From Pleurotus djamor (taxonomy: Eukaryota; Basidiomycota; Agaricomycetes; Agaricales; Pleurotaceae): a stretch of 64,000 bases of DNA. The stretch's first letter is position 1. The number at the start of each line of letters is the position of its first letter. The stretch spans positions 1 to 64,000 of the forward strand of contig JAPEVF010000179.1 of the NCBI GenBank assembly GCA_029747585.1, in the 5' to 3' direction. Shown here in pieces: positions 1 to 64,000 of this stretch. Below the pieces are notes generated by a model. That model ran no database searches and was not told the DNA's origin. It was given only the letters and a program-made list of their open reading frames with translations. Both the position numbers and the translations under genes were made by a program.

Positions 1-299
1 AAACGTGTGAAAGTCACAAAAGCTGTCACAGCAGTCAGCAATTTCCCACAGACCCTGCAAAAGCCATGAAAAGCTGTGGGAGCAGCTGCGACTTTTCACA
101 GGATCTGAAAAAGCCACCGAAAGCTGTGAAAGCAAGAACACACCTGATCAAACTTTTGTGGAAGCTATAAAAGCATCATAAAGCTGGCTGTAAAATTAAA
201 GTCATCTACAAAAGCATTGAAAGAACACTTTCCAACTTTCAGTACTTTGAATGACCAACACTTTTTACGTTGTAGATTTTTATGCTCCTACTCAAAACA

Positions 300-1700
300 G
301 GTTTTCCTGATGAACGACGACAAACGGACCAGCCGCTGAGGAGATATCCAAGGTGGTTGGTTGGCAGGCTGTTGAGCAAAACGCGAGCAGTGAGTTTTCC
401 TTTGATTTAATCGCTCTNAAAAAAACGTCGTAACTCATCAATTCTACTCTTTGGACATGTGCAGCCGGTCATTCTAGAGTCCCCAGACCCTAGCTAGCGA
501 TAGCCATCCTCCGAGTACCCCCGGAATCACGATCTCCGAAACCGTCGATCCGAGCGCTGAAAATACGCGCTAGAGGACGATTATCAATACAAATCAATCA
601 TACCAGGAGATGGAGACGAACCGATTAGGCGTTGGGGAGATATCCAATGTTATTGATGGGGCCGGCTCTGCAAAAAATTGGATGCGGTGAGTTATACTTG
701 AATTCTCTTGAATTGGGATGGATGGGAAAGGCTTACTGGGAGTGATAGACATGCGTCGCCGCTCTGGATTGGGTGCCTGAGGTGGTTTTGGCGGTGCTCG
801 ACCAGCCCTCCTCTTCCTTGTACCCTAGAACACGCACAAGTCGGATATCCGACTCTGGCGGCGGTTTCCTATGGCTTAAAGCAGCGTCAATGCGATACGA
901 AGAGGATCCCAGAAAGGATAGACGAACCGTCGAGGCGTTTGGGAGATATCCAAGATCAAAGATAGAGCCGGCTCCGGGGGAAGTCGAAAATGGTGACTTT
1001 TTACAATCTCTCGCTTTGAGAATATGATCCTTGACTTATCATACCACTTAGATGCCTTCAGCTACCCCCTCAATGCCGCCGTAGACACTGAATCAAGCAC
1101 CCTCCATCAAGGCCACCTCCTCCGAGTCCTCATACGACGGGGTGCACGACTTGTGGAATCGACTTTGATGGCAATCTGAAATGCGATGGCGGTGCGTCAG
1201 CATATCACGAACATGGTCCCAGAAGGAATAGGCGACCCTTCGCGGCGCTGTCGAGTTTCTGAAGGTCGGGGACGGCTGGTTAGAAAGTCAAAGATAGTAA
1301 GTTTCCATCACGTTTTGAAGGCTTCAGAAGGTTATAACTGACTTACCATCACCCGTAGACACCCACACATTCCCCATGGAAGCTGTAGGCACTGAATCGA
1401 GCACCCCCCATCGAGCCCACCCCCTCCTCGTACCTTGGAGCGCATACCTCAAAATTTCAAATTTTGAGGTGGTCTCTCGTACGCTACAGCATCGTTAGCG
1501 CTACGCGAACACGGTAAGCACTATAAGGAATAGGCAAAGCTTGCAATGGTTGTTCAGTCGTACAAGTTCAAATGAAGGGCCGGCTTGGTAGCACATTGAA
1601 CAAGGTTAGTTGTCATTATGTTTCGATGGCTCGGTATGAATACCACTCACTTAGTATGCTTGCTAGACACCTCTACCCAATCTATGGACGTTCCTGGTTG
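300..1700 (+). repeat. Tandem ~300-bp degenerate repeats, plus-orientation cluster
   Basis: Successive units carry the phrase GAGATATCCAA at about 341, 636 and 943, a spacing near 300 bp. More decayed units follow near 1240 and 1540. Each unit ends in a splice-donor-like GTGAGTT or GTAAGTT. A segment near 510-535 is the reverse complement of a phrase (TTTCGGAGGT, then TTCCGGGG) that recurs in most other clusters of this window, so this cluster lies opposite to most of them. Several open frames cross it but none has a protein-like composition. No function is claimed. Confidence 0.6.
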
Positions 1701-1984
1701 CTGTTATAACACCACCGATGCGACTACCCAGCGTAAGCAAACCCATTGAAACCAGATCGAAGGGCGTACACGCAGATGAAAAGGAAAGGGGATAGGGCCG
1801 TGGAATGCTGTGACGATGTGCAGTGTTTGCTTAGGAAAGGGTGGATATACTTTACTGCCACTCAGGGTGGTGCAACGGTATACAGAGGGCACTCTTTTCG
1901 TTTAAGTTTCTCTTTCTTTTTGTATAATCTTGTTCATCGTGATATCATCTTTGCTGTTGACTGGTGGTGTTGGTTCAAGCCGTG

Positions 1985-2230
1985 CTAATAGTGCCCACGG
2001 TCGTTGCGGTTGAAGTTGCGGTGGTCGTGCCGGATGGTCCCATCAGCATACCGCTGGTCGTTGTTGTGGTTCCTGTGGTGCTTGTGTCCGTCTTGTGTAG
2101 CCAGCGACCGCGGCGTCAGTAGAAGTCAAAGATGTAGTACTGCTCACGGTGGCTCTGATCGCCGTACCAGTCGTGCTACCAGTCGTGTTTTTAACGGTGA
2201 TCGACCTCATTATACCAGACGCAGCTGGGT
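1985..2230 (-). pseudogene. Thr/Ser-rich coding remnant
   Basis: Read on the minus strand, two overlapping frames give a Thr/Ser-rich, Gly- and Ala-containing stretch (runs such as TTTTTSG and STATTVGT), separated by one frame change near 2095. The composition resembles the serine/threonine-rich linker of fungal cell-surface or secreted proteins. No signal peptide, start or catalytic domain is visible. It is best read as a decayed exon; a chance low-complexity frame is possible. Confidence 0.2.
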
Positions 2231-2899
2231 ATTGCAGCCACCTTTTCTTTCCCTTCCTCTCCCAATCTTTTCGTCGTTTTACTCCCTTCCCTTCCTTTCT
2301 CGGAGACCCGGTTTGCTGACGCCTTTTCTGTATTTGTTTTTGTCAAGTACTTAGTTCACCGCGCTGGAAGGGAAAGTCATACATGGTACGTCCCACCTTC
2401 TCCCCTCCTCTTCCTTTTTCCACTCACAACTTCACTGACTTGTGTTCTCTTCCTAACTTAAGATATCAGAAGAACGTTGAATGAATCGAATGAAGCGGGA
2501 TTTTGGAGTCACACTGGCTACCAGCTGGCAGCTCAACACATCGCCTCCAACGCTGCACACAATCCCCGCGCCTACCGCTTCCCGCAAATATAGGAATTGA
2601 TGCGGCTCTCTTCCTCACGAACGGAGATACAGCCTTCCCTGTGTCGTCTTTGTCTACACTACGACCTGAACATCCCAGTCTCAGCAGAGCTTTCATATCC
2701 GCCATGGCTGACTCTTAAGCAGTAGCACGTTCCCCATCGCAAGCTCATTGTTACCTCAATCTCATGCCCTCCGCCGCAACCGCCCCTAGATGATTCCACT
2801 GGTTCCTCTAGCGTCTGGAATCCATTAGACGATGTCGGATGGTTGATGAACGCGGCAAAGATGCGGAGGTCGATGCAGATGTTGAGCTCCTTGAAGTGT

Positions 2900-3817
2900 T
2901 GAATCGATGCAGCGAATGGATTACAATTGCAATTCCTCAAGCTGCTCTACCTACTCTCAGGGTGGGAAGCGTTGGCAGGCGAGTTAATATTTATATTGCG
3001 GACCCGTACATGCCACGCCCGGCGGTGGCCCACACGCACAAGTCTGACAGCGTTGGGAATCGGCACAAGCGTAGATATGCTAACCGCCGTTATCCCCGAG
3101 TGGTTTGTGCCGTTAACAGTGATTAAAAGAGACATGTTTCTGGCGGTACCCGTGGGTTGGGTCATTGCTCGCACCATTACTGACTATACACTTGCTTCAT
3201 GTCATCTCGTGGTGAGTTTCAGTTTCGCCGTGAGGAAGGTTTTTCAATCCCCCTTCATGTACGCATTGTGGTTCGTAGGAGCACCAATTTGGTCGTCCCC
3301 GAATCAGAAGTAGGGAGAATGCTTTGCCTTACCAAACTTATCATCAACTCACATGTTTTCACCCTTAGAAATCGCCATCCTGGCGGTCATTACCTTGGGA
3401 TCAGCGCTAGTAGAAATTCTCTTCTGTGTCAATGTGAGTGTTCCGAATTGATGAAAATACCTTTTAATCAACTCTTGCAACTACCCTAGTCAAGCTCCCA
3501 ACCAGTGTACATCCTCTCGTGTTGATTCATTTCGCAACGGCTTAGTGGATATTCCGACAATTCACAGATACATACTGGCGGAGCTCGTGATCCCCAAACT
3601 GCACATCATGATGCTCTTTGTAGTGGTAAATCCCAAAGCAAAGCCGATCAAAGCTCCAGTTTCAACCACTGGTCGCCAGGTATCCACGGGCAATATTGAG
3701 GAGATCACAATGGAAGAAATGACCAAGGAGAATGGAGAAAGGAGAAGCATGCCCATGTTTCAAGAGCAGATTCAAAAGGCCCAACTTGAGGCCGAACGCA
3801 GATCGTCCCATGTGTAA
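2900..3817 (+). pseudogene. Remnant of a multi-spanning (7TM-like) membrane protein
   Basis: Hydrophobic segments occur in order on the plus strand. The first contains WEALAGELIFILRT (from about 2965). Two further helices lie near 3075-3205, ending at a GTGAGT donor at 3212. After an acceptor at 3367-3368 another helix reads AILAVITLGSALVEILFC. A charged tail to the stop at 3817 follows. The W-x(2)-LAGELIFILRTxxx pattern and the overall order resemble the basidiomycete DUF6533-type 7TM proteins, which is family knowledge rather than an alignment. The N-terminal exons cannot be joined cleanly and some helices are missing, so I treat it as partial or decayed. It is flanked by repeats on both sides. 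Confidence 0.35.
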
Positions 3818-3899
3818 GGAAGCTTCGTACTCGACACCACAGTCAAACGACCCGGCAATTCCACCCACAGAGACTTCGAAGCATGACGCGAAACCTACA

Positions 3900-6550
3900 A
3901 TAACGGACCGGAGATCATTGAGATGAACTCATCCGCGCAATTTGAGGGGACCTCGATTGTATTGTGATTGTGACGGCGACATGGTCCGCGTAGACGTGAG
4001 GGTAGAGCCTGAGGCTGTTCAATAGACATTCGAATCAATATGATTCCGTATAAAGTACACAAAACGTTCCGGCAGCAAGACCTTGTCCTAAGAAACCGTT
4101 CATCATCCCCTAGGTCCCAGCTCCCATCCCGTAAAAGTGTTCTGAAGTTAGATATATTACTGCGAAAACCGCTCAATAATGAGTTATGCGAAGTCATCCC
4201 CGAAATCGATTGGACGTACCTCTAGGGTAAAGTACACAGCTCAGCAGCCCCAGCAACTTAGTAGCGGCTGTAGTTTTGTCAATGCCAGCTCCTACTCATG
4301 GATGACGGCTTTACCACAAGCACGAGCTATGGTAGGAATCAATTGATGAGGGATCATATGTAGGGAGACAGTTGAATGGAAGGAACGCACCATCATCAAA
4401 GTCATGAATCGCTTGCGATACGTTCGCCGTTCGTGTTGACTTTTGGACAGTGATGTAGCTGCTCTGTCGCACCGACAAGACACACAGCTACTCAACGCGT
4501 TCGCTCATCTGGCTGGTCATCGCCGTCTTCGTTCACATGTCCTAGAAAAGCACGGGTCAAGGTTGAGTTTTGTCCAGCGGAAACGATCGAAGTCAACCTA
4601 CAGGTATCCAATGTTCCACAGTCTCTGCCTGTCCTGAGTAGACGGATAACGGAAGAGGCGAGTCCACGGTTCCTGGTAGCGTTTGAAGAGCATATTGATG
4701 TCGAGGTAGAGCTGTTTTAGCCGTGCTTTCCGCGCCCAAAAAGTGGTTCCGAAGCTGTATGCTCGGAGGTACCAGGAACTGAACCTTTGGAAACTCGTAG
4801 CAGGCCTACCGACGCAGACACTGTGGGTATACACATCTAAACAGCAAGGGAAGTCAGATATCAGATTGTACCGCGAGGAGAATCGAGCAACTTACCTGTT
4901 GACAATCTTTCAAGTCGGGGGTCGAAACATACGATGACGAATAACTCGTCAACGACTCCAGGATTCGTTCCCATGCGCGAGGAACGTATTCATGTGATGC
5001 TAGCGCTGCTTTAGCGACTCTCATACCCCGTCTAATCGTAGCCTTCGGAGGTGGGTGGTCTCGAGTACGGCGAGGAGGGGTGTGGCTTGTATGAAACTTA
5101 AAGCAGATTCGACGGTGCAAAAATCGCGGGTGCAGACCCCTAGTGAGTACGGAAATCTGTTTATGAGGGTTTTAGAGCGAGATCGGAAGAGAAGAACTTA
5201 CGATATTCGATTTCCTATGGCAATGACCAAAGCTACGACCACGAATAACTCTTGGACGGTCCGGGCAATGGTCTCCGTCTTCTAAGAGGTCATTCATGGA
5301 ATCCCAACGCTGCTTTTATGAGTAGGATCGAGGTTCTAGGGATGATTTTCGGAAGGCCATGTTCCGGGGCACTAGGAGGGGGACCGTTTCAGATGGTGCT
5401 TCGATGCCGGCTGATAACGCGTACCAAGCAGGTGCGGGTGCCTGACGGGCGAGTAAAGCGGAAAATCAGCATCCGATACAGGTCTGACACAATGCGAACG
5501 CGCCCAGTCTGAATTGTCCCAAATCAACCCCTCCGAACAGTTTGATGCTCTCATTATTCACTTTCTGTCTCCACTGGTCGTTCCTAGCAATTGGTATTCG
5601 AGGAGTACGCGTGTGCGAAAAGGCTGGTTTGAGGCGTGGACTGAGTCATGCAAGCCTATGCCTTGAAAGGTCGCGCGGCGGGGAGGTGGGCGACACGCCG
5701 CTCTCTGATGTTGGAGGATAGCGAGGACTGAAGGGCGTCCTATGTCTTCGAAGGAGCACTAGATACAAAGGGATGAGACATGTTGTTAAACGATCAGATG
5801 AGAGACGCACCATCTTGACTCGACGGGCTAAGTCTGCATCCTCCACTAGAGTACAATATCGAGCCGCGAATACCCGCGAGCACATTCCATAGACCTGCAC
5901 TGTTATGTTGGGCACGAGTATGCGTTTGTTTTTAGAACTCTTCGAGCCGGGATAGCGAGTTTTGCGATGAGAGTTTTGATTATGGCGACGAGTGGACCAT
6001 GAATGCGTTGCTGGTAGACGTTGGGCAGCGAAGATGACGAGGGGAAGCGTTAGTATGGTGTAGAGTCGAGGCCTATTCTGAGCATGAGGGTCTCAAGGGC
6101 AGAGGCTTGAGCGAAGAGAGGTTCAATTTACCAACGATACGAAAAATGGTCGATAAAACTCACCGATTCGACCCGAAACACACAATGCAACCACAGTCGG
6201 GGCTCAGAGGTGTACCCGGAGGATATCAGTGAGTCCTCTGCGGTATGTAATGGACTCGAAGATACAAGTCCAGGTATCTTTTCCGATGGGGAGAATGGGG
6301 GACACGAAGGAGACGGGGATGCGGAATAAGAAAGAATAAGCGCCGAATCCTAATCTTTTCGGGGGCTCCCCTATCTAACTGACCGAGTTCGTGTCTCTGA
6401 ACACCGAGCACCTCGTCGTTGCTTGGAACCGTTGGCAAATACAGATATTAGTAGTGTCCTTCTTTATTTTCACGTGAGCCCAACACTCTATCACAGCGCT
6501 TTACTTTACTATGTGGTCATCATCGCTGGCAAGACGTGAATCCTTCAGCG
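3900..6550. repeat. Tandem ~300-bp degenerate repeats
   Basis: Units of the common family recur with a spacing near 300 bp. The phrase 'ACTTAC..ATTCGATTTCC' and its variants occur near 4590, 4887, 5189, 5805 and 6160. The accompanying 'CGAATAACTCNTCAACGAC' element follows at about 4935 and 5240. The GGAGGT/CCGGGG box is present near 5050 and 5355. No gene with a recognisable domain is visible in this interval. Confidence 0.55.
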
Positions 6551-6616
6551 GAAGTTTCAAGTGGAAGTTCATCAGCCCTTCAGCCAGGAGCATACTCTAA
6601 AGTTGAGGCTGACTTA

Positions 6617-8105
6617 CTATTTAACATATATCCATTGTGGTTGCAAGTCTGTGCTGGCACGGAAGGCTTGCTCAGATGGCAATCGCACAATCGAGTGCCT
6701 AAGGTCCCTTGTATAGGCAACCGAGTCGGAGAGCCACGGTTTTTGAAGAATGACTCCGTACGAAATTGAGTCGTACCACCCGTAAATACCGATAACAAAT
6801 CCGCCCAAGTACATACGCGGTGTAGCTGAGAGTTTCATCCCTGGAGATCGCAAGTTGAGCCGAGTATCGGGAAGTTGTGGGCTCTGAGTTGAAGGACCCG
6901 CAAGGAGCTGGAATTGATAACCATGGGCTGTTGAGGTAATGGTCTTGGCTATCGAGGGAGACGCAAGATCAAATATACACATCATAATGCGCATTCCTGC
7001 ATTATTCATGGTGAAGGATACATCGACTTGAGACCTGATGCCAAAGATATTGAAAGAGATATGTTGCCTCTTCACCGTTGTTGGAAAGGCGGAAGGATGC
7101 GATGCTATCATTGGATTCCAGCGGCTTGCCAGACCAGATTCATCATTCCAGGCGAAGATGGACCGCGAGTCAGACTCTTGTATACAGGCAAGCTGCAGGC
7201 GGTAGAAGGCACGTTCCGCACCTTCACCATAAGCGACTGGGATGTGGACGTCGAGCAGGGAGACAAGGCAATAAGCCATGTCCTCAGGACGAGTGGTGCG
7301 CCTTTTGGAGAGGTACCCAAATAGGAAAGATGCAAGGGTAGGGTGGGGGTTAACAGTATAATCGAGTAAGCTGAATGGTTCATTTCCATTGATGCCTGTA
7401 TGATGTACCCATCGTGAGCTTGTGCCTGAACGCGTAGTATAGGTCAAATTGGTCAAACCTGATCCAATCAAAACTTGCTTGCGCAACCCTTCATCACTCC
7501 ATTCATTTTTACCCAGGAAGCGAACGGCGTCAGGGACTTGAACATTTTTCGAGAGTCGACGCCAATTTTTGTCAAAAAAATGTCAGCTTCCGGGGGGCCA
7601 ACAGCTCCTGTAGGGTCCACCCGCGTTTGAACCACTCGTCGTTATGAACCTCGTTGAGTTGATGGGTGTTGCGAAGATAAACAAAGCAGACCGTCGAATT
7701 TCGGTACCATGTAAACATGGAACGAATGGATTCATCGACCTCTGGACCGCTGCGTTTGTCGATGCAGCCAGTATCAAACCACACAAATCGATGACCAGCT
7801 GCACGAACTGCGGCAAAGAACCCATCGAGTTTCCGTTTAGACTCCTCTTTTTCCTCGCCAACTCGTCCTTGAGCGTATTCCGCGAGATCAGTGTAATCGA
7901 TCTCCATTTTAAACCAGCGGTGCGAGAGAATTACATATTTGAATTCTCCCTCTTCGTCGGGCACTCCTCCTTGAGCCTTCAATTTCTCGATAATGAAATC
8001 GGCAACCCAGGTGCGCGAGACTAATTTCATTTTGTCGAGACAAAATAGTCGAATTGGGAGTGTTTGCGTAAACGTCGTGATATCGTCCTCATCAATGCTA
8101 ATCAA
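6617..8105 (-). CDS. HET-domain protein, copy 1 (single-base frameshift)
   Basis: HET-domain proteins are fungal heterokaryon-incompatibility or NLR-linked factors. Exon 1 (8105-7459) carries KYVILSHRW, then RFVWFDTGCIDK, IRSMFTWYRN and WFKRGWTLQELLAP, the ordered hallmarks of the HET domain. Exon 2 (7395-6617, 779 bp) carries TTRPEDMAYCLVSLLD and VPVAYGEG and ends QWIYVK. The intron is 7458-7396 and has the same phase as in the two paralogues. A run of 7 T on the coding strand (about 7573-7579) ends exon 1's frame; 6 T would restore it, so this is either a real +1 mutation or an assembly error. The likely first exon (compare copies 2 and 3) was not found, and the open frame begins at a TTG, so the true start is upstream. 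With the frameshift repaired, about 474 residues are covered. Confidence 0.8.
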
Positions 8106-8389
8106 TCACATCAGGACGGCACAGTCAAGGGAGGTGGGCGATTGAAAAAGCACTTACGCCTAGAAATATCATAAGTTGGCCAACTTGGAAGTAAGCTCAA
8201 GGACGTACAAAATTTTCATTGGGAGGATTGCCAGTACTGTCATGGTCCATCTATTTGCGAAACCCGTAGTGGTGAGATACTCTAGTGGTGGAATGGAAGC
8301 AAAACTAGGGCTGTTAAATGTTGAATCTCCATACTCCAGCGTTGAAGCCACGAGGACGCGCGTCAATGGCGAGGTACTATCCGTCACAT

Positions 8390-11300
8390 CAGGACTTACT
8401 ACTCCCGGTCATGAGCATTACTGGAAAAGGTGGTGCACCTTGCGGCAGACCGAACAATCTCCGCGGTCTATTTGTCGGCTGTGGATGGTCCGTGCAAAGA
8501 TAGGGTTCAAGCATATTCAACGGTAAGCATGTCGTACAAGTCAGCGATAATATATGAAAGCCTTATCCAAGGATGAGTACGGATGGTCACACAAATGACG
8601 CCAGTCGCGGTTCCAACGAAGACTTACGAACACTGAGTTAATCACCGATATTAGGGCAGGAAACTAACCAAGTAACTTTTCGAAGGCAGCGCTGGGCGTC
8701 CTCGCGTTCTACGACCCCATTGAAGAGGTACCAAACGCGAGGAAAAGGCAACAGAAACCGACCTGACTGATTTTCCTACGGAAACGATCATCGAACGGCC
8801 TCGGACATATCCTCAGCAGCTAAGTAGTTGGTCTCAGCATTCTGGGACTTGAGTGACCCAGTACCAGCCCGACTTTTGACACGGTGTTCGAGGCGGTAGC
8901 TACAGATTTCGGAGTTCGTGGGTTNGGGGGGTTGGTAATGTTACCCCTACGAGCTCCAAGAGCTTTGAAACATCGGTTATCGGTAGGCGTTAGTATCGCG
9001 AAATAAGCACTGAAACCATAGGAAAATACCTGCCATTCATATCTTCCTAGACGTGGTTCATTCAATCCCTTCGGATACCTCATCAACGACGGGAATGCAT
9101 GTCCCAAAGCCTTAGTCTCATGTTCGTGCGCGAGCCTAGGCTTCATTTCCGTCGAGCCTTTGAGCCACAAAACTGAGATTTCGGAAATGATGGAGGACGA
9201 CGATGGGTCAGCGTTCGCACCTTCTAGAATCGCCCTAAGGCAAAAGGGAAAGGGTGAGTGTCTGGGATGAGAGCGAAAGCGAAAGCAACGCACAGATTCA
9301 GGCCGATGCCCCGGAGAATTCTGCAAACCAGCCGAAATCAACAGCGCCAGCTACCCATAACTGTGGCACGAAGGGAGAGTGTCAACACCTTCCAGCTCAC
9401 TGTAGTCTGGAAAACACAATACTGACTGACCCTGAAGTCCGACTGACCGTGATGACTTTTCTGCAGAGACGTAGACGACTGAGCCTGTAGACTCGAATTA
9501 CTCCAGCGACTCCACCGTTAGTTGCGGGCGTCCAGAATGACCATGAAACTGTTCCAACGTTGCTTCTAGAACGATGCTTGAGGCTAGATTTTGAGTTTCC
9601 AAACTTCGTCATTCCTGGCGTCATTTCCATCCATTTTGCCTGGATGAGTACCAACGACGCTGGAAAATTGGCTGCGGAGATAAATAACGTGGAGCACAGA
9701 CAAGAGGTGAGAACTCACTCTCTGGCTTTTGCGGAACCGCTATGCACGGGAATCCATGCCTGATGAGACGGACATGTTTTTTGGAGGTGTAGCCGAGCTT
9801 TTGACGGTATGACCAGACCTTGAGATCGATGTTTCGTCGAGGTGGTCATTCCGGGGTTCTAGGACAGTGCGAAGAAGACAAGTCGCGACGAGGAGCAGCT
9901 TGGAAGAGGTCTGCGGCGGTATAAGATTCCACAATCAATATAGAACGAAAGTCGACGAAGAGTGAGTGACTTGTACATGATGAAAAGTGAAACCAACACA
10001 CAATTTGGCTTGACACCTCCACGCAGAATCGGCTCTTGTGTGCCCAAAAGTTTTTCCAGAGGTTTTACGCCAACATTCCTCAAGAGATAAGCAAAGGAGG
10101 ACTACTTCCCCAGGACACGATGGGCATTGTGGGCAAGAAGCTTGGATAGCGGCGTTGACGGGTGAAGGAGTCGAAGGAGGAGGGGAAGGCCCTGGCCATG
10201 GAGAGGCTTTCGTGTGTTTCAGTACTCCAGTACATTGAAGGCTTCCAGCCGAGCGTACATACCATTAATAAGGTTGTGTCCTCCCTCTCAATCAACCTTC
10301 ATTGGAGTTCATTTGACGTTACGACAGTCGATCATGGTCCGAAGGAAGTGAAGACCGAAGGTGTCGTCGTAGGTCTCGCTGTTGCTGGAAGCCGCTCTTT
10401 GCATTTTCCTCATGCATTCGAGCAGGTCGTATGCAGAGGGGAACTACAAGACGAAAGCCCGAGTTCGAACGCAAAGGACGAAAAGAAGACGCAACGGAGT
10501 AAGCGCCGAAGAAAAAAATGCTTCTCACAAGACAAATTGCTCACTGTGTCTGACATTGCAATTGCAAGTCTTATTGTATATGCGATACGCGCGAAGATTG
10601 CATTCTCATTCACCCTACTACGCATACAAGGACGTGATGAGGCTGCCTCCATGGAAAGAGGCAAGGACACGAAGAAGGGGAGCCTCTCCGTCCACCTTGC
10701 CTCTTCACCCATTTCGCACTGATCTCCGCAACTTGGGCGCAACCGAAGGGTGCTCCAGTACAGTTTCCCCGAGCTGGCATGATCAAAGGAAATAGCAATT
10801 AATTCGTTGTCGTGTTGGTGTTTGATGTTAGAGGAGACGTAGCTACCTGAGAACTCGTCGAACTCGCCCCAGCACCAACGCCTCCAACAACCGCGCTGTG
10901 CGCCTGCGTCCAGTTAGCAAACCAGCCTTGAACAGCTTCACGCTTAGAGGACTAGTGGTCGATGCAGATCGCGTGGGCGCAGGGAGTGTCAGAGCCCTTG
11001 ACGAAGAGGGCACGAAAGCAGGATGAAGCTGTCCGTGGAGGATGGTGCGTTCACTTCACGAGAAAGGCCTGAGAGGTTGCCGTAAGCTGTGATTTGGAGA
11101 AGAGGATGTGCTGTACCGAAGGCCAGCAGCGCTGGCTATTGAATCCCGCTGTTGGTTCTTGAGGATCGCCGGTACAAATCCGATGCTTGGGTCGGGTTGC
11201 AGAGGAAGTGGTAGTGGCCGTCGCGAAGCTATCGATGTCGTCGTCACGGCAGGGACCTGAGGGGGTTATTGGTCGAACCATTGCTGCGAACCAAAGATCC

Positions 11301-13557
11301 GCTTGAAAAAAGGCTGGCCTGGTCGCCATCTGTATGCTCGGAGTCGGGAGGTACCGTAACGAGAGAGTGATCGTTACATGTGGACCTGGAATGGGCACGA
11401 ACGTGTGGTTATTATGATCAGTAGGAAATGGGCCTGTAGGAGGTGGGACTGCGAAGTCAACGGAGTGCCTACAGCCAGCATTAGTTACGAGCGACTGGTA
11501 AATGGGAGGAAAACGCACCGATATCGAGCTTATCATCTCCGTGTTCCTTCAACCTGACCAAATCCCGATGTTACCACCTCCAAATCGGGCCTTCCGACGC
11601 TTCAGTCACTTGAAGACTTTCCAAGCCGGAATGACGCGGGAGATCGCGTACAAACTGGGGGAAAAGGGTATCCCATACCTATACATCGTCGAGACCACAG
11701 TGTCCACTACTCCTAGAGACAAAGATGAGGATGTGAACGAGAAAGTCGAACCATGGTGGACGAAGTCCAAAATGAGGGACTCGAACAGCGTAACCTTGGT
11801 AAAAACGTAAAATGTGTTGTTATCGGATTTCTGATGTTCCTTAGACATGGTTCGAGGTTTTTCGGAGCGATTTATGCGGTAGAGGGGGAAGAGGAAGAAG
11901 GACAGTCATAGTGGTGGTGGTACGAAGAAAAGGCGGCAAAATCAAATTAGGGAAAACGCGATAAGATAGGATCAGCGTAGATGATCTTATCACGGCAGAT
12001 AGGGAAAAGGGGCATGGATGTCCCCCGAAAAACATCGGTAGCGTGTGCTGATGAGACACAGGCTGTGAGGGATGATATGGAGATATATGAGCTAACGTAG
12101 CGAGCTTCGAGATACAGGTTGAGAGCAAGGGGCGATGAACGAAACAAGTTGTAACGCTGATGACGCAAATTTGTGAGTCTCGAAATGATTGAAGCATTTC
12201 AGCGGTTTCCAGCGGTTCAATAAATCGTTCCATCGAGGGGAGTGACAATATGGGATGGGTAATCGTAGATTTGACATTGTTGTTGAAAACGAACACATGT
12301 TATGGGAGTGCGCAAGGTGCGACCAGGATGATTTACGAAGTAGTGAACGCCGTGAAAACGCCCCATGGTGCTTCAAGCTTTCTTTGATGCACTGAAAGAA
12401 TCGAAGGCTTTGACAGCGCGACCTGCGGTGAGAAAGGTCAAGGTTTGGATGGGCTCGAGAGGCCGGAGGTTGAACTCCCTTGCAAGCAGTCCAAGAGAGC
12501 TGTCAAACCGATGACCGCAGAGGAATCGATTCCTATTGGGGGCAGTAGAGCTTCGTAGTGGGAGGCTTGAAGTCGCACAGCGCGCGACGTGATTGTGCTT
12601 TCAGCGGCGTTGGGACCTTCAAGTTGAACATCCGATTGAACGTCGCTCGTCGTCCTTATATGCATCATCGGCCAGCAAACGCGAATATTCTGAACCAATT
12701 TTAGACGGACCATGTACGGAGGAAGCTCAAGGGCAACATAAGTCGAGTCCAACCGCGGACGCAGCGGCGCCCTCAGTCATCGTCATCCATGTGGATGGGG
12801 AACAAGGAGCATTAGACGCCTAAATCTACTCCTTATCTTCAGGAGTTCTCAGGAGCTTTCAATATTTCCGATGAGATTTAGTCGCAACTCTGCCAGTGTT
12901 CCCTACGGGGGCATATCGTCAGATGAAGGAAATTCCTTAGTTGACAGAGAGCGTATAGGCGAGCAGAAATCTGGGATTCTCCAGTCCGTCGCTCGCGGCG
13001 TGCGGAGACATGAGAGTTAAAAGCGAAGGCTCACGAAAAGACTTCAATTCGCAACCGGGGAAGAAAGATTGGAGAAAGGTCACGCAGAGAGCTAGTCACA
13101 AGCATGCTAAATACCAGAGCCAACGACACATCGGCGGGCTCTTTTCAATGAACGGAACATTTCTGCGCTGCCCCTCAAGAACCTCGTGCATATTGATAGA
13201 TCAAGCAGTCCTTCTCGACGTGAGATGAAGTTTTAGGAGCAGAAATGGGAGCTGAGTCACCGATAAGATCCCGAACTGCGAGATTTCGACAATTGGTACG
13301 CGAAAAAAGTGTAGTGCCGCTGTGTTCAGAAGCGCAGAGTTGAGACGGCGAACCCTGGTCCGTGTCCTTGGAAAGCGACTGAGCGGAAAGGAACAAAACC
13401 CAGACCAAACATCATATAAAATTCACGGGTTTGTCAAGCCTGACAGTTATCTATAAGAATGATGCCAGGTGCAGAATACCATCATTACTACTATGGTTGG
13501 CCTTTGGTAGAAGTTGGTCAGGGAGGTCCGCAAAATTAACATACATGTAAGGACTCA
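8390..13557. other. Gene-poor stretch with decayed repeats
   Basis: I see no gene I can support. Pieces of the ~300-bp repeat family occur near 8900-8945 (TTTCGGAG then GGTTNGGGGGG), 9700-9780 and 9985-10030. The longest open frames (8820-9341, 10162-10722, 11051-11536, 11841-12296) have no domain, no hydrophobic pattern and poor codon-like composition. The N at 8925 precedes a run of six G. Confidence 0.5.
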
Positions 13558-15038
13558 CTATCGGATATATACCCATTGTGGTTGAGCGCCACTGTACATA
13601 CACTCATCCACTGGTGGCAATTTCTTGACAACCCAGGGTGATCGTGAATACGAGATTGCACCATGCCCTGTTCTTCGGAGGACGACACCATATGAGAGGC
13701 TCCGACTCCAGCCAAAAATGCCAATAGTAAGGGTTGAAATCGGAGCGAATACCGTATCAACCGCATTGGAGTCGGAATTGGACTGGAGAGATAAGCGAAT
13801 CAGATGAGCGTGACTTTGAGTCCCACGGAGCCGGACTTCCATAATTTCCTGATCGCTTTCAAAATAGTGCTCCTTGATTGAGGCGTAGGAGAAATCAAAT
13901 AGAATCATCATGATTCGCAACCTACCGTTGCTAAATGTGAAAGAATCGTCAAATTGGACTGAGCCGGGGAAATCAAAAGAAATAGACCAGCCATTGGAAT
14001 GTGTGCTTTCAAAGGCTGATGGAGCCGATGCAAGCATGGAGTTTGTGAGCTTTGGTGGTTGAGAGAAGTCACTACTCCTTAATTCCCAGCAAAAGATGGC
14101 CCGAGATACACTCTCTTGTGCACACGCAAGTTGGAGACGGTAGAATGCATGTCCTGCCCCTTCTCCATAAGCGATTGGCATGTGGACATCCAGGAGGGAT
14201 ATGAGGCCATAGGCCATATCTTCAGGACGAGTAGTCGACCGTCTTGCCATGCACGCAAAGATTTGTGCAGCATGGTCGGCTTGTGGGTTAAACTGTTGAA
14301 GCATCCAATCTGGGTCATCCTCAGCCTCTTTGATCCCTAGCGACATTGTGAGCTCATAGCTGATAAAGGAGTACGTGAGGATGAATCAGACCTGATCCAA
14401 GTACAACTTCAGTGTGCAACGCTGGGTCACCCCAAGTACTACTCTCTGACCAAGATGGGTTCCTTCGATCGATGTCGGCGACTTGAACATTTCGAGACAA
14501 TCGGACCCAATTGCGGTTGAAAAATAAAAGCCGCTGGGGTGCTAGGAGCTCCTGTAGGGTCCAGCCACGCTTGAACCATTCATCGTTATGCGTGTCTCTG
14601 AGCACTGTAGTGTTGTGAAGATAGACAAAACAGGTATCCGCATTGCGATACCATGAAAACATGGAACGGATCGATTCATCAACTTCTGGGCCGTTACTTT
14701 TATTGATGCACCCAGAGTCAAACCAAACAAACCGATAGCCCGCCACCCTTGCAGCTACAAAGAACCCGCCGAGCTTCTTGCGAGAGTTCTCCTTGCCATT
14801 GATGGCGTCTTCCTGAGATAGATCGGCAAAGTCCACTTCTTCTTTGCCCCAGCGGTGTGATAGAATGACGTATTTCAAGGAATAGGAAGGGCGTCCGAAG
14901 CCTTGGGGCTTGGTCATTTCTTTGTAAATGTGGTCGGAGAGCCAACTACGGTCGACGAGCCTCATTTGATGGAGATCAAACAGTCGAATCGGAAGTTTGT
15001 GAAGAAGCTCTGTCACAGAGTTGTCACCGTCGTTGTAC
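13558..15038 (-). CDS. HET-domain protein, copy 2 (apparently intact)
   Basis: This is the best-preserved of three paralogues. Exon 1 (to 14392) contains YVILSHRWG, RFVWFDSGCINK, IRSMFSWYRN and WFKRGWTLQELLAP. Exon 2 (14336-13558, 779 bp, the same length as in copy 1) contains TTRPEDMAYGLISLLD and MPIAYGEGAG and ends QWVYIR. The 55-bp intron 14391-14337 has a GTCTGA donor and keeps the frame, covering at least 467 residues. The frame is already open at 15038, where an acceptor-like CAAAG precedes it. A likely first exon begins MEFDEHLE at 15214, because the same sequence precedes copy 3. The C-terminal half after the HET domain is conserved among the three copies, with no NACHT or repeat domain. 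The role (allorecognition or programmed cell death) is inferred from the family. Confidence 0.85.
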
Positions 15039-15039
15039 C

Positions 15040-15480
15040 TTTGGAGTGATGATTAGGGTTGGATGATCAAAGATAGACGTCAGCGCAACCATCGTACTTC
15101 TAGGTGGAAGTGGGCTCGAAATTAGACACATTTGGGCCGGAAGATCATAGAACACACATTTGCCTGGTCTGTCTCTTCCCCTGGAATGGTTTCGAGATGC
15201 TCGTCAAATTCCATTTGTCGGCGTATTTCAAAGGGGAGCGGTGGAGAGATGGTGGTAAGAGACATAGCAGCGACTGCGGCTCTACAGCATTTCGCGAGGC
15301 CACATATCTGAACAGTCATATCAGATCAAATTACTCATCAGTGTGGTCACGAGCATTTCCTTCGTAAATGGTTGTCTGCGTCAAGGCATCACATCAGTGG
15401 GTCGAGCAGTGGACGCCACATGAGGACATTTGATGAAAATACTGAAACGGGCCAAAAAAAAAACTTGCTCCCAAATGATA
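15040..15480 (-). promoter_or_regulatory. 5' region shared by HET copies 2 and 3
   Basis: The block from the MEFDEHLE start codon (15214) through about 15440 matches the block upstream of copy 3 (25106 to about 25265). Both share the text around CTCGTCAAATTCCATTT, ATCACTCATCAGTG, GGTCACGAGCAT and GAGGACATTTG/GAAGACATTTG. The duplication therefore included first-exon and promoter-proximal sequence, not only the coding domain. No TATA box was identified with confidence. Confidence 0.45.
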
Positions 15481-18400
15481 ACAACTGCCGGCATCGCTGA
15501 CGTCTACCGTGGCACCAGCCCTCAAGCTGCAAGGTCGCTCCAAGTAGACGAACACGTACTCGAGTGGTTGTGTAAACCTAGAGTACAGCAGGCGCATCGG
15601 CGGCAGGATGTGTATTGGACGACTCTGGCTAGTCCTGGAAAAACAATGCTTCGGTTACATTTGATGGCATGCAGATGAGTACACGGCAGGAGTAATAGAT
15701 TACGAGCGAGGCCGAGAAAGCCGGAGATACACATGACGCGATGAAGTTACCAGCGTGCTGGAACTAGATTTCTTGGATCGCTTGAGAATACAGCGAAAGA
15801 AAACTTCTGGAAGGAACCTCGGAGTAAGTCAATATTCAAGCCTCGAAAGCGAGGAAAATAGAATGCAGCTGACGATTTTCGGGTTTGCCCCCAGGGACCG
15901 ATTTCACCTAAAAGCTTGAGAATCCTTTCAACATCAGCGCCTCGCACCCACGTTCGACTATGCTGAGCGATGGTGTACGCTGCGTCCGAACTCGTTTGTG
16001 TGAGGGAGCCTTAGAATGTTGATGGGACCTCAACTAACGGTCGACCGCGTTCTTTGGAATTGCCTCGAACGTCTACGGGTGCTTCAGTAAAGCGGCTAAA
16101 GCTGCGCGGAGGACACGAAAAGATTAAGCTCAACATTCCAGATCAAGAGACCAAGATGGAAACCGACTTTTTTCAATTCCCTCCCGACCTATGCGGACAG
16201 ACGAACTCGGATGTCTCTTGAGCGATTAGACCGTTCGAGCTCGACGTCTCCGAGGATGTATGTTGAGGTATCGACAAAGCTGCTTCTGAGCGTTTAGTTG
16301 AGGAGAGGCTCTAGACTTGAGACTTGATTGGTCCGAGGTACCGGGGTGCGGGTAGGAGGAGATCTCGTACGTCGTAGCGTTGGGCCCGTAGGGAAGTCGG
16401 CAACAGCTGACTGTAAAGGGCAAAAGCATTATTATAAGCTTTCGAAAGGAGGAAAGCACGATACAAACTGACCTTACCAATTCTTCTGGGGCGTCGACCA
16501 AACCTACGGAGTAAGATATCTCAAGAGTGCCAGCGCAGAACGTCGTCGCCTTCTGGGATATGAGTGAGCTGTTGCTAGCGCTGCTTTTAAGACGATATCC
16601 GAGGTGGAATCTTGAGATTTCGGAGGTTCCTGTTCCGAGGGTAGGTAATGTTGAGATCGAGTCAATGGGTTCCAAGGCGGTCAAAAGTCGGCGGCACGGG
16701 AAGGTGGCCTAAGGGAGACATTAGCGTGACATTATACAGTAATACATGCAGATTCCAGAGGTAGGAGACACTCACAAATCGAATTTTTCCCGGACCTGAG
16801 CCATGATCGACCAACGGACCATCGAGAACGGTATGTTGTATCCTAGATGCGTAGCATCGTAGTCAATGACGCCTAGCCACAGTTCTGGCGGCGACTTTGA
16901 GAAGGGAAATCGAGTTTTTGGAGGTGGTGGTTCGGGGGGTACCAGCAAGGGGTCGCAGGTGCTAAGCGACGGTGGAGTACCGTTCGACTCGGGCGACTTG
17001 TGCTCCAATCCACTCTCAGCTTCTGTAAGTGAAAGTTGAACGGCCTGGTTGAGATCAAACGCAAAAGAAACGCACCATCTCGACTTGAAGCCCGTAATTG
17101 TGCCCGTCCCCAAGAATCCATCTCAGAGCCCGAACGTTTCCAATCTCAATCGTTACACGCGCTTGCCAAGAATGTAGACATGTTATCGAGGATAAACTTG
17201 GAATAGGGATGAGCAGATTTGAGACTGGACGTGCGTTCTTGGCCAGATCGTGTGGGCGACCACGAAGAGATCGGAGGAGGACCGAGAGTGAACAGAATAC
17301 TCTGGTGTCGCATCGAGGTGGTTAGCATGAGCTGAGAACGAGGACGTGTAAGTGAGTAGCCTTGGTTCATATGGATTCTGACTCACGACACCTTGCTGGT
17401 CTGAGGTAAACGGCAGCGTTGGGTCCTGACGCCCTCACCGACTCTTAAGACCGGCCTTGCTTCCTGACCATACCCACTGGGTCGAAATCAAAATCTACGG
17501 CGCCGATTTTGAGTCCGGTCGTACTAGGTAGAGGGAATCTTGAAGGCATCATGCAACGCGACGGCGACGGCCGCAGAGCCCGCAAAACCTAAAGCGAAGA
17601 GGAAGACAAGGGGCAAAAAGCTGAGAATGTATCAGGAAAACGACGGCGAGAACCTTTTAGACTCAAGCGTACCTTTTATCCGCAAGTAACCAGCCGTAGC
17701 AATATCCTAGTCTTCGTTGGCAGGTTGCTCAGTCGAGCGTCCCGGTGAGAACATGATAGTCAAGGGGTAATCCGAAAGCGAATATTTGGGCGTTCCTGAC
17801 CACAATTCAATTTCGAGCGAGCAGGACGTGTGATGTAGCCTCTGTGGGTGTCAAAAACACTGAGAGCTTGCGCATAGGATCCTACGCGGTCGGAGGGAAG
17901 GAAGACCTTCAACTTGATGCGGCGCGACACGCGTCCCCCACGTGACTAGGGTCATAGGAGCGTACTCCTTTCCCCAAAATCTCTCTCTTTCGAACCACGT
18001 CTTCTCAACGGGCAGTCCGCATAGCCATACGTGTGCTGGATCTCGCTAGTGGCTAGGCAGCTACATGTGACCCTCTGAGAGCTAGCTTGGGACGAGCTTG
18101 AAGCCTAGAACTTCGCGGTTCCAAGCTGCCAGCTTCAGCCTGCCCTTCGAGTTTGAGGGGTCCTTGGCTCCAAATTACGACGGAGCAGTAATGCTCTTGA
18201 GTCTACGCTACGGCAAGCCTCATACTATGGACAAGCTCCCAGATTTGCGTAAGTCCTGTATATGAGCTTCATATAAATAATAAAACCCAGTCCGTGCGTG
18301 ATTTCTTCCAGCGACGCCATCAGCTACAGTCTACAGATGGCTCTCTCTTTTGTTGTCGTATATGTTAGGACCCTCAAGCTACTCAATGACGCATGTCTCC

Positions 18401-21400
18401 GCTCTCCGTCTCTCCATGGAGCTTTATTTGAAAAGGTGAAGTTATCCACATCACATTTCCTCATACTCTATCTTCAGTGAAATATGTGCGTTAGATTTTT
18501 TCTGAACGGTATTTCTCGCACTCTAGTCCACATATACGATCTCTCAGAGCCAGATCGCAGAGCGTCACTATTTATCGACCGTTAGAACGATACATGGGGC
18601 CGGAGACGGAGTGGCCGTATTCTGAGCACAGGGAAACTACGGCTTAAGTATTAGCGAACAGGAAAAATGTGTACGGAACACGAACAGCGAAGGAACGTCA
18701 AATAAGGAGAGAAGGTAGCAAATTGCGCGTCAAAGACAACAGGGAGTTCATTAGATGAACTGAATATGTCTAGATAGTAGGATAAGTACCCAGTCCATAG
18801 TGCGAAATTGATGAACGAAAACTTACCATTCAGACCTAGCCAAGTCTACGACCATCAACGGCGTGGTATCATGATGTGCCTTTGTCGTCTAACGGGGTAA
18901 TATGAAGACATCTTGGCGCTCCAGCGCATATCGTCGATGCTCGAGAGCGTGTATTCAAGGTTGATGAGTTGGCATACTAGGGGTGATGGACGTTTTTTCG
19001 AATGTCATCCGTGACCTCTCGTCTTCAGATGAGTTCACCTAAATGGTACAGCCCGAGTAAGTCCACGGGCAACTTGACACTGCGAAAAAATTCCAAGAAA
19101 ACTCACAAAATTCGACTCTGTAAAGGACCGACCGAAAAGACCACTTCGAATTAGCCGCAAACGGCTAGTTGGATAACATTCGCGCTTGCGGGACGTTGTT
19201 TCGTGTTGATACCAACGATGTAGCAATGACGCTGGCGTTCGATGAAGGATTTTGGAGGTTTATGCTCTGGGTTACTGAAGAGATGGTCAGCGTTACTTGA
19301 GATGACGGTGACGTCTGCGATGGCTCGGTCGCAGATGGCTAAGAGATGCATTAAATCAGTTAACCGTGATCTAGAGCGAAAAAAGTGGCTGACAACTTAC
19401 AATTCACGATAATGTGCAGAATTGACACCACAATTCGGTTTGAATATCTCCACACCACCTCCGTAGATCATCCTCTCATTTGAGCCTCACGTTTTGGTAT
19501 TGCTAAGGTTTCTTTCGCGCCCATCGTTCCTGCTCAACGATTGGTTTCGAATACCTGTGCTCCGGGGTCATGGGATCGGGAAGGGAGTCACCAGGTTGCT
19601 CGAGAGTGTGCCAACGACCTTCAGGCCTCGGTGGTAGATGTCTAGAGGACATAGTAAGCAGGTTAGAAGTTTGGTAAAGTTAAAGGAAAGAAGGAAGACA
19701 GACTATTCGCGATTTTGGGGGAACTGATTGAATGCAACGTGTCGAAGAACTTGGGAGCCTTGAGGAATCGCGTTCGTGTTTACGCAGCATTGTCGGATAG
19801 TACTAGCGAAGCCCTAGCACCGGTCGTTGATGCTTGAACATGGGATTAAGGTGGGGAAGTTGGTGTTCCGGGGTGTCTGGGGCGGTGGATGTTGGACGTT
19901 GCTTGACACGCCGCTAGCAACTTCGAGGGCACGACTACACGTGTCTAGGCAGGTGAATAGGTTAATTATCGTCCTTCTGAAGCAAGAGAATGAGAAAGAA
20001 ACTCACGAATTTCGATTTTGAGTAAAACCAGCCCAGCTTACGACCTCGAATAGCTCGACGGTGGGTGAACGGATCGGCTTTGAAATTTCGCAGCGTCAAT
20101 TTGTGGTGCTATCGATCGTCTAGCGCGTACGGTTGACGTTCGGTGATGATATTGAGGAAGTTGGTCTTCTGAGGTGCAGAGGCGGGGGTCGATGCTTGAA
20201 ACGGCGGCAACGCGTTTTGAAGGACGGCTGTACATGCCTAAAGAGTACACAAAGTTATGAGTTACCTTTCTGAAACGAAAAGAGACAATGAAAACTCACG
20301 ATCATCGATTTTGGCCCTACTCGACCCAACCTATCGTCCGAGATAGCTCAACAACGAATCAGTCGATCGACCTCCCATCTTGGCAGAGTCATATTGTGGT
20401 GCTGAGGGTGGTGTAAAAGGTGTTGTTGTGGATCGAAGTCGCGTTTTCGGAGGTGGCTGTTCCGGGGGTACCACGAAGAGGGCAGAGGAGGGTAGTCCTC
20501 ATTCATTCCACCAACGCGGCGTCGATCTACACGACAGGCCAGACGCTTCTCCATGTACCCTCTCCCCACCAAAATCGATTGAACTATCCACCCCTGCTAG
20601 GCTTGATCCCCTTGTTATGGCTGAGGCAGATGCTCGGTGGAACGCGGTGACTGAGACGGGCACAACGGCGCGTGCGAGCCCGCTGCCCGTTCCTAGAAGA
20701 TGTATCAAGTCATAAGAAGCTGACTAGAGCGAAGGAATAAGAAGGAAGCGTACCAATTCCGACGTCCTGCAAAGCAAACTCCCCGGATCCATCATGACGA
20801 CTACCACTTCCGTGTTGGTCCGAGAGGTAAGCAAGGAGCGAGGGGCGGGGGAAGGGCTTTGGATTCGTCTTGATGGGCATACGATGGCGGGGAGGTTCTC
20901 CGATAAGAATGCGGTGGATAAACTGAATGATGGGATGGTTTGGGCAAGCGCCCATCAGGGCGTCTGGGAGGATATGGCGACGATGAGAGGGGAAAAAGAG
21001 CGAGACGGTCTCATGGGCAATGTTTCTTGGGTCAACAAGACACTAGAAAGGAGTAGGGTGAGTATAGGACGAGCTGGGATAGTGGAATGTAGACGCACTG
21101 AGGACCGCGCCAACTTGGCTGATTTACTCCGAAGAGCCCCACAGATTCACGGGAGGCAGGGAGAGGAATTGAGTATGAGTATGCTTCTAGTGAGATTTGA
21201 AGTGGTTATTTTCATGGCTTCGACCAGGTCACGGCGTAAGTGAGTGAGAGCGCAGAGCAAAACTCGAAGCCGATCGAGCGTGGGTGGTTCAGCCAAGTTT
21301 CGGTTCAGGTGGCGGCGCGGCAGAAAATTCCAGGCAACAAGTCGAAGTGAATCCAAGCGCATCCACGCCCGAAGCCTGTCAATTTCTGAGCAGGACGTTT

Positions 21401-21850
21401 CGGCGTTGGGTTGGTTAGAGAAAAGAAGGGATAGGCGCCGAAAGACAATCCGTTCATTCAGGGAGCCTCCTATCTTACGATCAACACAGTAAAGTACTCT
21501 TGAGTCGACGAGGGATGTGAGTCAGGGAGGCTCATGATATCCATTGTATACACGCCAGCTCAGTCGAGGGTGAGCTTACGAGGCCGGTGAGTAGCGAGAG
21601 CGATCTTACTCACGAGAAATTAAAGGCTTATTTGTTGACCTGTTCGCGTCGAAGTCCGACACACTGCAAAGCCATCATGCTAATTCAACGTCGATTTTTG
21701 TGTGTACGCCGTGGTATATCACCGCGAGCGGTGTAAGAACGGGAGTCCTTTCCTTGACACCATGTAAGTGTGGAATGACGCTACGCGACTTCGTATGATC
21801 CTTTGTGGAAATTAGTCAGGAAGTTGCGCAAAGCTGATGAGCATAGGGAG
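15480..21850. repeat. Tandem ~300-bp degenerate repeats filling the gap between HET copies 2 and 3
   Basis: Units are spaced near 300 bp. The 'ACT(C/G)AC..ATTCGATTTT' phrase occurs near 16150, 16463, 16768, 17066, 19098, 19394, 19700, 19998, 20290 and 20745. The GGAGGTGGTGGTTCCGGGG box appears near 16620, 16905, 19250 and 20450. Between 17.4 and 19.0 kb the units are hardly recognisable. No gene with a supportable domain was found; the longest frame (20794-21243) looks like repeat read-through. Confidence 0.6.
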
Positions 21851-22550
21851 TCACTATTCAATATACACCCATTGTGGTCGGACATCACTTTTAAGAAAGG
21901 CGTCCATTGGTGGCAATTGCTCAACTTCCCACCATTCACTCCGTGTATAAGCTGCTGAGCACCCTTTCTTGAGGACAACGCCATAAGACTTTGACCACGA
22001 CCATCCATAAATTCCAATGACAGAGTCCCGTAAACTGTCTTCAGCCGCAGGGCTACTTGCCGGCCACACTGTGAGACTGGTATCTCGAGGCTCCTCTTCA
22101 CCTTGAGCCGCAAGGAGCTGTAGTGAGCAACACTCTCCACGAAAGGTCAAGGTCTTGCCAATTGAGGGAGTGCCCAAATTAAAAAGACACATCATAATGC
22201 GCATCCCACCATTATTCACGGTGAAAGATTCCTCGACCTGATAAGAAGGATCAAAGATATCAAAATAAATCGGCTTCTGGGATATGGCAGGTTGTTGAAA
22301 CTGTGAGGGAGATTGTGCCAACATTGTATTCCAGTAGCTCGGCCAGTTTTGTCGAAGCCCAAGTCCAATTTCCCAGTGTAAGATGGAGCGCGATTTGCTA
22401 TCTTGCAAGCAGGCAAGCTGGAGTCGATAGAAGGCGCGTTCGGCACCTTCTCCGTATGCGATGGGCATGTGAACATTGAGGAGGGAGATGACGCAATACG
22501 CCATGTCTTCGGGCCGAGTAGTGCGTCGATTCGACACGTACCCAAATANN

Positions 22551-22860
22551 TGACNNGTACNNTCGGTAGCAAAANTAAAACGCACCACTTACTTTGGTAA
22601 CCTCGACGCGCGCAACTTTTTCGCAANTTTTTCAGAGCGCGCAACTTTTTCAAGTCGAAAAATGCGCAAAACTTTTCCGGAAACTTCGTTGAAACGAGTA
22701 TTTAGAGGTATGTTCTGTCCTGTGGAACACCTATTACCGCACTTGTGGGTGTGTGTGAGGACGTCGCTGACATGATTTTCGCCCGCTCGATCACCTCCTA
22801 TCGCTCTCACACATCATGTGACGCAGGCGCTTGTCATTGGCGCCCACTTTCACCACTTGT
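22551..22860 (+). repeat. Left terminal inverted repeat
   Basis: Pairs with 23820-24130 in inverted orientation. Shared blocks include GGTAGCAAAAnTAAAACGCA, CGCGCAACTTTTTCGCAA, CTTGTGGGTGTGTGTGA and GCGCTTGTCATTGGCGCC. Several Ns lie in the first 75 bases, so the exact terminus is uncertain by a few bases. Confidence 0.85.
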
Positions 22861-23819
22861 CGCTAGGACGTACCCTATTGGCGAACAAACTAAGCAAGTA
22901 TATTATCAAGAGAAAATTCATTCCATTGAGACCAACGACGAGAGAAATGAAGGCTTGCTGCTCCACAGCAAGATTTACAACCGTTGAGTGATCAGAAACC
23001 TGTTTGCACCCATCTTGCATCGAGGATATGGATAGAATGACATTACAAAAGATGTCGAGTTCAAGGGCCAGCCGTACCTATGGGGTCATAAGTCCGTTTG
23101 GGGGTAGCCGCAGTTGGTAGTCACCAGACGGACAGCAGTCGGCTGCCCGACGCGGGGAAGGGGTCCGACTGCGCCATGAGAACAATGGGTCAGGACGTCA
23201 AAATGGGGGATAGGGAAGACATGATACATACCTTTCAAGGGCTAGACATGTAAAACTGACTCGTTGAACGTTTGTTGTGGAATCGTCGTTTCTGTCGTGA
23301 CTGAGTGGATCTACAGACAAACATGAATGTGGATTGAACAGTGCGTTCAGTTGATATGGGGAACTTACCAGTCATTCCCAGACATCCAATATGAAACCAA
23401 TATGGTCACGTTTGAACGCGTTGGTGGATTTCCAGGCCTCGGGCTCATGGTTCCCTCCGCGGAAGGACTCAGATATTGAAATACCTGCGAAAACATGAAG
23501 AAAGGGTCGGGACACTTCAAAGCACTGTCAAAGGGGGCGATATGAACTCACGTTCACGTGTTCAAGCTCCAGAGTTCCAATGCATGGTATACGAATGGGC
23601 TTTTCGTTGGACGAGTTCTGGGGATTCGGGATGTGGGCAAGAATATGAGAACCATTTGTCAGGACTTCGAGATGCGTCGATGGGGTAGGAAGTAGCCTCA
23701 CCTAGTTCGGGTTAATTCGCGGATAAGCCATGTAAAAGTGCTACAGCGGCAGCATGTCTTCTCGTGTTTCTTGAATACGGCGAAGTTCGTTGTCCAGGTG
23801 GAGTCGGCCTTATCCGAAA

Positions 23820-24130
23820 GCAGGCGCCAATGACAAGCGCCTTCATCACATGATGTATGAGCGAGATAGGAGGTTCTTGGGAAGGCGAAAATCGATTTTC
23901 GCATGGCAACGAAGTAGTCACACACACCCACAAGCCCCGGGACACAGATCCCAGTGATCATCAGGCCAGGAAATATGTCTGAGTACTCGTTTTGACGAAG
24001 CTTCTGGAAAAGTGTTGCGCATTTTTCGACTTGAAAAGTTGCGCGCTCTGAAAAAGTTGCGAAAAAGTTGCGCGCGTTGTGGTTACAAAAGTAAGTGGTG
24101 CGTTTTATTTTTGCTACCGAAAGTACGTCA
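23820..24130 (-). repeat. Right terminal inverted repeat
   Basis: Inverted counterpart of 22551-22860, free of Ns, so it defines the terminal sequence best (TGACGTACTTTCGGTAGC read inward on the minus strand). Similarity continues weakly inward to about 23705. Confidence 0.85.
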
Positions 24131-25264
24131 TACCCAAAGACTTCACGAGCAAGCTCAGCGCAGGGCTGAAACGACTCAAGTAGGTTGTGTGAATCGCCCT
24201 CAACGATGGCTGTATGTAGCGTATCATGAGTTTGCGTTTGACTAAGGAGCAGAGAACCTTACCTGATCCCTTGATAACCTCCTCGCGCAACACCAAGTCG
24301 CTCCATTGACACGATGGACCCCATCAATCGCTCTGGCGATCCACATCAGCATCTCGTCGGATATTTGACGATACTCGACACCAATTTTTGTTNAAAAAAG
24401 ACAAGCCTCTTCGGTGCCAGGAGCTCCTGTAAGGTCCAACCGCGTTTGAACCATTCATCGTCGTGCACCTCGTTGAGCACGGTGGTGTTTCGGAGATAAA
24501 CAAAGCAACTATCCGCATTGCGATACCATGTAAACATGGAACGGATGGACTCGTCAACTTCTGGACCGTTATGTTGGTCGATGCATCCAGAATCAAACCA
24601 AACGAAGCGATAACCTGCCGCCCAAGCCTTTGCAAAGAAACCTCCCAGCTTCTTACGCGAGCTCTGCTTACCATTGATACTCACACCTTGGAGGAGATCC
24701 ACAGTGTCGATGTCTTCTCTTCCCCAACGATGTGATAGAATCGCGTATCTGAAAACATTCTGTACTTCATCCTTGATGTCAAACTGAGAATGTTGTCGCT
24801 GTCGTTTTTGTGATTCAATTTCTTGGAGGATATAGCCGTGAAGCCAACCACGAGTGACCAACTTCATTTGATGTAGATCAAAGAGACGAATTGGGCGTTG
24901 GTGAATGAACTCTGTGATGACCTTGTCTTCGTATGTGTTCCTTTGGATCCGAATGGTCAGGGAAATATGGCCCAGTGTAAGTGACACAAGTCTAAAACAC
25001 GTACACCTACAAGTCTAGAAGTAAGGCAAAAGTTGTGAAGGAACGTCGCAACACACACATATGGTTCTTCCTCGGACACCACTTCGAGATTCTCGTCAAA
25101 TTCCATTTCTCAGCGCGGGTGGTAGGAGGCAGATCTGTTCTCCGGCGTGGATGTTGCGACTTGCGAGGCCACGATGTGCGCATGATTCAACAGCCAGATC
25201 GTATCATATCACTCATCAGTGGTCACGAGCATCTCAAGGCCACACGAAGACATTTGGCGAAAGC

Positions 25265-28178
25265 GCTGAGGCGGTAATCGTAATGGGGACAGTACATGTA
25301 ATCTAACCCTACAGTCGACCGCATTTTGGGGACTGCTTGGAACATCCAATCGTGCGCTGAGTCGATGGAAACAGCCGTCAAGGGGACATACTTAGTAGAA
25401 TTATCAGCGTCGTCGAAGAACACGAAACCACCAGAGAAACAGACCAACTACTCTACCTATTTCTGCGTCCCACCGAACTGAATTGTCTCATCCGTAACTG
25501 GAGCGTTCACCCTCAACTTCTGATATCTTATCAACATGTGTGTACAATTGCTTTCGAGCGAGCGTTTGAGGGCATTAATCGAGGTTCCTGGATTCTTTGT
25601 TCACAGTGATAAATACGGGACGGATGTCATTGAGCTCGCCCTCGATGCTTGAACCTCTGAGAAGGCAGCTGGAGATGTCAAGAGCATATAGAAAGACAAT
25701 CAAAAGCGTCCGAAAGGAGAAAAACTTAATAGAAACTGACCGTATTCATTTTCTTCCAGACGGCGCAATAGAACGGCGACGTTCCCCCGGATCGTCTAGG
25801 AGCATATGCGCGGTTGACCAACGCTGCTTTTGAGCCATCGCTTGTGGGGAGATTGTCGAGATTTCGGGATTTGTTATTCCGCAGTACCAGCATGCCTGGT
25901 ATGAGTCGATGTCGAACGAGAGGGCACTAGAACCATGCGGAAAACAGCTAGATCTACCTATAAGACGCAAGGAGCTTATTGCACACTTTCGACGGGAGAA
26001 AAACGGGATATAAACTGGCCACGTTGATTTTCCTTCAGCGTCGGCCATCCCTACGGAGTGGTATATCTCACAAACGACTTCGTAGATTGTCCTCGCCTTC
26101 TAGGACTAAGTGAACGCAGTACCAGCGCTGCTTTTGGGACGGTTGTTGGGGTCGAAGCTCGAAATATCGGAGGGGGTGGTTCCGGGGTCGGTCATGTTTA
26201 GATCGCCACGATGGGTCACAAGGGCGTTCGAACATCGGAGCTGAGAGTCTATGTGTTACAGAAGAGTGTTGGTATCATCAATGTACGCAGAAACAACCGA
26301 AGAGCGCACCATTTGCGTGTCTCCAGGGAGCCGGTACCAAGCACAACCAACCCGACTCATAGACCTCATTGACGGCGGTATGGTGCTTTCCAGAGCGTCG
26401 GTATTGTCTTCAAAGACACATAGCTTTACTCATAGCTGCGTTACCGAGCCGCGAATTTGACGTTTCGGAGGTGGTGGTTCCGAGGGTACCAGCGGGGGTT
26501 GACCCAACCTATGGGCTGAGTTAACTCAGCAACGAGTGGATGGATCGATTTCGCATTTTCACAGCATCATATTGTTATCATGAAGATGGTGTATCAGGTG
26601 TCGTCGGGGGACGAGCTCGGGCTTTCGGGGGTTGTGGTTCCGGCGGTACGGGGAGGACGCCAGACAAGGTGGGACCCAATCCTTCCACCATCACGTCTTC
26701 AACCTACACGGTGTGCTAGACGCGACTGCATACGCCCTCACTATGTCCAGCCCAATTGACTTGTCCACCGTTGATGGCCTTCATCAATGCGTTCTCGCCA
26801 GCGTGGGTAGGCAGCGGTAAAATATGTCTCAAACGCGTACAACGGCGCGTCGGAGCTGGTTGCTAGTTTCTACAGGATATATCTGTCATATAAAAGATGT
26901 CTAGAGGGAAGGACTAAGAAAGAAACGCACCAATTTTGATTTCCTGCAAGCTCCCAGCATCCATCACGACGACGACCACTCCGAGTACTTGCGTTGGTGC
27001 GACGGGGAAGAAAGGAGGCGGCGGCGAAAGAATTCGTCTCTGTAGTCATGCACATGCGATAGTGAGGAGGGTCCAAGGTATACGATGGCGGAACGCGGAC
27101 CAGAGCGGTGAATGAACTGAAGGATGGGAAGCTGTGGCCGGGCACCGATGAGAGTGTCAGGGTGGATAGGGCGACGATGGGAGGGGGAGAACGGATAGAC
27201 GGTCTTATGAACGATAGTTCTTAAATCAAATAGAACGCGGTAGGGTGAATATGGCAGGAGAGGATGTGTAGGGAAATCTGGACACACCGTTGACCGCGCC
27301 AACTTAGCAGATTCATTTGACAGAGCCTCACAAGCCCACGGGTGATAAGAAGGCCACTCTGCGATAGAGTTCCAGTGTGTTCGCTGGTTGGTTGTCTTTA
27401 TGCTTCCTCCGTGGTGACGGCGTAAATGAGGGAGGAGAGATGTTGGTCGAGCGTCGCTTTTTTCAACAAGTCTCGATCCAGGTTACGTCGGCGAGTGCAG
27501 CAGGCTTGAAGCTAAAGCGCTAACAGCTTAGGTCAACTTCAACACGTTCGCGTCCAAGCTAGTCGATTTCTGAGCTGCAGGTGAGGCTCAACGTTTTGAT
27601 GATCATTGTACGGGAGGAAGCAGGAGCGTGATCCGTGACTGTGTGACCGACCGCGTAACATGGAATCTAGACCTTTGGCTTCTTGATTTGGTTGTTCCCC
27701 TCATCTTCCAGTCATCGCGTCCGATTCCTCCCTCTAGTACTGCGTTGAAGATCTGAGCATGACGGTGCCTTGGTGCTAAACGGACTCGAGCTTGGACAAG
27801 GAATTGAAAGAGAAACTGTCAACGACCTTGGATGAATCGAGCCCGATCCAAGCTCAGCCGCGATGAACAGCCAGATTTCATTGGGAAATACTGGGAACTC
27901 GAGCGATATTGAGTGAGTCAGAAATGCAGAGCATCAACTAAATGAACTGTATAACCTGGGTCGAGGGGCTTCGCAGCGGGAACGGCCATTGTGGTTTGTT
28001 TCAAACTCGGTCACCTTAGAGTGGCTCAACATTTGGGAGACGGTTGTCATCTCCCCGGGTCATAACTATTGACGAATACGGCAGATTGAGGGCAACGAGA
28101 GAATAAAGGTATACTCTATTGCATATGATGGCGTACTTGGGGCCAAACAAACCCTTCCTTTCGTGCCAACAACCACAA
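25265..28178. repeat. Tandem ~300-bp degenerate repeats
   Basis: Clear units start at the phrase AAACTGACC/AAACTGGCC at about 25733 and 26012 and a variant at 26306, spaced 279 and 294 bp. The box TTTCGGAGGTGGTGGTTCCG recurs near 25860, 26160, 26455 and 26625. From about 27.4 to 28.1 kb the repeat fades and I see nothing. No gene is supported here. Confidence 0.6.
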
Positions 28179-29325
28179 TCACTTCCCACTCAATTTCACA
28201 TTGACCCACTCAATGTTTACGCCTACGCTCTCCAAGTGCCTTTGAATAAGATGGGTAGCAGATCCATCCTCAATTATCACAGCTGAGATGGCGCGCGCAC
28301 GCAGGAACTTGATCACTTTCAGATGCTCGTTACGCCGGTTACGAGGTAGGTTTGTTTGTCCGGAAAACCTATATCCGTGAAGAGTCAAACGCTCCAGGTT
28401 CGGCAGCCACATATCTGCATCAGAGCCGTCCGCGCACTTGAACAGATCAAGGGGGTGCAGACAGCAATCCTTGAGGGTGATATTCCTGACGCCGTTGAGG
28501 TAAGGCAAAAAATCCTCCCAATTGTTGATTCGGTCGAATGCTACATGCTCCAGGCCAAACAAAGGGAGGAAGGGAATGATCGCTTCGGATGAGATGCTAA
28601 TTGTCAAACAGGAATGGGATGATTCGATCGAGCCATTGGTAAACTGGATATGACACCCGCAGCCCACCGAGAAATGAGCATTTGTGAAGCCTGTCGGGGA
28701 GAAATATCTCGACAGATTCGGTAGAATTGATTCTTCTACTGAACCTGGGACGATAGAATGCGGAAATGGAAGCGAGAGGTGTACAGTAGCTGTGCTCGGA
28801 AAAGTCAAGTGGTCAAGTATCTGCACGGCCTCGAAGGAATTAATGAACAAATGAAGTTTTTTGAGGCGAGACAAGTGAACGCGAGGATATTGACGTAGCA
28901 TGGAGGCGTCGGGTGGGATGCTTGAAAGTTCGTAGAATGAGACATCCTCAACGTTGGGAGTTCCTTCAAGTATGTGAAGTGCTTGTAGGGGGGTCAATGT
29001 ATGGGGGAGTCGAAGATCTATCTGGAGAAACTGTAAGTTTTGAAGGCGAGGTATCCCAGATGGCAATGAACATGTGTCAACGGACAGCCGGCGTAGAGCA
29101 GGCATCTTGGGCCACAGGTATTCGGTTGGTATCACTTGTCTCCTATTTCCTCGAAGCGTTAGAGAGTGAAGCTGCGGCGCGCACATGCTTGAACAACGGT
29201 CCATGAGATCGCAAACCACGTCGCTGTCAAGCGTATCGAGTGAAAGTTCGATGTGACCGAGCGTCCGAGTCGACATAATCTCCGAGAAAATCTTCTTCGC
29301 AGCCAGGCCGTCTGGGGTTGGATTA
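28179..29325 (-). pseudogene. F-box protein, 3' part (leucine-rich C-terminal region), cut off by Helitron
   Basis: This is an open frame of 382 codons to the stop at 28179 with an irregular leucine-rich pattern (for example LHSLTLRGN, LRRLSVDTCSLPSGI, LERLTLHGYRFSG), as found after the F-box in many agaricomycete F-box proteins. It lacks its own F-box and N-terminus. These lie at 43331-43725 on the same strand beyond the Helitron. Joining 43331 directly to 29325 gives one uninterrupted 514-codon frame (513 residues plus stop) reading TLYNPTPDGLAAKKIF across the seam. F-box proteins usually recruit substrates to SCF ubiquitin ligases through Skp1. The substrate is unknown, and the insertion presumably abolishes the protein. 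Confidence 0.85.
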
Positions 29326-29339
29326 CCTTGCTTGCAAGG
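29326..29339 (+). repeat. Helitron left terminus with terminal palindrome
   Basis: CCTTGC-TT-GCAAGG is a perfect 6-bp hairpin at the extreme left end. Its first ten bases are the inverted complement of 43293-43302 near the right end. Such a left-terminal/right-subterminal inverted repeat is known from Helentron/Helitron2-type elements, whereas canonical Helitrons start with TC and lack it. Confidence 0.65.
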
Positions 29340-29888
29340 TCCCCCCCTACCCAAAAAAACCATATATGGTATGCGTGGGAACTGTCTTCGGCTTTAACCT
29401 CTTTCTACCTCCGTTTCACGTCGTCATCCCAACCTACCTCAGCGCCTGTCTCTTTCTCCTCATACGCCCCGCACGCTGTCCCATCCCTTCGCCTTCCTCC
29501 CTTCGCCCTCATCCCTGCCGACACGATTCCATGGGCAATGAGGTAGCTATTGCTGTGTTAGCTCCCTAAATTTGAGCATGGGCTCTCCCATTTTACGCGC
29601 ATGGGATGCCCTCTTCGCTCGATCCCCTCCGCCATTGTCTGCCAAACAAGTACAAATTTTTGTACACTCATCCAGGGGATGTACCAAGTTTTGTACATGT
29701 TTGGCCATAGTCGCCTCCCCTTTCGGTTCCAAGCACGTCCACGCTATGGGGATACGTCACTGTTCGAGTAGCCTCCCCGCCCCTTGCCAACACTTCATCA
29801 GTGCTTCGCAACATGGGCTAAACGCATAGAAAGCGTGAGCTACACCACACATTTCGATGTCACAACTAATCGCGTGCCAGGTACATCA
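29340..29888. other. Helitron left non-coding region
   Basis: No gene is visible between the left terminus and gene A. A short inverted repeat lies at about 29655-29698: GTACAAATTTTTGTAC is itself palindromic and is followed by GTACCAAGTTTTGTAC. Confidence 0.4.
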
Positions 29889-30389
29889 TTACAAGGTAGC
29901 CTTTACGGTTTTTCCATCTAACTCTGGGAAGACTGCGAACGCATGATCCAATCCCTCCGAGTCTCCCCCGGCTCCCTTGGTAAATCCAATCGCGCCCAAT
30001 AGCTTGAAAGTTAACAAATCTACAGTTCCTACGAATAGGTAGATGATGAATCCGTCGATTTCGCAAGGCGAGCTTTTCCAAATTGGACAGCCTGCGCCCG
30101 AAACTGTTGGACCGCGCACTACGTGTTAACTCTGTCACCGCGTTTTATCACCAGCGACATACCAGGCATCAAAATCTTGGTTCGCACGAAATCAGTCCAA
30201 CCTCCGACTAACATCAACTCCTTGGATTGCACTTCGCCATCGCTCATATTCTCGCTAGCGTGGAGATACTCCACGCCCGGAGCTGGATGATACCGAGTAG
30301 CTGGATCTGAGTGATGATCAATGATGAACCGTACGTTTACCATTCAGGCAGGCTAACGTACCCATGACAATGTGGAATCGCTGAGCCAT
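29889..30389 (-). CDS. Helitron accessory gene A, 133 aa, unrecognised family
   Basis: Three exons (30389-30362, 30306-30163, 30118-29889) give a 134-codon frame including the stop. Both introns (30361-30307 and 30162-30119) have GTACGT/GTATGT donors and AG acceptors. The protein starts MAQRFHIVM. Core motifs are LVGGWTDFVRTKILM and CEIDGFIIYLFVGTVD, followed by LLGAIGFTKG. The 128-aa gene B at 42725-43228 is homologous: it shares GGW-x(3)-(L/V)(I/V), IDS/G-(F/Y)-x-(I/V)-YL-x-V, and G-x-x-(F/Y)-x-KG. Introns fall after coding nucleotides 28 and 172 here, against 25 and 172 in B, both phase 1. A TATAAA on the minus strand at 30444-30449 lies about 55 bp upstream. No transmembrane segment or catalytic motif was recognised, and the function is unknown. 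Confidence 0.7.
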
Positions 30390-30861
30390 GATACTTTGGG
30401 ATGAAGAAGATGATGAAGTACCTCCCCATAGAGTTGGGTTGCCTTTATATGTACCTCAATCATCTATTAGTGCTAATGCCACAAACCTGAGATTACGGCC
30501 CCATCCGCATCTCCCGCCGCGCATGACGCAACCACCCGCGCGGATACACAACAATCAATCTATCACATCGTGACCAACTCCAACGCCAGTCCCCCGACAC
30601 CCGCTCAAGCGCCATGTCCGTGTCGATTGCCGACGAGTGGATACCAACCCTATCCTCCGCTTGGCCACTTGCGCATCCACTACAGCATGCTTCCGGACAC
30701 TCAGTGTATGCCTGATGCTGCCGCCTACATCGGACGCTGCCAATCGTCAAGCGCTCCATCCATACATGGTCACTCACACCTGCTCCCGCACACTCAGTGC
30801 GCGTTTGACCTCACTGCCAATCGCAAAGCGCTCCATCCATGCTTGGTCCGAGGGTAGCGTG
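30390..30861. repeat. Non-coding stretch with an imperfect direct repeat
   Basis: Two imperfect copies of about 65-75 bp lie at roughly 30692-30767 and 30785-30848. Each begins CCGGACACTCAGTG or CCGCACACTCAGTG and ends AGCGCTCCATCCAT followed by GGTC. A 9-bp indel separates their middles. I see no gene here. Confidence 0.5.
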
Positions 30862-31419
30862 TCAATTCATTGGGTACGCCGTAACATTACATGAGATGAA
30901 ATAATTTATTGAAGGGGTGAGCTCTCTCTGGTATGACCAGACTACGCATGTGGCTTCAGATGGAGTAGCACCATTGAGAAAAATAGCGACTTGCCTTTTA
31001 GGACGTGTCGTCCCTGGAAATGGGGACTCTATGCGGTTTACTCCTTGGATCACCCTTGCGTACCCTCCTGCCATCACAAAAGCCTACAACGTTTAGAGAA
31101 TAGCCTTCCGATGACATTCCAATGGACAACATACAATATGATCATCAATGTCCACCAGTCGCACTCTCGCCATCATTAGGCATAATGTTCCTGGTTGGAA
31201 TTTGGTGTACACATCTGCTGGTCGGATGTACTTCCCTTTCTCGTCATAATATTCGAGCTGTTTTAATCTCAAGGTTGTGCCCGAATAGTCGACCGAGTCG
31301 TAGTCTGAGAGAGTTCGAGGCGAATAAGTGGCGAATGGAACTGAGCTACTCGTCGAAAATTTGTGCGGCATATCCAGTGAAAAAGCAGATACACCTTGTC
31401 GAGGGAACAAGACGTTCAA
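30862..31419 (-). CDS. Helitron-borne gene, ~170 aa, unrecognised
   Basis: Two exons joined by a 48-bp intron (about 31137-31090; GTATGT donor, TTGTAG acceptor) read from MNVLFPRQG to the stop at 30862. The middle (KGKYIRPADVYTKFQPGTL then CLMMARVRLVDID) alternates hydrophobic and polar residues like a small beta-barrel. It is loosely similar in layout to the C-terminal part of the 313-aa gene at 34283-35388 (DPATLDTSLPGALVEVHFTL). I infer possible common ancestry but cannot align it reliably. An upstream exon may exist. The function is unknown. Confidence 0.5.
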
Positions 31420-31426
31420 TTCCTTT

Positions 31427-31990
31427 TTATAGAGTCAATGATCTCTGTATGCCATAAGTGAGGAATATGCGCACCGCAGGTTTACGCAACTGGGCCAATG
31501 TACGCCGCCTTAACTCTCGTAAGTTTGCAATTTGTCGATCAAACAGCCTTCCTGCCTCCGGTAACTCTGGTCCAGGTCGACGTAGAACCACACGATCATA
31601 TACATAGCTCTCCAGATCTAAGACTTCGGTGGACTGTCGTTGCAAAGAGCATTTCAGTCAGTTGACGACTCATGGCTAGGGGTGTCCAATACTGACCTCC
31701 AGTTGACCACGCGACCGCATAGTACTCGTCCGAGCCACCGACCCCAGTATCACAAATTCCCACTCTTTCTCCAATGGACCAGCGAAAAACCAGGCTCCTT
31801 CTTCGTTGGCTATAGGTAGACATTGGATGTCGGAGAGATGAACACGGGACAGGGTTTCTATATCTTTGAAATCATGCAGATACCTCTCTGCTAGTTGGTC
31901 GGCAGCCGCGACAGTCGCCATGAATATGTTGTGTGTATTGGGAATACCCCGTCTCCCGACCCTTTCTGGCTTCTTGTAGTCCCTGTCCAC
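31427..31990 (-). CDS. Helitron-borne gene, unrecognised
   Basis: One exon down to a GTCAGT donor after RSRGQLE (near 31697) joins, through an intron ending CGACAG near 31633, to STEVLDLESYVYDRVVL and a charged helical tail (LRELRRRTLAQLRKPAVRI), with the stop at 31427. The upstream part (DQLAERYLHDFKDIETLSRV) looks helical. The true start is unclear: MDRDYKK at 31990 or MATVAAA at 31921. It could be the 3' part of the gene to its right (32036-33720) or an independent gene. No domain was recognised. Confidence 0.4.
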
Positions 31991-32035
31991 GTCGGCGGCT
32001 CACTCATCGTCTGATGTCAGATCACATACATATCG

Positions 32036-33720
32036 TCATTCCGGAAGAATGCTCCTCTTCGAGGTGCGGTTCGTGACCACCAGGGTTTCGGCTAGCATGA
32101 GGGGCCGCCTGATCTTGGTGTTTTCCTTAGCACTGGATTTGTAGCATACCACAGTTGTGGTGTCAACACAGCTCCCTCCCTGACGCTTGACGTGTCCAAT
32201 GCTATCCTTTGCGTCGCTGTCACGTAGTCTGTAGTATTGATCCAACTCGTTGCAATATATATGACTAGAATGTTAATAAGATCCAAAGCACGCCTTGTGT
32301 GTGCGAAACCTTCCACAATGGCTGTTCTCGCATTTGCCACCCAGCTGCCATTGAACGTCCCCGTCAAACCAAGTGCATCTTTTCGCTACAAGCGACCTTC
32401 CCGCATTGCACCCTCCCCAGTAGATGAGGTCAATAGTGGAATCTTCGGTAGTCGACCGTATGAGATGAGGGCAGGCAATGCCGCACGCACTCTTGAGGCC
32501 ATGTCCACGGAAATAGGAGGAGACACCCACTGCATCGTAGCGATCTGGAGACCCAAGAAGCAATGAGACTGCATTTCGGTCCAGAGTGATATCGGAGTAC
32601 ACACAGCCAAGGTATGTGGCTGAGAGCATGGTCATCGCCGCTGAAGATCGCTCTTGTAGTATTGGGAACACTGCCTGCGCCGTTTGGCTCTCATGTAGGT
32701 TGATCCATCTGTCCTCCCCTCCCTGAGTATATGTTAGTGCATGAGTATAAAAGACATTCGGCTGACATGACGCTCACAATTATCCCTTTAAACTTGAAAT
32801 GAGGCTCACCACCCACGCTTGTCTCCTCGACCGTTTGAAAGATGTATCCGTGTGTAGCCAGCCAATTCGTCATAGTGGGNCCGCTGCCCAAAGGGAAGCG
32901 CAATACGGAGGATCGAGGTTGGATACCAGTGGCGATACAAGACACTTAAGGCAGCTTCGGCAAATATGATGCCATTTGTCTCCTCCAATGCTGCCGTAAA
33001 CGCATCCCGGATCACAGCCCCGGGGAAGAACTGTTCCAAGATATTTGTGAACACATTAACATATCTGTCGTGGATGACCTTAGCAAATTGTGTTGACACG
33101 CGCGACAGGGATGCTATTTCGTGTAGGTCACACCAGTTCAACAGGTATTGGATACAGTCGTCGTCGAGCGGAATGTTCTGTAGTATGGGAATGCATTCGA
33201 GACGTGGGGGATTGACTGTGGCTTGCTGGCGAAGTCGGTTGATCAAAGTCGCAGAGCTAACACCTTGCGTCAGCATCCTAAAGCTTAAGTTAGACTTGGT
33301 TTAGGGCGAAGATACCACGTACTGTGCAATCAACAACTGGAAGATCTTCATCTCGCCAAAGGTAAAGTCTTCCAGTCGCCCCGCGCGTTCAATCATCACT
33401 GTTATTCCTCCATACCAGGCCTCGATGTAGCGTCCATCAGGCCCTTCTTTATCCAGCAACGCAGCTTGGATGAATTGACCCAGTGCATCGTTTCGTCCAT
33501 TGATATAATGTTGCTCAGTAAACGTAGCCACAAATGTGAAATCGTGGGGTTCGGGTGGCTGGATGCGTGCGGTATATGGAGTTTGGTCCTTGATATACGC
33601 AGTGGCTTTCTTGAATACGATATAGGCTCTACATTAGATATGCGAGGTGGCTCAAATCTGATAACCCCACCTGTGAGCAAACTACTGTCTCCGTAATTAC
33701 CTGTCCAGGTTTGGTGGGAC
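32036..33720 (-). CDS. Helitron-borne multi-exon gene, nucleotidyltransferase-like fold suspected
   Basis: One exon reads TFVATFTEQHYINGRND to FGEMKIFQLLIAQ. A 45-bp intron (about 33312-33268) leads to MLTQGVSSATLINRLRQQ and YLLNWCDLHEIASLSRVS. The part that follows (GIIFAEAALSVLYRHWYPT, DLRIALPFG-like, WLATHGYIF) has the order of an agaricomycete family in which an F-box-like segment precedes a 'GSxAL..DLDxxxP..GY' region, from memory of that family. An N at 32880 shifts the frame inside this motif. Later exons (CGIACPHLIRSTTED, the Cys/Arg-rich tail ending ILPE) run to 32036. Exon borders in the 3' half are not resolved. It may be captured host sequence rather than a transposition gene. Confidence 0.4.
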
Positions 33721-33734
33721 AAACCACTCCAGTG

Positions 33735-34282
33735 CGTAGCTCAAGCGGAGCGATTCGGGCACAAGTCTGTCGCTCGGATATAGGAAATATCAAGCAAAGA
33801 AGGGAAGGCATGGTGGATTTTGTCACGTATGTTGATTCTAAATGGCTGGCTGAGATACGCTATGAGAGAAGCACAATCCTAGAATCAGCTTGAGCTTGAG
33901 CTCCTGACTTGATGACGTTCTAATCCTTAGGGATGTGTATAGGAGAGTGTATAGGAGAGCATCCTTTCGGTCACATGCTGCTGGACAACAAGGTCACGCT
34001 CTCATAGTGTTTTTCTCACCCACTTTTATTGGAGCCTATACGATGTCGACTACTTTGCTATGGCTCGTCTCATCAATACTTATACCCTACGCCACTGCCT
34101 ATTCTACACGGCCTTCGATACTGTCTTGCCTTTATCGCCTGAAGGGATATGGGCGAGTCAACGCGGTGTTCAGAGTGGACAGAGCAACCTTACCTTCATG
34201 GGACGCATGACCGGATTGAGATGTTCCCTCGCCTTTATCCATCACTTCACCTGGACATCGTACGCAATGTGAGTATATGGTA
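33735..34282. other. Stretch without a supportable gene
   Basis: It lies between two minus-strand Helitron genes. Short frames occur on both strands (for example 33935-34210 plus) but none continues convincingly or shows a domain. A GAGTGTATAGGAGAG-type short duplication occurs near 33935-33960. Confidence 0.35.
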
Positions 34283-35388
34283 CTATAATGAAAAACACGA
34301 GAATTTACCTATTTTTGGGCGTTTGGTAGGGCTCTCGGCCTCGCCTACTCGAGCGCGTTTACCCATCCGGTGCATGGCGATCTCAATGGGAGAGTTTGGG
34401 ATCGACGGCTTAGGTCTTTGGATGCCCCTGCTGGCTTTGCGAGAGGGGGATGCTTCGTTTGAACGGGGCTGCAATATGATGATCTGGCTCACGTCCGCAT
34501 TGAAAGAATCGGTGTTTTGCTTCGTCAGGGCCCAGTGGCGAAGAGTGAAGTGGACCTCGACCAGGGCGCCAGGAAGACTTGTGTCAAGAGTCGCTGGGTC
34601 AACACGAACATCGTTGAAGTCGAAAACATGCAACGGTTCGAAAACCATGGCCTCCGCCACCGCCATGAACTCGCTTCGATAGGAAGACGAGACGGGCCAA
34701 TTGGCAGCTGAAGGATAGTATGCAGCGGCACCTAGGCATTTGGTTATTAGATGACAACTTTAACTCTTAGCCAAGTGCAACCTACCTGGCTGGTCCTCGA
34801 TTTCGTCCTCAGGCAAGAGTTCGCAATCATCATCATCTTCCTTTATCAAGGTTAGCATGGGAGATACTGAGTCTGATACGGAAGTTACTCACCTTCTTTC
34901 GAAACAGCGAATGCCCAAGACGTATAGTCGTATTCGGGGCTTCCGTCGCGAGAAGGTGCTTACGGTTACGCCCTTGTGCACCGCTTTCCTGCAAGCGGCG
35001 CAGGAGTTGAACTCCAGCCAGATAGTCTCGTTCAAAGCCCGGATCCGCGGGGGCTTCGATGGAGAAAGACAGCTTGGCTTTGGCCATATTCTCGTAGTCG
35101 GGATTGTAGTTACCCAGGGGCTTCAGACTGCAAGACCCTCGAGTCACTGTGCCGACCATGATGAGCACCGCGGGTTCATACGCTGGATCGGCCTTCGAGT
35201 CGGCCACCAAGATCTGGCCGCCCTTGAAGTCTTTCCAGAACAACCGGTCGATGAGACGCGCGGTAGCAACATAGGTGGTCAAACGGCTCATCGCGGTACG
35301 ATGGGCGGTGAGATCAATTCTGTGTGACGCGACAGGGTCAGTGATTGTTTCACACAATGAGATGGGATGTTACTGACGTGTTTGCCAT
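34283..35388 (-). CDS. Helitron accessory gene, 313 aa, candidate nucleic-acid-binding protein
   Basis: Four exons (35388-35378, 35319-34893, 34840-34786, 34731-34283) total 942 nt, exactly 314 codons. The introns have GTCAGT, GTGAGT and GTAGGT donors. The N-terminal half is strand-rich (SRLTTYVATARLIDRLFW, AVLIMVGTVTRGSCSLK). An acidic linker EDDDDCELLPEDE follows. The C-terminal half reads FEPLHVFDFNDVRVDPATLD, LPGALVEVHFTLRHWAL, SFNADVSQIIIL, then a basic tail (GKRARVG, TKRPKIGK) resembling a bipartite nuclear signal. It is divergently paired with the Rep/helicase. Some Helitrons encode RPA-like OB-fold ssDNA-binding proteins, and the layout is compatible with that role, but this is inference. 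The last intron/stop is the least certain part. Confidence 0.65.
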
Positions 35389-35883
35389 TGAAGGGTAGGT
35401 CGTTGTATGAGCAGAAGAGTGTGGACTTGGACGGACACTAGGACGGTAGGCTATCCTGGAGTCAACACGGTGTGTGTCTCCTCTTTTTATACACTGGCCG
35501 CTACCTATCTAGAACGCATTGTGTCGGCTTGCAGATCCTCACCCCTTTCATCCGGCTGGCCTGGACACCGGTATTGGTCACCAGTGCCTGCTAAGCTTTC
35601 AAACCGCTACTGCGAAGACTGATCTATTGGTGTTGAATGATCAGATCGGGTCATACCCTCCTAACGTTTTTTTTTGGGGGCTCCTAGAAGAGATTTTCAC
35701 GGACGGTCTCGTTCTCGATTGTCTTAGAGCCTCCTGTCATGGTTTTCTGGACACATTTGCGATCTGACCGACTATATACTGATCGTGTCAGGCACCGCAG
35801 GCTCCTTTCTGTGGTCCCCGGCGTGTCAGAGCCGGTAAGTGGATGCATCTCCTCTTGCTCTCGATCTGACATTGGACTGTATC
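35389..35883. promoter_or_regulatory. Divergent promoter region of the Helitron
   Basis: This ~495-bp region lies between the start codons of the 313-aa gene (minus) and the Rep/helicase (plus). A TATAAAAA box on the minus strand (35484-35491) lies about 100 bp before the minus start. A TATATA on the plus strand (35773-35778) lies about 105 bp before the Rep ATG at 35884. The region may co-regulate the two genes. Confidence 0.5.
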
Positions 35884-38800
35884 ATGGCAGACAGCCTCGC
35901 GACTTCAAGCTCTGACGAAGACTTCTTTCGGTGTCTGACACTGGCTCAGTTCAGCTCAGTGTTACATGATGCAGGAGTGTCTACGAAACGCTCGGAGGAT
36001 CGATCATTTTTCCTCCTCCTTAGGCGTTGGAGACAACAGAGCGAGGACACGCAAGATTTAGCAAAAGCGTTAGCCATGTTGCTGCCGACTGCACGTACAA
36101 AGTGAGTTTCAACACAAATACCTGTGGTTGCCATCCTCATTGGGCTTGTAGACTTCGATTTGTCCCGGCAACCATTCCCGTGGACTTGCCGCCCTTTATA
36201 CAGGAGGGTCTGCGCTTATTGAACGGTGTGACGACAGAACGTGTCTTGCATGGTATTCGGTCACTCAGAATCCCAGTCCCATGTGCGGAACGTCGAAATC
36301 GTGATGCACTGATTCGTCTAGTGATGGGACTTACCGAAGAGCGTATGACGGCGTTTTTGGGGGCAGTGGCTGAAATCAAAGTGCCAGCACCAAAACGGTA
36401 AGTTGTATCATTGCTTGATACCCTGTTTTCCACAATAACCTCAAATTATTATGTTCTAGGAAGGCGGAGACTGATAGTTACGAAGTGAATGCGAATTTGG
36501 GTGAAGAGCGTCTTGGGGAATTGTGAGTGAGGGATTGTGTATCCATGATTGTACGACTCATCTGTTTCTAGCAGTTCCAGAGGAGTACTACTTGTTCGTC
36601 CTTTTAAACGGCAACGTCTTGATGTGGAGATCTTCAATGATGTTCTGAATGGTCCTTTCTTATCGTGTATCTCGTCAGAGACCAATGATAACGCCACTGC
36701 CGCTTTCATCAAATCGACCTCCTCTGCTGCCTTGGCATCCGATGTTTGTGCCTCGTGCTCTCGACGTCTCAACAAAACTCTTCTTTCGGTACATCCTATC
36801 CAATCGATCCCTAATCGCGAACGACTAGCTCCGTTTGAGCCCCATCCAGCGCAGCGTTTGACACAAGGCATGTTGCTATACGAACCTGCACTCCGTGTCT
36901 TAAATGACCAACAAGTTGCTGTTCTCTGTGCTGACTGTTTGCACGATTTGGAGGCGAATCGGACACCCAAGTTGGGTCTATCTAATGGCCTTTGGTTAGG
37001 CGAGGTTCCCGACGTATTGAAGGTACTAACATTGGCTGAGCGGCTACTCGTATCGCCTTACTTTCCAGCGGCATACGTCGTGAAACTTTTTCCCAAGTCC
37101 CACGGTGCTTACCTCCAAGAAGAGCAATTAAATGCCGGCATGCGGGGGAATGTCACATCCTATCCCTTAGATCAGAAGGGCATCAATGACCTCGTTACGG
37201 GTAATACCTACCCACGACCACTATCTATCTTAAGCGCAACGATCGGCATCACCTTTATTGGCTTCAATGGGAAACCTGCCCGGTCTTTGCCTCAGATGTT
37301 CCGCGTTTCGCGAGATCGTGTCGCCGCCGCTCTATCATGGCTTCAAGAGAATAATCCCTTCTTTGCCAATGCTCGTGTAGATGCCACTGCCCTGGAAAGC
37401 CTCCCTTTCGACGAAGTCCCAATGGAGATATTACAGGGAGCAAGGATAGCCGCATGCGACGCTGATCTTGAACACGAGAATGGTGGTTATGTTCCTAATG
37501 ATTTTGAGGCTGACGATGTTCATTTGCTTCCTTCTGAAGGTAGTTCCACATCATTTATTTCCGCTATCAGTATTCACTCTGCCGTTTGCAGTGACACCCT
37601 TCGGAGAAGAGCGAACTCCCAATTTTTCCGATGAGATTTCCTCGTTCATTCCCTCCGGTGAGTGCAAACACTGTGGCGTGTGCACTGGTACTAACGCTGG
37701 CACACATATAGATGTGCACCATGCCGATACAGAATCTCACGACAACAATCGGCCAGCTGTTTCAGTAGCCCCATCTGTAATCCCTGTGATGGGCCACGGC
37801 ATGGTAGACGTGGGAGCTACCGCGGTCACTGATTCTGAGCTGTTTTCAGCAGCACTGGCAAACACTGGTGACCGTTTGTTTGATGAAGCTCAGGTGAAAC
37901 ATGGGAGCAATCCAGTAAACGAGTATCCACGCGTTCGTGACGGGGTTCGTTTCACAGGCGGCGCAGACTCCCCAAATCACCTCCTAGGGTGCTTTGTAGT
38001 CCTCTTTCCCTATGGCATNGGGGGGGTTGGAAGTCAACCGTCCTGTCCGGTTGTCGTATGATGCCCAGGTCACCAGATGTCTGCAACTAGATGATCCTCG
38101 ATTCCGAGCCGATATGCATTTTATCTTTCAGACATTCGGTGTCATCGTCAAGCGACAAGTTTGCGCATCTGCTGCGCTACAGATCAAACGCTCTTCATAT
38201 CGTCGCAACGCCGACCTTCTGGGGAAACTGACCCCCGAGGACTTATGGGAGGCTAGCAAGGAGGAGGCTAATCATATGCCCTTCTCGAATCCGGCGATCA
38301 AAGAATTGCGGTCGCATCTCACATCAACACGCGCTCGAGTAATGGGTACAGACGAGCATCGTCGTTCGGTCCGTTCGCAGATCTGGGGGTGCACTGTGAT
38401 GAATGGGCCGCCTTCACTTTGGGTCACCATCAACCCGAGCGATACCCACGATCCAGTTGCACAATTGCTTTGCGGAGAACACATTGACTTGGATAACTTT
38501 GATCAGAGGTCGAAACCGGATGCTTTTGAGCGTTCGGTGAATATTGCCTCAAATCCCATGGCGGCAGCTCAATTTTTCCATCACACCGTCCGTTGTATTC
38601 TAAAGGACTTATTTGGAATCAGCACTGCAAAATCGGCGGGAAAGGGAGGGCGAGGTCGCATTCAACGAAGTTCGGGGATTCTGGGGCGTATACAGGCATA
38701 TATTGGAACAGTTGAGGCGCAGGGCCGTGGAACATTGCACTTACATCTCTTGCTCTGGTTAGAGGGTGCACCATCTGCGCAGGTCATGTCTTACATGTTG

Positions 38801-41800
38801 CAGCATTCTGCATTTCGAGAGAAAGTGGTGACTTTCATTGACGGCACTATCCATGCACATCTCCCTGGGCATACTGGGGAATCAATCAAGGCCATTCCTC
38901 GCGATACTACATGCTCTTGGTCTCGACCGCCTGACCCTGCTTCATCCGATTACATGGCCAACAAGACGGCCCGTCTGCAACGCCTGGTACGCAATTTGCA
39001 ATTACATTCTTGCGAAGGAAGAGGGTGCTTGCGTTGGGTGAACGGAGAGCGTAGGTGTAAACGACGAGCGCCATTTCCCACAGCGCCGAGAACGTGGGTG
39101 GATTCTAATGGAGACTGGGGTGCTACTCGTCTCAATGATCGTGTGGTGGGATTCAATCCAACTCTCCTGCTCAATGCGCGGTGTAATCATGACATCAAGC
39201 TGCTCACCAATGCGCATAACACCGGCGCTCTGGCTTGGTACATCACCCATTACGCAACGAAAAAGCAACAGGCCTCTAACAATGCTTCTGCTGTGCTTGC
39301 CAAGCGACTGGCCTACCATGTCGAGGAAGAGCGTCGGCGGCCTGACTTGGATGTTCTCAATAAACGCTTGCTCCAGCGATGCACCAATGCCTTGAACCGA
39401 GAGCAGGAGTTCAGCGCACCGGAGGTGATCAGCCTGCTTATGGGTTGGGGAGATCGATACATCTCTCATCATTATGTTCCCATTTATTTGGACACGATGC
39501 GCTTTGCCTTGCGACGAGTGTTCACTAGCCTTTATGATAAATCGTACGTGGCAATGGTCAACATCCGTGAGCCTTAAGCACTGATTACTACTTTGTTTAG
39601 CCATAACGACGCTCAAGGGAGGGCGGACGTCGAAAGTGCTGCTACAAATACCGGAGAGGTAAACAGTTGAATCTTTGCATTCGCTTGGACTTTTAACTGA
39701 TTGTGCGTTGTATTGCTGGTGTGATAGTATCAGCGAATGAAGCTATCCTCGCTGGACTCTCAGGTGGTGCTGACCGATCAGGTGGACGAATATATGTGCC
39801 GCGGCATGGCCCTGGACGACTACTCATACCTGGACTTCTGGCTGGATACCTACCATCGTCCTCCTTCTGACTTGAAAGCCTCCTCTCCTTTGACTGTGCC
39901 CTACCTGCCTGGGTTTTCAAAGACTGGCGTACGTCAGATTAGGTTACCTGGGCACGAAACAATGCCGCAACTCATTGGACAATGGTTTCCTCGACGCGAT
40001 GGTGGTGGATCTTCGGCCGTTTATGCGGCCATGATTTTAATGTTCCTGAAACCATGGCGAACACTGGGGGACTTGGTTACGGGTCACGACTGTTTTGAGG
40101 ACGCCTTGTCCAATTTTGAGTCAAACATGTCTGATCGGGACAAACGAATCATTCAAAATATCGACTACTTCTACTTGAGTAGTGACGCTGCTAACCGGGA
40201 ACGGGAAGCTGGTCATGGTGTCGCATTTGGAGTCTCTGCGGCAGATCTTCTAGATATCGATAACGAGGATGACTTCGACCTGCCAATTTTGGGAGACGAC
40301 GACGTGTCTGACGAGGCGATCGAGAAGGCATACAACGAGAGATACGGCGATGAGGATACTGCTTATGCCGCTGAGGCTTTGTCAATTGCTCACAATGCTG
40401 GTTTTTTCGGTGATGGGCTGATCGAAGGGGTGACGTGGGACGCTCCAGCAACGGCGGCGAAGCATAGTGACATACCTACTTTTGACACTTGGGCGGCCGA
40501 TCTCAAAGCTTACATCAAAAATCAAGAGTCGACACCGGGCGATGAGTCCACAGGCGCGATTGACCATGGTGATGAGCAAGAGGATGTACCGTTTCTGGGT
40601 CCTTGGGATGGTCTGCCTCATGTTGATGACAAGATGCCAAGTGATCGTTGCCTCGAAGCAATGGGCATGGATCCTTCTTATCTCAACGAAGAGCAGAGAC
40701 GTGCTTATGACTTGATCAAGGAACACCTCATTCAGACTGTCTCTAACGTGGTGAAACCAAATCAGCTGCTCATGGTTGTGCATGGTCCCGGAGGCACTGG
40801 GAAGTCTGCTCTTATGGAGGAGGTGACAAAGCTGTTCTCCGTAGCGGGCTGCGCGTCTTGGTTGGCAAAGACAGCCACTTCGGGAGTGGCAGCCAGCCGG
40901 ATTGGGGGTCAAACTCTTCATTCGTGGGCAGGGATTCCGGGTCGAGGTCAAGGGACAGCAAAGGCAGCGGAATCTATTGAGGACTTGGTGAAGTCGGGCC
41001 GTTCAACTAAGCGGGCGAAAAATATGATGAAGGCCAGATACCTCGTCATTGATGAGTATTCAATGATGAGCCATACGCTCCTGAATAACTTATCCGATGT
41101 GAGTATAAATACCTTTCTCTGTTGGCCTCACTAACCAATGATTGTGTTGACGTGCGTAGATCTGTTGCAAGACAAAGTGCGGCCTTGGAAGTTGCGACTT
41201 GGGTCCTTTTGGTGGACTGAACGTCATTCTTCTGGGTGACTTACACCAATTTCCCCCAATTGATTCACGCTCTGCTCTTTATGAAGGTATCTACCGCGAT
41301 GGAACACGTGCACCAGGTCGTCATCTATACGAACAGTTCACCACTGTAGTGTCCCTCACACGGCAGATGCGCGTAACAGATGAGGCCTGGAGCAGATTGC
41401 TGTCTCGTGTACGCGATGGAAATGGAACGGCTGCAGATATTGCAATGTGCCGCGACATCACATTGAGTGATCCGAGTTGCCGGGCAACCGACTTTGATGA
41501 TGAAACTTGGAGGGATGCGATTCTCGTAACGCCAAGGCATAGCGTGAAGGATGCTTGGAATACTGCAGCCATCCTGCGACATGCTCAAACAACTGGGCAT
41601 CTAATTTACGACTGCCCCGCCGAAGACACTGTCGGACCTTCCCGTACCCCATTGTCCAGACGTGATAGGCTGAAAGTAGCGGGCATGAAAGCCAAAGCTA
41701 CAGGAAGCTTGGCGACAAAGTGTACTATTTCGGTGGGTATGAAGGCTATGGTGACGTTGAACGTGTCCACGGAAGCAGACTTGGCTAATGGGAGTCGCGG

Positions 41801-42344
41801 AACTGTGGTTGGTATTGTCTTGGACCCGCGCGACACTGACGCAGTGGCGATCAATGGCCATGTGAAACTGTCTTACCCGCCCGCATGTGTCTACCTCAAG
41901 CTCGATGGCTCAACGGAGAGAATTTTTGCGGGGTTGGACGTGGGTGTTGTGCCCGTCTCCCCTTCAGAAGCTCGTTTCGATCTCGATCCCAAAGGCAGGA
42001 AGGTTCCAATACGACGTCGCCAGGTGCCGATAGTGCCAGCTTATGCTTTTACCGATTACAAGAGTCAAGGTCAAACAATTGCAGCCGTCTTTATTGATTT
42101 AAAGCAACCTCCGAGGAAGCGTCTGACTGCCTTTAATGCATACGTGGCGTTGTCTCGTTCACATGGCCGCAACACAATAAGGTTACTACGGGATTTCGAC
42201 CATACCTTGCTGCAAACTCCGCCTTCCATTGCATTAATCGAGGATGATGCACGACTCTCAAAGCTGAACAGAATGACTAAAGACGCGCTGGCAGAGCGAC
42301 TGGCTGTTGAACAAGGGTGGAACGTGGCTATGGAGTGCATGTAA
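35884..42344 (+). CDS. Helitron Rep/PIF1 helicase, about 2001 aa
   Basis: This rolling-circle transposase nicks and rejoins DNA and unwinds it. Nine exons: 35884-36101, 36152-36397, 36460-36522, 36572-37539, 37592-37657, 37712-39543, 39601-39658, 39728-41098, 41160-42344. With one G removed after the N at 38019 they total 2002 codons including the stop. An in-frame ATG at 35839 is an alternative start. The N-terminal part has CxxC pairs (CASCSRR, CADC) and the NGLWLGEVPDVL region typical of the Helitron-linked DUF6570. Next comes the Helitron_like_N region, with the HUH motif in GRGTLHLHLLLWL (about residue 862) and the two-Tyr motif WYITHYATKK (about 1028). The helicase has Walker A GPGGTGKSAL (about 1502), DEYSM, LLGDLHQFPPI, TDYKSQGQT and YVALSRS. 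All catalytic residues I looked for are present, so the element may be autonomous. Confidence 0.9.
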
Positions 42345-42724
42345 TTGCTGTACTATGGATGTGATCTGGTGTCCTGTGTCTCGATAGACTGTCCCATCTT
42401 AATATACAAACTTTCCAGTGTCAGCCTGGTGAACCCCTGCGGCGATCAATGCTGGTGCCACTACCACGGTGGTGCGCGATTTGCCCTTGAGTAATGACAT
42501 GGAGTGAGATCACGGATGTCTGCCTACGAAGGAGAGGGAGCGATTGGCGTCATTGTAGGAATGGTGCCCGTCATGGCGGGTGGTCATTGACTGTGGGGCG
42601 GTGACGTAATGCGGATATGTGAAGTGATCCCATATTTATATCCCTCAAGGTGATGCTTCAGAGGACGGGGACCTCGTTCAAGCTTTCAAGTGTCAACTTT
42701 CAAATAAGCATCATCAGTGGAAAT
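42345..42724. promoter_or_regulatory. Intergenic region upstream of Helitron gene B
   Basis: It holds the 3' end of the Rep/helicase transcript and the promoter of gene B. A TATTTATA (42633-42640) lies about 90 bp before the ATG at 42725. No coding potential is seen. Confidence 0.4.
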
Positions 42725-43228
42725 ATGAATAGCTGGATTTTCCGTGTCGGTATGTACTTCGGTACTCGCTGTCAATCTTCGTGGCTTACCGTCATTCGGA
42801 TGGCCAAGGCTGCGAGTGTCTCAATGTGGCAGACGAGAAAACCGAGTATGAGTTTGCAGGGGCTACTACTCTGTCAATGGTGGATTACAAGGCCTTGAAT
42901 GACCTATTCAAAGGGGGCTGGCGAGCTCTGATCAAGGGAAAGGACCTCATCGCAGGTGTGTGGTATCTTGTAACACATGGAAAGGAGGGTGTAGGATGCT
43001 AACTTCAAAACAGTTAAGGATACCGTTCTCCCTACATGGAAGACGCCCGTGATGCAAATCGACTCGTACGAAGTTTACTTGTACGTCGCCCAGTTGGATT
43101 GCGGGCGATTACGTCTGGTGGGTGGGGTGGGATATGAAAAGGGTGTTGCTCAACGTCGTGACGTGTTGGATGGCATCATGAAGGATATCTCCGTCGATAA
43201 GGACAACGAATTTCTCATTTGTGCATGA
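42725..43228 (+). CDS. Helitron accessory gene B, 128 aa, homologue of gene A
   Basis: Three exons (42725-42749, 42809-42955, 43014-43228) give 129 codons including the stop. The introns, 42750-42808 and 42956-43013, have GTATGT and GTGTGT donors. The protein starts MNSWIFRVG. It shares with gene A (29889-30389) the motifs GGWRALIKGKDLIAV, QIDSYEVYLYVAQLD and VGGVGYEKG. The second intron falls after coding nucleotide 172 in both genes, and both introns are phase 1 in both. Gene B lies about 100 bp inside the right end of the Helitron and points toward it, mirroring gene A at the left end. No known domain was recognised. Confidence 0.7.
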
Positions 43229-43292
43229 TAGTAGCACATGATTGTTCTTAGATTATTTAACTGGGATAGAAGGCACAGTCGTGTGGGCCGTC

Positions 43293-43330
43293 GCAAGCAA
43301 GGTACCCTAAGCGCCAACGGCGGTCGCTAG
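43293..43330 (+). repeat. Helitron right terminus: subterminal inverted repeat, hairpin and CTAG
   Basis: GCAAGCAAGG (43293-43302) is the inverted complement of the left-terminal ten bases. A hairpin follows: AGCGCC (43310-43315) pairs with GG-T-CGCT (43322-43328) with one bulged T. The element ends CTAG (43327-43330) and the host continues with T. A 3' hairpin plus CTRR is the standard Helitron terminator structure, although here the stem overlaps the CTAG rather than lying some ten bases before it. Confidence 0.75.
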
Positions 43331-43725
43331 TAGAGAGTAACTGCCAGAGCCAAAGTGGCTGCCTTTGACCGTTGTAAGAGCACACCGGCCATCTCGTTGG
43401 CTTTCTTGCCCGGACCCACATCGATGTATGACCACAATGAAGGTGTATTCAAGCTGATCCTCCGCCATCGACGGCAAACTGCAGTTACACGCAGCCAGCT
43501 CATATCAGGTCCAATTGATCCAAACAGTCCAGAGAATGTTTCTCTTGAGTCGTCTCGTCTGGATACAAAGACCATCGCAAGTATCTCGTCTGGGAGACGA
43601 AAGATACAAGGGGGAGAGGAGTGGTGGGTTTTGGGACGGCGGGTGGTGGACTTGCGTTTCTTGATGCGATGGGCACCTTGAGCGTTTTTGGAGCATTTCA
43701 GATCCTGAATGTGGGGCTTGTTCAT
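43331..43725 (-). pseudogene. F-box protein, 5' part (F-box), cut off by Helitron
   Basis: The ATG at 43725 is the first in frame, because a TAA lies 9 bases upstream. A basic N-terminus is followed by the F-box-like core (FRLPDEILAMVFV, then VTAVCRRWRRISLNTPSLW) and the typical continuation LLQRSKAATLALAVTLY. The frame reaches the Helitron CTAG, which creates a TAG stop only two codons past the boundary. The missing leucine-rich C-terminus is at 28179-29325. As it stands the allele encodes only about 132 residues with an F-box and no substrate-binding part, which might still be translated. Confidence 0.85.
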
Positions 43726-46700
43726 GTGTGCGGATTAAAATGAGTACAACGGGGATCATACCATTTTCACAAAGCAACGAATATGGTGCCAGATGGAAGA
43801 ACAAAGGACTCAACACGGGGCTAAAGGCTTTGTGGCCTTGGACAGGCGTCGACGATGAGAGAGAGGAAAGGATCTTCGGAATATCCCGAGAGCGGTCTAG
43901 ATCCATGTTACTTCCTCGGTCACGACAAGTCACTCGTCACACTTGATCCTTCTCATCAACATCGACGCCGACCAGGCTACGACCAATGACGGGGAAGGCT
44001 CAGTTGTCCGCTCTGAGGCCAAAGTGCTTCAGTGGATGTGTCTACTCGCCTCCTCTCGCCTACGTTTTGCGAGAAACGAAACTTTTTATGCCGGAGGCAA
44101 CCTCTTCGACCACCCACGATCGTAACTCATTGCAGGAAGGCTCAGAGTAGGCCGCCAATTGGGGAGAGTGTTGTCGATGAATATGGTGTTGACTAGCTGT
44201 ACTCTACTCGTTCTCGAGACTTAAGTACTCATCGATTATCGCTGATTGTCATGCTTCAACTGCTTCCAGAAGTCGTCTTAGACTTTCTCGCATGACAGTT
44301 TACGATGCGGTCGCTTGTGCGTGGTTCGCCTTCAACTACAGCTCAAGTAAGGATTGACATGGCGCGTCAAAGATTCCCGTTTCTATCCCCGCCTCGTCTA
44401 ACACGTTTCTGTACTTAGATCTAGCCTCTGCTCGCGTTGCAAAACCCATCTACCCTACACGCATCCCAGGTTTCCCTCGTCTCCAAATGCCTTTGCCACA
44501 TTCCATCACTCAAGCTTTCTTCTATACTTTGCTCAAAAACGCTGGGAAACCACTTGCTTACTCCACAGTCTCGCATCATCCACTCGGTACGGAGAACCTG
44601 CAACATTCGTCAAGGGAAATCGGATACACAGCGGGAAAACTGGAAGCGATACTCGATACGGTGCCTCTCATTCATTTGCAGGTATGTCTACCCGGCTAAT
44701 CATTGGCGCCAGTATCTCCTGAGGCTGCTTGCCCATTACCCAACCATTCCCTTGCTCTTCGTCTCCCCACAAAGACGATTCTGTCATCTCTTGCCCATGG
44801 TTGGCTACCTCCGAGAACTAGCCTTCGAGCCTCAACGTTATGCGCTAGAGCAGTTCTCATACTACGTGGCTATCGTACAAGCAGATCAGGACGGTCAGCA
44901 CACGCGTCGAGGAGAAAATCAGTTTTGCTGGTATGGGGACTACAACAAAGGAATATAGTGAGTTTCGCTCCCATTCTTTCACTTCGAATATTCCATATTC
45001 AATGAATGCTACCTGGCAGAAATGCGCAGCGAGCCTTTGAGCGTCATCGGACGGTTCAAAGCGTCTTAATTCCTCCCCTTCCCCATCATACCCCCGGAAC
45101 AGCCCCCTCCGAAAACCAGCGTTCCACGCGTAACGATACCCGCTAGACCATCTCCGACGATACGTCAAGCTGATCTCCAAAGATGGGAATGAACGCTTTC
45201 GTTACTATCAAGTTATTCGAGGTCGTAGGGGTGGGATCAGTGGGCTGGTTGGGAACTCAAAAATCGTGAGTTTTCTTCGATAATTTGTGCGCTTGCTCGA
45301 ATTCAACAGACTGATGCATGTCATAGCCACCGTCAGCCGATGTGTCGGAAGCATGGGCTTGGTTAGAGCTGAGACCAGCCTCCCTCACGCCTTAACCGTC
45401 ACCCCGGATGGCCAACCTCTGAAATTCCCTCTTTGAGCGACAACTATGGGTGAAGGACAATCGCTAGTATGTCTTCATGAAGCTGCGCAATTTCGGTGGC
45501 AATCCACCCGGCCATTCTCAAGATATTTAAGGTGGTTGGTCAAGCTCGGCTTCGTGCAAAATTGAAATTCGTTCATCTCTTCAGTCCTTGATCGTTTGGA
45601 ATGACTTCTTGTGCCCCGTAGACACGCGTAGCTGAGTCGTTGAGGCGACCACGGTAGTTCGAAGCAACGTCCATAGTGCCTACCCTTTCCGCGTCTCCCG
45701 AAGCAATAACCCTCGAAACGAGCCTCCGCGCAACGGCTTCATCGTACGTCTGAGTCTTTCAGTACGATGTCGACTAAATGTCCTGACTATGGTCCCTTCA
45801 GCGTTTTTCGGTCATGCTTCCTTATCTGACGTCGTGGGTGGCCCGCACCTAAAGAGAGGAGTCCGAAATTCGTGAGTTTACTTGAATGCTCTCGTTTTAA
45901 ATGGGTAATAATCGACTTGCTACGCCCTCTAGAGTAGGTGCATCGCCGTGCTCTCTTCTGATCTTCCCCATGTTTCATCCTCAAAGCACCAATCGGGCTG
46001 ATGAGTAGTAGCGACGACGTTCTCCTTTGTCGCTCTTTCGCGTCTGGTTTCTTATGTATCCACTCTGTTTTCTCCGCTCTCTTTACCGGCACAGGTTCAA
46101 CGTTTGATATCGTCGGTATCCTCTCTTGCTGGCTTCTTTCACTTCCCATCTTGCTACACGTCCGTCTGTGTCCCTTCTACAACATTCTGACGATCGTCAG
46201 ACACACCGACATCAGGCCGTAGAATATTCTTGTCGTTTCTTCCACCACGCCTCTTGCAACTACCTACCCACCCCCTTATCGTCTTCCTTTGCGCACGGAT
46301 CCCTCTTGCGTCGCATTATAGAGCACTATGTGTCTATGTCTCATAACAGCTCTTACTTCCTGTTTCTCTCTAGGACCACCAGGTTAATGACTAAATGCAC
46401 GGTTTAGGACAAGCGCAGAGACTCAAGTTGTCCATTCGTTCAAGCCAGGGTACAGTACGCTCTACGCTGATTTGGGGCGGTGCCCTTCTCCTTGACAGCT
46501 TTCCAAACGTGTGCTCCAGCGCCGGGAGGCCGAGCTGGGGGTATGATGAACGCTGGTTGGAACATCATCAATTCTCTATCCATATCTAGATCCTAGAAAC
46601 CCTGTGCCCTATCCAAAGCTTGTTCGGGGTCCCTTAAATGGCGAAGGAGTGGCTTTCACTGCTCCAACCCCAATTCCATTCTCCACGTTGTATCTGATTT

Positions 46701-46741
46701 CAAGCATCCCATCGCCATGACTGACGACGTATACGCTGCTC
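43726..46741. other. Gene-poor stretch with plus-orientation ~300-bp repeats
   Basis: Between about 45.2 and 45.9 kb, units of the common repeat occur in the same orientation as the left-edge cluster (AAAATCGTGAGTTTTC near 45260, AAGATATTTAAGGTGGTTGGT near 45520, GAAATTCGTGAGTTTACTTG near 45870), spaced about 300 bp. The open frame 44437-44958 has no recognisable feature. A TC-rich tract follows at 46.0-46.4 kb. No gene is supported. Confidence 0.45.
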
Positions 46742-47921
46742 ATGTCGGCGACCNAAAAGGACATGTACAATGATACGACCCCGCATCGGCCAACAAGTAC
46801 CATTGCACCATCATCTGGGCACATGCGGGGAGAATCACCAGAATGGTCGCAACCGTCACCACCACCATACTCGCGACCTCCAGGTGACGCCCTCCTCTCG
46901 TCCCTCACACCGGCTCCTCCGACTACCCTCTTTGCACCGTCACCCACGGTGCTAGTTCCCCCGCCTGCAGACAGAAAGTCCGACCTCTTGATTGACTTAT
47001 TCGCAGGAGATCTTTTGCCGTCGTTATCTGAGCATGCTACAAGTGCCTACACATCTCGCATGATGGGCATTCCAGAACCTCAATATGCATACAACCTTCC
47101 CGAAGGGCCAGAAACGCTTGAAACTTGGATCGAGAGAACACCTACACGCGCTCGGATGACGCCACGGCTTAGAATTCTAAGAGCAATGGCATACTACATG
47201 AAAAATAAAGCCGGCCAAATCTCCGAGTCGCAGGAGTCGGTAGTGTCATCTGACTCTCATTCCGAGAGCGATTCGGGTCACACCCTGCCATCGCAGCCTT
47301 CAACATCACCCAGCTCGCGAGCTCCAGATGGCGACAAGGCTCAAAGTCAATTCTCGCAGGGTTCAGCAGCATCATCATATTCTCATTCTGAGAGCATTTA
47401 TGTGGGCACATCGTCGCATTCAGCGCCGCGATCATGGACCCTATTCGATTCCGCGCATGATATTACAATATCGTCTTCCCAAATTAACCAAGCCGGCGGA
47501 AACCAGCAAAGTGTGTCCCATACCCTCTGTTCACTTAGGTGCTCACTCGAATCTGTTCCAGTCACCAACAACTACTATGTGGACCCGAAGTCTCTTGTCA
47601 GGACCAGGTATCTTCCCTTTCCCGTCCCCACACCATTACATACCCCCACATCCTGGTGGCCAAATCTACCCTTCGATGCATCCCTACCATCCGCTGGGTT
47701 AGCTTCCTGGTGGGCGCGTGTCTCCCCTGATACAGCTTCATCCGTCGTCACCGCGCTGCCTGACATTATCCCCGACAAACCCCAGACATTGGTGATGGNT
47801 TTTTTTTGGAGACGTCGCGAAAGGGTGCCTTCCATTCCTCTCAAAAGTCGCCTTCATCGCCGCCACAATCTACATCGTTCCACTCGAAACACGACCGCCA
47901 ATTCGTGGTTTCTTACTGTAG
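46742..47921 (+). CDS. INQAG-motif protein, ~375 aa, uncharacterised
   Basis: Exon 1 (46742-47510) encodes a Pro/Ser-rich N-terminus (PSPPPYSRPPGD), a short folded stretch (SDLLIDLFAGDLLPSLSEHA) and a Ser-rich region. It ends in SAHDITISSSQINQAGGNQQ. A 51-bp intron (47511-47561) leads to ITNNYYVDPK. The INQAGxxQ..NNYY motif recurs in the gene at 62805 and resembles the 'G-N/D-Q-x(n)-Y' segments of many agaricomycete proteins of unknown function. After the N at 47799 one T must be removed from a run of eight to give the likely C-terminus (GDVAKGCLPFLSKVAFIAAT), a probable membrane helix, with the stop at 47919-47921. Another N at 46754 lies near the start, so the first codon is uncertain. Confidence 0.55.
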
Positions 47922-50900
47922 CACTTGGGCTAAGCATTCACACCGTCCATCCGCCAAACGTAGCCCAACGTAGAAAATGCGACCGTCTTTGTTTCCGTGT
48001 TCTTCGTCTCCCTGAGTCTTCACTATGTTCTTTCCATTGACCCTCTCCTACCTACTGAATACTTATCTCGATGCTCGTTACGACTGGTATTTGTTCCGCC
48101 TGCTTACTGTCGCCTCGTTGTGATTGTACCTTCTCCGCTATGGTCGCTGTCGTTATATTCTTATCTATTACTTCGTCTGTTTTGAAGCCCAAGTTTGCAT
48201 ACATCTACTCGTATCTACTCTGTATGCCGATGCCCATCCGTCCATCCGTCTTACCCAACCTCATCTCCATACTTCTAAACAACAGCTCCAAGCTTCCAAT
48301 GTCGTCTTCGATAATTTTTTTTTCCTGTCGTTCATCCTCTATATATTTCCGTTCGCGTCGTATCACGAGGGACGGATTCACCGCTCTACTGACTCGAGAC
48401 GGGGCGAAGACATTGACGGGAATATGTCTTATATGCTTCGCCAGCTTCAATGGAAATCGTAGGGAAACATGACTCACTCCAAGCTTCCACTCCTCAAGTT
48501 ACATGCAGACTCCAGAGTATCTGGCCGAGTGGAAGGCGTGTTCAACCTTCAAGGATGATCTCGCCAATCGCAGGGCAAGTTCTAACGAGCTTCTGCTTGA
48601 CGGCGAATTTGAAAATCTTGATTTACAGGCAGTGAAGACGAGTGGGATGAGTAAGGAGGCTTGTGTTTGTCGCCTCGACCCCAGTCCATTGGATCGTTTC
48701 GAATTTTAAGCTCCGTTCAAGTCCAGCGTTCATGGTGCATCGTCTCAACACGGTATGGTGTCAAGAAGGCACTGAAGCTATAGTCAAGAGTATGATACTC
48801 TTGATAACAGCCAGTGACGGTGGGCACGACGTCGGTATGTGATACCATGGGTTCACCGATGGTCCGTTTATCTAGCCTTGGTAGTCGTTACACCAAGTAA
48901 CCNAAAAAGACGATGCGCGACTGGTCTACAGATACCATCTTGAGAGAGAGATCAGAGGTCTGAGTGTGGGAGTATAAAGCGAAAAGCTGAATCGAATGGC
49001 TTGCGAACTAGAAATCGAACGTGCCGTTCGTCCAAGGTGGAGAGAATCTTAGGGTGAAAAGAGGGGAAGCATATAGGAGTCTAGCGCCTAAGGTTTGTTG
49101 GGTGTTCCACGGAGCGCCCAAGCATCGTCCCCCAACCTGGACTCAACTGCACCTTTCCTCTACCTTCTTCCAGCTTTATTCGGTCTCCTGTCACTGCATC
49201 TCTTAAATAATGGAAACTACCGCTACGATACATAAGCCACCCCTTCCTGGTTCCTTTGAATCGGATCTATGAACGTCGTAGTCACAGTCTCTCAACATCC
49301 CAACCTCCCAATCCTGCACCTGGCGTTGCCTTTGGACATAGGCTGGACGTTCTCTATATCGAATGGGTACTCGATACGAGAGAAAAACAGCACATTAGTG
49401 TCAGTGGTACTCCTTTTTTTCACCATAAAGATACTGATCGTGTTTGGGTTCCTCAGCCCTCCCGAATCGTTCCGATCCTACGAGGATCGCTTCGGGTGAA
49501 GGAGCCAGCGGGAGCGAGGAGGAGTAAGGACGGTATATGCTCATAGAGTAGGGCTCTTCTACTCTCAGGTGCACGGTTTCCCCTTCTCCATGGCTGATTT
49601 GTACTCATGGAACCATGATCCGTAGGATCCTCTGGAGGAACACAGATCGTCACGTTCCCTTCTATTGGCAGCTCTTGCTGGTTCAAGACGTAGCTGGTCG
49701 ATGACCTTTCCTCCCATAATTGAGGACTAGAAGGCTTCGCATTCGCCACACTGTTGTATCTGCTATTACCAGTGACCTTGTCGTTTTCGGGATCAATTCA
49801 CGGCGTTGACAAGCGACATCGTCACCAGAAGCGGGTGCTATCACCCTTCCTTATCTCCAAACGCGACATCCTTTCCACTGAATAGTCGTATGCGGAGGGG
49901 AATATGGTCCTGTCGGGCGCGCTTAGAGGCGGTCCTCTCCCTCCTCAGCGATGTCTACTTCACGCACACGGTACAAATATGGCAGCACGAGGGAACCTCT
50001 CGTCTGTATCGCTCACACAAATACCATTCTTCCTTCTGCCCCAACCAAGTATCATCGAGCGCCAGGCATGATCCACTATGCTACCACACACATTGTCCCA
50101 GCGCAACTTCTGGTGCTCATCACGCCAGGGGAGAGAATATGCGTGGATAACGGAATGCTGGGTCGGTAGGAGGATGGGATGTACGCGGAGAAGTAGGAGC
50201 TAGGACCCTCAAGGTCTACGACGATCTATGATAGGTGAGTTTTCATCCGTTCTTTTTGTCATCTCCGAGTATTGACCTCCGCTTTCCCAATATACAGGTG
50301 ACCTCGGGTGACAAGTGACATTCGAACCTGAGCTAGCAGCAGCCGAGCCTGTCGTCGTTAACGCTGCGAATGCTCCACGAAAATGTACACACACCTACAA
50401 CCATTTGCGGTGCAAGTCAATGCCAGACCCGTCCAACGGCCTCCATCAAGAAAGGATACCCCACCCACGGCCCTTTCAATCAAGCTGCGACCACCAGTAC
50501 CTCATCATTCCACCTTGCGTCCATTGAGCGCGTACCAGGACGGGATTCCATCCCTAGCTTTCGGTTGATCTGCGATAGCGACCTCTCAAGCAACTGCGCC
50601 CGACATCCATCATTTTTCCTCTTCGTCTCGATGTTTTCATGCCCATCCACCGTCACCAGCCCCCATGTGTATGTTCCACTCGAACGATTCCACTATCTCC
50701 TCCAGCATCTAGTGTCACTCGAGCTCGAGGAGCGGTGGCTCATTACCAGCAACGTCAACACGCTAGTACCATGTCAGAGTACTTGGTGGTAGTGGATATC
50801 TCGACGTGGATGCCGGTGCGGACGCTGGAGTCGACGGCGACAGTGCTGCGTCAAAAGGCCCCTCTGAACTTGTGGATCAGGGAGTCGGGTTGGTGGTCAA

Positions 50901-51573
50901 GGCGAAGGTGGTGGCTTGGACGACGAAGATGGTGCGTGGGGGTTAGATGCAGACCATGCAGTGATTACACTCGTGTATTTGCTCTTCGAGGTCATGCTAC
51001 TCGATGGACACTTGCTTATATTCAACCCTTTGTGTCTTGTTTCGCAGTCGTCTCCTCCATGGACTTTTTCCTTTTTCCTTTTCGTGACCCTTCCGTTGTT
51101 TTCTCATTCACGCTCCGTCCTCTTGTCATGTACCTACGCATCTCTTAGAATTCATCCCGCCGTCATACTCATCTACCTATCAACCTCGATCTCCCCATCC
51201 TGTGCGACCTGCTTATTGATTAGTATTACGCATCTCGCACCCACCCTTTTGTGGTATGGGAGTAAGCGAGGGGTATCACTCGGATGGAGATTCTCCCGTT
51301 TATTTACCATGGCGGTACTTGTACTGAATACATGAATCATGGCCTTGCATTCCTAGCGCAAAATGTGTACTTAGTCCACGAACCAAGTTTCGGTTGAGTA
51401 TAGAGTAATAGTATGCGTGATTTGCAAGATTGACAGTGCAAGTAGGAACAAAATCGCCTCTATCATATAGCATACCGGATTTGACTCAGGCTGTAGTAGT
51501 TTTCGAGCCGCTGTAAGTTGTCTTCATTCAAAATTTCAAACTCTTGTCGGCGTCCCTAACACTGCAGTCAAGA
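47922..51573. other. Stretch without a supportable gene
   Basis: Short overlapping frames are present on the plus strand, for example 48071-48472, 50370-50792 and 50639-51148. None shows a domain, repeat or convincing exon chain. Pyrimidine-rich tracts dominate 48.0-48.4 and 51.0-51.2 kb. An N precedes five A at 48903. Confidence 0.4.
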
Positions 51574-52500
51574 CTATGACACCAAAGTCGCTTCGCTATC
51601 ACTTTGACTCCCAGATATCTCGGTATAGGCCGTGATATACGAACGCGAGGATGTGGAGTCCAACTCCCCCACCCCGTCGTATAAATTGGTTGGTGTACGG
51701 ATGGTGAATCGGGACCGGAGGAGTCGTCTGTTCGCTACCGTAGACTTGACATTCTTTGTAGACTTGGGACGCCCAATCTTGCTTCGAGGAAAACATGGAG
51801 ATGTTACTGTGATGCCTGTGTCCAAGCAGGTTTGATGCCACCCAGGACAGCCCAACCAATACGGAGACATTGGAGGCGGAGCCTCAAGACGGCGGTCTGG
51901 ACGTCCATGGGGCGAATAGTCGTATGTGATGTCCTCGTGGATCCGGGGTCGCATCTCGACACAAGACATTGGAGGTGGAGCCTCAAGACGGCGGTCTGGA
52001 CGTCCATGGGGCGAATAGTCGTATGTGATGCGATCCTCACGAACCCAAGGTCGCTGGGCGAGATGTTTCAAGAACATCTTGACACTATGTTTGCAATCGA
52101 CGGTCTCCGTAGTGTCGGAAAGTCCACCAGTGACCGGGTGCATCATAGGCTGCATCGAGGGCAAGTCAAGGAAGTCTTCATCGTCATCTTCGAGATCGAC
52201 CGTTTTACTATGTCGACCTGTCTCTCTGCCCCTCCACCCGATATGTTGAGCAAAGACATGGCTCGGAATATCAAGAGTTCCTGGGCCTGAGCGGGTACCG
52301 TCAATTGCGCGCATGGTGCTTTGATTTCTGCTTTCTGGAACCTCTATCAATGGAGAAACCCGTCCTCGGATTGAGATGATTCTGGAGGTCGTAGAGTACT
52401 GGGAGCGGTTAAGAGGAGAGTAAGAATTCGGTGCCGTATGGTGGTCGTAGACTCGTACGAGCGCAAGTGGCACGACTCGCAGAAATATTCTACGGTACAT
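51574..52500 (-). CDS. Uncharacterised 308-aa protein with a duplicated 33-residue unit
   Basis: A single open frame runs from the ATG at 52500 to the stop at 51574. It contains an acidic stretch (DLEDDDEDFLDLPS), then two near-identical units, each with ITYDYSPHGRPDRRLEAPPP, one after the other with a 33-residue period. A basic C-terminal part (RSKIGRPKSTKNVKS, NRRLLRSRFTIR) follows. No signal peptide, membrane helix or known domain is visible. The basic and acidic patches could suit a nuclear protein, but that is only inference. An unspliced model fits; introns cannot be excluded. Confidence 0.5.
   Translation of the reverse strand: MYRRIFLRVVPLALVRVYDHHTAPNSYSPLNRSQYSTTSRIISIRGRVSPLIEVPESRNQSTMRAIDGTRSGPGTLDIPSHVFAQHIGWRGRETGRHSKTVDLEDDDEDFLDLPSMQPMMHPVTGGLSDTTETVDCKHSVKMFLKHLAQRPWVREDRITYDYSPHGRPDRRLEAPPPMSCVEMRPRIHEDITYDYSPHGRPDRRLEAPPPMSPYWLGCPGWHQTCLDTGITVTSPCFPRSKIGRPKSTKNVKSTVANRRLLRSRFTIRTPTNLYDGVGELDSTSSRSYITAYTEISGSQSDSEATLVS
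51866..52063. repeat. 99-bp tandem duplication inside a coding frame
   Basis: The segment beginning ACATTGGAGG at about 51866 recurs at about 51965 (period 99 bp). The first ~65 bp of each unit are almost identical (one G/T difference) and the remainder has diverged, which suggests either age or selection on only part of the unit. The period is a multiple of three and keeps the frame. Confidence 0.85.
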
Positions 52501-55010
52501 GCGTGAAACGCGTGCTGTGCTATGCTGAATGATGTCGAGTCCACGAGTTATTCATCCGCTAGCCCAACCTACCCTATCCACTCCCATCCACACACATGTC
52601 CCTTGATACCTTGAGGCCTTCGCCCCCCTTCCACCCACTCATTGGGCCCAAACGACATCTACGAACATCCAACATACCGGCTACCGGCTCCAGATATCCA
52701 CTCTACTAAACATACCAAGTAAGCCGCAATCTTTATCTTCATCCTTCTAAGTCATCAAAACCGCAATAAAACCTAACCTCTACTCTATCCGATTGTCCGA
52801 GTGTTCTACCCAGCATGTCTCAACCTCGACCTGCGATCTCGAAATTCGAATACCTCCTCACCGAATCCTCTATCTGTTCGTATATCCCTTCTAGGGAACT
52901 TCTTCATATCTTCATATCGTCTTTGTATCGTACTAACGATGCTTTACCCCCAGCGAAACCGAAACCAACGCCGAAAGCCGAGTTGTCTAGGTATGCGCGC
53001 CGGTGTACGAATCTACAACGAGGAGGGAAGACTCTTTCATGGTCATTCAATTCGACGTCTGCGGCGTTGAGGAGGTCGGCTGTACGTGTCTAGCACATGT
53101 GGTAAGTCGATTAAAACCTCACGGAAGTGAAAGAACGTAGTCCATACTCAGAATGTTCCATTGATAACGATAACTTAGCCAGGTCAATGCAAACTTCGCT
53201 CCTCAATCAACTTCGCAAAAACGGTATGGTCCGTCTATCCGTCTATGCGTTCTATAACTGTGTTCGTCGCGTGCTTATACCCCTTTAGCGCGCACGGGAT
53301 CGATACCAAAGTCAACCCTTCGAGGTATGTATGCTGAGGTACGAGGAGTAGGTGGCCGGGATGGAGACTGCCCGTTTGGATGGATACGGCATCAGCGAGT
53401 CGGCTGTAGGTGTCCAAAGCGTACAGTCAGTCATTTATAATGCACACGAAGTAAACGGGACTGATAGAAACCTGAATTTGATTTTCCCTACAGCCGTCTT
53501 AACCTTCCAGCTCGATTATCTCCTCAAGAGAACCCCTTGGTTCGTGGATTCCTTCTTGTATCGTGTTCGTAGGGTGCTAATTATGCTTGCGCCGAAATTA
53601 CCTCGCCACCGAAGTCGAATTTCCAAGTTGTATATGGGAGGGTACGATGAGGAGGGTGGGCGCGGCAGGCATTGCTTGAATCGATGCACAAGGCTTCGAG
53701 GGGTTGGCTGAGGATGTCCAAGACTGATAGTAAGTCATTATTAACATTTTTGGAAGCAAAGGAACTCGATGAAAATGCACCAACTTTGATTTTCTCCAGA
53801 GGCGGGTAAACCTTCGGGCTTGAATACCTCCCAAACGAGTTGAAGGTTCGTTTAATGCTTCAGGAATCGTATTCGCGACATGCTAACGCTTCTGTAGCAA
53901 GTATAAGATCACCACCGGAGGCGAAATTACGAGTTGGGTCGTTGAGGGTACCAGGAGGCGGAGGTCGGACCAGAGAGTACCAAAACCACCTGTGTCGTGT
54001 GCCACAGATTGGCTATGCGTGCCTACCACGCCCAGTGAGCCGTTCCCATTCATTGTAGACCAAGAATCCTGACAGAGAATTCATTTTCTCCACAGCCGGC
54101 ACCGCCAACACCTTCCAATATCTCATCAACGACGCATTGGTTCGTCTTTGCGTGCTAGTATGTTCCAAGGGGATTGAGTAACGTCCTGTAGCGCGCAGTT
54201 TCGACGCTTGGGTCGTGGATTTTGGAGGTTGGTGTTCCGGTAGCGAGAGGACGGGTAGGTTGGAACGGGGTCTGGGGAGGGAGGACCGGCGACGCATGCA
54301 GAGAAGCTATAGCAAGGGCATTATGATTTTTTGAGGGCGAGGAAAATGGGAGACAACGCACTGCTCCCTTGTTGCAGCGGAGCCAACCGGTAGTTTGAGG
54401 GAGTTGGATGTGCGAGAGAGGGAGGCCCTCCTCTGTGCTGCGAGAACGCGAACATCAAGGAGACACGTACGTTGTTCAGCAGAGTGCGAATATATCGGCT
54501 TGAATCTAAATTTACCAGTCGAAAAATACCGTCCCGATAATACCAGCATCCCATCTGCCGTTCCTCCTCCGAGCTTGTAATCATGCCGAGTTGATTCAGG
54601 ACGACTAGCACCGGAATTGAGCACTTCGGTATTTGAAGTGTCACGCAAGAGTCAGGCCAGGAGAACTGTTGTAGAGAGGTGAGCGTACCATGCCCAACCC
54701 ATACGGCAGCATAATTCGCTCAACGACAAGGCTGGGGAAGTTAAGAGGCAGAACATGGCCTTCATGAAGGGAATTTATGACTCTGAGGCATTCCAAGAGC
54801 ATAGATACTCATATGACCGAAGTTTTGCAAAGGCTATCCGACGATGCAAGAGTGTTCCGAACGCGTCGTCGTCGTAAGAGAAGAAAGAAGTTATTAAGCG
54901 CTCGAAAACATCCACTCCTCGTATTCAGGGGGTTCTCCTCCCTCCCCTACTCTGTAGTGTGAACGCACTCGAATTCTTATACCTTCCACCTCCCCCAACT
55001 CATCGCGCAG
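52501..55010. repeat. Tandem ~300-bp degenerate repeats, best-phased cluster
   Basis: The phrase 'GA..TTGATTTTCYCCAGNNGCC' recurs near 53160, 53458, 53761 and 54059, spaced 298, 303 and 298 bp. Each is followed by a CAACCTTCCA..ATCTCATCAACG-type element (for example 53505 and 54108). The GGAGGTTGGTGTTCCGG box lies at about 54228. From 52.5 to 52.8 and from 54.7 to 55.0 kb I see nothing. No gene is supported. Confidence 0.65.
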
Positions 55011-55236
55011 GGAATCTTTTAGCTCCAAGCCTCACCGCTTCTTTTTCTCGAAATTTAGATACAGCGGAGTCAACGACACAAACCTGAGGGACAGCTGGGG
55101 TGTCCACGCACACAAGCTTTAAGATTCAAGGCGAAAAGTCAGACAATGCATCATGGTGCTTCGGTCATTTCTCTATGTAAGCATTCTTTAACATGAAACG
55201 AATGATAGAGGAGACCAATAAGCCGCAGAAGCTCGC

Positions 55237-55509
55237 TCAACCATCATAACAGCAGGTGTAACACGGACCCAACTGAGTGCGAGACCACTGCGGAGGGCAA
55301 GTAAGGGTCTTTGGCGCACAAAGTCTCCAGCAGGGCCCGTTCGAAGCCTCCACCATCATCGTGGACTCATAGTTGCCCATTTGGAAATTGTGGTGATCAT
55401 AAGCTGCCTTTTCGGTGTCCTTGAAGCACGATGGTGCGCCTTGAACGATGTTCACCGCTTGGAAAGCAAATACGGCGGCGATCGTGGCGGTAAGCTTGGA
55501 GAAATACAT
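55237..55509 (-). CDS. Small secreted cysteine-rich protein, copy 1 (90 aa)
   Basis: The start is set at 55509 (MYFSKLTATIAAVFAF), because the tandem copy begins identically and a splice acceptor (CTATAG) lies just 2 bases upstream. The hydrophobic N-terminus ending VQGAPS is a signal peptide, probably cleaved after A near VQGA. The mature part has seven cysteines in the same spacing as copy 2, ending GPCYTCC. There is no intron in the coding part. A 157-bp intron (55668-55512) lies in the 5' UTR. Such short, secreted, Cys-rich proteins are often called effector-like, but no function can be assigned from sequence. An alternative upstream start would need the intron to be retained. Confidence 0.75.
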   Translation of the reverse strand: MYFSKLTATIAAVFAFQAVNIVQGAPSCFKDTEKAAYDHHNFQMGNYESTMMVEASNGPCWRLCAPKTLTCPPQWSRTQLGPCYTCCYDG

Positions 55510-55727
55510 TCCTATAGAACGAAATAGGTCAGCTCTTCTCTGTATGAGTTGTCGAGACTCGGAGGTCACTGTACTCTAGAATGATTTGGTTCAAAGTAAT
55601 TGAGAGTTTCTAAAAGCCAACGGTGTCGTCAGTATCACTCGCAGGAAAGCAACTGGGAGTTGACCTACCTCGGAGTATGTAGCTTCTTGGGGGTTGAAGT
55701 ACTATCCTTTCGACGACCTCCATCGGG

Positions 55728-55740
55728 GGTTTATATACAT
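55728..55740 (-). promoter_or_regulatory. TATA box of secreted-protein copy 1
   Basis: TATATAAA on the minus strand lies about 225 bp before the start codon, with the 5'-UTR intron between. Copy 2 has TATAAAAG at the matching distance. Both are followed upstream by a related sequence (ACTATCCTTTCGACGA and GCTGTCCTTTCAGCGA on the plus strand). Confidence 0.6.
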
Positions 55741-56984
55741 TTTTCTTCATAAGAGGAAGGGTTACTGTATTTCGAGCTATCATCGTAAATTGCGATACGT
55801 AGCGCGTGGAGTAGGCGAAGCAGGCGTCCAAGCCTCTTAGTCCATCGGCCATATGGTGGCGCCGCATCTATAGAGTACTTGCTTTGTTCGGTTCCATTTG
55901 CATCGCGGGTAAGGATCCTACATGGCATATTTCTGATACTGAAATTTGACTAGTACCGAGTTTCGGAGAACGATTTCAATTCGACTCACAATACCAACCG
56001 ATCTTCCTCCCTACATCGAGGCCTGATGTGTATTTTGAAAGGCGAAAAAGAAAGTCTATCATCAGCTTGACCTGAGTTTCTGTAGATTCAAATATTTTTG
56101 ATACAGATAGATGTGATTGGGAACGTTCGCAAGAGTTAGGATTCTCTAAGATAGCAATTCGGCACACTTTGAGTCTTTCTTCTAGAACTTAGAAGATATA
56201 TACAGCCCTTCACGTACGGATCGAGTGGACTTCCGCAAATTAGAGTAGAGCGAGAAGACCCTGTGTAGCACTGGAAGTGCCCCTTGAGGAAATGGTTTGG
56301 CTCCCTACGATGTGCAGTTAGTGATGGTAAACCGATTAGGGACATAAAGAACACGGGTACACGCTGCCCTCGAATTAACTCCCTATTCGTTCTGATTTCC
56401 GTAGCTCTTGCGCCGTCTTATCGAGCGAATCAAAGCTTGGTTATGCTATTATAAGCGTTGTACAATTATCCCAGTGTCCAAGCACCAGGGGTGATAAGTC
56501 TTGTCAACGGAATTGCGGTTCCAATCCAAGCGAAGTCGCTGAATGGCTCCAATGTACCGTAGAGCATGCCATGGCCTCGTGATAGATGAGGATTAAGAGG
56601 CAGTCCGCGACGACGCGCGTAGCATGGGCAGTGTAGCCATAAGTTGGAACGCGAACAACGAGGTTGAGGCGGCAAGAAGCAGAAGAGAGTAAGGGGCCTT
56701 CCTTGTCCGACTTAGGAGGCTCCCATTTCGCGAATGCAACTCTGAGCTTTGCCGCTTCCATCATTTTGCTTGAAATTTGGACGAAAAGAAGTCACTGACA
56801 CAGAGCTGAGACCAAGCTCGCACGTCCACGCGCTCAATATTCAATGCTCGCGCTTCAAGCTTCAAGCTCCAGACGACAAGTCAAACAATGGACATTCTTC
56901 TACTCTACGTAAAGATTTGTTCACATAAGCCAAGTTTGCCTATCCATATCTGATCAATATGATCAATGATCCGTACAGACTCGC

Positions 56985-57257
56985 TCAATTATCCAGACAG
57001 CACGTCCAGCACCCTTTGCCCCACTCAGAGGGAGACCATCCCTTGGGGCAAGTAATTTCCTTCGATGCACAGATGTTGAGACAGGGCGGAGCCAAAGCCT
57101 CGAACATCTTTTTGGACTCGTATCGGCCAATTTGAATGTCGTGACGATAATCGTAGGCGTCCTGGAAGCATGACGACGACGGTGCGCCTTGAACGACGGT
57201 CACCGCTTGGAAAGCAAATGCAGCGGCGATAGTGGCGGTAAGCTTGGAGAAATACAT
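56985..57257 (-). CDS. Small secreted cysteine-rich protein, copy 2 (90 aa)
   Basis: It is the same length as copy 1, 90 aa. The signal peptide MYFSKLTATIAAAFAFQAV differs at few positions, again followed by VQGAPS. The mature region keeps seven cysteines (SSC, PPC, NIC, ITC, KGC, TCC) while most other mature residues differ. This fits relaxed or diversifying change on a disulphide scaffold; I did not compute rates. The start at 57257 directly follows an acceptor (TTACAG). The 5'-UTR intron is 57413-57260 (154 bp) with a GTAGGT donor identical to copy 1. Confidence 0.75.
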   Translation of the reverse strand: MYFSKLTATIAAAFAFQAVTVVQGAPSSSCFQDAYDYRHDIQIGRYESKKMFEALAPPCLNICASKEITCPKGWSPSEWGKGCWTCCLDN

Positions 57258-57469
57258 CCCTGTAAGACGAAAAAGGTCAGCACTAGTCTGACGGAGTCGG
57301 TTGGAGCGGGGTTACTGTATAGTGACTTGATTTGAAGTTGAAAGGTTCTAAAAACCAACGACGCGGTGAGTTATACGGTTCAATTAAAGGAATGCAAGTG
57401 AGAATCAACCTACCTCAGAGTAGCTTCTCGGTGACTGAGGTGCTGTCCTTTCAGCGAGAGAAACCTAGC

Positions 57470-57480
57470 GCTTTTATACG
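57470..57480 (-). promoter_or_regulatory. TATA box of secreted-protein copy 2
   Basis: GTATAAAAG on the minus strand lies about 220 bp upstream of the ATG, matching the position of the copy-1 box. Confidence 0.6.
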
Positions 57481-57990
57481 TCTTCAGGGCACATCACACC
57501 CGTAACCGCTCCAACACGCAATGGTGAACGCACATACAGCAAGGCGAGCACAGTCACAAGGAATATACAGCGCACTCGATTTCAACTTTCCGAGACCAAA
57601 GTTCAGCTAGGGCCGTTATTCGGAGAGCGTATTTGACTTTAGCTGACAGAGCTAACCAATCGTGATCCCTTCGGCGAGAGCGGATATGCAGTTTCGGATG
57701 CGAAGAGTATACCACTCACCTGGCTTCTGTACAAAAGGTTCAAGTAGTTTGCAAGTAGTCCCAGGATACTCAGTGTTAGGACTCCTCAATGAAGCAAGAC
57801 GACACCCCTTGAATTCCTCCTTCTGTAGGTCATGACTCTTGGTCCTTCGCATAGTGGGCTTTGTTACTCTATTCCCCTACGACGCGAGTTTAGCGGGTAG
57901 TGATTGTAAACCGAATAGGCAAGAGTATGGACGGGCGGTGTTCTCGAATTGACATCCCTTCTGCTCTGATTTCCGCTGCGCTAGAGGAGA

Positions 57991-58573
57991 GCTTGTGCGT
58001 ACTCATCGTAAAGTCCTATTGACCGCACTCGAGCTAAGGGGCGTGATGAACCTGTTGTGAGTATCTTAATTGATTGGAATGCAATGAAACTGAGAGACGA
58101 GCCGCCAATTTACTAGCCTTTAGTCCGATCCACTTGGACGTCTTGTCAAAGGAGCACATCTGCGAAAGCTTTGCAATGAGTAAGCCGGATAGAAAGGACG
58201 TGCCCTGAAGCAAGGACGGAGTAAAAATTTCAACCTCTCGCTGAGGCGTTGGGTACATTAACCACGGTCCACTATAGAAGGCCGAGGGGAATTGATCCTT
58301 GAAGCGAAAAGGTGGCTATCTAACGATCAAGCTCGAGTCTAATCCCTTCACCACATCTTATCCTCATTTCAGGGAACTGTAAGGATAATCACGGCGAAAG
58401 GGTGACCGTCTAGTCCTACCTTCTTGTCAGAATCATCTACGCCCTAGACCGTGTGTCTCCGACATCTGCGTGCTTGTTAGCCATGCAATCTCTTCACTGA
58501 AAGTAGGGAAGGAACCGTTGAACTTGGTAGACGACGCAGCAAAGGAGACAACCCAAGTCCATGATTCAGATAT
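57991..58573. other. Stretch without a supportable gene
   Basis: This is the interval between the duplicated secreted-protein locus and the F-box gene. A short frame at 58034-58258 has no recognisable feature. Confidence 0.35.
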
Positions 58574-60688
58574 TCAGTGCGAGTACCACCATGGTAAATA
58601 AACCGGAGAGTCATCCGAGTCGTAACCACGCTTACTCCCATAACCATAACCACCGCCGTACCCCCCATACCCATACCCTTCGTGGTAGTCGGAATCATAA
58701 TCATCTGACTCCCTATCAGTAATATTCACCCACTCCACCCATGTCCCAAAACGCCTCATCTCTTTCTCGTACTTCTTCCTCCCCGCACCGGCAAAGTTGT
58801 ACAAGGCCATGTTGCGGAGCGGTTTATGGCGAGAGTGGCGAAAGGCGGCCATGGATTTGAGGGACTGGAGGTCGGAAGAGGAGAGGGGGACGTCTTCCAT
58901 TGAAATCGTCTGGAGGTCAGGGTTATGGACCTCAATACCTGATGGTACGTTGACGGTGTTGAGGGAGGATGAGGACGAGGACAACCCTGTGTCTGGCTCT
59001 GGTACGGGTAGAAGCATGGATAGGATCTTGAATTTATTGACCGTAAGTCGCCTAAGCCGAACGAGCTGTGGGATAACCCGCGACCAAGCCAACGCCTCCT
59101 CGCCTCCTCCAACCCTTTCAAGCGTCAAGTCCATAATCCTCCCCAATGGCAGACATTGACCAATCTCAACGGATCGCACCGCCAGAGGAAAGACGTTGAC
59201 ATCGACCTCAAGGATAGAATTGCGATGGTCCGTCTCTTTCTCGTCTTGAACAGTGAGTTGGTACCCATTTCCATCATGGCGTCTCGGCACAGATGTGGTG
59301 GGTGTAGCCATCTTCATGACGACCTTCAGACCATCAACGTTCGAAGGGATACCCTGGGCGATTAGGTGGCGGAGGTGGGAGGTATCCCCTCCATTGGGTT
59401 GGATACCAGGATCGTCGTTGTTGTTATTGTACGAAATCTTCGTTTTTCGAAGGGCTGGTGTGTCCAGGTACGCAAAGAGAATCGACTCTTTGAGAGACTT
59501 CGATGTTACGTTTAGTTCCCTGAGGTTGGGAAGGTGTATCATCGCGGCAGTTGATTCTGGGAGCTTGACAACGGAGGTGGCATCAGAGAAGACGGTGGAA
59601 ATCGTAGCACTCTCTAGTACTGGCGTATTTCGCAGGACATCGAGGACACGGGGTACTGAGAGATAGGGTTTGTCATCCCAGTGATCGATTTGGATGTTGA
59701 GGTACGTCAACGCCGGCGCGGGGGGCAGTAGAATAGGTACAATGTTCTTCAGCGCGAGCGACTGGAGCGAATTCAGCGTCGTCCATGGGAAAGGCATTGT
59801 CCGCGGGGAGTAGTCGTAGTCAGAGTCATTGTCGTCGTCATATTCATCAGACACCCCACTGTCCAAGTCATCCACTTCATCCGACCTCTCCCTCTCTTTC
59901 TCCCTGTCGTAGTAATCATACTCCCCGTCCCACGTCTCGTAGTTGATCTTGAGGGTCCGTAGAAAAGGTACCTCAGGCCGTGACACTAGATCAACATCCG
60001 CAGAAAACAAGGACGCGGGAATGGGGGTGCAATACATATCAGCGGTGATGAGATTGATATTCACGTCACGAAACCGCGGTGCTGCGTCAATAATCGCGTC
60101 GAATATATGTCGGGGAGCCTTGCGCGTGCATAGTTTCCCCAACGAGCCAACGATGGTCAACGGCGACTGTTTGGACCTCGTGAACGCTTCCGCGACCCAG
60201 GAAAGTCCGTCAAGGGGTAGTGTCGCCCAGAAAGCAGCAGTATCGAGCGCGATCTGCCTCCAGCGACTACAAACACGCGTCACCGTCAGCAATTTGATGA
60301 GGTAGGCTTTCGACTCCCTGCCATCGCTCTTCCGCAGCTCCGCGTCCACGATGACCTTAAATTCGACGAGAATACGCGAGATAATTTCATTTGGGAGTTT
60401 TGACATCGCGTTATACGCGTTTCGACGCGCGCAGAGGGCTGTGATAAGACCTTGATATCTCAGAATTTCTGTGTCTATGACGCGTTGGGCTTCGATATCG
60501 GCTGGGGTGAAGAGAGTCTGGGTGTTATCGGTGAGGCTTGAGCGAGATACGACTTTTAATTCACATACCGTCGACTTGGAAGATGTGGAAAGGAGATCGA
60601 GGTATGCGCAAAAAAATGCTAAGCGCTTTTTGTTGAATTTTGGGCGCTTCCTCGACAGGGGTGATCCAATGGTCCTCGAGCCTATCAC
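58574..60688 (-). CDS. F-box-like protein, up to 704 codons
   Basis: A single long frame. A helical segment (DIEAQRVIDTEILRYQGLI) leads into the F-box-like core (MSKLPNEIISRILVEF, then VTRVCSRWRQIALDTAAFWATL), the standard order in agaricomycete F-box-like proteins. Irregular leucine-rich segments follow (LQSLALKNIVPILLPP, LPNLRELNVTSKSLKE, LVRLRRLTVNKFKIL). There is an acidic Asp/Tyr/Glu-rich insert (DYYDREKERERSDEVDDLDS) and a Gly/Tyr-rich low-complexity tail (YGYGGYGGGYGYGS). The frame opens at a GTG and the first internal ATG would start at the F-box itself, so an upstream first exon is likely. The expected role is substrate adaptor of an SCF ubiquitin ligase; the substrate is unknown. 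Confidence 0.8.
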   Translation of the reverse strand: MIGSRTIGSPLSRKRPKFNKKRLAFFCAYLDLLSTSSKSTVCELKVVSRSSLTDNTQTLFTPADIEAQRVIDTEILRYQGLITALCARRNAYNAMSKLPNEIISRILVEFKVIVDAELRKSDGRESKAYLIKLLTVTRVCSRWRQIALDTAAFWATLPLDGLSWVAEAFTRSKQSPLTIVGSLGKLCTRKAPRHIFDAIIDAAPRFRDVNINLITADMYCTPIPASLFSADVDLVSRPEVPFLRTLKINYETWDGEYDYYDREKERERSDEVDDLDSGVSDEYDDDNDSDYDYSPRTMPFPWTTLNSLQSLALKNIVPILLPPAPALTYLNIQIDHWDDKPYLSVPRVLDVLRNTPVLESATISTVFSDATSVVKLPESTAAMIHLPNLRELNVTSKSLKESILFAYLDTPALRKTKISYNNNNDDPGIQPNGGDTSHLRHLIAQGIPSNVDGLKVVMKMATPTTSVPRRHDGNGYQLTVQDEKETDHRNSILEVDVNVFPLAVRSVEIGQCLPLGRIMDLTLERVGGGEEALAWSRVIPQLVRLRRLTVNKFKILSMLLPVPEPDTGLSSSSSSLNTVNVPSGIEVHNPDLQTISMEDVPLSSSDLQSLKSMAAFRHSRHKPLRNMALYNFAGAGRKKYEKEMRRFGTWVEWVNITDRESDDYDSDYHEGYGYGGYGGGYGYGSKRGYDSDDSPVYLPWWYSH

Positions 60689-60774
60689 AAATGCACTCTT
60701 TTAACGAAGTCCGCCCATCCTGACGATCTCGGACACCTCCTGAGCAGATGGGTCTCCCAGGTAGGTCCACATTG

Positions 60775-62690
60775 GCGCATCATCATCAGCACTGCTTTTA
60801 CCCGTGGTGATCAAAGGCGTAATTTGAGCCAAGCTACATCATGGACGAGTTAGAGGTCAACGAGTAAACCCTACTAAAAGACGCCGCGACGACTTCAACA
60901 GCTCGGCTGGACGTCCTTCCAGAGCAAATTAAGTCAGTAGTCAACTATATAAGACACAAGGAACCAGTAAAATCTTACGAATTCGATTTTTCCCTTGCCA
61001 GAACCCACTCAACGTTCCACCTCGAATCTCTCAAAAACGAACGGATGGATCGCCACTGCATTTGCGGGGCGCCGTTAAGTGGTACGAATGATGATCCCGA
61101 ATGCCTCATTGGAAGTAATGGACGAAAGTTCGGAGGTTCTTGCTCCGAGGTGGCGGTGACGGGGTATGGCTCGTGAACGTTGTTCCCAACGACGCTGACG
61201 ACCTCGATGAGGCGGGTAGAGCTGTTGATATCATGCAGAATGTAAAGGGTCAGCTTCACGATGCGAAAGAATGGGTAGAAAATGTACGATTCTTGATTTC
61301 CGTCCGAACCAGCCAAACCTATGACCTCCAATAGCTCATCAACGGCTGAGTAGAATCGTCTTCTTATCGGCGCTGTGTTGTCGTGTGGTGGTAATAATGC
61401 TTGTGCGTACGTGGCTGGATGTCTGGGACGAGATTTCGGAGGTTTTTGCTCCGGGGTACGAGGAGGGAGGGGTCAGCAGACCGAGTTCTGCGCCTTCACC
61501 AATGCGTCCCACAGCTGCGTGGCGTAGTAGAAGCGTCTTCCTACACCCCATACCAGCCGCCCTGACGAACCTGACCATCTTTTACAGCCGCACCACTCGT
61601 TTCGTGGATGCACGGCGGTGGGTTTCTTGAGTTATACCAATTGGTCTCGATGTGACTTCAACGTCAGTCGTATAGTAGTTGCCTAGACGCTAGCACAGCT
61701 CCCATATGAGACCTCGAGAACGAAAGAAAAGAGTACGAAGGAGACGTACCACAATCAACTTCCTCCCTAAAACCTGTCAAAGACGCCGTCTCTCTTCCAT
61801 GGTTACCCACTTCCATGCGTTTCCATTAATTAGGTAGTTGAGCGAGTAGCTGGGAAGAACGTTGTTTTCGGCAATAAATGCGTATGCAACGACGAAGACA
61901 AAGGTGGAGGAGACGGAAAGGTCGTGGATATGGGAAGCGGTGAATCAGCGCTAATGTGCGTGCAAGAGGGGGTACGGGCGATGATCCAAGAAGACAGGGA
62001 GCAGAGGATGGCACAATGAGGATGAAAATGAGCTAGAAGGAATGGTTTGAATGAGATGCGAGGGTATGGCGAGATTGTGGACGTACCGTGTGGGTCGCAA
62101 CCTGCTGAGAATTGCGATTCGAAGAGGCCGTGAAACCATGCGCAGCGGTGGAGCTGATCAAGTTTGATGGCTTTGAAGAGCTCCACAGCCGATTTCATCA
62201 CAGACTGGAGTCAGTGAATGCGAATTCAACGGTGATTTTCCTTGAAAAGTCGAGCAATCGGATGACGCGTACATGGTCGCGTGAAAACAATGTGAGGGCG
62301 ACAATTGAAGCTGAAGGTGAAGGTTAGATCATCTTTTATACGCTTGATATATACGCTTGATAAAGCTCACCTTTGCTTCATCCAGCCGTACTTTTGTTAC
62401 GCAGGCAACGGTGAATGTCTCGGTGGTGGTTTGGGAGGAAGAAGGTGACGTAGATCGTGACAGCGTGACTCAGGTAACGCGGAACGTCCCCTGATCAACC
62501 CCTGATCTTTGCTCGTCGCTTTGATGCGCAGGACTCACCCTCATTGGTTTTCCAGGATCGTATGCGACCCAGGTCAGTAAGTAGCATGTGGTTTGAGCTT
62601 CTATCTGTATGTCCTACGGGGTTAACTGACAGTTATGAAGTGATTCGGCGCTTGCGACCCAGATAGAATACACCAACTAGAAGTCTTGAT
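60775..62690. repeat. Tandem ~300-bp degenerate repeats
   Basis: Units occur at about 60974 (CTTACGAATTCGATTTTTCCC), 61280 and 61740. The box TTTCGGAGGTTTTTGCTCCGGGG is at about 61436 and its relative GTTCGGAGGTTCTTGCTCCGAGG at about 61129, spacing 307 bp. A short direct repeat TATACGCTTGATATATACGCTTGATA lies near 62338-62360. I see no gene from 61.8 to 62.7 kb. Confidence 0.55.
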
Positions 62691-62804
62691 GGATGTCAAT
62701 GAAGCTGTATGCCCAGTCTGTTGAGCGCTTCGCCCACTCCCCTCGGTTCTCCTTCCCCCCCTCGCCACTTCTACACACCGGCCTAGTCAACCGGCCTCGC
62801 AGAC

Positions 62805-63397
62805 ATGAGCGTACGGATGGCGACTTTACGCTCACGAAGACAGTTCGGCGGGGACACCAATGTCGACCCATGGATGCCTTCATTGGCTCGAAAAATGTGG
62901 ACGAGCCGTATCGAAGACCATGTCAACAACGACATCGGCTCCCAAATGGAAAGGCTCTCCCACTTGTTGCATGATTTAAAGATAACATCGTCTCGTCCCA
63001 GTACGTGTTCTGCCCCCCATTCATTTGTCCCTGCCGACTCATCCAGCAGAAGATGAAGCCAGCCAACATAGCGAAGCCGCCAAGCGCTTTAACGATGAAC
63101 TCACAACTGGATATGATGCCGAACTCGAAAGGTCGGTTCATCAACCAGCCTCATGGATACACCCGTCCATGAGCGTCTTCCCATCCGCACGAAATCTCGC
63201 TGTGTCTTCGTGTACGATAAATCAAGCCGGGCGTGATCAACACAGTACGTCTTCGTTCCTCGTTGTACAGCTGCATCATCTGCTCACGCCGCGTACGCCA
63301 TTCAGTTTCAGACACCCATGTTATAAATATCCACCATCACCACGAGTACTATCTGATCAAGATCGTTGGAATCTCAGATACCTTTTTTTTTTTATGA
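62805..63397 (+). CDS. INQAG-motif protein, 159 aa, uncharacterised
   Basis: Three exons (62805-63000, 63047-63244, 63312-63397) total exactly 160 codons. The introns are 63001-63046 and 63245-63311, both with GTACGT donors. An amphipathic helix (NDIGSQMERLSHLLHDLKI) is followed by EDEASQHSEAAKRFNDEL. Then comes SARNLAVSSCTINQAGRDQH, with an intron placed exactly after this motif, as in the gene at 46742. The next exon reads NTHVINIHHHHEYY. The paralogous motif there is SAHDITISSSQINQAGGNQQ followed by ITNNYY. The protein ends in a run of 11 T, so the last residues depend on the homopolymer length and a longer protein is possible. The function is unknown. Confidence 0.6.
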
Positions 63398-63399
63398 GC

Positions 63400-64000
63400 G
63401 CTGGGCGAGCGGTTAATTTATCTTAGCCCCGTCGAGCGTGTATAGTACTATAGCTACTCTAGGGTATCCTAACCCACACTATACTCAATACCACACTTAC
63501 CGAGTTCGGGTTCTCTGTGTTAGCGCGTTCAACGTCTAGCCAAGAAGCCTTTGACGATACAGCTCAACTAAAGATGAACATTGACATGGGTTGGTGAGCA
63601 CTCGAAACATGGCGCGAGTGATTGGGAAGGTGGAGTACTCTATATAGGCTGCTCTATAGCTCGATGTAGACATGAAGGCGGCTCGAGTGGAGCATCATCT
63701 CTACAACTCGTGTTCAAGTACCAAGACCCTGCCATATGGGGGCCTCAGTCCGTCAAAGCGTATTCGTGGCTACTTTACCGCGATGCGCATCCTAAATATT
63801 TGTCAAACTTGAGCAGGGATACCTACATGATGCGAAGATCACCGTACGTAAGGGGATACCACATCCGTTGATGGCGAGGTATCAATCTACGATTTGGTCA
63901 GGACCAAACTTGAAGGAGAATGAGTTACATTTTGCATACAAGCCGTGATATCAGGACTGGGGCAATAAACAACTCGAGGACCGAGGTGGCGCAAAGACGA
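63400..64000. other. Right edge, no supportable gene
   Basis: An open frame at 63581-63871 (plus) has no recognised domain. It may be the first exon of a gene running out of the window or the 3' UTR of the preceding gene. Confidence 0.3.

Follow-up and report, generated by a model that had tools for sequence, protein, structure and literature searches.

A 64,000-nt stretch of Pleurotus djamor DNA (the window, i.e. the whole stretch analysed) contains a Helitron with a small gene close to each of its ends. This raises the question of whether the two genes, A and B, are related to each other and belong to the element or were picked up by accident. The initial annotation had read them as a mirror-image pair of homologues that are likely functional parts of the Helitron. 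The features concerned are as follows.

29323..43330, plus strand: whole Helitron, 14,008 bp, between A and T, without target duplication
29323..29343, plus strand: 5' terminus, hairpin ACCTTGCTTGCAAGGT with a 6-7 bp stem, the first arm of which recurs inverted near the 3' end
29889..30389, minus strand: gene A, predicted exons 30389-30362, 30306-30163 and 30103-29889; 128 aa
31093..33633, minus strand: gene Y, several open pieces, F-box in one (32806-33300, E 2.2e-4)
34283..35369, minus strand: gene X, open pieces 34283-34759 and 34833-35369
36549..42344, plus strand: RepHel transposase gene, several open pieces with DUF6570, Helitron_like_N (Rep; HxH, YxxxY) and PIF1-like helicase
42725..43228, plus strand: gene B, predicted exons 42725-42749, 42809-42955 and 43014-43228; 128 aa
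43293..43330, plus strand: 3' terminus, inverted copy GCAAGCAAGGTA, then CGCC-AAC-GGCG and CTAG
28179..29322, minus strand: C-terminal half of a host F-box gene, weakly LRR-like
43327..43734, minus strand: N-terminal half of the host F-box gene, open frame with its host part from 43331; F-box-like, E 1.4e-8

The element is recognised as a Helitron by an HxH/two-tyrosine Rep (motifs GTLHLHLLL and YITHYATKK) with a PIF1-like helicase, by insertion between A and T without duplication and by its CTAG end. Helitron_like_N (E 1.4e-31) and PIF1 (E 2.6e-16) matched adjacent open pieces on the same strand, which we read as a putative single spliced protein. The borders are TTACCTTGCTTGC... at the 5' end, where the element starts with TT, and ...GCAAGCAAGGTACCC...GGCGGTCGCTAG at the 3' end, directly followed by the flanking T. 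The 130-bp flanks, when rejoined, formed one frame of an F-box/LRR gene, with 197 nt (74%) aligned to an intact paralogue on contig C333; the Helitron insertion splits this host gene. The 5' hairpin gave a DNA fold z of -2.51 (2 of 200 shuffles equally good). The 3' CGCC-AAC-GGCG is present, and the single-strand fold of the 3' terminus (z 0.35) was not above that of shuffles, 122 of 200 being as good. Genome-wide, at up to two mismatches, the 5' end had 45 matches vs 1 for the control and the 3' end 31 vs 0. The asymmetric terminal inverted repeat TACCTTGCTTGC / GCAAGCAAGGTA, seen at two offsets differing by a single base, was the sole such pair in the part of the window that was scanned. As far as the available part of PMC5148889 describes Helitron2-type ends, they have in common with this element a 12-nt asymmetric inverted repeat (one arm at the 5' end, the other beginning 38 nt short of the 3' end) and a 5' hairpin. 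Unlike them, it has a TT start, a CTAG 3' end and an insertion between A and T, the last two as do canonical Helitrons (PMC5148889) and, in the available text of PMC4289320, HELPO1. Of the other cargo, the pieces of gene Y probably form one gene. Gene X had no Pfam match, and at all four places where its larger piece was found, a RepHel lay downstream of it on the opposite strand.

Genes A and B have the same coding length, 387 nt, in three predicted exons each. Both predicted introns are phase 1 in A as in B, and intron 2 follows coding nucleotide 172 in both (28+144 in A, 25+147 in B), as originally claimed. Public P. djamor models contain the same proteins (P0004, ONZ45_g7542, for A; P0001, ONZ45_g7545, for B). 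The 172-nt, 128-aa model of A depends on the later of two candidate acceptors of intron 2 (exon 3 from 30103), and it agrees with the relatives and with the public annotation. The motifs said to be shared are present in both proteins, namely GGWTDFVRTKILMP in A and GGWRALIKGKDLIA in B, followed towards the C-terminus by EIDGFIIYLFVG...GAIGFTKG in A and QIDSYEVYLYVA...GGVGYEKG in B. Both genes point outward; A stops 566 bp short of the 5' terminus and B 102 bp short of the 3' terminus, within the claimed 0.1-0.6 kb. A TATAAA word lies 60 nt upstream of the A start codon; the pattern used found no TATA-like word upstream of B. TATA-like words occurred upstream of seven of nine family genes, by a loose pattern without a control, and were not taken as evidence.

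The homology proposed for A and B was borne out. Whole-genome searches recovered B with A as the query (E 9.5e-5) and A with B as the query (E 7.2e-4). An HMM built from six B-type proteins, with no A-type members, matched A at 4.2e-14, C114A at 8.5e-20 and C114B at 3.7e-15, while none of 9000 shuffled A-type proteins was among the 19 rows at E <= 10. A and B are thus homologous beyond chance at the level of sequence. Nine intact members, at seven loci, were found in this genome, all with two phase-1 introns, an exon 2 of 144-153 nt and an exon 3 of 212-227 nt. Five family-wide queries (cut-offs E 0.001 for A and B, E 0.1 for the other three) each recovered part of one locus set and, taken together, no intact locus beyond that set. 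These searches did not pick up the decayed copies of C483 and C763, so further members may have been missed. The nearest kin of B are the genes on C25 and C626.

The check proposed initially, clustering of homologues with Helitron Rep genes, gave a positive answer in this genome. At four of the seven loci, those on C506 (the window locus), C114, C703 and C889, a Helitron Rep or PIF1 match is no more than 15 kb away. Such neighbourhoods make up 1.7% of the genome, and treating loci as independent, though the C506 and C114 elements are related, the probability of at least four of seven is 2.6e-6, or 8.8e-5 for at least three of six with the window locus left out. The Rep proteins of the carriers fall into two groups, C506/C114 (76% identical) and C703/C889 (46%), with 24-29% identity between groups, so that the carriers represent at least two deeply separate Helitron lineages. 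Traces at the remaining loci were a helicase remnant 2.5 kb from the family gene on C626 (E 2e-4) and, on C661, a piece of the Helitron-borne gene Y (E 4.9e-9). The 20 kb around the C25 gene contained no RepHel, X or Y match. A 2-kb stretch of C25 recurs (70%) on C605, which also bears a RepHel; this was not counted as a Helitron trace. Conversely, of the 23 contigs matching Helitron_like_N, only 4 have a family member found here, so the gene is not required for Helitron movement in general.

Matching ends are known around only four of the nine intact genes, and the empty site was tested for the window element only. Scans for 12-nt inverted repeats (C703, C889, C651 and C605 only), CTRR hairpins (C651 excepted) and a hairpin with an asymmetric repeat gave no convincing termini around C703, C889, C651, C661, C626 or C25. 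One pair on C25 and one hairpin on C626 looked like chance, and two additional hairpins fell inside C114. On C661, the 10-nt word GCAAGCAAGG, 164 nt past the stop, was rejected, as there is no CTAG end there and the word recurs away from ends on C813; this short-word scan also overlooked the C114 ends, which match less exactly. Short non-autonomous copies, of which there are at least four (C483, C763, C813 and C1361; 84-98% identical), are made up of ~100 bp from the 5' end followed by a decayed B and then the 3' end. As B has decayed in them, its product is not required in cis.

The mirror arrangement fared differently. In C114, the closest relative of the window element (Rep 76% identical), the sister gene of A lies far inside the element, on the RepHel strand and pointing to RepHel. 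The 3'-end gene, C114B, groups with the A-type genes (support 0.995), starts 0.18 kb from the terminus and points inward. Both family genes are reversed relative to the window element, and on the C114 layout the mirror pair was rejected as a conserved architecture. Together with the kin of B on C25 and C626, this layout indicates that the window pair was assembled from two subfamilies already separate. What does recur is placement at the 3' end, seen for B and C114B, with the C703 and C626 genes also downstream of a helicase.

Although identity within the family is only 20-70%, all nine members have retained their open frames and splice sites, and their third codon positions are close to random. 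In the pairs C506B/C25, C506B/C626 and C506A/C114A, third positions were 0.35-0.41 identical and positions 1 and 2 0.63-0.77. For C25/C626, YN00 gave a dN of 0.177 and a dS of 1.0, the single pair on which dN/dS rests, since dS was saturated or undefined for most others. By these codon-level measures, the family is under long-term purifying selection. A structure kept at low identity under such selection argues that A and B are not random captured fragments, and random capture of gene fragments is ruled out by the conserved gene structure and the codon-position pattern. The initial reading is thus partly supported: homology, mostly Helitron-linked positions, kept structure and purifying selection speak for it, whereas the mirror pair as an old functional arrangement found no support in C114. 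The proteins have ~130 residues, look soluble and are mostly acidic (pI 4.9-5.6 in eight of nine, 7.0 in the ninth), which argues against direct DNA binding.

Neither A nor B matched Pfam in single scans. Across the nine members, Pfam gave a single weak match to an outer-membrane barrel model (E 0.02) and NCBIfam gave none. The one PDB match by sequence (E 0.8) was taken as chance. Phage records contained no relative, and three pattern matches in IMG/VR yielded no relatives. Searches of 5.8 billion proteins (E limits 1 to 10), which cover annotated proteins sharing five-residue words, found no homologue from another named organism, all named matches being P. djamor; P0006, on a 560-bp ENA contig, aligned with the C703 gene at 85% identity across 39% of the query. 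Structure prediction, proposed as a way to the fold, gave low-confidence AlphaFold2 models of B and A (mean pLDDT 62.3 and 62.6). The two models, built on the same five sequences, have a nearly identical order of strands and helices. A Longin/roadblock-like fold was among the candidates considered. For the B model, Foldseek gave no match at E <= 0.001 against the PDB (best 0.071, an archaeal-virus anti-CRISPR protein) or viral models (best 0.052), and VIA-align rows for the A and B models (EGO and TRAPP subunits) were under the informative level. With low-confidence models and no significant match, assigning a function from fold matches was rejected.

It had also been stated that no Helitron gene of this kind is described, which is too strong. 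In the available part of PMC4289320, HELPO1 Helitrons of P. ostreatus carry capA, capA2 and capB downstream of RepHel, and also capC, located in 1.5-kb non-autonomous copies. These genes have no conserved domains; capA genes were reported to be confined to P. ostreatus, with just 45% similarity between capA2 and capA. The cap genes resemble B in being domain-less, Helitron-borne and downstream of RepHel in the same fungal genus, whereas gene A, upstream of RepHel, differs from them in place. Short non-autonomous copies retain a cap gene in P. ostreatus and contain a decayed B here. The cap genes are described as captured, and our comparison is with their description (PMC4289320); the available description includes no family with shared introns, two diverged copies per element or two RepHel lineages. 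FoHeli3 of Fusarium oxysporum has an extra domain-less, Helitron-only ORF, which lies upstream of the transposase in the opposite orientation (PMC5148889, available part). Compared by description, this ORF is like A and B in the first two respects and nearer to gene X (34283-35369) in layout. As far as the available parts of PMC4289320 and PMC5148889 show, no Helitron-linked family like that of A and B is known in print.

Collectively, these results make it probable that A and B are diverged members of an orphan Helitron accessory family, a statement that includes Helitron linkage and selection and excludes mechanism. We consider it improbable that a host gene with its true home and function in the host was captured repeatedly. 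Gene capture by Helitrons is documented (available parts of PMC4289320 and PMC5148889), intron-bearing genes fit an origin in host DNA, and C25 is well kept without a Helitron trace in its surrounding 20 kb. Against this stand the traces at six of seven loci, the lack of a homologue in other named organisms among the annotated proteins reached by short-word matching, and the nesting of C25 within the family, with C626 and B, in an unrooted tree. Equal doubt attaches to the view that the family is capA/capA2 of HELPO1.1 and hence already described: capA position, absence of domains, species-specificity, capA2 divergence and the short copies with capC do resemble B and its decayed copies, but P. 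ostreatus proteins were absent from the protein search results, though shared five-residue words are needed there. Hitch-hiking DNA of no benefit, retained merely by lying between the ends, is very unlikely. The four non-autonomous copies fit it as ends plus a decayed B; nine members with intact frames and splice sites at such low identity do not, and the codon-position pattern already disfavours it.

As to what the accessory proteins do, the likeliest mechanism in our judgement, put forward tentatively, is that they would act in trans, bind protein rather than DNA and blunt a step of host silencing or genome defence, so that the element persists. Selection would operate on the element as a whole, and the gene may be passed between Helitrons as a cassette, eased by its place near the 3' end. 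The second choice, rather unlikely, is that A and B are transposition proteins, RepHel partners acting at the element ends, one per terminus. Their positions 0.1-0.6 kb from the window termini, the recurring 3'-end placement and purifying selection would agree with this, but the C114 homologue of A lies deep inside its element, members were found on only 4 of 23 Helitron_like_N contigs, and the proteins are mostly acidic and showed no similarity to a known DNA-binding family. Somewhat less doubtful than such a partnership, though still speculative, is that A and B are founders of a fungal transposon counter-defence family of small, diverging, mostly acidic proteins, with two of them in some elements, that neutralises a host silencing factor, with cassettes exchanged across unrelated Helitron lineages. 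Phages exchange anti-defence genes, and a comparable exchange of single-gene cassettes is proposed here for Helitrons.

Extra Helitron genes are usually viewed as accidental captures. Shared structure, purifying selection and presence in two RepHel lineages suggest instead that fungal Helitrons have accessory genes of their own, which earn their keep. The choice between transposition help and anti-silencing becomes testable in a Pleurotus-based system with a defined-end element. The genome also contains an 11-kb element on C1301, as well as further short elements bearing these ends.

The window covers the first 64 kb of contig C506. Searches of the whole 55.9-Mb Pleurotus djamor genome with five members as queries, each recovering part of one set, identified nine intact genes: A, B, two on contig C114 (C114A and C114B), and one each on C703, C889, C626, C661 and C25. 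Each of the nine is interrupted by two introns, both in phase 1 and 50-76 nt long, with an exon 2 of 144-153 nt and an exon 3 of 212-227 nt. The gene models bear out the structure first proposed for A and B, namely three exons, phase-1 introns and a second intron after coding nucleotide 172; the coding sequence is 387 nt in both, and the 128-aa products are identical to the public annotation. An alternative acceptor in A gives 133 aa; relatives and the public annotation favour the 128-aa form. Although A and B are 20% identical, an HMM built from six B-type proteins detected A (E = 4.2e-14), and none of its 19 rows at E <= 10 was a shuffled control. An unrooted tree set an A-type group (A, its sister C114A, and C114B) apart from the rest (support 0.995), with B grouping outside it with the C25 and C626 genes (support 0.85). 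The searches score best candidates only and missed two of four decayed copies, so more members may exist. The frame P0006, from a 560-bp ENA contig, covers 39% of the query, where it shares 85% identity with the C703 gene, and extends into sequence that is intron 2 in C703.

Identity at third codon positions was 0.35 for B and C25, 0.35 for B and C626, and 0.41 for A and C114A, far below that at first and second positions in the same pairs (0.63-0.77). The C25/C626 pair gave a dN of 0.177 and a dS of about 1.0; it is the one pair trusted for the ratio, the others being too saturated.

The element carrying A and B in the window was delimited as follows.

29323: 5' end of the Helitron, TTACCTTGCTTGCAAGGT, with a hairpin
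43330: 3' end of the Helitron, CTAG, then T
28179-29322 and 43331-43734, minus strand: the two parts of the host F-box/LRR gene that the Helitron interrupts
34283-35369, minus strand: gene X, no Pfam match
31093-33633, minus strand: gene Y, F-box, inside the Helitron

The Helitron is 14,008 bp long. A 12-nt inverted repeat has one copy at the 5' end and the other beginning 38 nt before the 3' end, a layout corresponding to the asymmetric terminal inverted repeat, as that term is used in PMC5148889. Scanning around the element for a hairpin with such a repeat found one pair only, at two offsets one base apart. The 5' hairpin fold was equalled by 2 of 200 shuffles; the 3' end folded no better than shuffles (122 of 200 equally good). 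With up to two mismatches, the 5' end had 45 genome-wide matches (control, 1) and the 3' end 31 (control, 0). Joining the flanks restored a single open frame, and over 197 nt the joined sequence aligns at 74% identity with a paralogue on C333 that has no insertion. The C333 copy provides a paralogous empty site, and further paralogues are present.

Rep and helicase matches lie near members at four of seven loci (C506, the window's contig, C114, C703 and C889). About 1.7% of the genome lies no more than 15 kb from a Rep or PIF1 match, a generous figure as the PIF1 list may hold non-Helitron helicases. The chance of four in seven is 2.6e-6, which is too small in that C506 and C114 were counted as independent; without the window locus, three in six gives 8.8e-5. 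The C661 locus has a piece related to Y, and C626 has a helicase remnant:

C626:16025-17587: frames of the remnant (E = 2e-4)
C626:13063-13567: family gene

No Rep, helicase, remnant or Y-related piece was found in the 20 kb examined on C25. A 2-kb stretch there (C25:3960-5929) is 70% identical to C605:18070-20000, and C605 also has a Rep-helicase gene (RepHel); whether or not the shared stretch is a trace of a Helitron, it lies near the C25 member. Carrier RepHels fall into two groups, C506/C114 (76% identical) and C703/C889 (46%), with only 24-29% identity between them. Of the 23 contigs matching Helitron_like_N, only 4 were found to carry a member. This makes the gene an optional one, shared between lineages, a pattern that fits either exchange or old ancestry with loss. 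The C651 RepHel is 50-52% identical to the C506/C114 group and has X and Y pieces nearby, with no family member in the 20 kb examined.

Among the seven genes linked to RepHel or a remnant, five (A, B and the genes on C703, C889 and C626) are directed away from it, and both C114 genes point toward it; four lie downstream and three upstream. The initial annotation described A and B as a mirror-image pair and took the two genes as likely functional parts of the element. The mirror arrangement was not conserved: positions and directions vary, and in the C114 Helitron (62352 to 42712, 19.6 kb) the sister of A sits internally, between X and Y, so the mirror image belongs to the copy in the window and not to the system. 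Gene X is tied more tightly to RepHel than A or B, its larger piece lying upstream of and opposite to RepHel at all four places where it occurs (C506, C114, C651 and C471, the last at E = 5e-6). Pieces related to Y occur on C114, C651, C889 and C661, a single piece matching on the last three.

No curated protein family was identified, nor any sequence relative in the PDB. Predicted models of A and B, of low confidence, share nearly one strand-helix order; fold comparison gave no significant match. The nine proteins are 13.8-15.7 kDa, with a pI of 4.9-5.6 in eight and 7.0 in the ninth, and would be expected to bind protein rather than DNA. Phage anti-defence genes are likewise small, acidic, orphan, single-gene units, found as diverged copies in one element and across unrelated elements. 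Because the family has these traits in common with them, counter-silencing is our first guess at its function, a tentative one. That the protein instead acts as a partner of RepHel is our second choice, and an unlikely one.

In Pleurotus ostreatus Helitrons, domain-less cap genes lie downstream of RepHel, and capC occurs in 1.5-kb non-autonomous copies (PMC4289320). By that description they are the same kind of thing as the A/B family, and possibly one family with it. The apparent novelty lies in a defined family whose introns are conserved and on which selection was measured, with two diverged copies in a single element and with carriers from two RepHel lineages. The layout of gene X is similar to that of the extra ORF in FoHeli3 of Fusarium oxysporum.

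An 11-kb stretch between matching ends, C1301:3058-14043, has no Rep match. Genome search found decayed copies of B on C813 and C1361; those on C483 and C763 emerged only when short elements bearing matching ends were read, and a third such element, on C1219, had no B copy. The four form short non-autonomous Helitrons:

C483:82243-83020
C763:23496-24284
C813:35357-36183
C1361:345-1198

They are 0.78-0.85 kb long and 84-98% identical, and consist of the 5' end, decayed B and the 3' end. Each has three or four stops within the B-matching stretch, intron included, showing decay where the gene is not kept.
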